This document shows, in pieces, positions 1 to 63,330 of a stretch of DNA of 63,330 bases. Each line of letters opens with the position of its first letter. Positions within the stretch are counted from its first letter, which is position 1. The translations under genes were made by a program, and so were the position numbers. A model generated the notes under the pieces. That model was given only the letters and a program-made list of their open reading frames with translations. It was not told the origin of the DNA and made no database searches. Origin of the DNA: Thermodesulfobacteriota bacterium (lineage in GTDB: Bacteria > Desulfobacterota > UBA8473); NCBI GenBank assembly GCA_040757775.1, contig JBFLWQ010000019.1:1-63330 (forward strand), written 5' to 3'.

Positions 1-334
1 GTAGTTTTTCCAACACAACTTTACTAAAAACCGCCGAGCTATATTCTCAGTCTTTACGGTATGTTCGAATGACTTTATGTCCATGACACCATTATATTAT
101 GGTGCCAAATCTTTTACAATCACCTAATAAAAACTCCAACGATTAATAAAAAAGGGATTGTTTTATATATCAAGTTTCCCTGCTTCCAATAAGTCTATTG
201 TGCCTGACCCATCATCAAAAAATTATATCATTTTCGACAGCCTTGCGCTACCAAAAGAATTCCTTCGTCCATATCAACTCCTGCTCCCCTCCCCTTCACC
301 GTTGATTATCTCCTAACTATTTGTATTTTTTATT
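1..334. other. Intergenic, no gene recognised
   Basis: No convincing coding region on either strand. The only structure I see is a small AT-rich inverted repeat, CACCAT at 87-92 against ATGGTG at 99-104. The right part lies just downstream of the minus-strand Fe-S protein gene that ends at 335. Confidence 0.5.
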
Positions 335-1207
335 CTACTGTTTCTCGCGATCGAACTCATGGACCGGTACGGTCGGGGTTTCGGCGCTGACACTTATGCG
401 CGCTGTATGGTCAGCCTTCCAGCCCACAGGACAGGCTGAGATACACGCGTTGCACATGGATGGGCCGCCCTGGTACTGCAGGACCATCCACAGAGTCCAT
501 AACTTCGGCCCAAAAAGGACCTTGTCTCGCTTATCAGGGTCTTTTTCTTTCATAGCCTCCCGAATGAGTCTGATGATACCAAGAAGCCCAAACCGGCCAT
601 AACCCTGGAGACACTTGTTGACGTCCATACCATCTGAAGAAAGGGCATACTCGGGACATTTCTCGATGCAAATATTGCAGTCTCTCCCGGGACAGACCTC
701 TCCTGACACCATGGGGTCGGCAGCAAGTTCGGCGGTGGTGATGACTGACATTAACCAGACTCGAGGGCCAAACCGGGGAGTAATTAAGAGGCGATTGAGG
801 CCTATTTGACCAAGACCGGCCAGTTCGGCGGCATGCCTGTGTGAGAAGTCGGCAAAGACGAGCCTGCCGACCGGTCCGCTGTCCTGAGGCGCGGTAGAGG
901 GAAAGTTTATGGTTGGGTATCCTTTGTCTTCAAGGAAACGACACATTTCGTATCCGATATCCTGGTAATGCAGGCGAAGTTGGCTGTAGCGCAGGATGTA
1001 AACCCTAGGGTTGGGTGACAGAAAAGTCGAGTCAAGCATCCGGCCAGCCATGACGATGACGCTTCTGGCTCCGGGTAAAAGCTCCTCAGGCCGGTGGCCG
1101 GCCGGAGCCTCGGCGAACCTCTCGACACTGGCGACACCGACCAGATCCGTGCCTAATTGTTGTAATGCAAACTCCTTTATCTCACGCGTAAGCCCGTGGT
1201 CAATCAT
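335..1207 (-). CDS. QueG-like 4Fe-4S protein
   Basis: Predicted soluble iron-sulfur oxidoreductase of 290 residues. The C-terminal half has two cysteine clusters, CPGRDCNICIEKCP (about residues 171-184) and CNACISACPVG (about 251-261), enough for two [4Fe-4S] centres. The N-terminal half (VGVASVERFAEAP, PGARSVIVMAG) resembles the epoxyqueuosine reductase QueG family and its many uncharacterised anaerobe relatives. I see no reason to assign it to queuosine synthesis: it is single and has no queuosine neighbours. The start at 1207 is chosen because an AAAGGAGG site lies a few bases upstream; an upstream in-frame ATG at 1258 lacks such a site. Function beyond Fe-S electron transfer is unknown. 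Confidence 0.75.
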   Translation of the reverse strand: MIDHGLTREIKEFALQQLGTDLVGVASVERFAEAPAGHRPEELLPGARSVIVMAGRMLDSTFLSPNPRVYILRYSQLRLHYQDIGYEMCRFLEDKGYPTINFPSTAPQDSGPVGRLVFADFSHRHAAELAGLGQIGLNRLLITPRFGPRVWLMSVITTAELAADPMVSGEVCPGRDCNICIEKCPEYALSSDGMDVNKCLQGYGRFGLLGIIRLIREAMKEKDPDKRDKVLFGPKLWTLWMVLQYQGGPSMCNACISACPVGWKADHTARISVSAETPTVPVHEFDREKQ

Positions 1208-1395
1208 ATTCAACCTCCTTTTAGGGTTTAAACCGAATATAGTCACCTTCAAAGACATGCACTTTATTAAACCGAACAGTCATCTCTCTTAGACTCTCCA
1301 TCAACTTACTTTTTGACCACTGCCCTACTAAGTATCCCCTCAAGTACATTAATTTTCTCTTGTTAATTAAGTATTGTGTCCCCAGAATTATATCA

Positions 1396-1423
1396 ATACC
1401 CTGCGGCAGAATTCGCAGGGTAT
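1396..1423. repeat. REP-like perfect hairpin
   Basis: Perfect 10-bp inverted repeat, ATACCCTGCG at 1396-1405 and CGCAGGGTAT at 1414-1423, with an 8-base loop. It sits 50-77 bases beyond the stop of the minus-strand DGQHR gene. No T-run follows in that direction, so I read it as a palindromic interspersed repeat rather than a terminator. It resembles the C/G-rich hairpin at 5386-5405. The rest of 1208-1472 holds nothing I can name. Confidence 0.5.
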
Positions 1424-1472
1424 CCACAATTAGAAATGTACTTATATCCCTGGCAATAAAGTTTGTTTCAGT

Positions 1473-2549
1473 TCAAATGTTAATAGTATTTTTTTCAGGA
1501 ATTATTTCATCTAAAACATTTTTTAAGGAATCCCAAATTAGATCATAAATAATTCCATATGATTTTTGAGATGAACCATACCTGCTAGCACCATTTTCTG
1601 AGTTATCTTTATGCCAGAAATCGCACTCAAAATAATCCGATACATTTTCATGAGAAAATAACTTTAGAAACATATCTCCAGTAATATTTTTTGCAGCCCA
1701 AAGTGTAGGTAATAACTTTGCAAATACTTTATTTAGTACAAAAATACCTGGAGTTTTTAATATTAAATAATCTTTTGGAGTCACAAACGCTTCTGGACAA
1801 AGGGTTTTTATCGCACTCCACATATTCATCAGTCCTTTGGCAGCTTGTTTTTCATCTCTTAAATAGCTTTTGTAAACATCCACTAAAGGTTTTAAAGAAC
1901 TAGTAGCAGAAACTTGATTTAATGGCATTGACCCTTTTTCACCGGGGCGTTTTATTAAATGATATAAAGGGGATTCGGGGGTATCAGCTAGATAATCTAT
2001 AATTCTTACAGCATCGCTTTTCCACATATCAATTGGGAGGTCTTGAGTTGCAATATTTTCTCTACCCTCTTTCTGCTCAAGTATCAAAAAAATACGTTCT
2101 GCTAAATCAGTTTTTACTCCTTTTTGCATTTTGTTAATGATTAAAAACTGTTTTGCTTCAAACTCTTTTTCAGAATTCATTAAAGCTATGGGGATATCGA
2201 TTTCCCGAATCATAGGAAACTCATCCGCTAACTCTTTCATTCCCTCAAACCTATGTTGGCCATCAACAATCCACCAATTTAAATTATCAGGGACATTTAA
2301 ATACCCGTCTTCTTCTGAGATGTTATTTTCACGAATATTAACAAATAAATTAACTGGAGAAGTACCGCCTTTTCTCATGAAGTGTCCAAATTTCCTTGCT
2401 CTATTTTTTTGTGCTTCTCTTTGGTACCCTTCAGGATTTTTAGGTGATTGCTGATCGACTATAGCTTTACCTAAGATTTCTTTAAATTTAACTTTACACA
2501 ACCAAAATTTTGTTCCTCCCTGATCAAATGCTAAACATGGAATTTTCAT
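1473..2549 (-). CDS. DGQHR-domain (DndB/ParB-like) protein
   Basis: 358-residue protein with the signature WWIVDGQHRFEGM near residue 90-105, followed by IPIALM and FLIINKMQKGVKTDL, as in the DGQHR family (DndB and relatives), which shares a ParB/Srx-like fold. DndB represses or tunes phosphorothioate modification clusters; other orphan members are found in defence islands with no known role. No dndCDE genes are in the window, so this is an orphan. A strong site (AGGAGG) precedes the ATG at 2549. The gene is AT-rich and stands alone between an Fe-S protein gene and trmFO, which suggests transfer. Five 14-bp-spaced GATCT motifs lie just upstream and may be its operator. Confidence 0.75.
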   Translation of the reverse strand: MKIPCLAFDQGGTKFWLCKVKFKEILGKAIVDQQSPKNPEGYQREAQKNRARKFGHFMRKGGTSPVNLFVNIRENNISEEDGYLNVPDNLNWWIVDGQHRFEGMKELADEFPMIREIDIPIALMNSEKEFEAKQFLIINKMQKGVKTDLAERIFLILEQKEGRENIATQDLPIDMWKSDAVRIIDYLADTPESPLYHLIKRPGEKGSMPLNQVSATSSLKPLVDVYKSYLRDEKQAAKGLMNMWSAIKTLCPEAFVTPKDYLILKTPGIFVLNKVFAKLLPTLWAAKNITGDMFLKLFSHENVSDYFECDFWHKDNSENGASRYGSSQKSYGIIYDLIWDSLKNVLDEIIPEKNTINI

Positions 2550-2604
2550 TTCCTACCTCCTAAAAGTTATTTAGCTACAATGTAGTTTAAATAATTATAA
2601 GTTT

Positions 2605-2674
2605 ACAAGATCTAAATGTCAAGATCTTTTTTAATAGATCTTAAATATTTGATCTTTGTTTTAAGATCTATAAA
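2605..2674. repeat. Five 14-bp iterons with GATCT core
   Basis: GATC begins at 2609, 2623, 2637, 2651 and 2665, i.e. five copies at an exact 14-bp period, each followed by T and mostly preceded by A-rich sequence (AAGATCT in units 1, 2 and 5). The remaining bases of each unit are AT-rich and variable. The array lies 60-125 bp upstream of the DGQHR gene (minus strand) and 210-280 bp upstream of trmFO (plus strand). Likely a binding array for a repeated or oligomeric protein, for example an autoregulatory operator; a methylation-sensitive switch is possible because every core is a Dam-type site. Confidence 0.7.
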
Positions 2675-2767
2675 AATAGCCGCTATTTTGCTTAACGTAT
2701 TGCCAATCCTATCTATGAAATTCAACTATTATTGTTGAAACAATACCGAAAATGGTATTTGGCAATG

Positions 2768-2816
2768 ACCTGAAAAGATTTGACCCCCCTCTATGATTCT
2801 GTTAGACTTCAAACTT
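2768..2816 (+). promoter_or_regulatory. Promoter-like element, copy 1 (trmFO)
   Basis: A 49-bp sequence that recurs in the opposite orientation at 9919-9967. It contains TTGACC (2780-2785), a 17-bp spacer and TAGACT (2803-2808), a plausible sigma-70-type promoter ending about 80 bp before the trmFO start. The first 19 bases and the last 21 (one mismatch) are conserved between copies, while 9 bases in the spacer centre differ. That pattern fits a functional promoter or paired binding site rather than a decayed repeat. Confidence 0.5.
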
Positions 2817-2887
2817 GATGGCTTCGTAAAGAGTCCATCAAATTAGAATACCGATATGATGGGTTTATTGTTTATAGTAAACATATT

Positions 2888-4201
2888 ATGAGTTCAGACA
2901 AATTAATAATAATCGGCGGCGGGCTGGCAGGCTGCGAGGCTGCATGGCAGGCAGCAAAGAGAGGGGTTGATGTAATCCTTTATGAAATGAAACCAAAAGT
3001 CTTTTCCCCTGCCCATGTCTCCGAAGATTTGGGTGAGCTTGTATGCAGTAATTCCCTTCGCTCAAGCTCCCTTGAAAATGCCTCCGGGCTTCTTAAAGAA
3101 GAGATGCGGAGGATGGATTCTCTCATTATCAGGGCTGCCGATGAAACCAGTGTCCCGGCTGGAAGTGCCCTAGCTGTAGACAGACAGGGGTTTTCAAGGT
3201 TTATCACCCAGGTCTTGGAAAAAATGGATAATGTTGAGGTTATTCGTGAAGAAGTTTTTAAAATCCCGGAGGATATCCTTGTAATTATTGCAACAGGTCC
3301 CCTTACATCTGAAACCCTTGGAGATGAGATAAAAAAGCTGACGGGGGAGGATTGCCTGTATTTTTATGACGCCATAGCCCCCATAGTTGAGGCAGATTCT
3401 ATAAACTTCGATATCGTTTACAGAAGCTCCAGATACGGGAAGGGCGGAGATGACTATATAAACTGCCCAATGACAAAAGAGGAATACTATAAATTCATCG
3501 ATGCCCTGATGGAAGCGGAGAAGGTTCCCACCAGAGATTTTGAAAAGATGGTTCCTTTTGAAGGGTGCATGCCCATAGAGCAGGCTATGGAGAGGGGGAA
3601 AGATACATTGCTCTTCGGACCAATGAAACCGGTTGGTTTGATAAACCCCGGAACCGGTGAGATACCCTATGCCGTGGTACAGCTAAGGCAGGATAACAGT
3701 TACGGAACCCTTTATAATATGGTGGGATTTCAGACAAAGCTTAAGTGGAATGAACAAAAGAGGATATTCCGTATGATACCCGGGCTGGAACAGGCAGAAT
3801 TTGCACGGTTAGGGAGCCTTCATCGTAATACCTTCATCAATTCCAGAAAGTTACTGACTGCTTCTCTTCAATTAAAAAAGAAACCATCAGTGTTTTTTGC
3901 CGGTCAGATCACAGGCGTAGAGGGATATGTAGAGTCTTCTGCTATGGGGCTGCTGGCTGGAATCAATGCCAGTCGATTGATTTGTAAACTCCCATTAATC
4001 TCCCCTCCCCTGACCACAACTATGGGTGCACTTGTAAACTATATCACCGAAACAAGTGACAGAGATTTTCAACCGATGAATATCAACTTTGGACTGTTAC
4101 CGCCTCTTGGAGAAAAGGTAAAGAAGGGGTTGAGAAGAGGGATGATAGCAGAAAGAGCCCTTGCTGATCTGGAGGAATGGAAAAGGGATCTGGAAAAATA
4201 A
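2888..4201 (+). CDS. trmFO: tRNA (uracil-54-C5)-methyltransferase TrmFO
   Basis: Folate- and FAD-dependent enzyme that makes ribothymidine at position 54 of tRNA, using methylene-tetrahydrofolate and NAD(P)H. The 437-residue length is normal. The N-terminal dinucleotide motif [14 protein letters not shown] (residues 7-20) binds FAD. The two cysteines of the family appear in VCSNSLRS (about residue 54) and FEGCMPIE (about 229). [16 protein letters not shown] near 340-355 is the C-terminal FAD signature. It is the only plus-strand gene between the DGQHR gene and mdh and ends at a hairpin shared with mdh. A promoter-like element lies at 2768-2816. Confidence 0.97.
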
Positions 4202-4247
4202 AACAGGCTGTTGCCCAAGGAACTCTTTTTTGGACAACAGCCTGTTT
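4201..4247 (-). terminator. Terminator between trmFO and mdh
   Basis: Perfect 13-bp inverted repeat (4201-4213 with 4235-4247); the loop can pair further through CCAA/TTGG. On the minus strand the stem is followed by TTTATTTTT, a good U-tract, so it terminates mdh. In the plus direction there is no T-run, but the stem begins at the trmFO stop codon and may still protect or end that transcript. Confidence 0.75.
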
Positions 4248-4275
4248 CAGGGTATAGATTCAAATTAGTTAAACA

Positions 4276-5235
<960 letters not shown>

Positions 5236-5287
5236 TTAACAGGTTTAACTTGATAATTCCCTGTAATTTGCTACAAGGTCTCCTTGT

Positions 5288-5405
5288 GTCATTCTCTGGC
5301 TTGACCAGAGAATCCAGTTTCTTTGTTTCTGAATTCCCCGATCAAGTCGGGGAATGACGATATGCTCTGTATAATTTTTTGGATACCCCGCAGCTTGCTG
5401 CGGGG
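5288..5405. repeat. Palindromic interspersed repeats (three hairpins)
   Basis: Three strong hairpins in the icd-mdh gap: 5291-5299/5305-5313, 5333-5341/5347-5355 and 5386-5394/5397-5405, each a perfect 9-bp stem. The first two are bounded by GTCATTC (5288) and GAATGAC (5352-5358). The element at 50303-50390 has the same ends, so this is a dispersed family. Likely mRNA-stabilising or inert repeats in the icd-mdh transcript. Confidence 0.7.
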
Positions 5406-5469
5406 AGGTTCATTTAGATCGTAAGTTTTAAAAAGATATTTTTTAAAGCCTTAAAAATTGCTTTTGCTC

Positions 5470-6687
5470 CTACATATTTTCTATTACTGCCGATCCAAAT
5501 TCAGAGCACTTAAGCCTTGTAGCTCCTTCCATCAACTTCTCCAGATCATAGGTTACCGTTCTCTCTAAAATAGTCCTTTCCAAAGCCTTAACTACAATGT
5601 CTGCCGCCTCCTTCCAACCCATATACTCCAGCATCATTACCCCTGATAAAATAAGAGAGGTGGGATTAACCTTGTCCTGTCCGGCATACTTGGGGGCTGT
5701 TCCGTGTGTGGCCTCAAATAGGGCATAAGGAGCCCCTATATTTGCACCAGGTGCGATGCCTAATCCTCCTATCTGGGCAGCGAGGAGGTCAGATATATAG
5801 TCACCGTTTAAGTTTGGGAGCGCCAGGACATCGTATTCCTCAGGCCGAATCAAAACCTGTTGAAACATTGAATCTGCTATCCTGTCTTTAATGATTATTT
5901 TATCCTGAGGGTATTTTCCATGGTAATGTTCCAATAGCTGGTCTTCAGTAATGGTTTTATCTCCAAACTCTTCTCTGGCAACCTCGTAACCCCAGTCTTT
6001 AAATCCTCCTTCAGTGAATTTCATGATATTGCCTTTATGAACCAGGGTAACGCTTTTTCTCTTGTTTCCTATGGCATATCTTATCGCCATCCTCACCAGC
6101 CGTTTTGTCCCTGATATACTCATTGGCTTTATGCCGATACCAGAATCGTCTTTGATTTCTACATTCATTTGCCTCTTAAGGAAATCTATGACCTTTCTGC
6201 ACTCGGGGGTATTCACCTGCCACTCAATACCGGAATAAACATCTTCCGTATTTTCCCTGAACACAATTATATCTATCTTCTCAGGGTGCTTAACAGGGCT
6301 TGGGATGCCAGGGAAATACCTTACAGGTCTGATACAGGCAAAGAGGTCCAGCTTTTGTCTGAGTGCAACATTAATACTCCTTATACCACCACCGACAGGG
6401 GTTGTAAGGGGCCCTTTTATGGCTATCACATGGGTTTCGATTGCCCTGACAGTATCTGCCGGCAACCATTCTCCATACCCTTCTCTTGCTTTCTCCCCGG
6501 CATAGACCTCATACCAGTGAATCTTTTTCCTCCCTCCATATGCCCTGGCAACAGCAGCCTCAAGTACCTTTGAAGAAGCAGCCCATATATCAGGCCCAAC
6601 TCCATCCCCCTCAATAAAGGGAATTATAGGGTCATCCGGTACTTTGAGAGACCCGTCAGGGTTTACTGAAATCCTGCTCCCTTTCAT
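5470..6687 (-). CDS. icd: Isocitrate dehydrogenase (NADP-type)
   Basis: Oxidative decarboxylation of isocitrate to 2-oxoglutarate. 405 residues, the usual length of the bacterial dimeric NADP enzyme. [14 protein letters not shown] opens the fold. [20 protein letters not shown] (about residues 94-113) is the isocitrate-binding loop with its phosphorylatable serine position. [25 protein letters not shown] (about 294-318) and [12 protein letters not shown] near 330-341 bind metal and coenzyme. It overlaps the upstream DRE-TIM gene by four bases (ATGA), so the two are translationally coupled; 2-oxoglutarate would then feed the Kor enzyme encoded nearby. Confidence 0.96.
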
Positions 6688-8483
6688 TCCTCATCTTCTA
6701 CTTTGGTTAGTTCTTCAAACCTTATGTCCACTCCAAGTACCCCCGCTATGTTATCCTTTTTATCTCTTATAGGGGCTGAAACGGTAAGACAGAGTGCCCT
6801 GGTAATATACGATTTATATAGATCCGTTATATATATCTTTCCATCTTTTAAAGGCCCGATAAACCATTCCCTGTTTGAGAAGTTCTCGTTCAAACCGAAA
6901 GACTCATATTTTGCTCTGTCCACTACCTGGGTTATATTCCTTGTAATCTTTCTCCCCTCCATATCAGTTACATAAACAAACTGGATAAAGGGGTTTTCCT
7001 CTACCAGCTTTTTCATCAAAGGTTCTTGTAACTCAGGTCTCATGGATCTCATCTCAGGAGCTTCTATAATATCCTCAATCAAATGGGCAGCGAGTTCATG
7101 AGCTCTAATCTTCAATCTGTCAAATTTAGAGACGAAGAATTCCGGCAAATATTTTCTAGCCTGTTTATCCATCTCTTCATGGGAAATACTTGTAACCCTT
7201 CCATTATCGTATTGGCCGATTACCCATTTATGCATCTTTGCGATCCCCGGATGTCGCTTATCAACCTTGTTATCTTCTTTCAGCCTCATATGTGTGTTAA
7301 TCCAATGAGCAATACCTGCCGTACCTGATTTATCCGATATTGTTATCCCCGGAGGTCTGTTTAGAATCTTTGTAGTATCGAATATATTATATATCTCTTC
7401 ATTTTTTAGGGCTCCATCAGCGTGAATTCCAGCTTGTGTTGTATTGAAATCCGACCCAACAAAAGGATAGTTTGCAGGGATATGTACACCAGTCTCCCTT
7501 TCAAGATATTTTGCAATCTCAGTAATGACAGGTGTGTCTATCCCGTTATTATGACCCTTTAAAGCGATATATTCAATTATAAGGCCTTCAATAGGCGGAT
7601 TCCCTGTTCTTTCTCCAAACCCCAGCAGGGCTCCATTGGCTCCAGAACATCCGTATAACCATGCGGTCGTAGCGTTAATATGTACCTTGTGGAAATCGTT
7701 ATGACCATGCCATTCCAGTAAACTTCCTGGGACACCTGCATCATCAATCATGGCACGGACGAGTTTGTCTACGCTCCTTGGTAAGGCGGCACCAGGATAG
7801 GTAACACCATAACCCATGGTATCACAGAGTCTTATCTTGATATCTATTTTGCTTTCTTCCCTGAGCTTCATCAGCTCTATCGCAAACGGGACACAAAATC
7901 CGTAAACATCTGCCCGGGTTATATCCTCAAAATGGCATCTGGGTATTATTCCCATATCAAGGGCATTGGAGACAACCCTTAGGTAATCGTCCATTGCCTC
8001 TTTTCTGGTTTTGTTAAACTTCAGGAATATATGATAATCAGAAACAGAGGTCAATATGCCTGTCTCTTTCAGATGCATCTCTTTCACAAGTTCCAAATCT
8101 CCCTTAGATGCCCTGATCCATCCTGTGATTTCTGGAAATTCAAACCCCATCTCCAAACATTTATTTAGAGCTTCTCTGTCTCTATTGCTGTACAGGAAGA
8201 ACTCTGTTTGTCGTATGATCCCTTTAGGACCACCCAGCCTGTGTAACATTTCAAAGAGGTCTGCAACCTGTTTTGGAGAATAAGGAGGTCTTGCCTGCTG
8301 TCCATCCCGGAAAGTCGTATCAGTAATAAATATATCTTCAACAGGACAAATAGGTATTATCTTATTGTCAAACTCTATTCTGGATACTTCGTCATAAGGA
8401 AAGATTTCTCTGAACAGATTAGGTTCTGTTACATCTTCGATCTTGAATCTTGGAGGTATTTTCCTCTTATCCCAAATAGTCAT
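6684..8483 (-). CDS. DRE-TIM lyase + Cache-like domain (Re-citrate synthase?)
   Basis: 599-residue fusion. Residues 50-330 form an HMGL-like DRE-TIM barrel: DTTFRDGQQ at 55-63 and HGHNDFH at 259-265 are the metal and base motifs of isopropylmalate, homocitrate and Re-citrate synthases. AGIHADG at 351-357 and the following region look like the LeuA linker. Residues about 495-590 ([53 protein letters not shown]) resemble a Cache/PDC sensor domain, normally extracytoplasmic, but no signal or membrane segment is present. Coupling to icd, with mdh beside it and no ordinary gltA in view, makes Re-citrate synthase the best guess; homocitrate or citramalate synthase remain possible. Confidence 0.75.
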
Positions 8484-8517
8484 TTAAGTCTTCCTTATTA
8501 TCTCAGGTATTGTCAAA

Positions 8518-8547
8518 AGTAGGGGCGAATGGCCGTTCGTCCCTACT
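8518..8547. repeat. REP-like hairpin
   Basis: A 12-bp inverted repeat with one mismatch (8518-8529 against 8536-8547), GC-rich with GGGGCGAA/TTCGTCCC arms, in the gap between the MFS gene and the DRE-TIM gene. No T-run on either side, so read as a palindromic repeat that may weaken read-through from the MFS gene. Confidence 0.5.
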
Positions 8548-8621
8548 GGTATATTATTGGCAATATGTTTAACTTACCACATATTAAAATGCATTGCAAG
8601 AAAGTTGGTAGTTTAAATCCC

Positions 8622-9839
8622 TTATTCTGTAATTGCTGGTTTCTTTAGATAAAAAGATAACACCATACCTATTAGTGATATGCCTCCGGCTACCAGGAAG
8701 GGTATAGTAAAAGAATGGGTTATATCTGCCAGATAGCCCCCCAGAGCTGGGCCCAGAGCCTGTCCAATACCGAAGAAGAGAGTAATGAATCCCAGTCCTG
8801 CCGGTGCTAATCGAGGCCCCACATAATCACCTGCAGCCGCAGCCATGATGGTTGGAATACTCCATGCTGTAAGCCCAAACATGACTGCAGAGAGATAAAA
8901 ACCGATTTCGATCTTTAACAGTCCATAGATAATATAGGAAAGACTAAGAATCAGATATGCCAGGGCTGCTCCACGATTGCGGCCGAGGTAATCTGATATG
9001 CTTCCCCATATTACCCCGCAAAAGACACTCAAGCCTCCAACCAGTGCCCATAGTGTGCCTGCCCATTCCTGTGAAAAACTCATCTCCTTGACCAGGTAGG
9101 CAGCAAAGAAAATCATATATATTATGTATGACAAACCATAAAAGAAGTAAACTATACCCAGATGCCAGATAGCCCCTACTTTGTAAATCTTTGCCCACTC
9201 AAAAGATGAAACACCTCCTTTCTCATCTGTACCAATTGGCGGCAACCCCTTTTCGTCGGGGTGACTGCGTACAAATAGAAAGACCACACCGGAAAGCAAT
9301 AGCACGACACTGCCCAGGATATACCAGGAAAAACGCCAGCCATCAGGTCGATATGCAGTTAAAATAAGGGGAACTACCATGCCAGATATCAGGGTGCCTA
9401 TTCCGATCCCACCTGAGATAACCCCTGTAGCAAAACCCCTTCTCTTTATTGTAAACCAGGCTGATCCGAGTGCCATAGCCGGAACATAAGCAGCACCATT
9501 GCCAATGCCGGTCAGAAGTCGCATGGCAAATGCGAAACCGAATGATTGGGCAAAGCCAGTCAGTATCATGGTACAACCCATCAGTATTAGTGCAATGGTA
9601 ATCACAATTCGTGTCCCAAACCTGGCTGCCAAAAACCCACCGACAATAGCCATGGCTAGATAACCAATAAAATTGCCTGTACCCAGGAGTCCCAGTTGGG
9701 TATAGTCAAACTTGAGACCATCCTTCATCGCGGGTAAAATAATGGTATAGGCCATACGCCCAAACCCGTGAGCAGCAATGGTAGTAAAGAGTCCCATTAA
9801 TATAACAATCCAGCCATAGTGAAGTTTCGTCTTTCTCAT
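8622..9839 (-). CDS. MFS transporter
   Basis: 405-residue integral membrane carrier of the major facilitator superfamily with about 12 hydrophobic helices. The loop motif after helix 2 reads GGFLAARFGTR, and helix 4-5 carries RLLTGIGNGAAYVPAMAL. The cytoplasmic centre loop contains RSHPDEKGLPPIG, usual in the oxalate:formate-antiporter-like and YbfB-like branches. The substrate cannot be read from sequence; the neighbouring TCA genes suggest an organic acid, but that is inference. It lies upstream of the DRE-TIM gene on the same strand with a 138-bp gap. A promoter-like element shared with trmFO lies 80 bp upstream of the start. Confidence 0.85.
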   Translation of the reverse strand: MRKTKLHYGWIVILMGLFTTIAAHGFGRMAYTIILPAMKDGLKFDYTQLGLLGTGNFIGYLAMAIVGGFLAARFGTRIVITIALILMGCTMILTGFAQSFGFAFAMRLLTGIGNGAAYVPAMALGSAWFTIKRRGFATGVISGGIGIGTLISGMVVPLILTAYRPDGWRFSWYILGSVVLLLSGVVFLFVRSHPDEKGLPPIGTDEKGGVSSFEWAKIYKVGAIWHLGIVYFFYGLSYIIYMIFFAAYLVKEMSFSQEWAGTLWALVGGLSVFCGVIWGSISDYLGRNRGAALAYLILSLSYIIYGLLKIEIGFYLSAVMFGLTAWSIPTIMAAAAGDYVGPRLAPAGLGFITLFFGIGQALGPALGGYLADITHSFTIPFLVAGGISLIGMVLSFYLKKPAITE

Positions 9840-9918
9840 TTTGCTATCCCTTTGGTCATCCGGCTAATTGTACTTTTCAGGCAACCCTTTAATTCGTTTT
9901 TGCTCTGTTAGGATATCT

Positions 9919-9967
9919 AAGTTCGAAGTCTAACAGAATAAGGGAAACGGGTCAAATCTTTTCAGGT
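9919..9967 (-). promoter_or_regulatory. Promoter-like element, copy 2 (MFS)
   Basis: Reverse-oriented copy of the 49-bp element at 2768-2816. Read on the minus strand it has TTGACC, 17 bases, then TAGACT, and ends 80 bp before the MFS start, almost the same geometry as for trmFO. About 42 of 49 positions agree by my count, with the differences concentrated in the spacer. The remainder of 9840-10204 holds a G/C-rich imperfect hairpin near 10045-10077 and the kor promoter. Confidence 0.5.
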
Positions 9968-10099
9968 TGTTCTACAAATGAGGGATACAGAATAATATCG
10001 TCCCACTTTAGACTTTTGATCAAGTTTTTTTATAGAGATTTATAGAAAAAGGGGGGGTACCATGTCCCCTCCCTTTTCCAAACCTAAAAAGATTATCCC

Positions 10100-10128
10100 T
10101 TGCATTTTGATATTACTTGTTATATAAA
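10100..10128 (+). promoter_or_regulatory. Candidate promoter of the kor-hdr operon
   Basis: TTGCAT at 10100-10105 and TATAAA at 10123-10128 are separated by 17 bp, a reasonable sigma-70 layout about 75 bp before the korD start. It is the only such pair I see in the 365-bp gap. No riboswitch-like structure was recognised between it and korD. Confidence 0.45.
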
Positions 10129-10204
10129 AATTGGGTTTGCTTCATCTATGGTTGTGCTTACAAAGAAAAATTTTTAGTGGGAACTTAATTATAAGGATAT
10201 ACAT

Positions 10205-10465
10205 ATGAAGTATTGGCGGAAACCACTGGATTATGAAGATATTAAGATACCCAGGGGTAAGGTGTCTATTATTGAAGACCGCTGTAAGGGCTGTTCCTTC
10301 TGTGTGGAGTATTGTCCCCGGAACGTCCTGGAGATGTCCGAGCATTTTAATAAAAAGGGCTATCACCCCCCCTATGTTAAAAATCCGGAAGATTGCGTTA
10401 ACTGCAATTTTTGTGAGGTGATATGCCCGGAGTTTGCCATATATGTTGAAAAACTGGAAGAATAA
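10205..10465 (+). CDS. korD: 2-oxoacid:ferredoxin oxidoreductase, delta (ferredoxin)
   Basis: 86-residue ferredoxin-type subunit with two [4Fe-4S] motifs, CKGCSFCVEYCP (residues 28-39) and CVNCNFCEVICP (60-71). It passes electrons from the thiamine-dependent core to external ferredoxin. It is the first gene of a tightly packed operon, 14 bp upstream of korA. The separate delta subunit preceding alpha is the usual order for 2-oxoglutarate and branched-chain 2-oxoacid enzymes, and the PRNVLE and PEFAIYVEK segments match the KorD type. A GGA site sits before the ATG. Confidence 0.92.
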   Translation: MKYWRKPLDYEDIKIPRGKVSIIEDRCKGCSFCVEYCPRNVLEMSEHFNKKGYHPPYVKNPEDCVNCNFCEVICPEFAIYVEKLEE

Positions 10466-10479
10466 AGGAGATATAGGTT

Positions 10480-11610
10480 TTGAAAGGTACTGAACACTTC
10501 ATTATGGGCGATGAGGCATGTGCGGAAGCCGCCATTGCCTGCGGATGCAGATTCTTTGCTGGTTATCCTATAACACCGGCTACAGAGATTGCTGAAAGGA
10601 TGGCAAAAAGGCTACCCCAGGTTGGAGGCGTTTATATCCAGATGGAAGATGAGATGGCTTCCATGGCTGCTGTGCTGGGAGCATCATGGGGAGGACTCAA
10701 GTCCATGACATCCACTTCTGGGCCAGGATTTAGCCTCATGATGGAAAATATAGGTCTTGGTATCGTTATGGAGGTACCCTGTGTTGTGGTGAACGTTCAA
10801 AGGGCAGGACCATCAACAGGTCTCCCTACCCTATGTGCCCAGGGAGACATGATGCAGGCCAGATGGGGCTCTCACGGGCACTATGAGATAATTGCCCTGA
10901 GCGCCAGCTCACCACAGGAGCTATTCGATGTAACAATAAAGGCTTTCAATCTCTCCGAAAAATATCGCCTTCCGGTTTTGATAATGACCGATGAGGTAGT
11001 GGGACATATGGCAGAAAAGGTCATTATCCCACCGCCCAACCGGATTGAAATCTATCCCCGTCGGATAACGAAGCTCCCTCCGCAAGAATACCTGCCATAC
11101 CTTCCTGATAAAGATATGGTCGCTCCTATGGTAGGAATCGGTGAAGGATACCACATACACTCTACAGGCTTAACACACGATAAAAAGGGATACCCTGTTA
11201 TAACCGCTCCTGTTCAGAAGGAGATGATAGACAGGCTGGTCTATAAGATCCGAAACAATGTGGATGATATAGTTGAATATCAGGAAATTGAGACAGCAGA
11301 TGCTGAAATAATCATTGTTGCCTATGGAATATCGGTACGACCTGCACTAAAGGCTTTAGAACTGGCAAGAGAGAAAGGAATCAAGTGCGGAATGTTGAAA
11401 CTGACTACCATATGGCCATTTGCCGAGAAAAAGATTACAGAATTGGCCTCTCAGGTTAAAGGATTTGTTGTGCCTGAGATAAATTATGGCCAGATATCTC
11501 TGGAAGTGGAACGATGTTCGGCAGGCCATGCAAAAACTATTCTGGTAAGCCATGCAGGCGGAGCCATTTTTAATCCCAATGAAATCCTTGAGGCGGTTGA
11601 TAAATTATGA
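10480..11610 (+). CDS. korA: 2-oxoacid:ferredoxin oxidoreductase, alpha
   Basis: 376 residues. It contains the pyrimidine-binding half of the thiamine diphosphate site and the transketolase C-terminal-like domain. Landmarks: GDEACAEAAIACGCRFFAGYPITPATEI near the N-terminus, TSTSGPGFSLMMENIGLG around 86-103, and NVQRAGPSTGLPT around 108-120, all typical of KorA. The start is TTG at 10480, preceded by AAAGGAG with a 9-base gap; no ATG fits the family N-terminus. Its stop overlaps korB by four bases. 2-oxoglutarate is the likely substrate, given icd nearby, but related 2-oxoacids cannot be excluded. Confidence 0.94.
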   Translation: MKGTEHFIMGDEACAEAAIACGCRFFAGYPITPATEIAERMAKRLPQVGGVYIQMEDEMASMAAVLGASWGGLKSMTSTSGPGFSLMMENIGLGIVMEVPCVVVNVQRAGPSTGLPTLCAQGDMMQARWGSHGHYEIIALSASSPQELFDVTIKAFNLSEKYRLPVLIMTDEVVGHMAEKVIIPPPNRIEIYPRRITKLPPQEYLPYLPDKDMVAPMVGIGEGYHIHSTGLTHDKKGYPVITAPVQKEMIDRLVYKIRNNVDDIVEYQEIETADAEIIIVAYGISVRPALKALELAREKGIKCGMLKLTTIWPFAEKKITELASQVKGFVVPEINYGQISLEVERCSAGHAKTILVSHAGGAIFNPNEILEAVDKL

Positions 11611-12470
11611 AAAAACAGGGGGCTGAAGAGTTGAATGGAATGCCGGGAAGGCACCCTTTGAGTTCTCTCCTGCGAGAGGACAGGATGCCCCACATCTGGT
11701 GTCCTGGCTGTGATATCGGAACGGTATTTTCAAGCTGTCTTACTGCCATTCATGAATCAAAGATAGACTATAACAATTTTGCCATGGTATCTGGAATAGG
11801 TTGTACGGGAAGGGCTGCCGGGTATATCAAGCTCGATTCTTTTCACACCACCCATGGACGGGCAATACCCTTTGCCACCGGTCTTAAAATAGCCAAACCC
11901 AAAATGAAGATAATTGTCTTCAGCGGTGATGGAGACCTCTTTACCATAGGGGGAAATCATTTTATTCATGCCGCTCGCAGAAACATTGATTTGACAGTTA
12001 TATGCGTCAATAATTTTACGTATGGGATGACAGGTGGACAGGTAGCCTCTACCACCCCCTTTAATTCCAGAACAAGTACAACCCCACAGGGAAACTTTGA
12101 AAAGCCATTTAACCTGCCCTATATGGCGGCTGCTGCTGGCGCTGTTTACATTTCCAGATGGACTACCCTGCACGTAAGACGTCTTACCAGCTCTATTATG
12201 GAGGCTTTTAATAAGAAAGGTTTCTCTTTTATCGAGGTAGTGTCATCGTGTCCTACCTCTTTTGGCAGAAAAAATAAACTGGGGTCACCCCTTGATATAA
12301 TACAGCATTTTCACAAAATCAGTGTAATCAAGAACGGAATACATCCCAAGGATGCCAACCTGGACATAACCAAGGAAATTGTGGTTGGCAAATTTGTAGA
12401 TATGGAAGCACCGACCTTCTTTGAGCTATTAGAAAAAATATACCCTCCTGAAACAGAGAAAGGGGCATGA
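11607..12470 (+). CDS. korB: 2-oxoacid:ferredoxin oxidoreductase, beta
   Basis: 287 residues, carrying the diphosphate half of the thiamine site. GCDIGTVFSSCL and GIGCTGRAAGYI near residues 35-75 provide cluster cysteines, and GDGDLFTIGGNHFIHAARRN with downstream NNFTYGMTGGQ (about 110-147) is the Mg-ThDP motif with the substrate loop. ATGA overlaps on both sides, with korA before and korC after, show strict translational coupling. Full length for the family, with no missing motif. Confidence 0.95.
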   Translation: MKKQGAEELNGMPGRHPLSSLLREDRMPHIWCPGCDIGTVFSSCLTAIHESKIDYNNFAMVSGIGCTGRAAGYIKLDSFHTTHGRAIPFATGLKIAKPKMKIIVFSGDGDLFTIGGNHFIHAARRNIDLTVICVNNFTYGMTGGQVASTTPFNSRTSTTPQGNFEKPFNLPYMAAAAGAVYISRWTTLHVRRLTSSIMEAFNKKGFSFIEVVSSCPTSFGRKNKLGSPLDIIQHFHKISVIKNGIHPKDANLDITKEIVVGKFVDMEAPTFFELLEKIYPPETEKGA

Positions 12471-13030
12471 CTGTGACCGCAAAGATTTACCAAGAGATTA
12501 TTATCAGTGGATTCGGAGGACAGGGCATCGTCCTGAATGGCAGTATACTGGGTAAGGCAGCGGCTATATATGACAAAATAAATGCTACTTTTGTGCAATC
12601 ATATGGACCTGAAGCCAGAGGAGGTGCCTGTTCGGCACAGGTAATTGTCTCTGATACTGTTATCTCCTATCCTTATGTTCATGAGCCCATGATATTAATC
12701 GCCATGTCACAGGAAGGTTATGAAAGCAATATTGATTCCATTAAGGATGGAGGTATACTTTTAACAGATTCAGATTTAGTGAAGCAAAGGGATGTGGAAA
12801 AAAGATATCTATCATACTCCATTCCGTCCAACCGTATTGCTGAGAAGATGGGAAATAAAATGATGGCCAATATAGTGATGCTGGGATTCCTGGCATCCTT
12901 CTCCAATGTTGTTACTACCGAGTCTCTGAAGAAGGCGATTCTTGATTCTGTTCCAAAGGGAACTGAAGAGAAAAATTTAGAGGCATTTGAGGCTGGATAT
13001 GAGTATGGAAGCAAAGAGAAGCAGGGGTAG
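12467..13030 (+). CDS. korC: 2-oxoacid:ferredoxin oxidoreductase, gamma
   Basis: 187 residues. The opening IIISGFGGQGIVLNGSILGKAA (about residues 10-31) and GPEARGGACSAQVIVSD (about 47-63) are the gamma-subunit signatures, forming the CoA-side domain. Start ATG overlaps the korB stop. It is followed after 6 bp by the large flavoprotein gene, so the Kor enzyme and the Hdr-like proteins are on one transcript. Confidence 0.94.
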   Translation: MTVTAKIYQEIIISGFGGQGIVLNGSILGKAAAIYDKINATFVQSYGPEARGGACSAQVIVSDTVISYPYVHEPMILIAMSQEGYESNIDSIKDGGILLTDSDLVKQRDVEKRYLSYSIPSNRIAEKMGNKMMANIVMLGFLASFSNVVTTESLKKAILDSVPKGTEEKNLEAFEAGYEYGSKEKQG

Positions 13031-13036
13031 ATTTAC

Positions 13037-16000
13037 ATGACCACAGAAAGCTATGGCGCCCTGATAATAGGGAGTAAAATTGAATCTCTTAAGGCTGCCT
13101 ATGATTTGGCAACCATCGGGCATAGGGTCCTTTTAATAGAAGAGGAAGAAAAACTACAGGCATCCCTCGAAGACACAGAGATACTACCTTCAGGGGTCAG
13201 ATCATGGTATGCTATCCACCCCTTGCTTATGGCGGTACGTAACCACCCCCTTGTTGATATAGTCACACTATCAGTCGTTGATGAGATTCGGCACTCCAAA
13301 GAAGGGTTCTCTGCATTTATCCGCAATAAACCCTATTATATAGATACAGAACTATGTTGCTTTTGCGGCCGTTGCAGAGAAATATGTCCTGTAGAATTGC
13401 CCGGATCTTTAAAAAAGGCTGTAGATTGTATCTCGGAGAGAGGGATCCCCAGAACCTTTTTTATAGATAAACGCAAAAACCCACCATGTCAGAATGCCTG
13501 CCCACTTGGAATCAATATCCAGGGGTATGTGGCACTTATCGCCAGTGGGGAGTTCAGAGAAGCCCTGAACCTGATAAAAGAAAGGGTTCCCCTTGCGGGA
13601 ATCCTTGGCAGAATATGTCATCATCCCTGTGAGAGTCAGTGCCGAAGAAATGAGATAGATGAACCTCTTGCCATATGTTCATTGAAAAGGTTTGTGGCAG
13701 ATTATGAACTGGAGAACCTGCGCCATGATTCAAGTATCCCTGAACCCAAAGAAAGGTATCAGGAAAAAATAGCTATTATCGGTTCAGGACCTGCTGGACT
13801 GATGGCTGCCTGGGAGCTAACCAGATTGGGATATAAGGTCGCCATATTTGAGACCCTTCCAGTGGCAGGTGGAATGCTGCGCACGGTTATTGCGGGTTAT
13901 CGTTTGCCCCAATCCATTCTGGATAATGAAATTAATACTTTAAAAGAGATGGGGATAGAGATAATTACTAACTGCCCCATCGGCAAAGATAAGAACATTG
14001 GTAATCTCTTCGGTGAAGGATTTAAGGCAATTTTAATTGCTACCGGAGCAGATGTTAATAAGAAGCTGGGACTTGGTGGTGAAGATCTGACAGGTGTTTA
14101 TAATTCTATACCCTTTTTAAAAAGGATAAACCTTGGTGAAAGGCCCTCTATTGGGAAAAAGGCAGTTATAATCGGCGGAGGTAATGCTGCTCTGGAATCT
14201 GCCAGAACTGTGCTACGTCTGGGAGCCGATGAGGTAAATATCCTCTACCGACGCACCAGCGAAGAGATGCCAGGAGACAGAAATGAACTCTTGCTGACTA
14301 TGGAAGAGGGAATAAAGATCAATTATCTTGTGACACCCATAAGGTTTATTGGGAAAGATGGCCGACTGACAGGGGTCAAATGCATACATATGGACCTTGG
14401 GGAAATAGAACCCGATGGAAGAAGAAGACCGGTCCCCAAAAAAGGTTCTGAATTTATATTGGATGCCGATACTGCAATTGTGGCAATTGGGCAGGAACCT
14501 GAACTCTCTTTTATTCCCGAAGAAAGTCCCATAAGGATATCACGACACAGTACTATTAAAACAAACCGGGACTACCACACGGAACAGGAAGGGGTATTTG
14601 CTGCAGGGGACGTTGTTACCGGTTCGGCTACTGTAGTAGAGGCTATGGGGGCCGCGAAAAAAGCGGCGTTAGCTATCCATCGCTATCTCAGGGGAAAACC
14701 CTGGCGGGAAACAGAAGATCAGGATGAAACAAGGGGAGACTATGAACCTGTAGACCCTAATACCCCCCGTGCTTTCAGACCACTTATGCCTATTAGAGGA
14801 ATAAAGGAGAGAAGGGATAACTTTGGGGAAGTAGAGCTTGGTTATACTAAAGAACAGGCTATCCAGGAAGCAAAGCGTTGTTTACAATGCGGGATATGCA
14901 GCGAATGTAAACAGTGTGAAATAGTATGTCAGAATGTAGGGGCTGTAAATCATTCAGGGATAAAAAAACACACTGAATACCGTTTTCAGGTAGTAGTCTC
15001 TCCCAGACCTCTGGCGGAAAGATTTGTATCGGTTTTGCCCGAAGAAAGGATATTTTGTGAAAGTGAATTCGGTGAAGGGAGAAGGCTGGAAGAATCCCTT
15101 CTTCTGGGGGCAGCACTGGCTGGCAGGGCTGCAGCATTTCTGACTTATCAGATGGAGGTAATCCCAAAAGACTCGAAAAAACTACCTTCTTTATACAAAG
15201 AGGGGGTAAAAAGCGGGCTCTTTATATGTTCCTGTAATGAAAGTTTGGGCAATCCAGACGTAATGAAGGAGCTGGCAAAATTTGGAGCCGGTTTTGATGA
15301 GGTGGTTCACAGCGAGGTTTTACCCTCAGCCTGCCATCCAGATGGTGCAAGAATCCTGGCTGAGACCATAGAGGGAAAAGGAATTACCAGGGTAGTTCTG
15401 GCTGCCTGTTCCTGCTGTACCCTGGATATGATATGTACTGCCTGTAATGACCAGCGTCTGCGCTGCAAGGGAAATCTTTTTAATAAACAGGGACTCGATC
15501 CCTCTATATTTGAAATGATCAACTTAAAGAATTTCATGGCTACCAGGCGCAATATGGACTTACAGGGCGTACTTGAAGGTGGGAAAAACATGATAGAATG
15601 CGCCCTGTCCAGGGTAAAATTTCAGGAAAAACTACCTGGTCAATACGGAGTCCTGACAAAGACTGTAGCCGTAATAGGAGTGACACCAGAGGGGTTAACA
15701 GCAGGACTCGATCTGGAAAAGATGGGATACCAGGTTTATCTGGTAGATGAGAGAGACCCCCTGCCTGACAAAAATATTTCTGGAGAAGATAAACTTTACG
15801 CCTCCATAACCGAGGATATTTGGGAAAGGATCAATTCAGGGAGTATTGTTTATTTGCCAGGGCTCCAAATGAAAGCCTTAGAGGGTCATCTTGGAAATTT
15901 CAGGATTGAATTTCTCGGTACTGATCACTCCCATCTGAGGGTATCGGCTATACTATTTTCAGGCGTTGAATTAAAAAAGGTCCCTTTAACCGGCAATCTA

Positions 16001-16429
16001 TTAAGAAAAGGGTTCGCCCGCAGAACCCTTCCCGGATTTCATAGTTTTTCTCCCTGGAGCACGGGGATCCCTGGCATCTTCAAGATGATGGTCCCCCCGA
16101 AAAACTCGTTTAATAAAAAAGGGCTGCCTGGAACCGCTGCAGCAGCAGAAGTGGCAGCCCTTTTGCGAAAGTCGGAGATCAGGGCTAAAAACATAGTGTC
16201 ACAAGTGGATCAGGACAGATGTCGGGGCTGTGGTCACTGTCTTGATGCATGTCCCTTTGCAGCTATAGAGATGGTGGGGGATACTATAGAGGATAGAAAG
16301 TCAAGCATTATTGAAATGCATTGTCAGGGCTGCGGCACCTGCCTTTCAGTGTGCCCTACAGGGGCAGTAGATACTGTTTACAAGTCTGAAAAACAGATAG
16401 AAGAATTGATTGAAGTAATGTTAAGATGA
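13037..16429 (+). CDS. HdrA/NfnB-like mosaic flavoprotein with Fe-S domains
   Basis: 1130-residue cytosolic redox protein built from several modules. Residues 1-125: a degenerate Rossmann start (IIGSKIES) and a [4Fe-4S] motif, C107-C110-C113-C117. Residues about 145-560: a complete GltD/NfnB-like NAD(P)H:ferredoxin domain, with CQNACPLGINIQGYV, GSGPAGLMAAWEL (249-261), GGGNAALESARTVLRLGA (380-397) and AAGDVVTGSATVVEAMGAAKKA (522-543). About 615-631: CLQCGICSECKQCEIVC. About 728-800: an HdrA N-terminal-like segment (FICSCNES, SACHPDG, AACSCC). About 876-905: a second Rossmann segment. 1062-1106: two ferredoxin motifs. Probably links Kor-reduced ferredoxin with NAD(P)H and the Hdr proteins. Individual domains are clear; the overall reaction is inference. 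Confidence 0.85.
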   Translation: MTTESYGALIIGSKIESLKAAYDLATIGHRVLLIEEEEKLQASLEDTEILPSGVRSWYAIHPLLMAVRNHPLVDIVTLSVVDEIRHSKEGFSAFIRNKPYYIDTELCCFCGRCREICPVELPGSLKKAVDCISERGIPRTFFIDKRKNPPCQNACPLGINIQGYVALIASGEFREALNLIKERVPLAGILGRICHHPCESQCRRNEIDEPLAICSLKRFVADYELENLRHDSSIPEPKERYQEKIAIIGSGPAGLMAAWELTRLGYKVAIFETLPVAGGMLRTVIAGYRLPQSILDNEINTLKEMGIEIITNCPIGKDKNIGNLFGEGFKAILIATGADVNKKLGLGGEDLTGVYNSIPFLKRINLGERPSIGKKAVIIGGGNAALESARTVLRLGADEVNILYRRTSEEMPGDRNELLLTMEEGIKINYLVTPIRFIGKDGRLTGVKCIHMDLGEIEPDGRRRPVPKKGSEFILDADTAIVAIGQEPELSFIPEESPIRISRHSTIKTNRDYHTEQEGVFAAGDVVTGSATVVEAMGAAKKAALAIHRYLRGKPWRETEDQDETRGDYEPVDPNTPRAFRPLMPIRGIKERRDNFGEVELGYTKEQAIQEAKRCLQCGICSECKQCEIVCQNVGAVNHSGIKKHTEYRFQVVVSPRPLAERFVSVLPEERIFCESEFGEGRRLEESLLLGAALAGRAAAFLTYQMEVIPKDSKKLPSLYKEGVKSGLFICSCNESLGNPDVMKELAKFGAGFDEVVHSEVLPSACHPDGARILAETIEGKGITRVVLAACSCCTLDMICTACNDQRLRCKGNLFNKQGLDPSIFEMINLKNFMATRRNMDLQGVLEGGKNMIECALSRVKFQEKLPGQYGVLTKTVAVIGVTPEGLTAGLDLEKMGYQVYLVDERDPLPDKNISGEDKLYASITEDIWERINSGSIVYLPGLQMKALEGHLGNFRIEFLGTDHSHLRVSAILFSGVELKKVPLTGNLLRKGFARRTLPGFHSFSPWSTGIPGIFKMMVPPKNSFNKKGLPGTAAAAEVAALLRKSEIRAKNIVSQVDQDRCRGCGHCLDACPFAAIEMVGDTIEDRKSSIIEMHCQGCGTCLSVCPTGAVDTVYKSEKQIEELIEVMLR

Positions 16430-16917
16430 AACATAAAACCAAGTTTTCACCCCCACCCTCCCCTCCCCCTTCAAGGGGGAGGGTTTGGGAGGGGGTAAAA
16501 AAAGGAAATCCCTATACTATCAAGGTGTTGGCCTTCTTGTGTAATTGGGCTCCATGGTCATGCTATACTGGTATGGGGGAATTGGGGATACCTATCCCAG
16601 GAGAAGTCAATGTTATAAGGGTTATGTGTGCCGGTCGTGTTAACACTGCTCTTCTACTGAAGGCATTTGAAAAAGGGGCAGACGGGGTTTTAATTGCAGG
16701 GTGCAGGATAGACAACTGCCAGAATGGGACCGGACCAGAAATGGCTTTGAAAAACATTGATCATACCTACGAGATATTGAACCTGCTGGGATTAAAAAAA
16801 GAGAGGCTTCAGTTTAAGTATTATTTAGCCCATGAATCTGAGAAACTCTCTTCTGACTTACATGAGTTTGTAGAACGGATAGAGGGTTTGGGTCAAACTC
16901 CAATCTCTGGAAAATGA
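16426..16917 (+). CDS. MvhD/FrhD-like iron-sulfur subunit
   Basis: 163 residues. From about residue 32 it follows the MvhD family: VLAFLCNWAPWSCYTGMGE, VIRVMCAGRVNTALLLKAFEKGADGVLIAGCRIDNC, then a helical tail. In methanogens and acetogens MvhD carries a [2Fe-2S] centre and hands electrons to HdrA. Here it probably joins the mosaic flavoprotein to the HdrC-B and HdrA proteins. The ATG overlaps the preceding stop (ATGA). The first 30 residues are encoded by a GC-rich palindromic repeat (16451-16497) and have no family counterpart, so they are either a repeat-derived extension or untranslated, with a downstream GTG or TTG as the true start. Confidence 0.82.
   Translation: MKHKTKFSPPPSPPPSRGRVWEGVKKGNPYTIKVLAFLCNWAPWSCYTGMGELGIPIPGEVNVIRVMCAGRVNTALLLKAFEKGADGVLIAGCRIDNCQNGTGPEMALKNIDHTYEILNLLGLKKERLQFKYYLAHESEKLSSDLHEFVERIEGLGQTPISGK
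16451..16497. repeat. GC-rich palindromic repeat inside mvhD-like ORF
   Basis: Inner perfect 11-bp stem CCCTCCCCCTT (16461-16471) with AAGGGGGAGGG (16473-16483), extended outward by further imperfect C/G pairing. It lies in frame within the 5' end of the MvhD-like gene and encodes a proline/glycine-rich stretch. Such hairpins are common interspersed repeats between genes in related bacteria; here it falls in a coding or leader position. Confidence 0.75.
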
Positions 16918-16949
16918 GAGCTGGATAACGGACAACGGATAACGGTGAA

Positions 16950-18104
16950 ATGTCTGATCCTATGAAAAGCCTGACTTTACTTATAAAAGAATCAAGTATC
17001 TACCAGTGTCTGGATTGCGGTAAATGTACTGGTGCCTGTCCAATAGCGGAAACAGGAAAAGACTTTTCTCCAAGACTCGCTGCGAGTAAAGTAATAGAAA
17101 AGGGTGATAACGATCCTTATGTACAGGAATTTATCTGGGCTTGTCTGACCTGTGGCAGGTGTGATTACAGATGCCCTTCAGGGGTTAAATTTTCGGATTT
17201 TGTACGGATGCTGAGGGGGCGTTGGATTGATTCAGGGAAATCCGGCATTTACAGCCACGGTGGGGCAATGCTTTCATTAATGAGGATGATGTCATCACCT
17301 GGTATAAGGCAGAATCGGGCAGGTTTCCTTCCCGCGGGAATAAAGACTCAATCCAGAGGTAAGGTTCTCTACTTCGTTGGCTGCTTACCATATTTCGATG
17401 TGTTTTTTAAAAATCTTGATATAGATACAGTTCAGATAGCCAGAGATTCTCTGAAAATTCTTAACCGTTGCGATATTGAGCCGGTTGTGCTGGACAATGA
17501 AAGGTGTTGCGGACATGACCTCTTTTGGGCAGGAGACCAAAAGGGTTTTGCCAGACTTGCAAAAGAGAGCTATGAGGAGATTAAAGACCATGGAGTAGAG
17601 GAAATTATCACCTCCTGTCCGGAGTGTCTTTACACGTTCAAAGAAATATTCCCTAAAGTACTGCCAAACTTTGACCTCAGGGCAACTCATATTTATGAAT
17701 TAATTGACAAGGGGCTAAACAGCGGAAACAACAATCTCAAGCTCAAACCCCTGCCCCTGGAGGTCACTTTTAAGGATTCGTGCCGGCTGAGTTATTACAG
17801 AGATGTCTCCCAGATATTCAGGAAGCTGGTAAGACAAATTCCACAATTAAACATCAAAGAAACACCCAACTCAGAAATAGGGAACATCTGCTGCGGAACA
17901 TCTGCATGGGTAGGCTGCGGGGAACATTCCAAAAAGATACAGATAAAACGTCTTAAGGAGACAATTGCTACGGGAAGTCAGTTATTGGTGAGTTCTTGTC
18001 CTAAATGCATGATACACCTCCAATGTACTATGAATGATTTTGGTTATAATGAAGTATTAGAAATAAAGGATGTCGTGTCGCTTTTTGCAGACGCACTGGA
18101 GTAG
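16950..18104 (+). CDS. HdrC-HdrB-like fusion (HdrD-type)
   Basis: 384 residues, soluble. The N-terminal third has two [4Fe-4S] motifs, CLDCGKCTGACP (20-31) and CLTCGRCDYRCP (65-76), as in HdrC. Two CCG-type cysteine-rich segments follow: FVGCLPYFD ... ERCCGHDLFWAG ... CPECL, and DSCRLSYYR ... ICCGTSAWVGCG ... CPKCM. These bind the noncubane clusters that reduce disulfides in HdrB/HdrD. In a non-methanogen the substrate is not CoM-S-S-CoB, so the partner is unknown. The gene lies between the MvhD-like gene and hdrA with 30-bp gaps. The leader just before it contains an ACGGATAACGG repeat and no good Shine-Dalgarno site; Met5 is an alternative start. Confidence 0.88.
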   Translation: MSDPMKSLTLLIKESSIYQCLDCGKCTGACPIAETGKDFSPRLAASKVIEKGDNDPYVQEFIWACLTCGRCDYRCPSGVKFSDFVRMLRGRWIDSGKSGIYSHGGAMLSLMRMMSSPGIRQNRAGFLPAGIKTQSRGKVLYFVGCLPYFDVFFKNLDIDTVQIARDSLKILNRCDIEPVVLDNERCCGHDLFWAGDQKGFARLAKESYEEIKDHGVEEIITSCPECLYTFKEIFPKVLPNFDLRATHIYELIDKGLNSGNNNLKLKPLPLEVTFKDSCRLSYYRDVSQIFRKLVRQIPQLNIKETPNSEIGNICCGTSAWVGCGEHSKKIQIKRLKETIATGSQLLVSSCPKCMIHLQCTMNDFGYNEVLEIKDVVSLFADALE

Positions 18105-18134
18105 TAGAACATCCCTTTAACAGGAGTATTTTAA

Positions 18135-20573
18135 ATGTCTGAAATTTCAAGTTCAAATGATAAATTGAGGATCGGTGTTTACGTCTGTCACTGCGGCTTA
18201 AACATCGCAGGTACCATTGATTGTGAGGCTGTAGCTAGCTTTGCAGAAGGGCTGGCGGATGTGGTAGTCGGGAGAGACAACCAGTACCTCTGTTCAGAAC
18301 CGGGTCAGCAGCTGATTCAGGATGACATCAAAGAACACCATTTAAACAGGATAGTGGTGGCATCCTGTTCCCCCAGACTGCATGAGCCTACCTTCAGGAG
18401 GGCATGTTTAGAAGCAGGGTTAAACCCCTATCTGATGGAAATGGCTAATCTCAGAGAACAGTGCAGCTGGGTACATACCAACCAGCCTATAGAGGCCACT
18501 GAGAAGGCAAAGGACCTTGTTAAAATGGCGGTTTCCAGGGCACGTAAACTCCAGCCTCAGGAGGAAATGAAGGTTCCGATCATTAAATCTACGCTGGTTA
18601 TAGGAGGAGGAGTAGCCGGTATACAGGCAGCTTTAGACCTGGCAGACAGCGGTTATCAGGTATTTCTGGTGGAGAAAAAACCCAGCATAGGGGGGATTAT
18701 GGCGCAACTGGATAAAACATTCCCTACTATGGATTGCTCCATCTGAATTTTGGGACCTAAGATGATGGATGTCGGTCGACATCCCGGGATTAAGATGCTT
18801 ACCCTCAGTGAAGTAACATCCATCAGTGGTTATGTAGGAAATTTCAACGTAAAGGTACTTAAAAAGGCCCGACTGGTGGACGAAAAGGAATGTACGGCAT
18901 GCGGTGACTGCACCAGAGAGTGCCCTGTTGTCAATCCTGACGAATTTGAAATGGGACTAAGTTCCCGAAAAGCAATATATCTGCCTTTCCCTCAGGCAGT
19001 TCCTTCTACCTACATTGTCAACCGGGAAGAATGCCTGGGCAGTGATCCTATTATCTGCGGAAAGTGCATAAAGCTCTGTGAAAAGGGTTGCATTGATTTC
19101 GATATGAAGGATGAAGAAATCGAATTCAAGGTAGGTACAATCGTCGTTGCTACGGGGATGGATGTATACGATCCTTCTGAGATGGACGAATATGGATATA
19201 CACGTTATGAAAACGTTATTACCAGTATGGAATTCGAAAGGCTTATCAATGCCGGAGGTCCTACAAAGGGAGAGGTCATCCGGCTAACCGACCGCAAGGT
19301 ACCTCAATCGATTGCCTTTATTCAATGCGTTGGCTCCCGCTCTGTTGATAAAGGAGGAACCTATTGCAGCAACATCTGCTGTATGAACACCGTTAAAGAT
19401 ACCCTGATGCTAAAGGAGCACTACCACGAAATAGACTTAAAGGTATTCTATCTTGACATAAGAGCGTTTGGCAAAGGTTTTGAGGATCTTTTCAGAAGGA
19501 GTAAAGGGGAAGGGGTCCGCTATATTCGAGGGCTTCCGGGGCAGATAAAGGAAGACCCCCATACCAAGAATCTTATTCTGTCAGTGGAAAATACCGCAAC
19601 CAATAAGCTGGAAGAACACGAGGTTGAGATGGTGGTACTGTCTTTGGGGGTAAAGCCCGGTGAGGATGTTAAAAGGAACCAGGAGATGTTAGCCCTCCAG
19701 AGAACCTCGGATGGATTTTATCTCGAGGCACACCCCAAACTCCAGCCAGTGGATTCCGCTACGAAGGGAATATTCTTTGCCGGATGTACAGAAAGTCCTA
19801 AAGACATTAAGGATTCAGTGACTCAGGCTTCGGCCTCGGCTGCCCGGGCAATGCGACTGATGAACAGTGGAGAAATAACGGTAGAAGCGATAACCGCTGA
19901 GGTGCTTAAAGACGAATGTAAAATCTGCGGGATATGTGTCAATGTATGTCCTTATAATGCCATTACAATGGATAAGGACAATAAGATACCAGCTCAGGTT
20001 ACTCAGGCTGCCTGCTCAGGATGTGGCACCTGTGCTGCAGAGTGCCCAACCGATGCCATCTACATGAGGCATTTCACTGACACACAGATAGAAGAACAGA
20101 TTGATTCATTGCTGGAGGAAAAACCGGCGGAAAAGATTCTGGTCTTTGCCTGCAATTGGTGTTCCTATGCAGGTGCGGACTTTGCCGGTGTATCTCGTTT
20201 GCAATACCCTTCCAATGTCCGTCTCATTCGTACTATGTGCAGCGGGAGAGTAGATAAAAAATTTATCTGGCGGGCATTTGAAAAAGGTGCTCCGGTGGTA
20301 CTGGTCTCTGGCTGTCACTTTGGGGACTGTCACTACATCGATGCCAACCACTGGACCAAGAAAAGGATAGAGAAGATCTGGAAAAAGATGGAGAAATTAG
20401 GCATCCGCCCAGAAAGATTGCAACTTGAATGGATCAGTGCAGCGGAAGGGGCCCGTTTTTCTAATATCATGAAAAAAATGGAAGAATTACGAGATGGTGT
20501 CACACCTGAGGAGATAGAAGATACGAGGAAGATACTTCAAAAAGAGGACGATGACATTTATTTTTCAGTGTGA
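18135..20573 (+). CDS. hdrA: Selenocysteine-containing HdrA fused to MvhD
   Basis: 812-residue electron-bifurcating-type flavoprotein, if the in-frame TGA at 18744-18746 is read as selenocysteine (residue 204). The frame continues without interruption and the context [19 protein letters not shown] matches HdrA, where this position is Cys or Sec. Domains: N-terminal Cys region (VYVCHCG, ASCSP); FAD motif [14 protein letters not shown] at 155-168; [4Fe-4S] insert CTACGDC...[22 protein letters not shown]; a two-cluster ferredoxin domain ([24 protein letters not shown]); and MvhD at about 667-812 ([26 protein letters not shown]). A conventional annotation would split it into a 203-residue and a 607-residue protein. 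Last gene of the kor operon. Confidence 0.93.
18744..18784 (+). promoter_or_regulatory. UGA-Sec codon and SECIS-like hairpin
   Basis: TGA at 18744-18746 is followed 20 bases later by a perfect hairpin: stem 18767-18773 with 18778-18784 around the loop GGTC. Bacterial SECIS elements lie about 16-37 nt downstream of the UGA and carry a small G/U apical loop; the E. coli fdhF element also presents GGUC. Position, stem and loop all fit. Direct proof would need SelB binding or mass spectrometry. Confidence 0.8.
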
Positions 20574-20593
20574 ACTGATTAATGGAGTGGCAT

Positions 20594-21334
20594 ATGCCGT
20601 ACAATGTCAAACTCAAGGTATTCGAGGGCCCTTTAGATCTCTTGTTGTATCTGATTAAAAAGAATGAAGTAGACATATATGACATACCCATTGCATCCAT
20701 AACTGCCCAGTACCTTGAATACATGGACATCATGAAGACCTTAAATCTGGATATCGCCGGTGAGTTTCTCGTAATGGCAGCAACCCTCATGCATATCAAA
20801 TCCAGGATGCTCCTGCCTCCAGCAGAAGATGAAAGGGAAGAGTTGGAGGGAGAAGAAGATCCACGGGCTGAGCTGGTAAGACGGCTCATAGAATATCAGA
20901 GATTCAAAGATACCGCTAATAAACTGATGAGCTATGAAATCTTAGACAGAGATGTATTTACCAGAGGCTTAGCCAGTGAGGCTTCAGAAGGAAACGAAAA
21001 AGACCTGAACGAAATAACTATTATTGAATTGATAGAGGCATTTAAAAGGGTTTTAAAAGAAGAGCCTCCAGAAAAATTTTTCTATGTTGCTATTGAAAAG
21101 ATGTCGGTTAATGACAAGATAACAGAGATCATTGAAACAATGAAGAACACAGGACACATTGTTTTTCACTCTCTATTCACAGGGATCGCCGACAAACACG
21201 AAATAATACTTACTTTTCTCGCCTTGCTTGAACTCATAAGGCTTAAGGTAGTAAGGGTCATACAGGCAACACCCTTCGGCACCATTAGAATTTGCCCTAT
21301 AAATTTAGAGCTTCCAAAAGGCATTGGTATCTGA
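20594..21334 (+). CDS. scpA: Segregation and condensation protein A
   Basis: Kleisin subunit that bridges the SMC heads together with ScpB and compacts the chromosome. The start at 20594 gives 246 residues and a typical opening, MPYNVKLKVFEGPLDLLLYLIKKNEVDIYDIPIA, with GGAG six bases upstream; an earlier ATG at 20582 lies on top of this site and is less likely. The middle LEYMDIMKTLNLDIAGEFLVMAATLMHIKSRMLLP is a kleisin hallmark, and the C-terminal winged-helix part (FLALLELIRLKVVRVIQ) is intact. It is followed closely by scpB and rluB. Its SMC partner is encoded far away at 58-61.7 kb. Confidence 0.94.
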   Translation: MPYNVKLKVFEGPLDLLLYLIKKNEVDIYDIPIASITAQYLEYMDIMKTLNLDIAGEFLVMAATLMHIKSRMLLPPAEDEREELEGEEDPRAELVRRLIEYQRFKDTANKLMSYEILDRDVFTRGLASEASEGNEKDLNEITIIELIEAFKRVLKEEPPEKFFYVAIEKMSVNDKITEIIETMKNTGHIVFHSLFTGIADKHEIILTFLALLELIRLKVVRVIQATPFGTIRICPINLELPKGIGI

Positions 21335-21354
21335 GAGCGCAAAGTATAAATAAC

Positions 21355-21876
21355 ATGGACAAAAAACAGATAAAATCTATTATAGAGAGTCTGATATTTG
21401 CCTCCGATGCCCCTATCTCCATTAATAAAATCAATGAAATCGTTGACGGACCAGACAGGAAAAACCTGAAGGGTTTGATAGCGGAATTGATGGAAGAATA
21501 CCAGACAATGAACAGGGGTTTCTCATTAAAAGAAGTTGCAGGCGGATATCAATTCCGGACAAAACCAGAACATTCGGAGTGGATCAGGCAGTTGAAGAAA
21601 GGAATGACCCCAAAACTAAGCCAGGCAGCCATGGAAACCCTCGCTATCATTGCATATAAACAGCCAATCACTCGTTCTGAAATTGAATATGTCAGGGGTG
21701 TTGATGTGGGAGGAATTTTAAGATCCCTTATGGATAAGAAATTAATCAGAATCTTAGGAAAAAAGCAAGTGCCAGGGAGACCTCTGATCTATGGAACGTC
21801 TAAAAGGTTTCTGGAAGTATTCGCACTAAAAGACCTGGCAAGTCTTCCAACCTTACAAGAGATTGAAGAAGTGTGA
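21355..21876 (+). CDS. scpB: Segregation and condensation protein B
   Basis: 173 residues from the ATG at 21355, chosen because MDKKQIKSIIESLIFASDAPIS is the normal ScpB opening; the frame is open further upstream but that part overlaps scpA. Two winged-helix domains are visible: the N-terminal one to about residue 80 and the second with PKLSQAAMETLAIIAYKQPITRSEIEYVRGVDVGG, the family signature. It dimerises and binds ScpA. The Shine-Dalgarno site is weak, so translation may depend on coupling to scpA. A dispersed 126-bp repeat starts 22 bp after its stop. Confidence 0.93.
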   Translation: MDKKQIKSIIESLIFASDAPISINKINEIVDGPDRKNLKGLIAELMEEYQTMNRGFSLKEVAGGYQFRTKPEHSEWIRQLKKGMTPKLSQAAMETLAIIAYKQPITRSEIEYVRGVDVGGILRSLMDKKLIRILGKKQVPGRPLIYGTSKRFLEVFALKDLASLPTLQEIEEV

Positions 21877-21898
21877 TGGATTCGTAAGTCAAAAATCA

Positions 21899-22024
21899 GA
21901 CGGCACAGTAAAAAGCTCCAGATGCAAGGCGCGCAAATCCTGAGGAGTGAGGCGTACTTAGGGGTACGCTGCAACGACGAGGGATACAGCGCAACGCCGC
22001 AGATGGACTTTTTACAAAGCCGTC
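21899..22024. repeat. 126-bp repeat with inverted ends, copy A
   Basis: About 91% identical (11 differences by my count) to 48159-48284, and the same length. The ends form imperfect inverted repeats: 21899-21925 against 21999-22024, including GACGGC/GCCGTC and GTAAAAAG/CTTTTTAC. It lies between scpB and rluB. The conserved length, inverted ends and central stems suggest a MITE-like or structured-RNA interspersed element. It is non-coding on both strands as far as I can see. Confidence 0.8.
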
Positions 22025-22045
22025 AAGTGTAAATCAGAGAAAGAT

Positions 22046-22762
22046 ATGAAAGAGCGGCTTCAAAAGATTATTGCAAAGGCTGGCTTAGCTTCACGCCGGC
22101 AGGGAGAAAATCTTATTAGAGACGGTATGGTGACGGTTAACGGGATAGTCACAACTGAGCTAGGTATTAAGGTTGATCCCGCTGAAGACAGCATCGAAGT
22201 TAATGGCAAGCCAATAAGCAATCTGGAACCAAAGATTTATATAATGCTTAACAAACCTAAAGGATATGTTACAACGCTGAAGGATCCTCAAAAAAGACCC
22301 ATAGTTAGCAACCTTATAAAAGACATAAAATCAAGGGTTTTCCCTGTTGGAAGACTGGACTATGATACCGAAGGTTTACTCCTCTTAACTAACGATGGTG
22401 ATCTAACTCAAAGGTTGCTCCATCCGAAGAATAAAGTACTAAAGACATATCTGGTTGAAACCGATGGAATATTAACCTCCAGGGAAATCAATAAACTTGA
22501 ATCCGGGATTGAACTAAGCGATGGGTTTACCGCACCTGCTAAATTGAAGCTTGCAAAAAAGGTAAAAGATAAAAGTTGGTGGGAAATCAGTATCCACGAG
22601 GGGAAAAAGAGACAGATTAAGAGAATGTTTGAAAGCATAGGGCATTCGATTTATGAATTACATAGAATAAAATTTGGCCCCTTAGAATTAGGAAAACTGC
22701 AACCTGGGAAATATCGCTTTTTAACTGATCAAGAGCTAAGAGAACTAGTTGGCTCCGCCTGA
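22046..22762 (+). CDS. rluB: 23S rRNA pseudouridine synthase (RluB/RsuA family)
   Basis: 238 residues. N-terminal S4 RNA-binding domain (MKERLQKIIAKAGLASRRQGENLIRDGMVTVNG), then the synthase core with PVGRLDYDTEGLLLLTNDGDL (about residues 99-119) containing the catalytic aspartate, and HEGKKRQIKRMFESIGH near 190-206. In most bacteria this gene follows scpB and modifies 23S rRNA (RluB) or 16S rRNA (RsuA); the scpA-scpB context favours RluB. ATG at 22046 is preceded by AGAGAAAG, a modest site. The 126-bp repeat separates it from scpB. Confidence 0.9.
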   Translation: MKERLQKIIAKAGLASRRQGENLIRDGMVTVNGIVTTELGIKVDPAEDSIEVNGKPISNLEPKIYIMLNKPKGYVTTLKDPQKRPIVSNLIKDIKSRVFPVGRLDYDTEGLLLLTNDGDLTQRLLHPKNKVLKTYLVETDGILTSREINKLESGIELSDGFTAPAKLKLAKKVKDKSWWEISIHEGKKRQIKRMFESIGHSIYELHRIKFGPLELGKLQPGKYRFLTDQELRELVGSA

Positions 22763-22899
22763 CGAATCAACTTTTTATCTTGACAACTATCGGCATCTCT
22801 GGTAGGAAACTAAAGTTTGCCTGTAACGAGTCTTCTGAAAACTGATTTTGAAGAGAGAAGAGACACCTTTCTAGCAACCCAGATTAATGGAGTCTTCCT

Positions 22900-24039
22900 A
22901 TGAAAAAAAGGTACCTACTGGCACCCGGGCCTACGCCAATCCCATCAAAGACACTACTCGATATGGCAGAACCAATAATTCATCATCGGGGACCAGAATT
23001 CAGCAGTATACTTGGTGAAATAAGAGAGGGACTGAAATACCTTTTTCAGACCAAGAACGAAGTGTTGATATTTTCATCCTCTGGAACTGGAGCAATGGAA
23101 GGTACAGTATCCAATATGCTTTCCAAAGGGGACAGGGCACTGGTAGTGAATGGCGGCAAGTTTGGCGAACGATGGATTGATATATGCCAGGCTTATGGAG
23201 TGGATGTTGAAACCATTGACGTTCCGTGGGGAGAAGCTGTAGATCCGGGTATAGTGAATAACATACTTGATCAAAACAGCTCTATAAAAGCGGTCTTCAT
23301 CCAGGCGTGTGAAACCTCTACAGGTGTTGTCCATCCTTTAAGAGAAGTCGCAGAGACAGTCAAAGATAAAGAGAATACCCTTATCATTGTGGATGCCATT
23401 TCAGCACTGGGCGCCCTTGACATCCCTACTGACAGATGGGGTCTGGATGTAGTAGTTGCAGGTTCTCAAAAGGCATTGATGCTTCCTCCAGGGCTTGCCT
23501 TTGCCAGTGTGAGCAACAAGGGATGGAGGTTTGCTGAAAGCTCGAATCTCCCCAAGTATTATTTTAATTTTAAAAAAGAGCTAACATCTCTATCTAAAAA
23601 TCAAAACGCATATACCCCGGCAGTTTCATTGCTTATAGGATTAAGAGAATCTCTAAAACAGATAAAAGAAGAGGGGTTAGAGAATATTTTTGCCAGACAT
23701 GAGAAGCTGGCTAAGGCAACAAGGGCAGCCATGACTGCTCTGGGGCTCCAGTTATATGCTCCAACAGCTCCCAGCAACGCTGTAACGGCCATCCTGGCAC
23801 CCCATAGCATTAATGGTTCGGATGTTGTAAAAGTCATGAGGGAGAAATACGGGATTACCATCGCCGGGGGACAGGGCAATGCAAAGGGAAAGATATTCAG
23901 GATTGCACACCTGGGATATATGGATCAATTCGATGTCATAACAGCGGTATCTGCCCTGGAGATGACCCTTCATGAATTGGGCTATAATGTGGAACTGGGG
24001 AAAGGGATTAGGGCTGCCTTAGAAGTACTCAAAGATTAG
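22900..24039 (+). CDS. Class V aminotransferase (serine/alanine-glyoxylate type)
   Basis: 379-residue PLP enzyme. The opening KKRYLLAPGPTPIPSKTLLDMAEPIIHHRGPEF is the alanine-glyoxylate/serine-pyruvate family start. The PLP lysine lies in VAGSQKALMLPPGLAF (about residues 188-203), and IIVDAISALGALDIPTD carries the cofactor aspartate. Immediate coupling to serA (16 bp) suggests a role in serine/glycine metabolism, such as phosphoserine or serine amino-group transfer. Equivalent pairs occur in anaerobes that lack a standard serC, so it may be the functional phosphoserine aminotransferase; that is inference. GGAG lies 8 bases before the ATG. The 137-bp upstream gap contains TTGACA near 22790 with a weak -10. 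Confidence 0.85.
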   Translation: MKKRYLLAPGPTPIPSKTLLDMAEPIIHHRGPEFSSILGEIREGLKYLFQTKNEVLIFSSSGTGAMEGTVSNMLSKGDRALVVNGGKFGERWIDICQAYGVDVETIDVPWGEAVDPGIVNNILDQNSSIKAVFIQACETSTGVVHPLREVAETVKDKENTLIIVDAISALGALDIPTDRWGLDVVVAGSQKALMLPPGLAFASVSNKGWRFAESSNLPKYYFNFKKELTSLSKNQNAYTPAVSLLIGLRESLKQIKEEGLENIFARHEKLAKATRAAMTALGLQLYAPTAPSNAVTAILAPHSINGSDVVKVMREKYGITIAGGQGNAKGKIFRIAHLGYMDQFDVITAVSALEMTLHELGYNVELGKGIRAALEVLKD

Positions 24040-24055
24040 GTTTATGGAGGACTGG

Positions 24056-25639
24056 GTGAAAAAGGTACTGGTCAGTGATAACCTTTCAGAAATAGGGATT
24101 CAGATACTAAAAAATACTCCGGGTATCAACGTGGATGTTTATACAAATCTGCCAAAAGAAGAACTAAAAAAGAAAATCAAGGATTACCATGGCCTGGCTA
24201 TCAGGAGTGCTACAAAGGTTACGGCAGATATTATAGGTGCTGCAAAAAATCTACTGGTGATAGGGAGGGCAGGTATCGGGCTCGATAACGTTGATATAGA
24301 GGCAGCTACCAAAAGAGGAATTGTCGTTATGAATGCCCCTGAGGGCAATATGATTACGACTGCCGAACATGCCATATCCATGATGCTGGCACTCTCAAGA
24401 AACATCCCCCAGGCGACCGCTTCCATGAAGGCAAAAAAATGGGAAAAAAAGAAGTTCAGGGGTAGGGAGCTTTTCGACAAGACCCTTGGTATCATTGGAC
24501 TGGGAAGGATTGGAAGTATTGTGGCGGATCGAGCCAAGGGTCTGAAAATGAATACTATAGCATACGACCCCTTCATCTCGGAAGAAAAGGCTCGTGAAAT
24601 GGAAGTGGAACTGGTCTCTCTTGATGAGCTTTTTGAAAAATCACATTACATTACTCTCCATGTCCCACTTTCTGAAGAAACCAGAAATATCATTAACAAA
24701 AAGGCCTTCAAAAAAATGAAGGATGGGGTTATGATTATAAACTGTGCAAGAGGGGGAATGGTTAACGAAAACGATCTCTATGAAGCAATAAAGAGCGGAA
24801 AGGTTGCTGGAGCCGCCCTCGATGTTTTCGAGCAAGAACCTCCTCAGGATAGCCCTTTATTTGATCTGGATGAGGTGATCTGCACACCTCATTTAGGGGC
24901 ATCCACCGATGAAGCTCAGGAGAATGTGGCAGTAGCTATTGCAGAACAGATAGCAAATTACTTACTATACGGAACAATTAAGAATGCCGTTAATGTTTCA
25001 TCAGTGAGCGGAGATACCCTCTTCAGGATTAAGCCCTATATGGATCTTGCAGAAAAACTAGGTAGTTTTCAATCACAACTGGAGCCAGGGGCACTGGAGG
25101 AAATAGCAATAGAATACAGTGGGGATATTGCTGAGCTGGACGTGACACCTATTACTACCTCAATATTGACAGGTATTTTCAAACCAATTTTGAGAGACAG
25201 TATAAATTTTGTAAATGCCCCTATTATTACCAAAGAAAGGGGCGTAAAGGTAGTTGAATCAAAGAGTACAAAGAGTGAGGATTTCACCAGTCTGCTTACA
25301 ATTAAGACCAGAACTACAAAAGAAGAAAACATAGTTGCTGGCACTCTCTTTGGTAAGAAAGAGCCCAGAATTATAAGGATTAACAAGTTTCGATTGGAGG
25401 CAATACCGCAAGGAAATTTGCTACTGTTTCATACTGTTGACCGTCCTGGGGTTATAGGAAATATAGGGAGTATTCTGGGAAACACAGATATTAATATCGC
25501 TAATATGCAATTCAGCAGGGAAGAGATAGGAGGAAAGGCTATCGTCCTCTTGAGTATTGACACCCCTGTCTCTAAAAAAATACTGGATGAACTAACTAAA
25601 CTACCAAATGTTGTCTCTATTAAACAGTTAAAATTATAA
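24056..25639 (+). CDS. serA: D-3-phosphoglycerate dehydrogenase
   Basis: First step of serine synthesis: oxidises 3-phosphoglycerate with NAD. The GTG at 24056 is preferred because GGAGG lies five bases upstream and MKKVLVSDNLSEIGIQIL matches the family start; an ATG at 24044 overlaps that site. 527 residues, the long form: catalytic and NAD domains (GIIGLGRIGSIVADRAKG; CARGGMVNENDLYEAI; TPHLGASTDEAQENVA with the catalytic histidine), then an intervening ASB domain and a C-terminal ACT domain (HTVDRPGVIGNIGSILG) that senses serine. Directly followed by purA, 15 bp away. Confidence 0.95.
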   Translation: MKKVLVSDNLSEIGIQILKNTPGINVDVYTNLPKEELKKKIKDYHGLAIRSATKVTADIIGAAKNLLVIGRAGIGLDNVDIEAATKRGIVVMNAPEGNMITTAEHAISMMLALSRNIPQATASMKAKKWEKKKFRGRELFDKTLGIIGLGRIGSIVADRAKGLKMNTIAYDPFISEEKAREMEVELVSLDELFEKSHYITLHVPLSEETRNIINKKAFKKMKDGVMIINCARGGMVNENDLYEAIKSGKVAGAALDVFEQEPPQDSPLFDLDEVICTPHLGASTDEAQENVAVAIAEQIANYLLYGTIKNAVNVSSVSGDTLFRIKPYMDLAEKLGSFQSQLEPGALEEIAIEYSGDIAELDVTPITTSILTGIFKPILRDSINFVNAPIITKERGVKVVESKSTKSEDFTSLLTIKTRTTKEENIVAGTLFGKKEPRIIRINKFRLEAIPQGNLLLFHTVDRPGVIGNIGSILGNTDINIANMQFSREEIGGKAIVLLSIDTPVSKKILDELTKLPNVVSIKQLKL

Positions 25640-26956
<1,317 letters not shown>

Positions 26957-26974
26957 GTCGTAAATCGTAAGTTA

Positions 26975-27050
26975 GGGCCGTTAACTCAGGCGGTAGAGTA
27001 TCTGCCTTTTAAGCAGAGAGTCGCTGGTTCGAGTCCAGCACGGCCCACCA
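26975..27050 (+). tRNA. tRNA-Lys (TTT)
   Basis: 76 bases, CCA encoded. Acceptor stem GGGCCGT/ACGGCCC; anticodon arm TCTGC-CTTTTAA-GCAGA with anticodon TTT; T-arm CTGG-TTCGAGT-CCAG. Lies 18 bp after purA and 2 bp before tRNA-Glu, so likely co-transcribed with it. Confidence 0.95.
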
Positions 27051-27052
27051 GG

Positions 27053-27130
27053 GTCCCCATCGTCTAGTCTGGCCAAGGACACCGGCCTTTCACGCCGGTA
27101 ACAGGGGTTCAAATCCCCTTGGGGACGCCA
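27053..27130 (+). tRNA. tRNA-Glu (TTC)
   Basis: 78 bases, CCA encoded. Acceptor GTCCCCA/TGGGGAC; anticodon arm CCGGC-CTTTCAC-GCCGG with anticodon TTC; T-arm GGGG-TTCAAAT-CCCC. The D-arm has the CGTCTAG form common in bacterial tRNA-Glu. Downstream 27131-27306 contains nothing I recognise. Confidence 0.95.
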
Positions 27131-27306
27131 GCTTTAATTCTTAGCCGCTCATCGCTGTACTGATCATCTTCCATCAGGTCATTATTCCAACATCTTCCTT
27201 TCCATAATCATATACTCTACAGCTACTCAACGGATATTCCATGAGGTCATTCCCAACCCCTGCCCTATACCTAACAAACTCAATAATTATCGCACTAAAA
27301 AATTCC

Positions 27307-27336
27307 TTGACAATAGTATCATAGAATGATACTATT
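27307..27336 (+). promoter_or_regulatory. hicAB promoter with palindromic operator
   Basis: TTGACA at 27307-27312 and TACTAT at 27330-27335 with a 17-bp spacer. A perfect palindrome, 11-bp arms 27312-27322 and 27326-27336 around AGA, covers the spacer and the -10 box. Transcription would begin about at the hicA ATG (27342), so the message is probably leaderless; no Shine-Dalgarno site is present. This is the classic layout of an autoregulated toxin-antitoxin operon. Confidence 0.8.
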
Positions 27337-27341
27337 TTAGC

Positions 27342-27603
27342 ATGAACAAACACCGGAAAAAGCTGAAGGCCATATTCCAGGAGCCAATATTGTCTAATAT
27401 TATATGGTCTGACATTGAGGCGTTGTTGCTTTCGCTCGGAGCCGAGATAAGCGAAGGGCAGGGATCACCGGATACGAATCGCATTGAAAGGGGTACGAGC
27501 TGTGTTTCACAGACCTCATCCGCAGAAAGAAACCGATAAGGGTGCTGTGAAATCAATGCGCCGCTTTTTAGAAGAGGCAGGGATCAGACATGATGACATA
27601 TAA
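27342..27603 (+). pseudogene. hicA: hicA toxin, frameshifted
   Basis: HicA-type mRNA interferase with a double-stranded-RNA-binding-like fold. The N-terminal part reads MNKHRKKLKAIFQEP...DIEALLLSLGAEISEGQGS, then the frame is lost. If one C is removed from the CC at 27468-27469, the frame continues as RIRIALKGVRAVFHRPHP, QKETDKGAVKSMRRFLEEAGI and stops at 27601-27603, giving a normal HicA, including the FHRPHP active-site histidine region. So a single inserted base inactivates the toxin, unless it is a sequencing error or a programmed frameshift. The following hicB is intact and overlaps the restored 3' end. Confidence 0.85.
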
Positions 27604-27919
27604 AGGATATAGTGCAAAAGTAGAGTTTGACGACGAAGCCATGATTTTCCATGGCGAGGTAATCGGGATCAGGGATGTCGTGACCTTTCAGGGAAAGTCT
27701 GCTGATGACCTTAAAGAAGCTTTTCATGCTTCGGTAGATGATTACCTCGACTTCTGTAAAGCCAGAGGCGAAGAGCCTGACAAGCCCTTTTCCGGGAAAT
27801 TCGTGGTTCGGGTCTCTCCTGAAGTCCACCGCAAGGTCTATATCGCAGCAAAGGAGGCAGGACAGAGCATCAATGCTTGGCTCAACAAAAACCTCACAAG
27901 GATTGCCCATAAAACGTAG
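27590..27919 (+). CDS. hicB: HicB antitoxin
   Basis: 109 residues. The N-terminal partial RNase H-like fold reads YKGYSAKVEFDDEAMIFHGEVIGIRDVVTFQGKSADDLKEAFHASVDDYLDFC. A C-terminal DNA-binding ribbon-helix-helix segment follows: GKFVVRVSPEVHRKVYIAAKEAGQSINAWLNKNL. It should bind HicA and repress the promoter at 27307-27336. It overlaps the end of hicA and is full length, so an antitoxin without an active cognate toxin is retained. Confidence 0.92.
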   Translation: MMTYKGYSAKVEFDDEAMIFHGEVIGIRDVVTFQGKSADDLKEAFHASVDDYLDFCKARGEEPDKPFSGKFVVRVSPEVHRKVYIAAKEAGQSINAWLNKNLTRIAHKT

Positions 27920-27941
27920 AATAGTAAAAAAGGAAAAAGGG

Positions 27942-28031
27942 TTAGTTTACGTATACGGTATGATTTGCTCCCTCCCGCAAGAATTCGCATCCGTTCTCTT
28001 TGAGGTAACGAATTACTTCTTTTCGTTTCAA
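27942..28031 (-). pseudogene. hicA remnant, 3' truncated
   Basis: 29 codons starting at TTG (28031-28029) and overlapping the stop of the minus-strand hicB remnant, as in real hicBA operons. The translation KRKEVIRYLKENGCEFLREGANHTVYVN is the N-terminal half of a HicA toxin. It stops where a normal protein would continue into the second half with the FRxHRE-type region, so the gene is broken. It lies tail-to-tail with the hicB ending at 27919. Confidence 0.75.
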
Positions 28032-28252
28032 GCTGTTATTTCCCCAAACTCCTCTTTTATTATTTCGACCCCCTTCAGGTCTTCTTCAGCGATTTGACGA
28101 TTTGCCTCTAAGACGAGCTGTACTGCCTCAATTAGATTCCTCTTTGTTTCCTAAAGGGTGTTTCCCTGAGTATTTGCCCCAGGAAGTTCCTCTACATAGC
28201 CAATGTAACCATAGGGCGATTTCTGAAAAATTGCCGTTAACTTTTCGTGCAT
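28028..28252 (-). pseudogene. hicB-like antitoxin with internal stop
   Basis: Starts at ATG 28252-28250 and reads MHEKLTAIFQKSPYGYIGYVEELPGANTQGNTL, then TAG (28153-28151), then ETKRNLIEAVQLVLEANRQIAEEDLKGVEIIKEEF to a stop at 28028. Both parts match the HicB/UPF0150 fold (PGANTQGxTLxETxxNLxEAVxLxLE), and the stop replaces a codon that is usually Glu or Asp. So a single nonsense change inactivates it. Together with the truncated hicA this is a second, dead hic module on the opposite strand. Confidence 0.8.
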
Positions 28253-28390
28253 TTCTTGTCATCTGCCTTTAGCAATAATTAAACTGCTGTTTATATTTTG
28301 TAAAAATTCTAAACCTATAAATATTTTTGTCAATCAGAATCCGGCAGAATCTTATAAATTATATTTCACTTGTAAAATGTACCTATTCTT

Positions 28391-28430
28391 GTCATTGCGA
28401 ATCCGCCAGAGGCGGATGAAGCAATCCCAT
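28391..28430. repeat. REP-like hairpin in 614-bp gap
   Basis: GTCATTGCGA followed by a 7-bp hairpin (28401-28407 with 28411-28417), a form common among interspersed palindromes in such genomes; a related stretch follows at 28441-28470. The gap 28253-28866 otherwise shows no recognisable gene. It lies between the dead hic module and a further hicA fragment, so it may be eroded accessory DNA. Confidence 0.5.
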
Positions 28431-28810
28431 CCTTTGAGTTTGCTTCGTCGCTATCGCTCATCGCAAAGACATTTTACTTATTCTTTCTGTCTCTTTGAGG
28501 CATGTGAGTTTCATTTCTACATTCTATTCTTTAACCTAATACGGTCACTCTTAAACCAAAAAGGCGCCCCTCCTTTCTACTCCCTGTAATCTCAGGAATC
28601 AAGAAAGACGCCCTTCATAATCAGCCCTTTGTGATTAGGGTTCACAAAATTGTCACCGTTACTTAACCATACATTTACCTATATTTCAATTAGCAAACAA
28701 AATCCAGCCTTTTTTCGTCTTTTTAAACTCTTTCCATTAGGCAACACGGGGGGCAAATTTTACAAAAACTATAGCTGGTTTGAAGTTGGTTGCGGAGATT
28801 AGATGGGCAA

Positions 28811-28834
28811 TAAAAAAGCCGGTGAGTACCGGCT
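28811..28834 (-). terminator. Rho-independent terminator (minus strand)
   Basis: AGCCGGT (28817-28823) pairs with ACCGGCT (28828-28834) around a 4-base loop. On the minus strand it is followed by TTTTTTATT. It lies 33 bp beyond the end of the hicA-like fragment at 28867 and about 390 bp beyond the acetoacetyl-CoA synthetase gene, and could end either transcript. Confidence 0.75.
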
Positions 28835-28866
28835 AGCAAGGATTTACTGAGATTGTTTAGAATTTT

Positions 28867-29004
28867 CTAGAAATAGGAATAGAGCTTGACGTATCCTTCC
28901 CATTGAGCATGACTCGTGCCTTTCTGTCTTTTTAGAGAGAATTTCAGGTTTTTCAAGACAGTTTCTACCTGGTCCCGATCAAGGGGTGGATAGCGTTTTC
29001 CCAT
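28867..29004 (-). pseudogene. hicA-like fragment
   Basis: 45 codons reading MGKRYPPLDRDQVETVLKNLKFSLKRQKGTSHAQWEGYVK, then five unrelated residues and a stop. This is the N-terminal half of the HicA subfamily with KGTSHxQW, where the histidine is catalytic. The C-terminal half is missing, so it is a fragment. No Shine-Dalgarno site and no hicB partner are visible. It is the third hic relic within 1.7 kb. Confidence 0.7.
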
Positions 29005-29225
29005 TAGGAGGCTTGGGCTAAATGGAAGGGAATTAATTCATTAAAATTGAGAAGATCACAGAGAGCTGTATGGATAATAATTAAACTCCTTTCTTGTTGT
29101 ATTATCCTTGAGGTTTATATGACTGTTCTTTTTGCTGGTCTGAAAGACTCAGAAAATTAACACATGGTTTTGCAGTGATGGCATCAGACAAATCAAGCGT
29201 AGAATAAGAAGAAATCATAACACCC

Positions 29226-31187
29226 TTAGTCCGCGTGAAGTTCTTCAAGATTATCATAGTAATCCAAAGATTCCGGATTGACCAGGGCATCCCTGTTCAG
29301 GACAGGTCTACCATCTATTATATTCGTAACCGAACTTTCAACCTTCTTCATATTGAGGGTATAGGGGATATCCGGCACTTTTATTATCTTAGCCGGGACA
29401 TGTCTGGGTGAGGCGTTTTCCCGCAAGGTTTTTTTAATCTTGTTTTTCAAATCGTCTGTTAACTGATATCCTTCAGCAAGTTTAACGAAAAGAATGATAC
29501 GCTGATCTCCCTTCCAGCTCTGACCTATTGCCAGGCTATCAGCAACTTCCTCCAATTTTTCAACCTGATTATATATCTCAGATGTACCTATTCGAACTCC
29601 GGAAGGCTTTAATACAGAGTCAGACCGCCCAAAGAAGGTAATCCCACCTGTATTGCCGTTAAACACAATGTAATCACCATGTCGCCATACATTTAGATTG
29701 GAGTAAAAATCAAAATAGGCATCTCTATATCTTTTGCCGTCCGGATCATCCCAGAAGTAAAGTGGCATCGAGGGAGAGGCAGCTTCACAAACAAGTTCTC
29801 CCTGACGGTCAACTATTGGGTTGCCTGTTTCATCATATGCCTTTACTTTCATTCCTAAACCCGGACCCTGTAATTCACCGGCATATACCGGCTGTATAGG
29901 GCTTCCAATAGCGAAACAACCATTGATATCTGTACCACCTGCAATAGAATTAAAATGCAAATCTTCCTTAATTTCCTGGTAAACATATTCAAATCCTTCG
30001 GCTGAAAGAGGTGAGCCGGTCTGGGATATTTGTTTTAGGGAAGAGAGGTTATATGCCTTCCCCGGCTTAACCCCCTGGCTTTTGAGAGTATTAAGATAAC
30101 TCGCACTGCAACCAAAAATAGTCACTTTTTCATCCTGGGCTAACTTCCACATAGCCCCTGCGTCAGGATAAAGCGCATTACCATCGTATAGAACAATAGT
30201 AGCTCCTACCGCCAGAGAGCTCATCAGCCAGTTCCACATCATCCAGCTGCAGGTTGTTATATAAAAGATAGTATCTTCCCGTTTTAAATCAGTATGGATA
30301 ATTAGTTCTTTTAAATGATTGATAAGAACACCCGGTCCCTGAACCATACACTTTGGCTTACCGGTCGTTCCAGAGGAAAACATGATAAATACAGGATGAT
30401 CAAAGGGTAACTGTTCGAACTTAATTTCAAGCCCTCTTTCTTTGGACAGAAAATCATTATAATATACAGAGTTAGGAATATGGCTGATATCAGTTTCCTT
30501 TTCGGTATAACGAGTTACTATAACCTTTTCAATTGAAGGTATTCCTTTTGCAATCTCAGCTGCATTGGGAAGAGAACTAAATGCCTTCCCTTTATAAAAG
30601 TATCCGTCAACAGTAAATAGAACCTTTGGCCCTATCTGACCAAAGCGGTCTAAAGCTGCTCCCGGACCTATATCAGTGGCACATGAAGCCCATTCAGCAC
30701 CGATACTGGTAACAGCAAGCATGGCAACAACAGTCTCTATCATGTTGGGCATATATGCAACTATCCGATCCCCGGGAGTAACTCCGATCTCTCGAAGTGA
30801 TTTTGCTAAGCGCGCCACAGTATCATAAAGCTCAGAGTAACTCATTCTGGTCGATTTTTGAGTTTCTCCCCTAAATACGAAAGCTGTATGTTCATCCCTA
30901 TATCTGAGGAGATTTTCAGCAAAATTAAGCCTTGCACCGGTAAACCACTTTGCCCCAGGCATTTTACCAGGGTCATCAATAACAACGTCATAATCCCTGG
31001 AAGCTTTAATTTCACAGAAATCCCAAACAGAGCCCCAAAAATCGGATATATTGTTTATCGACCAGTTATAAAGTTCTTCATAAGAGCGAAAGCTTTTCCC
31101 ATAACGTTTATTAAGAGTATCTATAAACCTTGTTATATTGGCATTCCTCTTCCTCTCTTCAGATGGCTTCCAGAGTGGATTGCCCAT
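29226..31187 (-). CDS. aacS: Acetoacetyl-CoA synthetase
   Basis: 653-residue ANL-superfamily ligase that activates acetoacetate (or a related short acid) with ATP and CoA. The N-terminus MGNPLWKPSEERKRNANITRFI and KWFTGARLNFAENLLRYRDE match AacS/acetyl-CoA synthetase. MFSSGTTGKPKCMVQGPG (about residues 272-289) is the AMP-binding P-loop; GGTDINGCF is the AacS-like adenine segment; NMKKVESSVTN near the end carries the catalytic lysine. AAAGGAGG precedes the ATG. It appears monocistronic, consistent with ketone-body or polyhydroxybutyrate/butyrate-type metabolism in an anaerobe. Confidence 0.92.
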   Translation of the reverse strand: MGNPLWKPSEERKRNANITRFIDTLNKRYGKSFRSYEELYNWSINNISDFWGSVWDFCEIKASRDYDVVIDDPGKMPGAKWFTGARLNFAENLLRYRDEHTAFVFRGETQKSTRMSYSELYDTVARLAKSLREIGVTPGDRIVAYMPNMIETVVAMLAVTSIGAEWASCATDIGPGAALDRFGQIGPKVLFTVDGYFYKGKAFSSLPNAAEIAKGIPSIEKVIVTRYTEKETDISHIPNSVYYNDFLSKERGLEIKFEQLPFDHPVFIMFSSGTTGKPKCMVQGPGVLINHLKELIIHTDLKREDTIFYITTCSWMMWNWLMSSLAVGATIVLYDGNALYPDAGAMWKLAQDEKVTIFGCSASYLNTLKSQGVKPGKAYNLSSLKQISQTGSPLSAEGFEYVYQEIKEDLHFNSIAGGTDINGCFAIGSPIQPVYAGELQGPGLGMKVKAYDETGNPIVDRQGELVCEAASPSMPLYFWDDPDGKRYRDAYFDFYSNLNVWRHGDYIVFNGNTGGITFFGRSDSVLKPSGVRIGTSEIYNQVEKLEEVADSLAIGQSWKGDQRIILFVKLAEGYQLTDDLKNKIKKTLRENASPRHVPAKIIKVPDIPYTLNMKKVESSVTNIIDGRPVLNRDALVNPESLDYYDNLEELHAD

Positions 31188-31354
31188 ATTACCCTCCTTT
31201 TTAGATTTTACGTCAGTTTACTCACTACTTTTATCATATCTCTGGCAGAGATTATTCTAATCAAGTTATTTCCCCTGGTAAGGTTTTCCTACAGGCTCAA
31301 CGGCAGAGTTCAGACGCCCGCGGGGGACGTGAGAGCCCCATCGGCATTCCGAAT

Positions 31355-31738
31355 TTATCCCGGCGGAATCGGGGTTGTCTGTACCGGCTGGTTGGTCGCC
31401 TTTGGGCTCTGCATGTACTTTTCTCCCTCACTCATTCCTAAATCATAACCTTTCCGACCTGCTTCGCCTTCTGTTGTCTCCTCCCAAGTAATCATCATCT
31501 GGGGTTTCCCGGCCAAGACGGTCTCAAAGCCACGCTTGAACCAGTATAGAAAGGCATGTCTCGCTTTTGCGTCGAAATCGTAACGCGTGACTGCGGAGGA
31601 AACAATGACCGATTGGGCTGCAATAGTATACTTCACGTGGAAAGCTTCCCTCTTTTTCGGTGTGACACAGACAGAGAGCGAAAGCACGATTGCGATCATG
31701 CTCAGGATGATACATGCCTTACGAACCACTGAGGTCAT
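31355..31738 (-). CDS. Small exported or lipid-anchored protein, unknown
   Basis: 127 residues from the ATG at 31738, chosen for its upstream GGGAG; an earlier in-frame ATG at 31780 lacks one. The N-terminus has basic residues, a hydrophobic stretch (ACIILSMIAIVLSLSVC) and a Cys at about 24, suggesting a signal peptide and possibly a lipobox, though Val at -1 is unusual. The mature part has WFKRGFETVLAGKPQMMITWEETTEGEAGRKGYDLG and a Pro/Thr-rich tail. I do not recognise the family. It lies alone between two unrelated minus-strand genes. Confidence 0.55.
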   Translation of the reverse strand: MTSVVRKACIILSMIAIVLSLSVCVTPKKREAFHVKYTIAAQSVIVSSAVTRYDFDAKARHAFLYWFKRGFETVLAGKPQMMITWEETTEGEAGRKGYDLGMSEGEKYMQSPKATNQPVQTTPIPPG

Positions 31739-31853
31739 TAGGAGCTCCCTTCTGTCGCCAAAGGCATGAACAGTAAACATCTTTTATGCCCCATGGCTAT
31801 TGATTAACCCTTTTTCTTTTTTACAGAGCCGATGTTCCAACAACCTTAGCACA

Positions 31854-32585
31854 TTACACCTGCAATCCATCACCCGAAAGAAGCTTATCCATATCGGTTA
31901 AAGGATTCTCGGATGTGATGCAAATTTCTTCTTTTTGACCCGGCGGAACAAATTCAAGACATTTGCAATGAAGTCCAAGCCGATGGTAGGAGAGAGTATC
32001 TCTTAAATAGCGGATAGATTTTTTCGATCCGTACCGCGTGTCTCCTGTAACAGGATGGCCGTAAAGTTTTGCATGACGTCGAATCTGGTGTTTCCGGCCG
32101 GTCATCAGTTCAATTTCCAGCAAAGAATAACGGCTGCTTTGCTGTAGCACCCTGTACCAGGTCATACAGTTTACACGCCTGCCTTTACCAACAGGATCTT
32201 CTCTGCCACCTGCTGTCTTTGACAAGGGATAATCCCACATATGATATTGATGACTTCCTGTCTCACTATCAAAAACACCATGCACAAGTGCAAGGTATCT
32301 TTTTTTAACCCTGCCCTTGACAAACAATTCAGACAGGTTGCGCAAGACGTTGATGTCCGTAGCAAGCAATATCACACCGCTAGTCTCTTTGTCCAGCCTG
32401 TGAACCGGATGAATCCGGAAGGAGGCATTTATCCCAAGATGCTTTTTCAGCAAAGTATCTGAACGAATCCTGTCAGACAACAGATTAACAAGGTCATTTC
32501 CGGGATTATTATGGACACTCAATCCGCAGGGTTTGTCCACTGCAAGCCAGCCTTTTTGAAATTCAAGGATATTAATCTCTTCCAT
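31854..32585 (-). CDS. RluA-family pseudouridine synthase
   Basis: 243 residues. VDKPCGLSVHNNPGNDLVNLL (about 16-36) and HPVHRLDKETSGVILLA (about 59-75) are the RluA signatures, the latter with the catalytic aspartate. ELMTGRKHQIRRHAKLYGHPVTGDTRYG (about 155-182) is the conserved RNA-binding segment. No S4 domain is present, so it resembles the short RluA/TruC-type enzymes; the target (rRNA or tRNA) cannot be read. It follows yciH by 9 bp on the minus strand and is probably co-transcribed with it. Confidence 0.9.
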   Translation of the reverse strand: MEEINILEFQKGWLAVDKPCGLSVHNNPGNDLVNLLSDRIRSDTLLKKHLGINASFRIHPVHRLDKETSGVILLATDINVLRNLSELFVKGRVKKRYLALVHGVFDSETGSHQYHMWDYPLSKTAGGREDPVGKGRRVNCMTWYRVLQQSSRYSLLEIELMTGRKHQIRRHAKLYGHPVTGDTRYGSKKSIRYLRDTLSYHRLGLHCKCLEFVPPGQKEEICITSENPLTDMDKLLSGDGLQV

Positions 32586-32594
32586 AGGGCCTAT

Positions 32595-32981
32595 CTATCC
32601 TCCGGCCTTTTTAGCTTTATAGCCCAACATATTCAGCTCTTCAATCAGAATATCTCTGTGATCACCCTGAATTTCGATTATACTGTCCTTAATTGTTCCA
32701 CCGGTTCCGCATATTTGTTTAAGTTTTTTTGCAAGCTCTTTTAACTGTTCTCCTTCAAGAGGGATTCCACTAATTAAGGAAACGCCTTTTCCTTTTCTTC
32801 CCTTGGTAGATCTCTCGACCCGAACTTTCCCGTCTCCATTGCCATGATTATTTTTTTTCTTTTTGCATTGGCATTTATCAGATTTCTCTCCACAGGAAGG
32901 GCACATCCTGCCTAACTCTGTTGAATAAACAAGTCTGCTGTTATTGTCTCTATCTTTCAATTTAAAAAATGCTCTCCCCAT
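32595..32981 (-). CDS. yciH: SUI1/eIF1-like translation factor YciH
   Basis: 128 residues. The N-terminal part has a CPSCGEKSDKCQC zinc-binding-like motif (about residues 27-39). The C-terminal half, VRVERSTKGRKGKGVSLISGIP ... LAKKLKQICGTGGTIKDSIIEIQGDHRDIL, is the SUI1 fold. Bacterial YciH is thought to affect start-site fidelity; its role here is inferred. Its start codon directly abuts a copy of the 116-bp repeat, whose TACTAT motif, about 25 bp upstream, could act as a -10 box. Confidence 0.9.
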   Translation of the reverse strand: MGRAFFKLKDRDNNSRLVYSTELGRMCPSCGEKSDKCQCKKKKNNHGNGDGKVRVERSTKGRKGKGVSLISGIPLEGEQLKELAKKLKQICGTGGTIKDSIIEIQGDHRDILIEELNMLGYKAKKAGG

Positions 32982-32982
32982 T

Positions 32983-33075
32983 ACTTCATTTTATTGTATT
33001 GATAGTACCATAAATCGGCCGTATCATAAAGTAATTATTGGAGAAATCCAGGGTTTTTCTAGAGGTTCAATGCCC
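32983..33075. repeat. 116-bp-family direct repeat, copy 1
   Basis: Shares about 90 bp with copies at 33785-33900 and 34649-34764, all in the same orientation. Conserved blocks include CATAAATCGGCCGT, ATAAAGTAATTATTGGAGAA and GGTTCAATGC. On the minus strand it holds TTTATG, 17 bases, TACTAT, a weak promoter for yciH. Next to it (33076-33146) is an imperfect palindrome with CGCAATT/AATTGCG ends. Confidence 0.8.
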
Positions 33076-33146
33076 GCAATTACCTGACAGCGTGAGCCGC
33101 AGGCTGTAGCTGGTCTAGTGAATTGCGATGTTCGACATATTTTGGA

Positions 33147-33365
33147 TTATGCAGTGATTGACTGTAATTGTGATGGAACTTTGTTCAGAATAATTTCATT
33201 GAGGTCAATTTTATGGCTAGCATTATCAATATCGATTCCGGTAATATGTCCATCTTTATCATAATCTAGAACAATACCTTCTGAAATTTCTACGCTTTTC
33301 ATGCTTGGTTTCGATGATAAATCAATATAAAGAGAATCAGTTTCTGGATAATAATTCAATTTCAT
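33147..33365 (-). CDS. DUF2283 family (antitoxin-like)
   Basis: 72 residues: MKLNYYPETDSLYIDLSSKPSMKSVEISEGIVLDYDKDGHITGIDIDNAS, the compact DUF2283 fold usually encoded beside small toxin-like genes. It overlaps the upstream gene by four bases (ATGA), forming a two-gene unit. By analogy it would be the antitoxin. Another DUF2283 protein is at 50044-50259 with a different partner. Confidence 0.85.
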   Translation of the reverse strand: MKLNYYPETDSLYIDLSSKPSMKSVEISEGIVLDYDKDGHITGIDIDNASHKIDLNEIILNKVPSQLQSITA

Positions 33366-33610
33366 AGTTTGAACCTCCTATCAGGGAAGGCATTATGTAT
33401 GGTTTTTTTATCATCTAGCGTTATCACTCTCAAAATTAGGCCACTCAATTCTTCAATTTTTCCCCAAAATCGAAAACGGTTATGTTCTTGACGCTCAACT
33501 TTAAGAGGATTTTCTATAATCTTGATACACCATTCCTTTTTCAGATAAGGCCGTTTTCGCAGAACCTCTTTTTCGAAGTAGTCGGTAAAGCTATACTCGC
33601 CGAAGCCCAT
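33362..33610 (-). CDS. DUF4258-like small protein (toxin-like)
   Basis: 82 residues. WCIKIIENPLKVERQEHNRFRFWGKIEELSGLILRVITLDDKKTIHNAFPDRRFKL resembles the RelE/BrnT-like proteins found with DUF2283, which end in a conserved HNAFxDRRFK. It precedes and overlaps the DUF2283 gene, the normal toxin-antitoxin arrangement for this pair. Ribonuclease activity is plausible from the fold but not shown. A 116-bp repeat copy lies 174 bp upstream. Confidence 0.7.
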   Translation of the reverse strand: MGFGEYSFTDYFEKEVLRKRPYLKKEWCIKIIENPLKVERQEHNRFRFWGKIEELSGLILRVITLDDKKTIHNAFPDRRFKL

Positions 33611-33784
33611 ATCAATGTCTATTAATATTGCCTTTAAGATTTGTATCTATTTAAATATTTCAGCCTACCGAGCCTGTAGAAAAAGCCCTTTGGCAGGGAG
33701 TTAGTTTTCTGATCAGCTTAGACTTTTTCATGCCGTTAACTTGATTCAGGGAATACTCAAAGGTGCCAGGCCCCTGCAACCTCC

Positions 33785-33900
33785 CTGTGTAAAGGTTAAA
33801 CGATTTGACTTCATTTTATTGCAGTGATAATACCATAAATAGGCCGTCTGATAAAGTAATTATTGGAGAAATGCGGGGTTTTCATATAGGCTCAATGCGG
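33785..33900. repeat. 116-bp direct repeat, copy 2
   Basis: Same length as copy 3 (34649-34764) and about 87% identical by my count (15 differences), same orientation. It lies between the DUF4258/DUF2283 pair and the HepT gene. On the minus strand the HepT stop forms GCCTAAC at 33958-33952, then about 50 bp of imperfect palindrome, then the repeat, so each module ends with a palindrome plus repeat. The rest of the gap 33611-33952 has no gene. Confidence 0.85.
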
Positions 33901-33952
33901 AATTCGCCTGCCAGTGTGAAGCGCAGGGGAATTGACATCCGGTAGCACATTG

Positions 33953-34309
33953 TTAGGCTTTTTCTTCTTTCATGTTTTGAAGAATGATCTTGACCTTCAA
34001 GAGAAGGCTTGGAATTTCTTCTTTTGCTATATTCCATACAATATCTATGTTTACCCCAAAATAATCGTGTATCAATCTATTTCTTGCTCCAGCAATACTC
34101 TTCCATGGGATATCAGTATTATCTATTCTTATCTTTTCAGACAGTGACTTTACAGCCTCTCCCATAATTTCAATATTCCTAATAACAGCATCTTGTGTTT
34201 TATAATCCTGTACAAAATTATTGTATTCGATGTTGCGCGTGTAGGAGATGATCCTTTCGATGCTTTCATTAATATCTTGAATCAAATCAATGTCTTTTCG
34301 TTTAGACAT
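33953..34309 (-). CDS. hepT: HepT-like HEPN toxin (DUF86)
   Basis: 118-residue helical protein. RNRLIHDYF near residues 76-84 fits the RX4HXY catalytic motif of HEPN ribonucleases such as HepT. The N-terminal DLIQDINESIERIISYT and the DAVIRNIEIMGEAVKSLSE segment are standard for DUF86. It overlaps the upstream mntA by 8 bp. In characterised pairs MntA adds AMP to a Tyr of HepT (the Y of the motif, present here) and blocks its RNase activity. The module is bounded by repeat copies 2 and 3. Confidence 0.9.
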   Translation of the reverse strand: MSKRKDIDLIQDINESIERIISYTRNIEYNNFVQDYKTQDAVIRNIEIMGEAVKSLSEKIRIDNTDIPWKSIAGARNRLIHDYFGVNIDIVWNIAKEEIPSLLLKVKIILQNMKEEKA

Positions 34310-34607
34310 AGATTACATTCCTTTTTATATCATCAGCGATTTCTCTAATTCTTATATTTTCAATGCCGTCTCGTGTTAAAACATCAACTTTCTTATTAAA
34401 AAGATTTTCTAGATATTCGACAAGCTCGATAAATTTCAGACCAATTGGCCTTTTGAGCTCAACGACTATGTCTATATCACAGTCCTCTGTTTCAATCCCT
34501 TTTGCAACGGAGCCAAAGATACCTATTTTTTCAACGCCAAATTCAGCCGAGAGGTAGGGATATTTTTCTTTTATTAATTTTATCGTTGTGTTGCTTGTTG
34601 TCATCAC
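34302..34607 (-). CDS. mntA: MntA-like nucleotidyltransferase antitoxin
   Basis: 101 residues. GIFGSVAKGIETEDCDIDIVVEL (about 29-51) contains the GSx9DxD motif of minimal nucleotidyltransferases, followed by KVDVLTRDGI. It is the likely antitoxin that modifies HepT. First gene of the pair on the minus strand; repeat copy 3 lies 42 bp upstream and may supply its promoter. The second Met is equally possible as start. Confidence 0.9.
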   Translation of the reverse strand: MMTTSNTTIKLIKEKYPYLSAEFGVEKIGIFGSVAKGIETEDCDIDIVVELKRPIGLKFIELVEYLENLFNKKVDVLTRDGIENIRIREIADDIKRNVIYV

Positions 34608-34648
34608 AGGTTCTCCCCTTTCATTGAGGTAATCTCCGTACTATCTCT

Positions 34649-34764
34649 CTGTGTAAAGATTAAACGATTTGATTTCATTCTATTGCAGTTATAGTATCAT
34701 AAATCGGCCGTTTCATAAAGTAATTATTGGAGAAATCCAGGGTTTTTCTACAGGTTCAATGCGG
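34649..34764. repeat. 116-bp direct repeat, copy 3
   Basis: Third copy, between mntA and the helicase-nuclease gene, in the same orientation as copies 1 and 2. Just beyond it (34761-34795) lies GCGGCATAAAG then ACCCCGAAGG. A related GCGGCAT/ACCCCGAA segment occurs at 39594-39618 beyond the DUF262 gene, a possible fourth, partial boundary. Confidence 0.85.
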
Positions 34765-34827
34765 CATAAAGTTCAACACCCCGAAGGTGACTATACATAC
34801 CACTGCGAAGATTTAAGAAAAAATCTT

Positions 34828-37800
34828 CTAACCGGGATCGCCGGGGACCACTTTTTCAATGGGACATTCTTTGACGTGTTTTGGACATTGCCAAATTTCG
34901 CCTCTTCCCCGGCTGACTCGTCGATATTTAGTCCGACCATCTACTTGGCATATTGGTACTTTTTTAAAAGGCGGTCTCTCATCAATGTCCCTCAAGTATC
35001 CGTCGCATTTCGAGTTTGTACATCCGACTTTCATTGCCTGAAAATCCCAACGAAAATGCTGTCGGCGTTGGTTTACAATTTGAATTGGAAAACCACAATA
35101 AGGGCATACACGGGGAGTACCGTCTTCATCCGTTGCGGCTTGCCGGATATGTCTTGCATGAAGGAATTCCAAACATTGCTTTGCGTATCTAGGGGCGTCT
35201 ATCCTATGAATAACTTCCGCCCGACCACGATGGCTTGACCAATTGATGCTGCCTGTATATACAATCCTTTCGTCAATTATTACGTCTTTCCCGTGCAACC
35301 CACTTGAGGAGACAACGACGGCTCCAAGAGAGCGTAAATTCATAATGACGTTATCAACATAACTTTTGTTTTGGGCTTCTGCTAAAGGGGGCGTAACTAC
35401 GGTAATTTCAATATCCCGTGACAAAGCGGCACTAAATAGAGGCTGGATTTTCGGCCATCTGTATTCTCCAAAATAAGGCGCCAATGCAAATATAGAAATT
35501 TCGGAGGCATTAATGTCCTCAGCAAAGTGTTCAAAGAACGATTCGTCATCGAGGATTTGGATAGTGTAGCCTCTTTCACCTTTCGGAACACCCCATGCAG
35601 TCGTTTCGGAGGAACGAGATGCCACACGCTGTCGAAAATCATTACCAATCAAGTCAAGCGCAGATAAAAGGTCGGCTGGGCCTTTTAAGAAGCTCCATAA
35701 GAGACCAAGGGCGCTTGCTGGTTTTGCATGTTTGTTCAACCACTCTGACGAACCGATAAAAACGAATTTGTTCTTTGCACGGGTTACAGCAACATTCAGA
35801 TCCCTAAGAACATCTTCATAAGCTTTTGGGTTGCAGAGTCGGGCAGTGTAATACGGTTCGTCAAGAACAGAGTCAAAAATAATAAGGTCAGCTTGATTTC
35901 CTTGAAAAGTATGGACTGTGCCAGCCGCAACCCATTGATCAAGTTCCATATCAGAAATTAATTTTGATAAAAGCCTTCGTTGTGCTGCAAAAGGAGTGAT
36001 TATACCAATAGGTTGTGGCTCCTCCGAATGGGGCTTCTGGATTTCCTTGGCAGCCATTGCTGCTATATCAACAGCTAAAGTTGCTGAATACATATTGAAA
36101 CGGCTGAGTGAGCCGGGCTGTTTCCCGCTCCAGCAATATAAATCTGCTGTATCTACGATTATTAGTGGGTTTTTCGGTAAAAAATCTAGCCATGGGGCAT
36201 CTTCTTCAACTTTTCGTTTCCGGACATCTTCATGGTCATATAGACCACCGGCTTGCTTATAGACAAGGTGTCTTGCCACATCAGCGATAGCAGGAAGCAT
36301 CCGGCGCTGTGTCTCAAGTTTCATCAATACTGGGCAAGGCTCGGCAGGTTTTATCCCTACTGCTATTCCCGCAAGATGAAATGTATCCTTTCTCAGAATT
36401 GCATTCGTTATTTCTGTGTCACTCCGAACAATTGGCGGAAGTTGAAGCCAATCCCCCACGAGGACAACACGTGATTTCGCCCGTCCTGCTGCAAAGAAAA
36501 TTAAAGGTGGGAGTGCCATTGAAATTTCGTCAATTATAACAGCATCAAACTTTTGATCCTCGATCTCCTTTCCAGTATAATTCTTGGTCAGCGTGCAAAA
36601 TATAGCCTGGGCTTCGTTGATTACAATTTGCCCCAATTTTGAAAGCTCTTCGTGAAGACCATCTAATTTTTCTTCATGTGGCTTTAGGGTTGCACCTTTT
36701 TCAGCAAGTTCATTCTCAACTAATTCCCGTTTAGGAAGTTTTGCACATACCTCTTGTTGATTTTTAAGAGCTTGCTGTAAATTGTGCTGCATTTCCCAAA
36801 ATTTTTTATTTTCCTGAATGGCCGAAGTCAAAGAATTCTCTGTTTGCCGCAGTTTCACTTCTGACTCTCCTACAGCCTGCTTTGCCCGTCTTGTTTTTGC
36901 GTACCGTCTAAACCAAGCACGCTGGGCTTTTTCCAATTCACCCAGGCGCTGCCTGATTAAGTCTTTGGTTCTTCTGATCGTTTCCTCTGCATTTGATTGA
37001 TTTGTGGTGGCTTTTTCAATAGAGTTATTGACTATGTCCAGCTGATTTCTAAATTCTGCAAGTCGATTCCATTCTAAAAGAGCTGCTTTACCCCATTCCA
37101 TTATTTTCATTAGAGGCTTAATTAGCGCCTCTATTTCGAGAATCATATCTTGAATTTCTTGTCCCTTTGCCTCCAGAACTTTATCAAAGCGAACGGAATC
37201 TGGAATCTTTCGATGAGATGTAACACCAATTCTTAGAACTTTTCCACTGCCGACTAAAGAATGATTTGCCAATGGACCACATTTATCTTCCTCCTGTTTT
37301 ACTGCTTCGTAAAGTGCCTGATCCACTGCTGAATGAGTATGGCTTGTAATCAACACTCTCTCGCCTGCTTCAAGGAGGGCGGTAATGAGATAGGCAATGG
37401 CATGCGTTTTGCCAGTACCTGGAGGACCCCAAATATAAGTAACTGAAGAGGCAGAGGCGCGTTCCAGAACATCTCGAAGTAGCCCTGATATTTGAACCAA
37501 TGCGGGGGTATCTGGAAGACTTTTCGATTGGACCGTGGTCCCAAATGGATGGAATACAGAAATTGCCAATGGGGAAATACTTGTTGAGTGTTCTGAACAT
37601 TCTTCGAGAACTTCAGCAAGCCTTTTAAGCAGAGCTGTGTCGTCGATCAAAAGTCTTGCCCAATGAATACTGGTAGGTAATGTCTTGCCTTCAATTAATA
37701 AGTGGATAATAGTTCCTTGTTGTCTTATTACTGATGCAGTAAATTCATTATCATTGCTCTTTAACCGTCCACTTGCATCTTCAGGTATTCTTGTTCCGTC

Positions 37801-37983
37801 AGCAATAAGAAAGGAAAAGATTCCTTGATTTTGTCCCTTCGACTCAATTAACTTACCTGAATGAACTTCATAGACTTGAGTCCCACCATTCCTCTCAAGA
37901 GCCTGAAGTTCGGCACGGACACCTTCAGCAAACCACTTAGAAAGTGCCTCAATATTTTGAGGTGGCTGTGGATCAAAATTCAT
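34828..37983 (-). CDS. SF1 helicase-PLD nuclease (Mokosh type II-like)
   Basis: 1051 residues. Residues 186-193 GPPGTGKT are Walker A; 480-488 DAVIIDEIS Walker B, then GDWLQLPP (510-517), KLETQRRM and HTFQGNQAD (691-699), and LNVAVTRAKNKFVFIGS (729-745): an Upf1-like SF1 helicase (COG1112 type) with a coiled-coil insertion at about 270-450. Residues 810-945 form a phospholipase-D-type nuclease with one motif, HGK at 897-899, D904 and GSINW 911-915. The tail has CPYC (960-963), C988 and C993, a probable zinc ribbon. The domain pair in one chain matches MkoC of Mokosh type II anti-phage systems; I rely on memory of that architecture. It lies 92 bp downstream of the DUF262 gene. Confidence 0.8.
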   Translation of the reverse strand: MNFDPQPPQNIEALSKWFAEGVRAELQALERNGGTQVYEVHSGKLIESKGQNQGIFSFLIADGTRIPEDASGRLKSNDNEFTASVIRQQGTIIHLLIEGKTLPTSIHWARLLIDDTALLKRLAEVLEECSEHSTSISPLAISVFHPFGTTVQSKSLPDTPALVQISGLLRDVLERASASSVTYIWGPPGTGKTHAIAYLITALLEAGERVLITSHTHSAVDQALYEAVKQEEDKCGPLANHSLVGSGKVLRIGVTSHRKIPDSVRFDKVLEAKGQEIQDMILEIEALIKPLMKIMEWGKAALLEWNRLAEFRNQLDIVNNSIEKATTNQSNAEETIRRTKDLIRQRLGELEKAQRAWFRRYAKTRRAKQAVGESEVKLRQTENSLTSAIQENKKFWEMQHNLQQALKNQQEVCAKLPKRELVENELAEKGATLKPHEEKLDGLHEELSKLGQIVINEAQAIFCTLTKNYTGKEIEDQKFDAVIIDEISMALPPLIFFAAGRAKSRVVLVGDWLQLPPIVRSDTEITNAILRKDTFHLAGIAVGIKPAEPCPVLMKLETQRRMLPAIADVARHLVYKQAGGLYDHEDVRKRKVEEDAPWLDFLPKNPLIIVDTADLYCWSGKQPGSLSRFNMYSATLAVDIAAMAAKEIQKPHSEEPQPIGIITPFAAQRRLLSKLISDMELDQWVAAGTVHTFQGNQADLIIFDSVLDEPYYTARLCNPKAYEDVLRDLNVAVTRAKNKFVFIGSSEWLNKHAKPASALGLLWSFLKGPADLLSALDLIGNDFRQRVASRSSETTAWGVPKGERGYTIQILDDESFFEHFAEDINASEISIFALAPYFGEYRWPKIQPLFSAALSRDIEITVVTPPLAEAQNKSYVDNVIMNLRSLGAVVVSSSGLHGKDVIIDERIVYTGSINWSSHRGRAEVIHRIDAPRYAKQCLEFLHARHIRQAATDEDGTPRVCPYCGFPIQIVNQRRQHFRWDFQAMKVGCTNSKCDGYLRDIDERPPFKKVPICQVDGRTKYRRVSRGRGEIWQCPKHVKECPIEKVVPGDPG

Positions 37984-38075
37984 GGCTACGGTTTTTATTC
38001 CTTTATGAGAAGCCTAATGTCGCTAATTAGACGCACGGTTTTTTTGTGTCGGCTGAATTAGCCTTGTTGGGAATT

Positions 38076-39572
38076 CTATTTTTTCAAGCTGCTTAGGAAC
38101 AGTGCTAGAGCCTGAAGGATTCTCAATTGTATGGTCATAAATTCATCAGGGCCGCACTCTTCTGGGGTCTTCTTTCCTGAGTACTTCTGAAAAACTGCTG
38201 CGTTACGTGTGACTTTCTTGGCTACGTCCTTTTCTGACCCATGGTCTAGATCATGTCTGACATCCATCCGGAGGAAATTGACGTCCATAGCAAAATCCGG
38301 AGGTGGTGATGGAAGCCGTTTGCAGTTTCCAGAACCTTCATATACAAGGAAATATAAAGCATCGACGAACTCAGCATATCCAGTAATATCGCGGCACGAG
38401 ACGCCAAGAGTATGGATAGCATTGGTTGATTTCGTAGTCATCTTGAAAAGATCTTCGCCCTTGGTTGCAGAGTAACTTCTGTTGACTTCGTAGACAAGTG
38501 TGCGAGATGCTTCCTGCAATTCTCCAACTGCAAGTGATGCAGCGTCTCCTGCTTTAGCATAAGCCGATAAAAGAGTGGAAAATGTTGTTGAGTGTGTTGC
38601 AAGACGCTTAGTCAATATCTCAATCCGAGCACGGATTGAGTCACCACCTGTTGACCCGGAGGTAATCGCTTGCTGATATCGTAGCAGTTCTTTGTCAACA
38701 GCCTTGACGCCCTTTTGCACCTCAGCACTAAGTAGACGGAAAAATGTCTGGACGAAATTTCGAAACTGCGATGCCGCTGTATCAGACGTAAGTTTTTGTG
38801 CCTGCACTCGCGCAGCCAGCATGCAGATGGACAACGCATTCGCACGATTTCTGACGATCTTGCAATCATCAGGAAAAGCTTTGCTTAAAAAATCTACTGC
38901 TCCTTCAATCCTTTTCGCAGTATCAGATGATCGACTAAAAGACCTGTTATCTTTAAGGAGTGATTCGAGTTGTGGATAGCGCATCTGAGGTTGGATACCT
39001 CGTGCCTCCAAGAATACCCATTTTACAACCGTTTCGAAATGAGTATACCGCGTATCTTTTATACCAATTCGATTTGCAAAAAATGGCTTGTCTGCAACCT
39101 CGTGACAGAAGTCTCTCAGGTCTCCCCGAATTGCATTGATCTTCTCCGCTGTATTTAAAGGTGTCCCAAGCTGTAGACGTTTGAAAAGCTCCTCAAGTTC
39201 TTCGTCGGATGCATCTTCAATCTCCTCTATTTCGATTTGGAAATCGTCAAATTTATCAGAAATATCATCGTTAAGCTGACTATACTTGGATGCTCCGACC
39301 CTCTTAGAAGTGTCTTCTGACAAGGTTAAATCATCAGAAAAAAACGAAAAAATAGCGCTCAAACGTTGCTGCCCGTCGACACATTCGAATGTGTTATCGT
39401 CAACTTTGCGAAAGTAGAACTTGGGAAGGTGCCAGCCTTTGAGAATACTGTCAATGAGAAGGCGCTTCTTGTCATCAGACCACACTTCCTCACGCTGGAA
39501 ATCTGGCATTTCTATTCGGTCGCGTCTCTTGTAGACTTTGTCTATAGCTCGACTTCTTGTTTCTATTTCCAT
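38076..39572 (-). CDS. DUF262 (GmrSD-like) protein
   Basis: 498 residues. The N-terminal DUF262 domain, ParB-like: MPDFQREEVWSDDKKRLLIDSILKGWHLPKFYFRK and CVDGQQRLSAIFSFF (about residues 65-79), then FKRLQLGTPLNTAEKINAIRG. DUF262 is the N-terminal half of GmrSD, which cuts modified phage DNA, and of SspE-type proteins. The usual C-terminal HNH (DUF1524) is not visible; the C-terminal half is a long helical region with RMDVRHDLDHGSEKD near 425-439. It probably works in phage defence, possibly together with the helicase-PLD gene just downstream, but the pairing is inference. Confidence 0.75.
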   Translation of the reverse strand: MEIETRSRAIDKVYKRRDRIEMPDFQREEVWSDDKKRLLIDSILKGWHLPKFYFRKVDDNTFECVDGQQRLSAIFSFFSDDLTLSEDTSKRVGASKYSQLNDDISDKFDDFQIEIEEIEDASDEELEELFKRLQLGTPLNTAEKINAIRGDLRDFCHEVADKPFFANRIGIKDTRYTHFETVVKWVFLEARGIQPQMRYPQLESLLKDNRSFSRSSDTAKRIEGAVDFLSKAFPDDCKIVRNRANALSICMLAARVQAQKLTSDTAASQFRNFVQTFFRLLSAEVQKGVKAVDKELLRYQQAITSGSTGGDSIRARIEILTKRLATHSTTFSTLLSAYAKAGDAASLAVGELQEASRTLVYEVNRSYSATKGEDLFKMTTKSTNAIHTLGVSCRDITGYAEFVDALYFLVYEGSGNCKRLPSPPPDFAMDVNFLRMDVRHDLDHGSEKDVAKKVTRNAAVFQKYSGKKTPEECGPDEFMTIQLRILQALALFLSSLKK

Positions 39573-39811
39573 ATCTATTCCTCCATGCCCAATGCGGCAT
39601 TTAAGTCGTACCCCGAAAGGAGCTAGGCGAAGACAAATTATTCCATACTTTCCTGTAATTTACCACATAAACGCTATAATTTGCAAGTTGAAGTTAAAAT
39701 CTTGCCGGTATGAGGCTGCATCACCTTGACAAAGAAAGATAAATGTGGCTTAATCTGAAAAACAAGTAACACTCAGATTACTAATAATTCTTGTGCAGAA
39801 AAGGAAACCCA

Positions 39812-42346
39812 ATGGTAAAAGAACTCCTTCCGCTGGTCACCAAATTAACCCGTTATCTGGGAAACGAGGTCAACTCCGTTCATAAGGACTTAAGAGGCGT
39901 AGACCTGACTTTCGCCCTGGCATTCCCGGACGTTTACGAGATCGGCATGTCGTACGTAGGGTTTCAGATTCTCTATGACATTCTTAATAAAAGAGAGGAT
40001 ATTGCTGCTGAGAGGGTTTACGCTCCATGGGTAGACATGGAAGAGCTTTTAAGGACAAAGGGGATTCTTCTCTCCTCTCTTGAATCTTCTCTCCCATTAA
40101 AAGACTTTAACATAGTCGGATTTACCCTTCCATACGAACTATCATACACCAATATCCTGAACATGCTGGACCTTTCCGGGATACCTTTCCTGGCAAAGGA
40201 TAGGGATAAAAGCTGGCCACTGATTATAGCCGGAGGCTCCTGTGCCTTCAATCCCGAACCAGTAGCCGATTTTTTCGATGCTATAGTTCTTGGTGATGGG
40301 GAAGAGGTCATTCTGGAACTCTGTAATTGCTTTAAAGATTGGAAAAAGAACGGCGGAGAAAAAGAAGCCCTGTATAGAAATCTATCAAAGATTCAAGGGG
40401 TTTATATCCCTTCATTCTTCGATATAACGTATCACAGCAACGGAACAATTGAGAAGATTGTACCTCTCAGAGAAAATTATTCGACCATTAAAAAGAGAGT
40501 GGTTTCTGATCTCAACAGTGTAGACTACCCGACTAAATTAATCGTCCCTTTCATGAAGATTATTCACGATCGAGTGAGTCTGGAGATTGCCAGGGGTTGT
40601 ACCAGGGGCTGTCGTTTCTGTCAGGCAGGGATGACGTATCGTCCTGTTCGAGAAAGGTCAGAAGAGACGATCAAGAATATAGTAAAAAAAGCGATAGATG
40701 AAACCGGACAGGAAGAGATCTCCTTGCTTTCCCTAAATACCGGCGATTATTCCTGCATCTCTGATCTCATGGCAGATTTAATGTGCAGATATTCAGAGGA
40801 AAACATAGCCGTATCTCTTCCCTCTTTGAGGCCTGAAACCCTTACCCCCGAGCTAATCAAGGAGATAAAGAAGGTACGAAAGACTGGAATTACTATCGCC
40901 CCTGAAGCTGGTACACAGAAATTAAGGGATACCATTAATAAAGGGATTACAGAGGAAGAGATTTTGGCTACAACCAAAAACGTGTTTGCCTCCGGCTGGA
41001 AATCTATCAAACTCTATTTTATGATCGGGCTACCTACCGAGAAAGAAGAAGATGTTGAGGGAATAGTTGAGCTCTCCAGAAAAATACTTTCATGTGGGAA
41101 AGGTCTAAACTCTCAAACGAATATAAATGTTAGCGTCTCTACCTTCGTGCCTAAACCCCAAACACCATTCCAGTGGGAGTCCCAGATTAGTCTTAAAGAG
41201 ATGTTAGAAAAACACAGATTTCTAAAAAGCAAACTGAGCGGGAAGGGACTAAGCCTTAAATGGCAGGATCCCAAACTGAGTATCCTGGAGGGCACGTTTT
41301 CCAGAGGGGACAGGAGGCTAAGCAGTGTTTTAATAAATGCTCAAAGGTATGGTTGTCGTCTCGATGGCTGGAGTGAACACTTCAGATATGATCTGTGGGA
41401 GAAGGCATTCAGGGACGCCCGATTGGAAATGGATTTCTATAACAGACGAAAGCTTAACTATGATGAAGTTCTTCCCTGGTACCATCTGGACTGCCTGGTT
41501 AATAAAGAGTTCCTTGCAGAGGAAAGGAAGAGGGGGCTAAATTCATTATTAACTCCTGATTGCCGAATCGGAGGTTGTACTAATTGCGGAGTTTGCGACA
41601 ATAAAGACATCAAACTGATAACATCTAGCGCCGTGCCCCAGAGAAAGCCTTTAGAATACCTGAACCGGCAACAGGCAGTGAGGTTCTACCGAAAATACAG
41701 ATTACAGTTTTCTAAATTGGACGATGCGAGATTTTTGAGCCACCTGGAACTGATAAGCGTTTTCTCAAGAGCTTTAAGAAGGGCAAAAATCCCAGTAAGA
41801 TATTCAAAAGGTTTCCATCCACTGCCCAGGATAATCTTTGGAGGAGCCTTGCCAGTTTGTATTGAGAGCTTATCAGAGTATGTTGATATAGAGATCGAAG
41901 GATATATAACGTCTGACGAGTTTAAGGACAAACTGAATAAAGAACTTCCTTCAGGATTGAGGGTTTTGAATTGTTGGGAAATTATATTGAAATCGAATCC
42001 GATATCTGATAGTATTAGAAAAATAAAATACTTAGTTTTTACAAACGAACAAATAAGGACCATTCCACCTTTTGACAATAACCTGAAGGAGGCTGTCGCC
42101 TCTTTTTTAAGCAAAGACAGTCTCTTCGTGTTACATAAAAAGAAGGGGGGGATGCGAAAGGTTGATCTTCGATTCATGGTTGAAGATGTCAAATTGAGAG
42201 ATAACCTTTCATTTGAGATCATTATCAGACCTGGAATGGCAATGGATGTAAAGCCTTTTAAGCTGGTAGAACATATTTTAAACCTGGAGGATAACCAGGT
42301 AAAGCTCTTAAAAATCTTGAGAGCAGAAGCAGAATTAGGAAAATAA
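39812..42346 (+). CDS. B12-type radical SAM protein + DUF2344
   Basis: 844 residues from the ATG at 39812 (AAAAGGA upstream; a TTG at 39791 is less likely). The N-terminal region has a cobalamin-binding-like fold (ALAFPDVYEIGMSYVGFQILYDIL). The radical SAM domain has IARGCTRGCRFCQAGMTYRPVRERS, whose CxxxCxxC motif binds the [4Fe-4S]-SAM cluster. A central GGCTNCGVC motif follows. The C-terminal 220 residues (YRLQFSKLDDARFLSHLELISVFSRALRRAKIPVRYSKGFHPLPRI) are the DUF2344/TIGR03936 domain. Fused proteins of this type typically sit upstream of rng and rplU, as here. Function unknown; RNA or ribosome modification is suggested only by context. Confidence 0.9.
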   Translation: MVKELLPLVTKLTRYLGNEVNSVHKDLRGVDLTFALAFPDVYEIGMSYVGFQILYDILNKREDIAAERVYAPWVDMEELLRTKGILLSSLESSLPLKDFNIVGFTLPYELSYTNILNMLDLSGIPFLAKDRDKSWPLIIAGGSCAFNPEPVADFFDAIVLGDGEEVILELCNCFKDWKKNGGEKEALYRNLSKIQGVYIPSFFDITYHSNGTIEKIVPLRENYSTIKKRVVSDLNSVDYPTKLIVPFMKIIHDRVSLEIARGCTRGCRFCQAGMTYRPVRERSEETIKNIVKKAIDETGQEEISLLSLNTGDYSCISDLMADLMCRYSEENIAVSLPSLRPETLTPELIKEIKKVRKTGITIAPEAGTQKLRDTINKGITEEEILATTKNVFASGWKSIKLYFMIGLPTEKEEDVEGIVELSRKILSCGKGLNSQTNINVSVSTFVPKPQTPFQWESQISLKEMLEKHRFLKSKLSGKGLSLKWQDPKLSILEGTFSRGDRRLSSVLINAQRYGCRLDGWSEHFRYDLWEKAFRDARLEMDFYNRRKLNYDEVLPWYHLDCLVNKEFLAEERKRGLNSLLTPDCRIGGCTNCGVCDNKDIKLITSSAVPQRKPLEYLNRQQAVRFYRKYRLQFSKLDDARFLSHLELISVFSRALRRAKIPVRYSKGFHPLPRIIFGGALPVCIESLSEYVDIEIEGYITSDEFKDKLNKELPSGLRVLNCWEIILKSNPISDSIRKIKYLVFTNEQIRTIPPFDNNLKEAVASFLSKDSLFVLHKKKGGMRKVDLRFMVEDVKLRDNLSFEIIIRPGMAMDVKPFKLVEHILNLEDNQVKLLKILRAEAELGK

Positions 42347-42352
42347 CTTGAA

Positions 42353-43882
42353 ATGTCAGTAGAATTAATCATAAACGCCAATTTGCAAGAAACCAGGGTT
42401 GCCCTTTTAGAAAACGGGGTCTTGGCTGAACTATACATCGAGCATCGTACAGAAATGGGAACTACTGGAAACATATATAAAGGAAAGGTAGTCAGGGTAC
42501 TACCAGGGATGCAGGCAGCATTTATAGATATAGGCTTAGACAAAGCCGCTTTCCTTTACGTTTCGGATGTCTGTTCTGATCTGGAAGAATTTGAAGAAAT
42601 GCTCCACATTCCAAATGGTGAAACAGGAATTGATTTAGAAAATGGTCTTTGGGCGGCTATTAACCGACCTCTTCAAATTGAAGATATGCTATATGAGGGA
42701 CAGGAAATACTGGTACAGGTTACTAAGGAGCCCATCGGTTCTAAAGGGGCTCGAGTTTCATCTCATATATCCCTCCCAGGCCGTTATTTAGTACTTATGC
42801 CCACTGTTGACCACGTGGGGGTATCTCGTCGAATTGAAAATGAAAAAGAGAGAGCCCGACTTAGGGAAATTGTACAAAAAAACAAACCAGCGGGGTTTGG
42901 CTCCATTGTCCGAACTGCGAGTGAGGGGAAAAATGAAAAGGATTTAGTTACAGACATGGATTTTCTGCTTAAGCTCTGGCACAATATTCTGGATAAAAAA
43001 AACAATGCCCCTGCCTACAGTCTTATTCACCAGGATTTAGACATGATTATGAGAACAATACGCGACCTGTTTACCGAGGATGTGGATAGGCTGGTTGTAG
43101 ATTCTCCCGGGGAATACCAGAAGATACTGGAATTTGTTGAAACCTTTATGCCCCAGTTGAAGCACTCCGTAGAACTCTACGAAAACGATGAACCTATCTT
43201 TGATGCATATGGAATAGAGGTTGAAATCGGGAGGGCATTAGGGAACAAGGTATGGTTAAAGTCTGGAGGCTATATAGTGATTGAAGAAACCGAAGCTCTG
43301 GTTGCTATAGATGTTAACACAGGAAAATACGTGGGCAGCAGAAATCCTGAAGATACCATACTAAAAACAAATCTAGAGGCAGTTAAGGAGATTGCATACC
43401 AGCTGAGGCTTAGAAATATCGGTGGAATAATTATCATTGATTTTATAGATATGAAGAAGGAGAGCAGTAAGGAAAAGGTATTTCAATCCTTAAAGGAAGC
43501 CCTTAAAAAGGACAGGGCAAAAACCAACATCCTTAAAATCTCTGAACTGGGACTGATAGAAATGACCCGGAAAAGAACCAGGGACAATCTCAGTGGGGTT
43601 CTATGCGAACCCTGTTACTATTGTGAGGGCAAGGGGTTTATAAAATCCAAAACAACTGTGCTGAATGAGGTTCTTCGGGAAATCAAAAGAGAAATAAGAG
43701 AGACCCAGGGAAACACTGTATGTGTCTTTGTAAACCCCGAAGTTGCAAACTTACTATTGGAGGAAGAAAGAGCTGAAATTGACGAATTAGAAAGAAAATA
43801 TAGAAAAAGGATTGTTGTAACTGTGAGAGATGATTTTCATCAGGAACAATTTGAAGTTGACAGGCAGGCATTTAATTCTTGA
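42353..43882 (+). CDS. rng: Ribonuclease G
   Basis: 509-residue endoribonuclease of the RNase E/G family, processing rRNA and mRNA 5' ends. N-terminal S1-like domain with GNIYKGKVVRVLPGMQAAFIDIGLDKAAFLY (39-69). The catalytic DNase I-like region carries IDVNTGKYVG and GGIIIIDFIDM with the Mg-binding aspartates. The zinc-link C-EPC-YYC-EGKG follows near 418-427. No RNase E scaffold tail, so RNase G. It is 6 bp after the radical SAM gene and upstream of rplU. Confidence 0.94.
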   Translation: MSVELIINANLQETRVALLENGVLAELYIEHRTEMGTTGNIYKGKVVRVLPGMQAAFIDIGLDKAAFLYVSDVCSDLEEFEEMLHIPNGETGIDLENGLWAAINRPLQIEDMLYEGQEILVQVTKEPIGSKGARVSSHISLPGRYLVLMPTVDHVGVSRRIENEKERARLREIVQKNKPAGFGSIVRTASEGKNEKDLVTDMDFLLKLWHNILDKKNNAPAYSLIHQDLDMIMRTIRDLFTEDVDRLVVDSPGEYQKILEFVETFMPQLKHSVELYENDEPIFDAYGIEVEIGRALGNKVWLKSGGYIVIEETEALVAIDVNTGKYVGSRNPEDTILKTNLEAVKEIAYQLRLRNIGGIIIIDFIDMKKESSKEKVFQSLKEALKKDRAKTNILKISELGLIEMTRKRTRDNLSGVLCEPCYYCEGKGFIKSKTTVLNEVLREIKREIRETQGNTVCVFVNPEVANLLLEEERAEIDELERKYRKRIVVTVRDDFHQEQFEVDRQAFNS

Positions 43883-44004
43883 CAGGTTATGAAAAATACT
43901 TTATTTTATTTATTTCTCTCATCTTAAGCTTTGGAAATTATTCAACAAAGCTTTTTGAAATAGAAATCTGAAATATTTAAAGGGGCAATGGGAGGTACAA
44001 CAGG

Positions 44005-44316
44005 ATGTATGCAGTCGTGAAAACTGGAGGGAAACAGTACAAGGTTTCTGAAGGAGACCTTTTAAGAGTTGAGAAGCTGGGTGGAGAAGCAGGGGATGTG
44101 GTAGAATTGAAAGAAGTCCTAATGGTAGCCAATGGCGATAAGATAGATATAGGAACCCCTGTTCTGACCAATGCCTGTGTTGTAGGAGAGATAGTCAAAC
44201 ATGGAAAAGCAAAAAAAATAATAGTCTTTAAGTCTAAAAGAAGGAAGGGATACCGTAAAAAACAGGGACATCGTCAAATCTATACTAACTTAAAGATAAG
44301 AGAGATAAGGATGTAA
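44005..44316 (+). CDS. rplU: 50S ribosomal protein L21
   Basis: 103 residues, [38 protein letters not shown] ... [19 protein letters not shown]: complete L21 with the conserved C-terminal [14 protein letters not shown] lies upstream of the ATG. The 122-bp gap after rng may hold a promoter or leader; an AGCTTT/AAAGCT hairpin is visible near 43928-43953, which could be an L21 leader, but I cannot confirm it. Confidence 0.97.
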
Positions 44317-44374
44317 ATGTCGGACAACGGTGAACGGATAACGGTAGACAGCAAATGGTTATGGAGGACACATC

Positions 44375-44629
44375 ATGGCACATAAAAAAGCAGGTGGGAG
44401 CTCCGGCAACGGAAGGGATAGTGTTGGCCAAAGGCTGGGGGTCAAAATATTCGGTGGTCAAAAGGTAAGTGCTGGCAGTATTTTAGTCCGTCAGAGAGGT
44501 ACCAAGATACACCCTGGCATTAATGTTGGATTGGGTAAGGATCACACCTTATTTGCTAAAATAGACGGCGTGGTAAAATACGAAAGAATGGGGAAAGACA
44601 GGAAGAGAGTCAGCATCTATGCAAACTGA
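44375..44629 (+). CDS. rpmA: 50S ribosomal protein L27
   Basis: 84 residues beginning [48 protein letters not shown], the standard L27 with its conserved flexible N-terminus near the peptidyl-transferase centre and no Firmicutes-type leader. It follows rplU after 58 bp containing an ACGGATAACGG repeat also seen before 16950. The next gene, obgE, starts within a few codons of its stop. Confidence 0.97.
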
Positions 44630-44647
44630 TTGGGTATCTCGAAAGTT

Positions 44648-45664
44648 GTGAAATTTATAGATGAAGTAAAGATATTTGTTAAATCCGGTGACGGAGGAAG
44701 GGGTTGTGTAAGTTTCAGGCGTGAAAAGTTTGTCCCAAAGGGAGGACCAGACGGAGGGGATGGCGGCAAAGGTGGAGATATAATACTGGAAGCTTCCACC
44801 CGACTTTCAACCCTCTTAGACCTTCAATACCAACAACACTACCTTGCAAAGCGAGGGGTGCACGGAAAGGGAAAAAACCAGCACGGTAAAGATGCTCCTG
44901 ATTTAATAATAACTGTTCCTGTAGGTACCCTTGTTAAAGATGAAGACAACACAGTGATAAAGGATCTTATCTCAGAAGGAGAGAGGGTAACAGTAGCAAA
45001 AGGGGGAAGAGGAGGAAAAGGGAATGCAAGATTTGCTACATCGACCAATCGGACTCCACGCTATGCCGAAGAAGGAGAAAGAGGGAAAGAAACGTGGTTA
45101 AAACTCGAGCTTAAGCTGCTTGCAGATGTTGGTATAATTGGCCTTCCTAATACTGGTAAATCCACCTTAATATCAAAGATTTCAGCAGCGAAACCCAAAA
45201 TTGCTGATTATCCATTTACCACCTTAATCCCAACTCTTGGTGTAGTAGCCTACGGGGATTATAAGAGTTTCGTTATAGCAGATATACCTGGATTGATAAA
45301 GGGTGCAAACCTTGGGGCAGGACTTGGCACAAGGTTTCTCAGGCATATTGAGAAAACCAGCCTTCTCCTTCACCTGATCGACATTTCAGAAGCCAACCAC
45401 AGAGATTCAATAGACGATTTCAACACCATTAATAACGAGTTAGCCCTATACAGTCCATCTCTGGCTAACAAACCCCAAATAATCGCAATAAATAAGATGG
45501 ATATCTCCGAATCTAAAGACAACTTCCCCATGGTTAAAGAGCGATTTAAGAGATTAGGCATAGAGATTTTCCCTATATCCGCAATAACAGGAAAAGGAAT
45601 TAAGCCGTTAATCGATCATATTGCAAAAAGACTTTCGTTGGCAAAAGAGGAGAGTCAAAATTGA
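44648..45664 (+). CDS. obgE: GTPase ObgE/CgtA
   Basis: 338 residues if started at GTG 44648, giving MKFIDEVKIFVKSGDGGRGCVSFRREKFVPKGGPDGG, the standard Obg opening; a TTG at 44630, directly after the rpmA stop, would add six residues. The glycine-rich Obg fold occupies 1-158. The G domain has GLPNTGKSTLI (G1, about 167-177), a DIPGLIKGA G3 and NKMD G4. It lacks the C-terminal OCT domain, as many do. Binds ribosomes and couples growth to GTP/ppGpp. Confidence 0.93.
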   Translation: MKFIDEVKIFVKSGDGGRGCVSFRREKFVPKGGPDGGDGGKGGDIILEASTRLSTLLDLQYQQHYLAKRGVHGKGKNQHGKDAPDLIITVPVGTLVKDEDNTVIKDLISEGERVTVAKGGRGGKGNARFATSTNRTPRYAEEGERGKETWLKLELKLLADVGIIGLPNTGKSTLISKISAAKPKIADYPFTTLIPTLGVVAYGDYKSFVIADIPGLIKGANLGAGLGTRFLRHIEKTSLLLHLIDISEANHRDSIDDFNTINNELALYSPSLANKPQIIAINKMDISESKDNFPMVKERFKRLGIEIFPISAITGKGIKPLIDHIAKRLSLAKEESQN

Positions 45665-45701
45665 AGGACTTGTATAGAGTCAAAATTGGAATGGCAAAGT
45701 T

Positions 45702-46853
45702 ATGACACAAGAATATCTCAGAAGAAATACCCTCAAAAATGTAAAAAGGATAGTAATAAAGATAGGTAGTGGTGTCTTAACTTCTAGTGACGGTGGCTTA
45801 GATTCAAAGGTATTCAAGGGGCTGGCAAGAGAAATATCCATTTTAAAGAAGAACGGCTATAATCCAATTATCGTCTCTTCAGGGGCTATTGCCGCTGGCA
45901 TGCAGAAATTGGGACTTACTGAAAAACCAAAAAACATTCCGCAGAAACAGGCAGCTGCAGCCGTAGGACAATCTACCCTTATGTGGAATTACGAAAGATC
46001 CTTTGCCGAATACAATCAAAAGGTAGCGCAGGTGCTGCTTACCCATGACGATCTCAGTAGCCGTCAGAGATACTTAAATGCTCGGAATACCCTTTTAACC
46101 CTGTCAGGTTACGGCATTATCCCCGTAATAAATGAAAATGATTCGGTAGCTGTAGAGGAAATAAAATTCGGAGATAATGATAATCTATCTGCCCTGACTA
46201 CAAACCTGGTCGGAGCCGAATTACTCATAATACTCACCGACATTAACGGACTATATGATGAGGACCCCTGTCGGAAAGAGGATGCCCGACTTATTTCCGT
46301 TGTAAAAGAGATCAACCGCGAAATAGAAAAGATTGCAGGAGACACCACCAGCCCAATCAGCATTGGTGGAATGATTACGAAAGTGCAGGCTGCTAAAAAA
46401 GCCGCTGTCTTTGGAGTCCCTACTATAGTGGCCAATGGTAAGCTGGATGGAATTATAGGCAGGATCATTATTGGGGAAGATGTTGGCACCCTATTTTTAC
46501 CAAAAGAGACTAGAATGACCAGCCGTAAGCACTGGATCGCCTTTACCCTAAAACCCAAGGGAGAGATTCTCGTAGATGACGGAGCCCAAAAGGCTATCGT
46601 AAATAAAGGGAAAAGTCTCCTTCCCTCAGGGATACTAAGCATAAAGGGAAAGTTTGGGATCGGTGATTCAGTTAACTTAGTAGGCCCTGACAGATTCGAG
46701 TTTGCAAGAGGTTTAGTAAATTATAGCTCTTCAGAAATAGCAAAGATAAAGGGGCTTAAGACCGGCGAGATAGAAGGTAAACTGGGCTATAAATACTTTG
46801 ACGAGATAGTCCATAGGGATGATTTGGTAGTTTTAGAGATGATAGGAGTCTAA
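45702..46853 (+). CDS. proB: Glutamate 5-kinase
   Basis: First step of proline synthesis: phosphorylates glutamate. 383 residues, including a C-terminal PUA domain (GEILVDDGAQKAIVNKGKSLLPSGILSIKGKFGIGD). Kinase landmarks: VIKIGSGVLTSSDGGLD, IVSSGAIAAGMQKLGL, VINENDSVAVEEIKFGDNDNLSALTTNLVGAELLIILTDINGLYDEDP. It abuts proA with one base between. Feedback by proline is usual and involves the kinase domain. Confidence 0.96.
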   Translation: MTQEYLRRNTLKNVKRIVIKIGSGVLTSSDGGLDSKVFKGLAREISILKKNGYNPIIVSSGAIAAGMQKLGLTEKPKNIPQKQAAAAVGQSTLMWNYERSFAEYNQKVAQVLLTHDDLSSRQRYLNARNTLLTLSGYGIIPVINENDSVAVEEIKFGDNDNLSALTTNLVGAELLIILTDINGLYDEDPCRKEDARLISVVKEINREIEKIAGDTTSPISIGGMITKVQAAKKAAVFGVPTIVANGKLDGIIGRIIIGEDVGTLFLPKETRMTSRKHWIAFTLKPKGEILVDDGAQKAIVNKGKSLLPSGILSIKGKFGIGDSVNLVGPDRFEFARGLVNYSSSEIAKIKGLKTGEIEGKLGYKYFDEIVHRDDLVVLEMIGV

Positions 46854-46854
46854 T

Positions 46855-48111
46855 ATGTCGATAGAAAATCAAGTCTTGAAGATAGCCAAGGATAGTAAGG
46901 CAGCATCTAAAGAGCTGAGTAATCTTTCCTCCAAGAGAAAGAATGACGTCTTGATTAAGATGAGTAATGAACTCTTAAACCATGCTCTGCTCTTAAAACA
47001 GGAGAATGCGAAGGACCTGGAGAATGCAAAGGAAAAGAGCATATCAGATGCCTTCATAGATCGACTAACCCTCAGTGATTCTACTGTACAAGCTATGGCA
47101 GAAGGTCTCCGGGACGTTGCGGCGCTTCCTGATCCCGTGGGAGAGGTAACCAGGATGTGGAGGCGACCTAACAACCTGCTGGTGGGTAAAGTTCGAATTC
47201 CTCTTGGGGTAATCGGCATAATCTATGAATCCCGTCCCAATGTTACTGCTGATGCAGCCGGTTTATGCCTGAAGTCTGGTAATGCTGTAATCCTCCGGGG
47301 GGGGTCAGAGGCTATAAATTCAAACCTGGCTATTGCCAGAATATTACAAGACGTAATACAAAAAGAGGGTATACCAAAGGAGGCAATTCAGGTTATCCCG
47401 ATAACAGACAGGGCTGCCGTAAATGAGATGTTAAAATTAGAGGACTATATTGACGTGATAATCCCCAGGGGTGGAGAAGAACTCATCAGGTTTGTTGTGC
47501 AAAACTCCAGGATACCTGTCATAAAACATTACAAGGGGGTATGTCACATCTTTGTAGATGAGAGCGCTGACTTTAGTATGGCTGAAGATATAGTTATAAA
47601 TGCAAAGGTCCAGCGTCCGGGAGTTTGCAATGCCCTGGAGACTCTTTTGGTTCATAAGGATATCGCTTCTAAGTTTCTTCCCTTCATAATCAAAAAGTTG
47701 CAAGACAAAGGCGTAGAAATTCGGGGTTGCCCCAGAGTTCTGAAGACCGTTCCATCAGTTAAACAGGCAAATGAGGAAGATTGGTATAAAGAGTATCTGG
47801 ACCTAATCCTCTCTGTCAAAGTCGTAGATGGCATGGACGAGGCAATCAGTCATATTGCCAGGTATGGATCGTTACATACAGAGGCTATTGTTACATCTAA
47901 CTATGAGAATTCTCAAAGGTTTTTGAAGGAAGTCAATTCATCGGTGGTGCTGGTCAATGCCTCCACCAGATTCAATGACGGCAACCAGTTAGGCTTGGGG
48001 GCAGAGATTGGGATAAGCACTACCAAACTCCATGCCTTCGGTCCCATGGGGCTGGAAGAGCTTACTACCTGTAAATTTATCGTATATGGTAACGGACAGA
48101 TAAGGTCTTAG
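46855..48111 (+). CDS. proA: Gamma-glutamyl phosphate reductase
   Basis: Second step of proline synthesis: reduces gamma-glutamyl phosphate to the semialdehyde with NADPH. 418 residues. PLGVIGIIYESRPNVTADAAGLCLKSGNAVILRGGSEA (about 115-152) binds the dinucleotide, and VQRPGVCNALETLLVH (about 251-266) carries the catalytic cysteine. Complete C-terminus: STRFNDGNQLGLGAEIGISTTKLHAFGPMGLEELTT. Translationally linked to proB. A copy of the 126-bp repeat begins 47 bp after the stop. Confidence 0.97.
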   Translation: MSIENQVLKIAKDSKAASKELSNLSSKRKNDVLIKMSNELLNHALLLKQENAKDLENAKEKSISDAFIDRLTLSDSTVQAMAEGLRDVAALPDPVGEVTRMWRRPNNLLVGKVRIPLGVIGIIYESRPNVTADAAGLCLKSGNAVILRGGSEAINSNLAIARILQDVIQKEGIPKEAIQVIPITDRAAVNEMLKLEDYIDVIIPRGGEELIRFVVQNSRIPVIKHYKGVCHIFVDESADFSMAEDIVINAKVQRPGVCNALETLLVHKDIASKFLPFIIKKLQDKGVEIRGCPRVLKTVPSVKQANEEDWYKEYLDLILSVKVVDGMDEAISHIARYGSLHTEAIVTSNYENSQRFLKEVNSSVVLVNASTRFNDGNQLGLGAEIGISTTKLHAFGPMGLEELTTCKFIVYGNGQIRS

Positions 48112-48158
48112 TTAAACAAACGATGGACAGTTGATCAAGTCGTAAAAAGTCAAAAACG

Positions 48159-48284
48159 GACGGCACAGTAAAAAGCTTCAGATGCAAGGCGCGCAAATCA
48201 CGAGGAGTGAAGCTTACTTATAGTTACGCTGCAACGACGAGGGATGCAGAGCAACGCCGCAGATGGACTTTTTACGAAGCCGTC
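48159..48284. repeat. 126-bp repeat with inverted ends, copy B
   Basis: Near-identical to 21899-22024, same orientation and length, with inverted ends 48159-48185 and 48259-48284. It fills the proA-nadD gap and ends one base before the first possible nadD ATG (48285), leaving only a GGAGG site between the element and the probable TTG start. Upstream 20-25 bases also resemble those before copy A. Confidence 0.85.
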
Positions 48285-48296
48285 ATGGAGGGTTAT

Positions 48297-48947
48297 TTGC
48301 GGGTTGGTCTTTTTGGGGGGACATTTAACCCGATACATTTAGGACATCTCCGGTCTGCTGAAGAGGTTCGCGAACTTTTTAACCTTCAACAGGTCATCTT
48401 CATACCTTCAGCAAACCCTCCACATAAGCAAGGAAAGAATATAATATCCCCTATCCATCGCATGGAGATGGTCAACCTTGCCATTGAGGGAAATCAAGGC
48501 TTTTCTGTCTCCGATATTGAGATAAAGAGACACGGTAAATCCTATTCTATCGAGACTATTGATTACATAAGAAAAATACACGGCTCAGATTTGATATTGT
48601 TTTTCATTATGGGAATAGATGCCTTTACCGAAATATCTACATGGAAGGATTATACAAACCTCTTCTCCCGTTGCAATTTTGTGGTTACTACCCGACCAGG
48701 ATACAGCTTAACCAATCTGGAAACCATTCTTCCTGCTGATGTAGCAGGAAACTTTTCATATTTATCTGAAGAAGACAGGTTTGTTCACACCTCTAATTTC
48801 TCTCTATACTTCCGGGACATTACCAATCTGGATATCTCTTCAAGTGTTGTCAGAAATAGAATCAAAGAAAACAGATCAGTCCGTTATCTTCTTCCTGAAA
48901 AGGTAATTCAGTACATTAAAGAACACGGGTTATACAAGGACTCTTAA
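48297..48947 (+). CDS. nadD: Nicotinate-nucleotide adenylyltransferase
   Basis: Makes deamido-NAD from nicotinate mononucleotide and ATP. The TTG at 48297 is the preferred start: GGAGGG (48287-48292) lies directly before it and translation MRVGLFGGTFNPIHLGHLRSAEEV is the usual NadD N-terminus; ATG 48285 sits on the ribosome site itself. 216 residues. GGTFNPIHLGH is the HxGH nucleotidyl-transfer motif; the C-terminal ISSSVVRNRIKENRSVRYLLPEKVIQYI is the matching ISSTxIR signature. rsfS, which commonly follows nadD, is absent: an accessory island starts here. Confidence 0.93.
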   Translation: MRVGLFGGTFNPIHLGHLRSAEEVRELFNLQQVIFIPSANPPHKQGKNIISPIHRMEMVNLAIEGNQGFSVSDIEIKRHGKSYSIETIDYIRKIHGSDLILFFIMGIDAFTEISTWKDYTNLFSRCNFVVTTRPGYSLTNLETILPADVAGNFSYLSEEDRFVHTSNFSLYFRDITNLDISSSVVRNRIKENRSVRYLLPEKVIQYIKEHGLYKDS

Positions 48948-49006
48948 AGGGATAGTGTCGGATGTCCGCTGCCGGTACACCGTTTCATAAATGCATATGC
49001 AATACT

Positions 49007-49080
49007 GTCATTTCGGGCACTTCGCTACCTGTCATTTCGAGCCCTTCATCTGTCATTCCGAACGAAGTGAGGAATCTTGT
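49007..49080. repeat. Degenerate GTCATTTCG/GTCATTCC repeats
   Basis: GTCATT occurs three times (49007, 49031, 49052) in tandem-like spacing, with the partial palindrome ATTCCGAACGAAGTGAGGAAT at the end. This belongs to the dispersed GTCATTCC family also seen at 5288 and 50303. The region 48948-49237 holds no gene I recognise; near its right end is GTTAGGT (49199-49205), matching the GTTRRRY cassette-junction consensus. Confidence 0.6.
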
Positions 49081-49237
49081 CTTCTGCTAAGGGCAGGCTC
49101 TACGAGAAATCTTAATGAACAAAACCGCCGCTTCGACTATCAAGCGAATGAACGGCTGAAACCCAAATGCCTGCGGCACTTCGCTCATCCGCCAGTCAGT
49201 TAGGTGAAACGGTAAAAGTTAGATAGTAGGGATAGAA

Positions 49238-49585
49238 ATGGATAAATTAATTACGTCCTCACCAACAACTATACGATGGTTAAACAGAATTAGGTCTAAG
49301 CTTGAGGAAAGGTGTCCGTCTTTAGGATATAAGGAGACCAAACATTATGCTCCATTCTTCAGTCCTGAGAAAAATAAGAATATTGCTCAACTGAACCCTC
49401 AACCAAACCAAATTAGAGTATTCCTAAGATTGATGCCCTCTTACGATCCACGGTTACAACCAACTCCGTCAACATCTGGCTATGCGAAAACCTATCCATC
49501 TCTTTTTGTGGTTAAAGATGAAAGCATGATAGAAAAAGCAATCGAATTAATCATTAGTTCATATAAAGATGACAATCGCCAATAG
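49238..49585 (+). CDS. Hypothetical cassette-type protein
   Basis: 115 residues, soluble: TIRWLNRIRSKLEERCPSLGYKETKHYAPFFSPEKNKNIAQLNPQPNQIRVFLRLMPSYDP, ending with SLFVVKDESMIEKAIELIISSY. The layout of conserved aromatic residues and RVFLRL weakly recalls DUF5655-like small proteins, but I do not assign it. It is followed after 23 bp by an attC-like palindrome, and a GTTRRRY match lies 33 bp before it, so it could be a mobile cassette gene. Confidence 0.6.
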   Translation: MDKLITSSPTTIRWLNRIRSKLEERCPSLGYKETKHYAPFFSPEKNKNIAQLNPQPNQIRVFLRLMPSYDPRLQPTPSTSGYAKTYPSLFVVKDESMIEKAIELIISSYKDDNRQ

Positions 49586-49607
49586 GAGATTGTCATGTTG
49601 ACGCATC

Positions 49608-49709
49608 GCCTAACACAGCATATACGCTTTGGGCTGAAGCCCTTGCCCTTCAGGACATTGTTTACTTCGGGCGCAACATGCAACATCGAACATGCTGAAA
49701 ACGTTAGGC
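49608..49709. repeat. attC-like imperfect palindrome
   Basis: Begins GCCTAAC (49608-49614) and ends GTTAGGC (49703-49709), the R'' and R' forms of integron attC sites. Inside these are complementary CAGCAT (49615-49620) and ATGCTG (49692-49697), and the centre holds GGGCTGAAGCCC. At 102 bp it fits attC sizes (about 57-141 bp). No integrase gene lies in the window. Spacing between outer and inner arms is uneven (0 and 5 bases), so I call it attC-like. Confidence 0.55.
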
Positions 49710-49744
49710 GACATGTTGAGAAATATGATATTATAAGGATCAAA

Positions 49745-50059
49745 ATGCAGTGGTTTGAAGATGTATATAAAAGGCAAATAAGTTTGACGGATGAACGGCA
49801 GGAACATATTGAATCAGATCATCCAGAAATATCGAGCCAAATTGCAAAGATAAGAGGAACACTCCTAAATCCAGATATTATAGCCAGGTCAAAAACAGAC
49901 CCGGAAGCAGAACTATTTTATCGACATTACAGCAAAACACCCGTTACTAAAAAATATCTGTGTGTTGTGATTAAATCAAGCATTGAAGATATATTTATTA
50001 TTACTGCATATTTCACGGATTCGATAAAGAGAGGTGAGATATTATGGGAGAAGGAATAA
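49745..50059 (+). CDS. PBECR-like nuclease (toxin-like)
   Basis: 104 residues from the ATG at 49745. ISLTDERQEHIESDHPEISSQIAKIRGTLLNPDIIARSKTDPEAELFYRHY...KKYLCVVIKS..IFIITAYFTDSIKRGEILW is the pattern of small BECR-fold (Barnase-EndoU-ColicinE5-RelE) RNases of the PBECR type. HI.xxHPE and the ITAYFTDxIKxGxxLW ending are recurrent in that family by recollection. It overlaps the downstream DUF2283 gene by 16 bp, a toxin-antitoxin layout, and follows directly after the attC-like site. Confidence 0.65.
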   Translation: MQWFEDVYKRQISLTDERQEHIESDHPEISSQIAKIRGTLLNPDIIARSKTDPEAELFYRHYSKTPVTKKYLCVVIKSSIEDIFIITAYFTDSIKRGEILWEKE

Positions 50060-50259
50060 GAGTTTGGTACGATAAAGAAGGGGATTATCTTGAAGTCATG
50101 TTTGAGCGAAAAGCGGGTTATTTCAAAGAAACTGATAACGACGCGGTGATGGAAAAAGTCGATGATAAAGGCAACGTTATCGGTTTTTCCATATTGAAAG
50201 TCAGTGCACTAAAGGAGCAGAAACCCCTTTCAATTGAGTTGAAGAGATACGTCGCCTAA
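50044..50259 (+). CDS. DUF2283 family (antitoxin-like)
   Basis: 71 residues: IRVWYDKEGDYLEVMFERKAGYFKETDNDAVMEKVDDKGNVIGFSILKVSALKEQKPLSIELK, a clear DUF2283 protein. Probable antitoxin of the preceding nuclease-like gene. Its stop codon is embedded in GCCTAAC (50254-50260), the attC R'' form, exactly as at the HepT stop (33958-33952). No matching GTTRGGC follows within 140 bp, so any attC here is truncated. Confidence 0.85.
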   Translation: MGEGIRVWYDKEGDYLEVMFERKAGYFKETDNDAVMEKVDDKGNVIGFSILKVSALKEQKPLSIELKRYVA

Positions 50260-50302
50260 CAACAGGACGAGACCTTTGAATTTATAATTAAATCACCTTT
50301 CT

Positions 50303-50390
50303 GTCATTCCGTGCTTGACACGGAATCCAGTGTTTTCAAGCGGTTCTGGACTCCGCCCCGATTTTCATCGGGGTGACGCGCCGGAATGAC
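50303..50390. repeat. Palindromic GTCATTCC...GGAATGAC element
   Basis: 88-bp element with inverted ends GTCATTCC (50303-50310) and GGAATGAC (50383-50390) and two internal hairpins: ATTCCGTG/CACGGAAT (50306-50326) and CCCCGAT/ATCGGGG (50356-50373). Same family as 5288-5358. It interrupts the tail of the DUF2283 cassette region. Confidence 0.7.
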
Positions 50391-50493
50391 ACGAGGGAAG
50401 CGTTTTTCAAAGGTCTCAGGACAAAAGATTGCTATCTAAATGCTATCGCACTTCTTTTGGCCCATTAGTCAGAAAATTATGGAGAGGTGGAAA

Positions 50494-50604
50494 ATGAACA
50501 TTGCAGAGAAATACTTTTAAAAACAGCTTGCTTCTGAGGAATTCAGACGCTCTTTTCTAGAGGAGAACGTGAAGCTGGATATCGAATATAATTACGAATG
50601 TTGA
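50494..50604 (+). pseudogene. Remnant of a small antitoxin-type gene
   Basis: GGAGAGG precedes ATG 50494, which reads MNIAEKYF, TAA (50518-50520), then in the same frame KQLASEEFRRSFLEENVKLDIEYNYEC and a stop at 50602. It resembles the N-terminus of HTH (XRE/HigA-like) antitoxins, which often open with ...EEFRxxFLEEKxKLDIEY. It has an internal stop and lacks the helix-turn-helix, so it is dead. The family assignment is tentative. Confidence 0.5.
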
Positions 50605-50646
50605 ATGCAGCCAGTTAAAAATATTACTAAGGCTGAGTCCGATACT

Positions 50647-51786
50647 TTATCTTCTCTCTTCTTCGTAACAACAGGAATTACAGTCGAGATTCTGCAAAAT
50701 TTCGGGGATCGATATCAACCCTTCAATATCAACTAAAAATGATTTCGGTCTGGTCTTATTTCTGCGGGCAAGCATATTCGACGTCCTGTATAGTTGAACC
50801 AATTCTATCCATTTACCCCTTTCTTCCTTCGCTTCATATTTAATCTTTTCAAATTCATCTGCCCTTTCGGAGTGTGCACTGTCAAACTCTATTCTCGCAT
50901 TGGCTAACCCCTCAGCAGCCTCTTCAAGGTCTGCCGCCTCTGCTTTGAGCCTATTTGCTCCATCTTCAAATGCCCTCTTAATCTGTTTATACTTAACCGG
51001 GTCTCTGTGCCCCGCTTTGTAGGCAATAATCGCTATAACAGCAGATAAAAGAACATTAACAATAAAAAACGCAAATGGAATACTGCCGATATCCCATCCT
51101 ATGTCCAGGGCTTCCACTATGTTATTAGCCTCAAAAAACTGTCCCCACAATACTGCAATTACAATAAGACCGGCAAGAACCACTAAGACAGCGCCTGTTA
51201 TCAAAACTATGGTGGTCTTTGTTTTATTCTTCATACGTAATTTCTTGCCAATAAAATTTGAAAGCCACGGTATGCCCACCATCACGCCAACTGCCGTTAT
51301 TAAGGTTTGAGATTGACTCTGCTCAAAGACATTGAATACCAATGCATTAGAGGCAACCTCTGCAACCGTTATTATTAGAAAGAGTATCCAGAATAATGTG
51401 TTTGATATACGAGGCATTGGGTAATTATAAAAACGTGCTTTAACAGCTTCGTAATTCTTAATGGCATCTTCGTGTTCAATACTTTCTTTTTTAACTGCCG
51501 CCTTTGCAATTCTATATTTATCCTCAGCATTTTTACAATTCTCATGCAGTTCTTTATCAATATTATACCATTCCTGGGAGATATAGGTCAGGCTTTCATT
51601 TGCCCCTCGAAGGAGTTCTTCTTCAAATTCGGTTGGTTCTTCCTGATCAATGGAAGGGTCTGGCTGTTTGGACTCTTGAAATGGCCATTTGGGAGGGAAA
51701 AATTTCCACTTCCAATCCCTGCCATCTTGCTTCCCCCTCTTTTTAACCTGCCGGTTTGAATAATAGCGTATATTTTTGCCTGCCAT
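50647..51786 (-). CDS. Membrane protein with flanking coiled coils
   Basis: 379 residues. A charged N-terminus is followed by a helical segment (about 55-120: EEELLRGANESLTYISQEWYNIDKELHENCKNAEDKYRIAKAAVKKES), then four hydrophobic helices (about 128-148, 158-176, 192-212 and 231-255), then a second long coiled coil (270-330) and a Cys-rich end (DCNSCCYEEERR). No family recognised. It lies directly downstream of the restriction-modification genes on the same strand with a 199-bp gap, so it may be a defence-associated membrane protein or an unrelated passenger. Confidence 0.6.
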   Translation of the reverse strand: MAGKNIRYYSNRQVKKRGKQDGRDWKWKFFPPKWPFQESKQPDPSIDQEEPTEFEEELLRGANESLTYISQEWYNIDKELHENCKNAEDKYRIAKAAVKKESIEHEDAIKNYEAVKARFYNYPMPRISNTLFWILFLIITVAEVASNALVFNVFEQSQSQTLITAVGVMVGIPWLSNFIGKKLRMKNKTKTTIVLITGAVLVVLAGLIVIAVLWGQFFEANNIVEALDIGWDIGSIPFAFFIVNVLLSAVIAIIAYKAGHRDPVKYKQIKRAFEDGANRLKAEAADLEEAAEGLANARIEFDSAHSERADEFEKIKYEAKEERGKWIELVQLYRTSNMLARRNKTRPKSFLVDIEGLISIPEILQNLDCNSCCYEEERR

Positions 51787-51985
51787 ACTACTCTCGCTCT
51801 ACCCTCTGTCTAGTATTGCCATATTTATCCTCATGGAAAATGTGCTCTTTAAAAAGTCGTACTATTTCTATCTTTCTATTTAAACAAAATAGCGTTTCGA
51901 TAGTTAATAATGACACTATTGTCTCTCCCTTACCATAGAGGAATAACAGCCTTTTTGCCGGCAAAAATCGCATTATAGACCCATT

Positions 51986-53680
51986 TCAGGGGGCCAGTTC
52001 TGAATTATTCACTACAATATCAAATACTTGCTGTGGCCCGACCCCGTTAATCTCCATTAACCGCCGCGACCCGTTAACCGCCCTATTCAACCTCCTTGCC
52101 GACAGTTTTTTCCAAATCCTATCCGCAAGTTTTATTTCTTTACCCGTAAAACCGTACCCTTTTTCAAGGATTTGTTCATTGGTGATTTCCAAAATTTCGT
52201 CAATGGGTTCCTTTTCCCGCATCATTTGGTCAATCTGGCCGAGCAACGCATCGTTTTCTTCTTTGTAAGGGAGCAGGATATTTCCTGTTTCGCTTGGCAT
52301 CAATTCCAAAACGCCACCGCCATAAGAACGACCAGAGATTTCAGAGAAGGCCAGAGAAAGTGAATTGTAAAAGCTTGCAACAAATGCTTTAACGTTGGTG
52401 CTTGGTTTTACAAAAACCCGGTGCATGGTGTCTGTGGTGTATGCACCAACCTCATTCAAAATCAGTTTTGGAAAAAGGTTGTTTCTCCTGATGAAAAGTG
52501 CTTCTGATAATTTGATAGAAGGTACTACAAACCAGTCATCACGGATGCCTGTTTTGTACCCTTTGTTTACTCCGGTGGATTCGCCCATTGAAATATAAGA
52601 GTTGGCTCCTTTATGTCCATTCAGTTCTTTCTTTGGTGGAAAGATGAGTAGATGGGCTTTGGCATTTCTCAACCGATTTTGTCTCCAATCTTTTTCATTG
52701 AAAATAATGCTGTTTACCTGTACGCTCCGTCCAACCATAGGTTTAGCAAATTCCTGGAGGTTGTAACCTTCCACCACCGGAAGTGAAACGGTAAAGTAAT
52801 CATTTGCCCCAGTTGTTATCCCTACTTCAACTTTGGCATAATCCGCAATTTTAGGAATGAGTTTGTTCTGAGCAACTGTTTCCAGAAAATCAATTTCTTC
52901 CTGTTCTAGAAAGTAAAACGTCCATTTATTGCTTTTGAAGTTTATCTGTTTTTGAGGACTTTTTAGCTTGTTTATATCCAATGTTTCAAGTTCGGATGCA
53001 TCTGTCAGTTCTAAATGTTCTATCAGGTGGTTATTCGTTCCATTTTTCTCACAGAGAAGCAAAATAACTTCCTGCTGGATATCGGGGAATACCAGTTTCT
53101 TGAATGAAACAATATTGATTTTGTTATAAAAGTGAGCTAAAAATTCACGGAGTTGCTGTGCATACGATACCTGTAATATTTCTGCCGGAATCACAAAGCC
53201 AATTCTTCCTTTTTCCTTTAGTAAAAGGCTTGAACCAACCACAAATGAAACCCAGGCATTAGTAAGCTTGGTGTATCTCAGCCCAGCTCGTTTGAATATT
53301 TTAGCTGCCTCTATTTGTTGTTCCTCATCAAAATATTGATAGCGTATATAGGGTGGATTTCCTACTATAAAATCAAAGCGTTCGGTAGTTTTATTGCAAT
53401 ACATGTGAAAGTCTGTATTGATGATAGTCTTATCATTAAGACTGATACTGTTTGCTTTTTCAGCCTCCGCCTTATCAAACTCAATAGCTGTTACCTTATT
53501 GAATCTATGGTTTTGTTTCTTTAGCTGTTCTAGAAAAACACCGTCACCACAACTTGGTTCCAAAATATCATAGGACGAACAACCATTGATACCCCATTTC
53601 AAAATGAAAGTGGCAATGGGTTCGGGTGTATAAAATCCACCTCTAAGTTTTTCTGCTGATGCGTGTTTAATTAGCTTCAT
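51986..53680 (-). CDS. Eco57I-like N6-adenine DNA methyltransferase
   Basis: 564 residues. FYTPEPIATFILKW and ILEPSCGDGVFLEQL (about 39-53) form the SAM-binding motif I; FIVGNPPYIRYQ (105-116) contains the NPPY catalytic motif of gamma-type adenine methyltransferases such as M.TaqI. The C-terminal half (AKVEVGITTGANDYFTV ... SGRSYGGGVLELMPSE) is a target-recognition domain. No nuclease motif is seen, so it is a methylase alone. Its start overlaps the end of the upstream restriction-modification gene by 14 bp, implying a joint system in which it likely protects the same or the opposite strand. Confidence 0.87.
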   Translation of the reverse strand: MKLIKHASAEKLRGGFYTPEPIATFILKWGINGCSSYDILEPSCGDGVFLEQLKKQNHRFNKVTAIEFDKAEAEKANSISLNDKTIINTDFHMYCNKTTERFDFIVGNPPYIRYQYFDEEQQIEAAKIFKRAGLRYTKLTNAWVSFVVGSSLLLKEKGRIGFVIPAEILQVSYAQQLREFLAHFYNKINIVSFKKLVFPDIQQEVILLLCEKNGTNNHLIEHLELTDASELETLDINKLKSPQKQINFKSNKWTFYFLEQEEIDFLETVAQNKLIPKIADYAKVEVGITTGANDYFTVSLPVVEGYNLQEFAKPMVGRSVQVNSIIFNEKDWRQNRLRNAKAHLLIFPPKKELNGHKGANSYISMGESTGVNKGYKTGIRDDWFVVPSIKLSEALFIRRNNLFPKLILNEVGAYTTDTMHRVFVKPSTNVKAFVASFYNSLSLAFSEISGRSYGGGVLELMPSETGNILLPYKEENDALLGQIDQMMREKEPIDEILEITNEQILEKGYGFTGKEIKLADRIWKKLSARRLNRAVNGSRRLMEINGVGPQQVFDIVVNNSELAP

Positions 53681-56660
53681 ATATTTCTTTTATTAGAGGG
53701 ATTAATGAATCGTCTTTTTCTAAGTCATAAAGATTTTTCAAAAGTTCATTCAGTTTAACCTTCAAAGCATTAAATTGTCTCTGGAGTTTGGTAAGCATTC
53801 GCTTGTCTTTCTGATTTTGGTCTATTTCCTCCTGTTTCAAAATCAGGTCTTTTTGAATTTTCACGATTTTGTCATGAAAAGCTTTATCAGTTTTATTACC
53901 GAAATCAATTCTTCGGATGGGCAAACGCTTCAAAACTTTTGTTCCTCTAGCGATATAACCGCCCCTGAAAACTTCTCCTAACAGGGCAGAATACCATTCG
54001 AGATACTTGGAATTAAGCAATGCCTGAATGTAATAGATGGAATAAGGGGAATCCCGTGGTAAAGCAACGACACAATATCCGGCTGTTCCTCCTGATGAAA
54101 TCAATGTACAGTGGAAGTCAATGGCATATTTATCACCAACAGAAAGTACCCCAACAATGATTTTTTCCGGTAATCCACATTTATCCAAACTTTGATGTCT
54201 GCCATACCTGTGCCATTCATTTTTGGTTTGAGGCTCAGGTTTTATATCCCTTTTCGGGTTATTAAGAATACTCTTGTGGTGTTGCAGGTATTTGTAGGTA
54301 GCAGGGAAATTATTTTTAATGTTCTTTAGTGAAATCAGGTCAATACCTGACTTGGTTTGCTCGTACGGATAAATCACCATTGCATTTGGTTTAAAAGGAC
54401 GATATGTGTTTAAGTTGTCCTCTCCTGATGAAGTTTGGAAATACTGTTTGGTTATGGCTTTTTCAATTTTCCATTCCACACCTTTTTTCTCGAAGTAGTA
54501 ATAGGTTTTATCTTCTTTTGTAGGTTGGAAAATGTAAATCGAATTGGCACTTGTCTGAATACCATTAAATATTCCTTCACGGCCTACAATATCTTCCAAT
54601 AAAACACTTTGGGTATTGATTTTATCAAATGCAGGTTTGAGTTCCGGTGGCACAAGTACCCATACTTCTTTATTCAGACTATCGGTTTTTATCGTCTGGT
54701 ATTCTATATCATCTTTTCCGCTAACTTTCCATTTCAATAGGTTCCTTATTTCAGTATATTGGAATGTTGAAAGTTTTTCCTTTCTGAGAATTAACAAACA
54801 AGTGTACGTCGTTTTGCTGTTGAATACCTGATTGGCTCCAAAGGAAATAATGGTGTGTACATAGCCTTTCTCCTGTAAAAACTCTCTCAACTTTAGACCT
54901 GCACCGACTTTGGCAAATTTGCTTGGGACAATGTAACCAAACCATCCTTTGTCTTTTAGCAATTCAATTGCCCTTTCGATAAAGATAAAATACTTATCAA
55001 ATTGCTTATGAGCAGAAATATATTTCTTCTTGTATATCGGAAGTTCAAGTGGTGTTATCTGCTTCATGTCTTCCGATTTCATGTATGGAGGGTTGCCAAC
55101 TATTATGTCATATTTTTCATTGCCAAAATCAAATGGATTTATCTCGGATGTGGCTTTTTTATCTTTAACATCTTGAGGGGCAATCAGTGTGTTTCCAAAA
55201 TGGATATTGCTGCTCAAATCAGGTAGAAGGGGATATTTTGTATTAACCGAGTTCTTGTCCTCTTCTTCAAGGAGTTTTAGCAACAGTCCGAATTTCGCAG
55301 CTTCTACGGCATTATAATCTTTGTCTGTTCCAAAAATACAATTCAGCAAAAGCTCACTTTTTAGTCTAAATGGTAGTTTGTAGGTATTTATATTGGTCTG
55401 AATAAGTTTGGAGTTGTCATGCACCAGATAGTAATCGACCAAAGTGTCGCTTAATAGTTGGAACAATTCCAGAAGGAAAGCACCAGAACCACAAGCAATA
55501 TCTGCCATTTTATAAGCAAGAATCTCTGTATCCGTCTTGCCTTCACAAAATGGCATGACCGTTTGATTCAGAATAGATTTGATTATATAGTTGGGTGTGG
55601 TGATTATGTCCCGATCAACATTCTCAGGTTTACGGACGAGTTCAATCTTTCTATTTTGTATTGTAAGTTTCTCCGAAAGGAAAATTTCGTAGATACTGCC
55701 CAATACGTCAGATGAAAATACCGCAAAAGAGTAAGGGCTTTCAGGATAATAGAGTTGCCTGATGATTGACCAGAATACAGAACTGATATTTCCAATGATT
55801 TTCTCGGAAAGAAACTGGTCAAATAAGCCAGAATTGTATTTTTTGTCTGCCTGATCAAATTTCTTTAACAGGGCTTTGAAGTCTTGTTTATCCGCAAATT
55901 GAAGCAAGGACTGATAAGTTTCTAAATCTCTGTCCTCACAAACACGCAGAAAAATAATCCGGTTAATGTAACTCTGAACATAATCGTTGAGCAACTGCTC
56001 TGAAATCTTGGGTTCGTGCTTGTATATTTCTGTACCAAGCTGTTTTCTCCATTCATTGATTTGATTCAGGAAAAGGTGGTCAATGCTGAAAAGGCTGAGT
56101 TTCTCTTCAATGTTTTTCCATCCTTCATCAAATTGTCCGGCATAAACGGATTCTCTGCCAAGCAAGGTTTTCAGTTCTTCAAACTTGTCCGAATATTCAG
56201 TGTAATGATATTTTTTAATTAAAGCTTTGTTGTGGCTATCGTCTTTCTCAACTTTAATGGAGCAGTCATAAATCAGTAAGTATTCAAAATTGGAAAGCAC
56301 TGATACTTTCAGTTTGGCGGTAAATCCGTATCGCCTTACTTGCTTGGCATTATCAACATTGGTTTCAATGGGAACGCTCGGTTTCTTTGCTTCAAGGAAA
56401 AATTTTCGTTCGGAGAAAAGCCTGAAAGTATAATCTGGTTTTTTGGAGTTTTCAGAAGCATTTGCTTTCAATGTTTCTTCAAGCAAAACTTCCCGTTCAT
56501 TGGTCGGTTTGCCTGCTTTGTTCTTGATATCCCAACCCAAAAGCTCAAACAGTGGGTCCAAGAAATCTGATCTCAATTGCGTCTCGTTATAGTTCGCTTT
56601 GAGATAATTATCTCTGTTGGAATGATATTTATTTAAAAGGTCGTGAATGGTCATTTTCAT
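53667..56660 (-). CDS. Type IIG-like restriction-modification enzyme
   Basis: 997 residues combining nuclease and methylase. The N-terminal PD-(D/E)xK-type site: LDPLFELLGWDI at 34-44, PDY 75-77, and EAKK 90-93. Then a helical connector, SAM motif ACGSGAF at 389-395, and GNPPY at 522-526. The C-terminal third contains a recognition domain (PELKPAFDKI ... GVEWKIEKAITKQYFQT; SSGGTAGYCVVALPRD) and a coiled coil. This is the Eco57I/MmeI-like single-chain architecture. The second methylase just downstream makes a two-gene locus. AT-rich codon use suggests transfer. Confidence 0.87.
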   Translation of the reverse strand: MKMTIHDLLNKYHSNRDNYLKANYNETQLRSDFLDPLFELLGWDIKNKAGKPTNEREVLLEETLKANASENSKKPDYTFRLFSERKFFLEAKKPSVPIETNVDNAKQVRRYGFTAKLKVSVLSNFEYLLIYDCSIKVEKDDSHNKALIKKYHYTEYSDKFEELKTLLGRESVYAGQFDEGWKNIEEKLSLFSIDHLFLNQINEWRKQLGTEIYKHEPKISEQLLNDYVQSYINRIIFLRVCEDRDLETYQSLLQFADKQDFKALLKKFDQADKKYNSGLFDQFLSEKIIGNISSVFWSIIRQLYYPESPYSFAVFSSDVLGSIYEIFLSEKLTIQNRKIELVRKPENVDRDIITTPNYIIKSILNQTVMPFCEGKTDTEILAYKMADIACGSGAFLLELFQLLSDTLVDYYLVHDNSKLIQTNINTYKLPFRLKSELLLNCIFGTDKDYNAVEAAKFGLLLKLLEEEDKNSVNTKYPLLPDLSSNIHFGNTLIAPQDVKDKKATSEINPFDFGNEKYDIIVGNPPYMKSEDMKQITPLELPIYKKKYISAHKQFDKYFIFIERAIELLKDKGWFGYIVPSKFAKVGAGLKLREFLQEKGYVHTIISFGANQVFNSKTTYTCLLILRKEKLSTFQYTEIRNLLKWKVSGKDDIEYQTIKTDSLNKEVWVLVPPELKPAFDKINTQSVLLEDIVGREGIFNGIQTSANSIYIFQPTKEDKTYYYFEKKGVEWKIEKAITKQYFQTSSGEDNLNTYRPFKPNAMVIYPYEQTKSGIDLISLKNIKNNFPATYKYLQHHKSILNNPKRDIKPEPQTKNEWHRYGRHQSLDKCGLPEKIIVGVLSVGDKYAIDFHCTLISSGGTAGYCVVALPRDSPYSIYYIQALLNSKYLEWYSALLGEVFRGGYIARGTKVLKRLPIRRIDFGNKTDKAFHDKIVKIQKDLILKQEEIDQNQKDKRMLTKLQRQFNALKVKLNELLKNLYDLEKDDSLIPLIKEIYEAN

Positions 56661-56736
56661 AAACTAATTTTCTTTGTTTTATAGGACTAACGCGTTTCTC
56701 ACCTGTCAGGTGCAGAAAAATGTTGGGCTCAATTTA

Positions 56737-57336
56737 TTACTCCAATAGCCCTTCTCTCTCAAGAACCAACCTAACATCCTCAAATGTTGCACTGATGTTG
56801 TCCTTGGGGAATCTTATCTGGCCAAGACCGTGAATGTTCGCGAACTCTTCACAACCTTCTTCAAGAAGTACGATTGCTTTTTCGAAACCGAGGCGCCCTT
56901 GAAACAATCCAACCTCGTGGATTACGTTCATACGCGCCTGCACTTTACCATCTGCTTGTTCATCCTCTGCAGTCATAACAAGGAAGGCAATAGCGGCATC
57001 ATCAAGCATTCTGGACAACCGCACTATATTGCTAACACCAGCAACGGGAACCCTATTGAACTCATCCCAAGGAAGGTGAAGTCTGTCTTGGACGAAGTCT
57101 TTTAGGTCTTTCCAGGCACGGGAGCGTCCATGACCAATGAATACATTGGTACCAATTCTCTCCTCACGTTTGCTTTTTCGACTAAGATTCTGGAGGTGGG
57201 AAGCTGCTCGTCTTGCCAATTTGCTTAGGCTCTCACATTCGCTGAATGGACTTCGAATAGCACTAATCTGCGCAATGACAGAAATGTGAGGAGGAGTCTG
57301 GACTCCCGCCTGTATCGCATTCATATCCCGTGACAT
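56737..57336 (-). CDS. TIR-like nucleotide-binding effector
   Basis: 199 residues. NVFIGHGRSRAWKDLKDFVQDRLHLPWDEFN (64-94), LDDAAIAFLVMTAEDE (111-126), ARMNVIHEVGLFQGRLGFEKAIVLLEEG (134-161) match the predicted nucleotide-binding TIR-like family (PF10137), which includes CBASS/Pycsar effectors that degrade NAD. Glu141 in NVIHEVGLF is in the place of the catalytic Glu. The first 60 residues are helical and specific to this protein. AGGGG precedes the ATG, and the upstream gene ends 9 bp before. No cyclase gene is present, so activation must come by another route, probably the partner. Confidence 0.82.
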   Translation of the reverse strand: MSRDMNAIQAGVQTPPHISVIAQISAIRSPFSECESLSKLARRAASHLQNLSRKSKREERIGTNVFIGHGRSRAWKDLKDFVQDRLHLPWDEFNRVPVAGVSNIVRLSRMLDDAAIAFLVMTAEDEQADGKVQARMNVIHEVGLFQGRLGFEKAIVLLEEGCEEFANIHGLGQIRFPKDNISATFEDVRLVLEREGLLE

Positions 57337-57345
57337 CTGTTGCCC

Positions 57346-57849
57346 CTAAGGTGCAAAGTACTTTACAAAATCGGACGCTCCAAAAACCTTCTTGTTCTTT
57401 ATTTTAGCGAACAGATCGTTTAAAAATGAGTCATTTTGTCTGTCCTGAACCTCACCGGCAAGGATAGACAGAATACTTGCCTTGGATTCCTCGAAGACTT
57501 CGGTAGCCTCCTTCACTTGCGAGTTGTAGACAGTAGGATCAATATTACCTGCTTGTTCATAAATAACATTAATGACCGAATCAAAATCATATTCCTGCCA
57601 TTCCCCGCGGGTTTCACGTATGGCGAATCTATCCATCATTCCCCATTCTTTGCTGAATCGAGCACCTGGGGGAACAGGTTTAAAATCCTTGTAATAGACT
57701 CTAGAGTGATAGCCTAGCCACGACCCAGACCATGATTTACCAACTTCCTCTGAAACAGTCATTAGCTTATCGAGGCCATCGGTATTTAGCTTAGTAGACT
57801 CCTCTACCAAAGACTCTACTAGTTTGAATAATTCATCTATATTACTCAT
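57346..57849 (-). CDS. Partner protein of TIR-like effector, unknown
   Basis: 167 residues from the ATG at 57849 (AGAGGAA just upstream); an upstream in-frame ATG (57942) is less well supported. Conserved-looking core: GKSWSGSWLGYHSRVYYKDFKPVPPGARFSKEWGM and RGEWQEYDFDSVINVIYEQAG. No known family recalled. Being the first gene of a two-gene unit with a TIR-like effector, it is probably a sensor or regulator. The DNA between 57850 and 58104 has no gene I recognise. Confidence 0.6.
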   Translation of the reverse strand: MSNIDELFKLVESLVEESTKLNTDGLDKLMTVSEEVGKSWSGSWLGYHSRVYYKDFKPVPPGARFSKEWGMMDRFAIRETRGEWQEYDFDSVINVIYEQAGNIDPTVYNSQVKEATEVFEESKASILSILAGEVQDRQNDSFLNDLFAKIKNKKVFGASDFVKYFAP

Positions 57850-58104
57850 TGGTTCCTCTGCCCAACAATATATTGAACAGTTTCCTGATATTGACAGTAA
57901 ACTTTGAGTCCGCCAATATTCAAATATAAATTTCGATGACATATCTATATGATATTATAACACTTTTTAAGTCGTTCAATACCAAATTTATATTTTTAGG
58001 CGGTTAACTGCTCAATACCGATGCTACTTGTTCCGGCTCTAGTTCTGACCGGGGTTGAAGTTTTTAACCGACGCACTTCTAAAAGGAAGAAGAAAGGCAA
58101 TAGT

Positions 58105-61100
58105 TTAGTTCATTCTCACTGAAACCAGTTTGGATACCCCGGGGGTTTCCATGGTCACACCTATAAGGGTATCAACTATCTCCATGGTTCGTTTGTTATG
58201 GGTCACAAGGATAAATTGGGAGTTTTTAGACGTCTCTAAAAGCAGTTCATTGAATCTGTTTATATTGACATCGTCAAGGGCGGCATCCACTTCATCCAAA
58301 AGGCAAAAAGGGCTGGGTTTTATGGTAAACATCGAAAAGATTAATGCGATAGTTGCCAATGCCTTTTCTCCACCTGAGAGGAGATTAATATTCTGGAGCT
58401 TCTTCCCAGGAGGCTGAGCGATTATTTCTATCCCAGTTTCCAGCAGATTATCTTCATCAGTTAATACGAGTTCTCCCATACCACCCCCAAAGAGACGCGG
58501 GAATATCTCCTTGAACTTTCTGTTGACAGCCAGAAAAGTCTCATTAAACCTCTTTCTTGTTACCCGATTGATTTTGCTTATAGCCTTCTGAAGAGATTCC
58601 AAAGACTGGTTCAGGTCATTCTGTTGACCTGTCAAGAACTCGTATCTCTCTTTCAAATCTTCGTATTCACTGATGGACAGGAGGTTTACCTCACCCATAT
58701 TTTCCAGAGATTCTTTCAGATATGCAAGCCTTTCTTTTAGTTCTTCTCCAGAGAACCCATTGGCAGGAGGGCTGGCCATAGACTCTAACTTAATACGGTA
58801 TTTTTCCTCTACCCTGCCTTTCAGGTGTGAGATATTGAGCCCTATCTCAGTTATTTTAAGATTTAAATCACTTAATCTTCTATAGAGGTCTTCTTGCTCC
58901 TTCAGGCAGGTTTTATGGGTATTCTCTTTTCTTCTTAAATCCTCGGCGTCTTCTTCCGTTTCAGCCTTTCTTATACTTAAAGATTCATGGAGATCTTTAT
59001 GGATTTTAAACAATTCTTCAAGCCTGTTTTGAGAATCTTCTATCATTTTAGAAATCCTAAGACACTCCTTTTCGCTTTCTTCACTTTCCCTTCTTTTCTC
59101 TTCAATGCCTTTTATCAATTCTTCTCTAGCACTCTTTAAGCGGTTTATATTAGAAGATGTGCCTTTCAGTTTTTCTTTTACAGAGCTTATTGTAATCTTT
59201 GAATTGGTAAGCCCGGCACTTAGCCTATCTATTTTTTCTTTTATCTTCTTCTCTTCCCCTTGCAGGCTGCCTGACAGCTTTTCTTTTTCGTCTTTCAAGT
59301 TGTTTAGACTCTGTAATTTCTCTCCTCTTGCTGACAGATCCACCTTCGTTTTTTCCTTCTCTACATGTAATTGATCTCTTTCAAAATTTAATATTTCTAC
59401 CTTTTCCTTAAAACGGCTTAAATCTGAATGAATTTGGTTATGCTCGTTTTCAATAGTAATAGTCTTAACATTCCCGGCATACAACTCATGGTTCAATTCT
59501 TCTATACGCTTTTGTATTAAGGATGTCTCCTCAACAATCTGTTTATATCCCTTCTCAACTCTACTATACTCTTCTCTTATAGTTTCTGTTATCTCCTCCA
59601 ATTCTCTAATCTCTCTCTTCTTCTGTAACACTCCACTTGAAACAGCAGACTTACTCCCGCCGGTCAGAACCCCACAGGAGTCTATTACCTCCCCATCCAG
59701 GGTAACCAAAGTGCCTGTGTAGCCATTATTTTCCCATAATTTCATAGCCCTATCAAAATCCTCGACTACCAGAACATTTGCCAACAGGTAATTGGCAATA
59801 TTATAAAAACCTTCTCTTGCTTTAACTACACTTAGCAAAGGGGTATAATCAGTCTCCGCAGAATAAACAGCCGGTGAAGATTCTTTATTCTCTCTGAGTT
59901 TAAGAGGAATAAAACTGCTTCTGCCAGCAGCCTGTTCCTTCAAATATTCAATAGCCTCCACACCTTCATTTTGACTTTTGACAATAATATACTGAAGCTT
60001 TTCTCCCAGAATTGATTCCAGGGCTGTCTCGTATTTTGGCGCAGTTTCAATTATGTCGGCTACCACTCCATATATCCCATTTTTCTTTGAATTATTATCG
60101 CCATTTTTAAGCATTATTGAACGAACCCCTTCCTGGTATCCTTCAAGGTTCTTCTGGAACTCTTCTAAAGAGTTCAATCGGGCAGTTTTTCTGCTCAGTT
60201 TCTCTTTGAGATCATTCAGGGTTTTTCCTTTCTCTTCCACCGCTAGCTTAAGATTATCTACCTCTTCAAGCCTCTTTTGCTTCTCTTTCTCTAATACCCC
60301 TTTCAACCTGTTTAACTCATCCAACCCTTTCTTTAACTCAGACGCCCTGCCTTCTAATTCTTTAATCTTTTCTGTGGTGTCCTTCAGTTCTTTCTTACTC
60401 TTCTCCCCCCTCCGAAGGAAGTCTGTCTGCTGATCTGTTAAATTAGTTATAGAATTTCTTACTTGGGTTATATCAGTCAGGATATCAATAAGATCAGCTT
60501 TCTCTGATTCAATCCTTTCTAATGCGGTTTTATAATGATCTTTCAGCCTGTTGAATTGGCTTTCTTTCTCTGCCAGATTAAATTCTTCAGTGACCAGGAC
60601 ATCTTGCAAACCCTTTTCATCATTCTCTAATTCCTGAATCTCTTTTTCTGTACCTTCCAGTTGGAACTTAAACTTTTTAGCGTCTTCTCCTAAGCGGGAG
60701 TGATGTTTTGCAAGGGTCTCCAACTCCTTACCGCCGTATTCTATAATGTTCTCATCCTTCTGGATAGAGCTATTTACACCATGAAGTCTCTCTTGAATAG
60801 CAATTAACTCCTTTTCTTTTTCCAACAATCTAATCTTAGTTTCTTCAATTTGATTCTCACCACTTTGTATCTTTGCGGAAATTTCAGCATCCTTAGCCCT
60901 TAATTCCTCCAATAAGTCCTCTTTCTCCCTCTTGTCTTTTAATATCTCTCTGTAATCTCCTAAAGCCAGGGTTAGTTCGACCTTTTTTATCTCTTCTTTA
61001 ATAGAGTTATACTTTTCCGCCTTTTTGGCCTGTCGTTTCAGTGAATTAATCTGCCTTTTGATTTCTCCAATGATATCAGACAACCTTATCAGGTTCTGTT

Positions 61101-61662
61101 TTGTAGACTCAACCTTACTCAATGCTTCTTTTTTTCTATTTTTATATTTTGTAACACCGGCTGCTTCTTCAATCAGGAATCTTCTGTCCTGGGGCTTAGA
61201 ATTCAAAATCATCTCAACCTTTCCCTGCTCTACCATAGAATAAGTCTTAGTACCCAGCCCAGTGTCCATAAAAAGCTCTGCGATGTCCTTGAGACGACAG
61301 GGAACCTTATTAATATAGTATTCGCTTTCTCCTGACCGAAAGAGACGTCTAGTTACCTGAATCTCGCTGAAGTCATGATATTCAGGTGGGGCTATGCCGT
61401 CATCGTTTGAGAAGATCAACGAAACTTCTGCAACTCCTGTTGATTTTATCCCCTCACTTCCGTTGAAGATGACATCTTCCATTAAAGCTCCCCTGAGCTG
61501 TTTGGCACTGAGTTCTCCCATAGCCCACCGTATGGCGTCTATAACATTGCTCTTCCCACAACCATTTGGTCCAACTACAGCTGTAATACCGGGTTGGAAG
61601 GAAAGGGTTGTTTTTTCAGCAAAGGATTTAAATCCCAAAACCTCCACTTCTCTTATCTTCAT
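58105..61662 (-). CDS. smc: Chromosome segregation protein SMC
   Basis: 1185-residue ATPase of the bacterial condensin. Start ATG 61662 gives MKIREVEVLGFKSFAEKT. Walker A is VVGPNGCGKSNVIDAIRW near residues 28-45. Long coiled coils at about 165-500 and 650-1010 flank a hinge (YGVVADIIETAPKYETALESILGEKLQYIIVKS and TLDGEVIDSCGVLTGGSK). The C-terminal signature LLSGGEKALATIALIFSMFTIKPSPFCLLDEVDAALDD completes the head. ScpA and ScpB partners are encoded at 20.6-21.9 kb, so the complex is split across two loci. Confidence 0.97.
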   Translation of the reverse strand: MKIREVEVLGFKSFAEKTTLSFQPGITAVVGPNGCGKSNVIDAIRWAMGELSAKQLRGALMEDVIFNGSEGIKSTGVAEVSLIFSNDDGIAPPEYHDFSEIQVTRRLFRSGESEYYINKVPCRLKDIAELFMDTGLGTKTYSMVEQGKVEMILNSKPQDRRFLIEEAAGVTKYKNRKKEALSKVESTKQNLIRLSDIIGEIKRQINSLKRQAKKAEKYNSIKEEIKKVELTLALGDYREILKDKREKEDLLEELRAKDAEISAKIQSGENQIEETKIRLLEKEKELIAIQERLHGVNSSIQKDENIIEYGGKELETLAKHHSRLGEDAKKFKFQLEGTEKEIQELENDEKGLQDVLVTEEFNLAEKESQFNRLKDHYKTALERIESEKADLIDILTDITQVRNSITNLTDQQTDFLRRGEKSKKELKDTTEKIKELEGRASELKKGLDELNRLKGVLEKEKQKRLEEVDNLKLAVEEKGKTLNDLKEKLSRKTARLNSLEEFQKNLEGYQEGVRSIMLKNGDNNSKKNGIYGVVADIIETAPKYETALESILGEKLQYIIVKSQNEGVEAIEYLKEQAAGRSSFIPLKLRENKESSPAVYSAETDYTPLLSVVKAREGFYNIANYLLANVLVVEDFDRAMKLWENNGYTGTLVTLDGEVIDSCGVLTGGSKSAVSSGVLQKKREIRELEEITETIREEYSRVEKGYKQIVEETSLIQKRIEELNHELYAGNVKTITIENEHNQIHSDLSRFKEKVEILNFERDQLHVEKEKTKVDLSARGEKLQSLNNLKDEKEKLSGSLQGEEKKIKEKIDRLSAGLTNSKITISSVKEKLKGTSSNINRLKSAREELIKGIEEKRRESEESEKECLRISKMIEDSQNRLEELFKIHKDLHESLSIRKAETEEDAEDLRRKENTHKTCLKEQEDLYRRLSDLNLKITEIGLNISHLKGRVEEKYRIKLESMASPPANGFSGEELKERLAYLKESLENMGEVNLLSISEYEDLKERYEFLTGQQNDLNQSLESLQKAISKINRVTRKRFNETFLAVNRKFKEIFPRLFGGGMGELVLTDEDNLLETGIEIIAQPPGKKLQNINLLSGGEKALATIALIFSMFTIKPSPFCLLDEVDAALDDVNINRFNELLLETSKNSQFILVTHNKRTMEIVDTLIGVTMETPGVSKLVSVRMN

Positions 61663-61868
61663 ACCCAAAAGCCCTTCTTTTTCAGGTAATCCATCAACTC
61701 TTGTTCCAACCTCAGGATTAAATTAGATACATCCAGTTGATTACTAACATCTGAATTTACCTACAAAAATTTTCGTTAATATAGCATCGATTTTACTCAT
61801 TGTAAAGAAAAAAATACAACAAAATGTATATGGCTATATTTATACCACAACATATAGTGCTAAAAATA

Positions 61869-61902
61869 AAAAGCGGACTATTGAACTCAATAGTCCGCTT
61901 TT
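61869..61902. terminator. Strong bidirectional terminator
   Basis: 16-bp perfect stem (61869-61884 with 61887-61902). On the minus strand it is followed by TTTTTATTTTT, ending the CBS-ACT gene transcript; on the plus strand by TTACTTTTT. The remainder of 61663-61969 is AT-rich without a gene. Confidence 0.85.
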
Positions 61903-61969
61903 ACTTTTTACCCTGTCAGAAATGATATCTCTAACAGAGCTTATCTGAACTTCTTTGATAAATAACAGG

Positions 61970-62611
61970 CTATCTTTTCCTCAAGGTTACAGTATAACCC
62001 TTACCCTTCAACTCATCAATGACTTTGGTAACATCTTCGCCATCTACGTGAATAACAACATCATTCTTACTCTTTTCGGACAGGGCTATGACGTGAAGTG
62101 TCACGATTTTTAACCCATGTTTGTTCACACAAGAAATCACTTCCTCAAGAGCCTTACCTTCTCCGCCGTCGGTAACCTCAAACCGAGTGCCTTTTTCGCC
62201 TATACCCAGTACTTTGTTAACAATCTTGTAAAAGAAGTCATTGGTAGTAAGTATTCCCACTACCCTACTATCTTCAAGCACTATCAAGGCGCCTACCTTG
62301 TTCTCCTGAGACAGAGATATTGCCTCCTCAACGGTCATCTCAGGTTTCACCGTGATTAAATGCCTTTCCATAATCTCTTTTACGGTCGTCTTTTCAAGAA
62401 GATAACCAATTTCCCAAACGGTAAGGGATGTTGCCTTGGAAGGCGAAACACTCTCCAATCTGTGTTCGGTAACCAGTCCTACCAGCTTTCCCTTGTCTAC
62501 CACGGGTAATCTGCGAAACCTGTGGGCTTGCATTATCCTCTTTGCATCCGCAATAGAGGTAGTGCTGGGAACAGTAACAACATTCGTTGTCATAATGTCT
62601 TTTACATACAT
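61970..62611 (-). CDS. CBS-domain pair with ACT domain
   Basis: 213 residues. Two CBS domains: IMTTNVVTVPSTTSIADAKRIMQAHRFRRLPVVDKGKLVGLVTEHRL and IMERHLITVKPEMTVEEAISLSQENKVGALIVLEDSRVVGILTTNDFF. An ACT-like C-terminus follows (about 142-205, ALEEVISCVNKHGLKIVTLHVIALSEKSKNDVVIHVDG). This AcuB-like arrangement binds adenine nucleotides and possibly amino acids, suggesting an energy- or amino-acid-responsive regulator; the target is unknown. AAAGGAGG precedes the ATG. Confidence 0.88.
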   Translation of the reverse strand: MYVKDIMTTNVVTVPSTTSIADAKRIMQAHRFRRLPVVDKGKLVGLVTEHRLESVSPSKATSLTVWEIGYLLEKTTVKEIMERHLITVKPEMTVEEAISLSQENKVGALIVLEDSRVVGILTTNDFFYKIVNKVLGIGEKGTRFEVTDGGEGKALEEVISCVNKHGLKIVTLHVIALSEKSKNDVVIHVDGEDVTKVIDELKGKGYTVTLRKR

Positions 62612-62658
62612 AGTTTTCTTTTCCTCCTTTCATATTTGTTTTTTTAAGAAATGGCTAA

Positions 62659-63120
62659 TTAACTGTAATAGCGATAGATGGCCTCGGCAATACAGCAGGG
62701 CTTTTCCTGACCTTCTACCTCAAAGGTCATCCTGATTACAATCTGAATTCCTCCCTTTATATCTTCAATTTCAGCCACCTCGGCTTTCATCCGCAACTTG
62801 CCTCCAACAGGCACAGGGGCAGGAAAACGCACCTTATTCAACCCATAATTGACCCCCATCCGCTTCTTTTTTATCTCCATAATCTGCTGAAGGAAATAAG
62901 GTGCCAAACTCATCGTTAGATACCCGTGGGCAATTGCTCCCCCATAGGGTGATTCTTTCTTAGCCCGTTCCGGGTCTACATGAATCCACTGATGGTCTCC
63001 AGTCGCCTCGGCAAATGTATTAACCCTTTCCTGCGTTACCTTAATCCAGTCAGTTACACCAATCTCCTGCCCAACCATTGTTTTCAGCTCTTCCAGGTCC
63101 TCAATGATACGCTTAGCCAT
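62659..63120 (-). CDS. MaoC-like (R)-hydratase/dehydratase
   Basis: 153 residues from ATG 63120, with AAGGAGG upstream; a more distal start is possible but lacks a site. The hotdog fold shows VTQERVNTFAEATGDHQWIHVDPERAKKESPYGGAIAHGYLTMSL, with the catalytic Asp/His of (R)-specific enoyl-CoA hydratases (GDHQWIH). Length and motifs match NodN/MaoC proteins acting on CoA thioesters. Lies upstream of the CBS gene on the minus strand. Confidence 0.9.
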   Translation of the reverse strand: MAKRIIEDLEELKTMVGQEIGVTDWIKVTQERVNTFAEATGDHQWIHVDPERAKKESPYGGAIAHGYLTMSLAPYFLQQIMEIKKKRMGVNYGLNKVRFPAPVPVGGKLRMKAEVAEIEDIKGGIQIVIRMTFEVEGQEKPCCIAEAIYRYYS

Positions 63121-63282
63121 AGAATACCTCCTTAAAAAATCATTGGAAAAATACGAGGACATTTTCTCTATTATTTGTAAAATTGTCAACTATTAATTTT
63201 CGTTTGTCAGAAACAAATAAACTGTCCTGTATTGTAGCACATAATCTGTCCGGTTTACAATGGTCACCAGTGGAGGTGACGT

Positions 63283-63330
63283 ATGGGACGGACAGAGATA
63301 TTACAGGAGGTTCGGAAGATGCGATTTGAA
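63283..63330 (+). mobile_element. ISNCY-like transposase, 5' end only
   Basis: GGAGGT then ATG at 63283, reading MGRTEILQEVRKMRFE to the window edge. This is the familiar opening of ISNCY-type transposases with an N-terminal helix-turn-helix, as I recall them. Related motifs AACTGTCCTGTATT and AATCTGTCCGGTTT lie at about 63218-63257, where a left inverted end could be. Only 16 codons are visible, so the call is tentative. Confidence 0.55.

Follow-up and report, generated by a model that had tools for sequence, protein, structure and literature searches.

In the genome of a Thermodesulfobacteriota bacterium, five GATCT motifs at a strict 14-bp period lie across the promoter of a gene for a DGQHR-domain protein, and this array is very probably a multi-site operator for that gene. 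We consider it moderately probable that the operator is autoregulated, with the DGQHR protein itself as binder and repressor. Such control would resemble that which the DNA-sulfur regulator DndB exerts on its own gene. In what follows, the window is the whole stretch of DNA that was analysed, 63,330 nucleotides in length.

Five GATCT motifs in strict register

GATC starts at positions 2609, 2623, 2637, 2651 and 2665 of the window, so that the earlier sequence-only reading, which had described five GATCT motifs at an identical 14-bp spacing, was exact at all five positions. The GATCT core is present in every site, extended to AGATCT in four of them and to TGATCT in the fourth in order. The units read, in order, CAAGATCTAAATGT, CAAGATCTTTTTTA, ATAGATCTTAAATA, TTTGATCTTTGTTT and TAAGATCTATAAAA. 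The features of the locus are as follows, with site centres counted from a putative transcription start near 2587.

1473..2549, minus strand: gene for the DGQHR-domain protein, 358 aa, from the TIGR03187 and PF14072 profiles
2556..2561, minus strand: ribosome-binding site AGGAGG, read from the sequence
2594..2622, minus strand: sigma-70 promoter TTGACA-N17-TATAAT, 12/12 consensus, reading into the DGQHR gene
2606..2675, no strand: five-unit array, 14 bp per unit, a GATCT core in each, spacers mutually unrelated
2608..2613: site 1, AGATCT, centre about -23.5, within the -35/-10 spacer
2622..2627: site 2, AGATCT, centre about -37.5, starting on the outermost base of the -35 box
2636..2641: site 3, AGATCT, centre about -51.5, upstream of -35
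2650..2655: site 4, TGATCT, centre about -65.5, upstream of -35
2664..2669: site 5, AGATCT, centre about -79.5, upstream of -35

Chance can be set aside as the source of the array, in agreement with the earlier reading. Three GATC motifs at 14-bp spacing gave three overlapping matches in the window and none in 100 dinucleotide shuffles of it. Chains were also sought for 4-mers made up of three or more different letters, at every period from 7 to 30. The GATC array, with five copies, was the longest in the window, and chains in shuffled sequence stopped at three copies or fewer, whether the whole window (40 shuffles) or the intergenic region (1000 shuffles) was randomised. GATC is scarce in the window (157 occurrences versus 273 expected); among the markedly under-represented 4-mers CTAG stands at 0.42, GGCC at 0.46 and GATC at 0.59 of expectation. 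Four GATC motifs in a row at 14 bp are found nowhere else in the 3.1-Mb genome, and with one mismatch tolerated only two further matches appear, both weak and of three sites. That the cores are kept while the spacers are random suggests binding sites under selection. The term iterons, used in the earlier reading, found no support in the sense of replication repeats, and a search for an RNA family at the array returned none.

Two other structured stretches were noted in the window. Between the array and trmFO, positions 2699-2766 hold a branched hairpin-forming stretch (z -2.4) that is single-copy in the genome and whose right part alone is shared with the same-genus genome G004. A 24-bp tandem repeat of 2.5 copies lies at 49005-49061.

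A consensus promoter beneath the array

The promoter, which the earlier reading had missed, is the sole 12/12 sigma-70 match in the window, where 0.04 would be expected, and one of 22 in the genome. On the minus strand it is followed by the AGGAGG ribosome-binding site and then by the start codon of the DGQHR gene, an ATG at 2549. The neighbours of the gene are trmFO and a gene for an iron-sulfur protein; trmFO, on the other side of the array, has weak promoter candidates of its own at 2770-2808, apart from the array. The placement of sites 1 to 5 relative to the promoter is operator geometry: with site 1 inside the promoter, between its -35 and -10 elements, and site 2 directly against the -35 box, a bound protein would exclude RNA polymerase.

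The DGQHR protein and its predicted fold

The earlier assignment of the nearest gene to the DGQHR family is borne out by two curated profiles, TIGR03187 for the DGQHR domain (87.1 bits against a cut-off of 58.85, E 1.7e-24) and PF14072 for the DndB superfamily (41.7 bits against 29.1, E 1e-10). The family motifs QR, DGQHR and FxxxN are intact, at Q43-R44, D96-R100, F135 and N139, and these residues are common, almost without exception, to 25 aligned proteins. The curated model does not class the protein as a DndB: TIGR03233, the DndB equivalog with a cut-off of 328 bits, gave no match even at E 10 and gave 458 bits for a true DndB, and the profile similarity to DndB is confined to the N-terminal half. 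With DpdB and DGQHR_dnd_1 the protein has the DGQHR domain in common, although the similarity is weak; it scores 37.3 bits against a cut-off of 300 with the DpdB model NF041060 and falls far below the cut-off of the curated DGQHR_dnd_1 model, and no dpd or dnd cluster adjoins the gene.

An AlphaFold model built on the 25-sequence alignment is confident (mean pLDDT 89, against 34 for a prediction without an alignment). Its best matches among solved structures are ParB, Noc and KorB, which places the predicted fold in the ParB/Srx (ParB-CTPase) class. Foldseek gave E 3.5e-4 against ParB, and the VIA Z scores were 9.2 for Noc, 8.8 for ParB, 7.7 for KorB (best chain) and 7.0 for sulfiredoxin; one KorB alignment, for example, covers 186 residues at an rmsd of 3.8 with Z 7.5. 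Several of the structural alignments span residues 7-17 to 278-286, past the nucleotide-binding domain and into the helical part. The helical part is the seat of the DNA-binding domain in ParB, Noc and KorB proteins, and we infer from the predicted model that the corresponding part of the DGQHR protein may bind DNA.

Repeated motifs at DndB promoters

A precedent is given by DndB, the nearest relative that has been characterised: in Salmonella enterica it binds two TACGN10CGTA motifs at its own promoter and represses it (PMC4507180), and a DndB-like protein with a ParB-type fold has been found to bind ATP and GTP (PMC12704722). We compared promoters by a test of 6-mer copy number in the 120 bp before the start codon, with 300 shuffles and hence a floor of p=0.003. 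Multi-copy 6-mers were found upstream of 8 of 16 DndB genes at p<=0.1 and of 4 at p<=0.01, bearing in mind that the 16 genes are mutually related and that overlapping words inflate the count for the Pseudomonas promoter L200. The corresponding counts were 2/30 and 0/30 for control genes of the window and 2/35 and 0/35 for other DGQHR genes. The DGQHR gene of the window reached the floor of the test (p=0.003). By these counts, it shares a promoter habit with DndB and not with DGQHR genes at large.

Inspected by eye, dndB promoters carry copies of TTACGTAA in E. coli (L188), Pseudoalteromonas (L191) and Priestia (L193) and runs of TACGTACG in Pseudomonas (L200), while ACTTCC copies lie upstream of dndB in L194 and L202 (alphaproteobacterial and Chloroflexota plasmid). 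Repeats of TTACGTAA or TACGTACG thus occur in dndB promoters of both Gammaproteobacteria and Bacillota. Judged from the sequences, the published TACGN10CGTA may represent copies of the 8-bp TTACGTAA palindrome at variable spacing. The operator-like array of the DGQHR gene, for its part, suggests that operator sequences differ from one family member to another, with the arrangement of repeats at the own promoter retained. Two further ideas were set aside. A family rule equating the 14-bp period with the N10 spacing failed on the distances between ACGT cores (9 and 13 in Pseudoalteromonas, 31 and 12 in E. coli), and an inverted-repeat statistic proved unspecific, scoring in 2 of 6 control promoters. 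Plasmid DndB genes for which no dndC is annotated directly downstream were also encountered (L196, L197, L198, L199, L200 and L201).

The locus described here resembles that of Salmonella DndB in having a DGQHR superfamily gene with several short palindromic motifs at its own promoter and a ParB-type fold, here predicted. The distance between the TACGN10CGTA half-sites is 14 bp, equal to the array period, possibly by coincidence. The two differ in the core, which is GATC here and ACGT in DndB operators, and in the spacing, with five sites in strict register here and about three irregularly placed ACGT cores in the other DndB promoters inspected. They differ also in gene content: of the features of a DndB-type autorepressed operon, the promoter of the gene shows the repeated short motif, whereas dndCDE are absent downstream, the best DndC match in the genome scoring 23 bits against a cut-off of 290.

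An apparently genome-specific unit of gene and array

In the same-genus genomes G004 and G003, the region upstream of trmFO is homologous to the window only from 2753 and 2884, respectively, and neither the array nor the DGQHR gene is present there, with the proviso that the G004 contig stops 141 bases upstream of the shared part and so tests the array region, not the whole gene. With trmFO-side homology beginning only at these points, gene and array behave as one, and from the sequence comparison they look like a unit that this genome alone has at the locus. Within that unit, the DGQHR protein is the sole encoded protein adjoining the array. Further members of the genus have more distant DGQHR genes elsewhere in the genome. 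Separately, the 54 bp at 9914-9967 of the window are 94% identical to G004 DNA just upstream of trmFO, by sequence probably a small dispersed repeat.

The earlier reading had proposed looking for the same array upstream of homologous DGQHR genes, and it was found in none of 37 such regions, from relatives about 14-28% identical. The nearest relative, in G091, is 28% identical over its whole length, and its promoter has neither a 14-bp array nor a significant repeat (p about 0.1). Viral contigs, plasmids, phages and a sampling of about 400 genomes from the phylum yielded no homologue with more than about 30% identity, so that the comparison rests on distant relatives. Scans of viral sequences for the array gave tandem repeats or weak chance matches. 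Most DGQHR genes of the phylum are without promoter repeats, and many DGQHR genes at large follow, or are fused to, a nuclease gene.

Other explanations for the array

The operator could serve a different, host-encoded regulator of the DGQHR gene, either a repressor or an activator working through the upstream sites, which we regard as possible though on the unlikely side. The geometry itself does not point to one binder, and sites 3-5, at -52 to -80, could suit an activator. A 12/12 promoter needs no activator, however, and the uniqueness of the array in the genome argues against a global host regulator, leaving one with a single target of this kind. Array and gene are, moreover, both missing at this place in the same-genus relatives.

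A parS-like centromere or clamp-loading site, on which the ParB-fold DGQHR protein would load and then spread or slide, with gene regulation secondary, is decidedly improbable. The solved folds nearest to the predicted one are those of ParB, Noc and KorB, and KorB is both a sliding clamp and a repressor (PMC11790492), but no ParA or replication gene is adjacent, and the array is placed exactly on the gene's own promoter. KorB of plasmid RK2 is instructive as a repressor among the nearest solved folds, with a ParB fold and a DNA-binding domain; its operator OB is a single 16-bp site from which it can act at a distance and with KorA as partner (PMC11790492), in contrast to the five short palindromes at a 14-bp period on the core promoter here, where no KorA-like gene was noticed adjoining.

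That the array is what is left of a 14-bp minisatellite, without any part in regulation, is highly improbable. GATCT-bearing tandem repeats of 14 or 7 bp are common across bacteria: when 84,980 genomes were scanned for three GATCT motifs in 14-bp register, at least 102 stretches came up, almost all of them tandem repeats, and no diverged array stood among the matches listed. Among those bacterial repeats listed, however, the spacers are 50-100% identical, nearly all at 70% or more and mostly above 80%, whereas the four spacers of the array agree at 26/60 positions, which does not exceed the 0.46 that their composition predicts. Spacers no more alike than random AT-rich DNA indicate that the array is not a decayed tandem repeat; decay would have struck the cores too, and all five are intact. 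Tandem Repeats Finder at a score of 30, which looks for whole units that are alike, did not report the array.

A switch based on GATC methylation or phosphorothioation is scarcely credible: GATC is a Dam site and, in haloarchaea, a phosphorothioate context (PMC6459918), but neither a DndC nor a D12 (Dam-class) methylase passes the curated cut-off in the genome, and a dimeric operator alone accounts for a core that is palindromic. The best PF02086 match in the genome (21.6 bits, below the cut-off of 22) is an N6_N4 methylase with no specificity assigned, and since such an enzyme is present, methylation at the array sites could still occur. This methylase carries a TSPPY motif and is encoded at G000:C11 (L204, 2800-4651, minus strand), and a 232-aa orphan beside it may be its restriction enzyme. 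A restriction system on AGATCT formed by this pair was considered, and neither gene could be assigned to a specificity.

A model of autoregulation and its meaning

The most economical choice of binder is the protein that the gene encodes. Of the autoregulated or modification-sensing switch envisaged in the sequence-only reading, the second half found no support in the DndC and methylase searches, and the first gained from the 12/12 promoter, the predicted ParB/KorB fold and the DndB precedent (PMC4507180). Counting against autoregulation, no other DGQHR gene in the data has such a 14-bp promoter array, the DndB motif TACGN10CGTA has another core, and the protein is not a DndB by model.

In the autoregulatory model, each 8-bp near-palindrome of the AAGATCTT type would be occupied by the dimer of a DNA-binding protein, with the DGQHR protein as the likeliest candidate. 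The 14-bp register, about 1.3 helical turns, would set adjacent dimers side by side, where they could bind cooperatively. Dimers covering about -20 to -85 would block RNA polymerase and silence an intrinsically strong promoter, so that the DGQHR product would be kept low and the gene would fire upon titration or release of the protein, the latter possibly driven by a nucleotide switch like that of other ParB-fold proteins. In an extended form that we hold to be improbable, the solitary ParB-fold DGQHR protein would be nucleotide-switched and helically stacked on the array and would respond to a signal in the form of DNA or a nucleotide, such as foreign or modified DNA that titrates it away, as a one-gene sensor-switch outside the known dnd and dpd systems.

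Many DGQHR genes lie outside dnd clusters, and their function is not known. For such a gene, a clearly delimited operator at its promoter would offer a direct handle, with sites, promoter and candidate binder all in view, and the DNA recognition and any nucleotide dependence of the DGQHR family would thereby be open to a joint gel-shift and reporter experiment.
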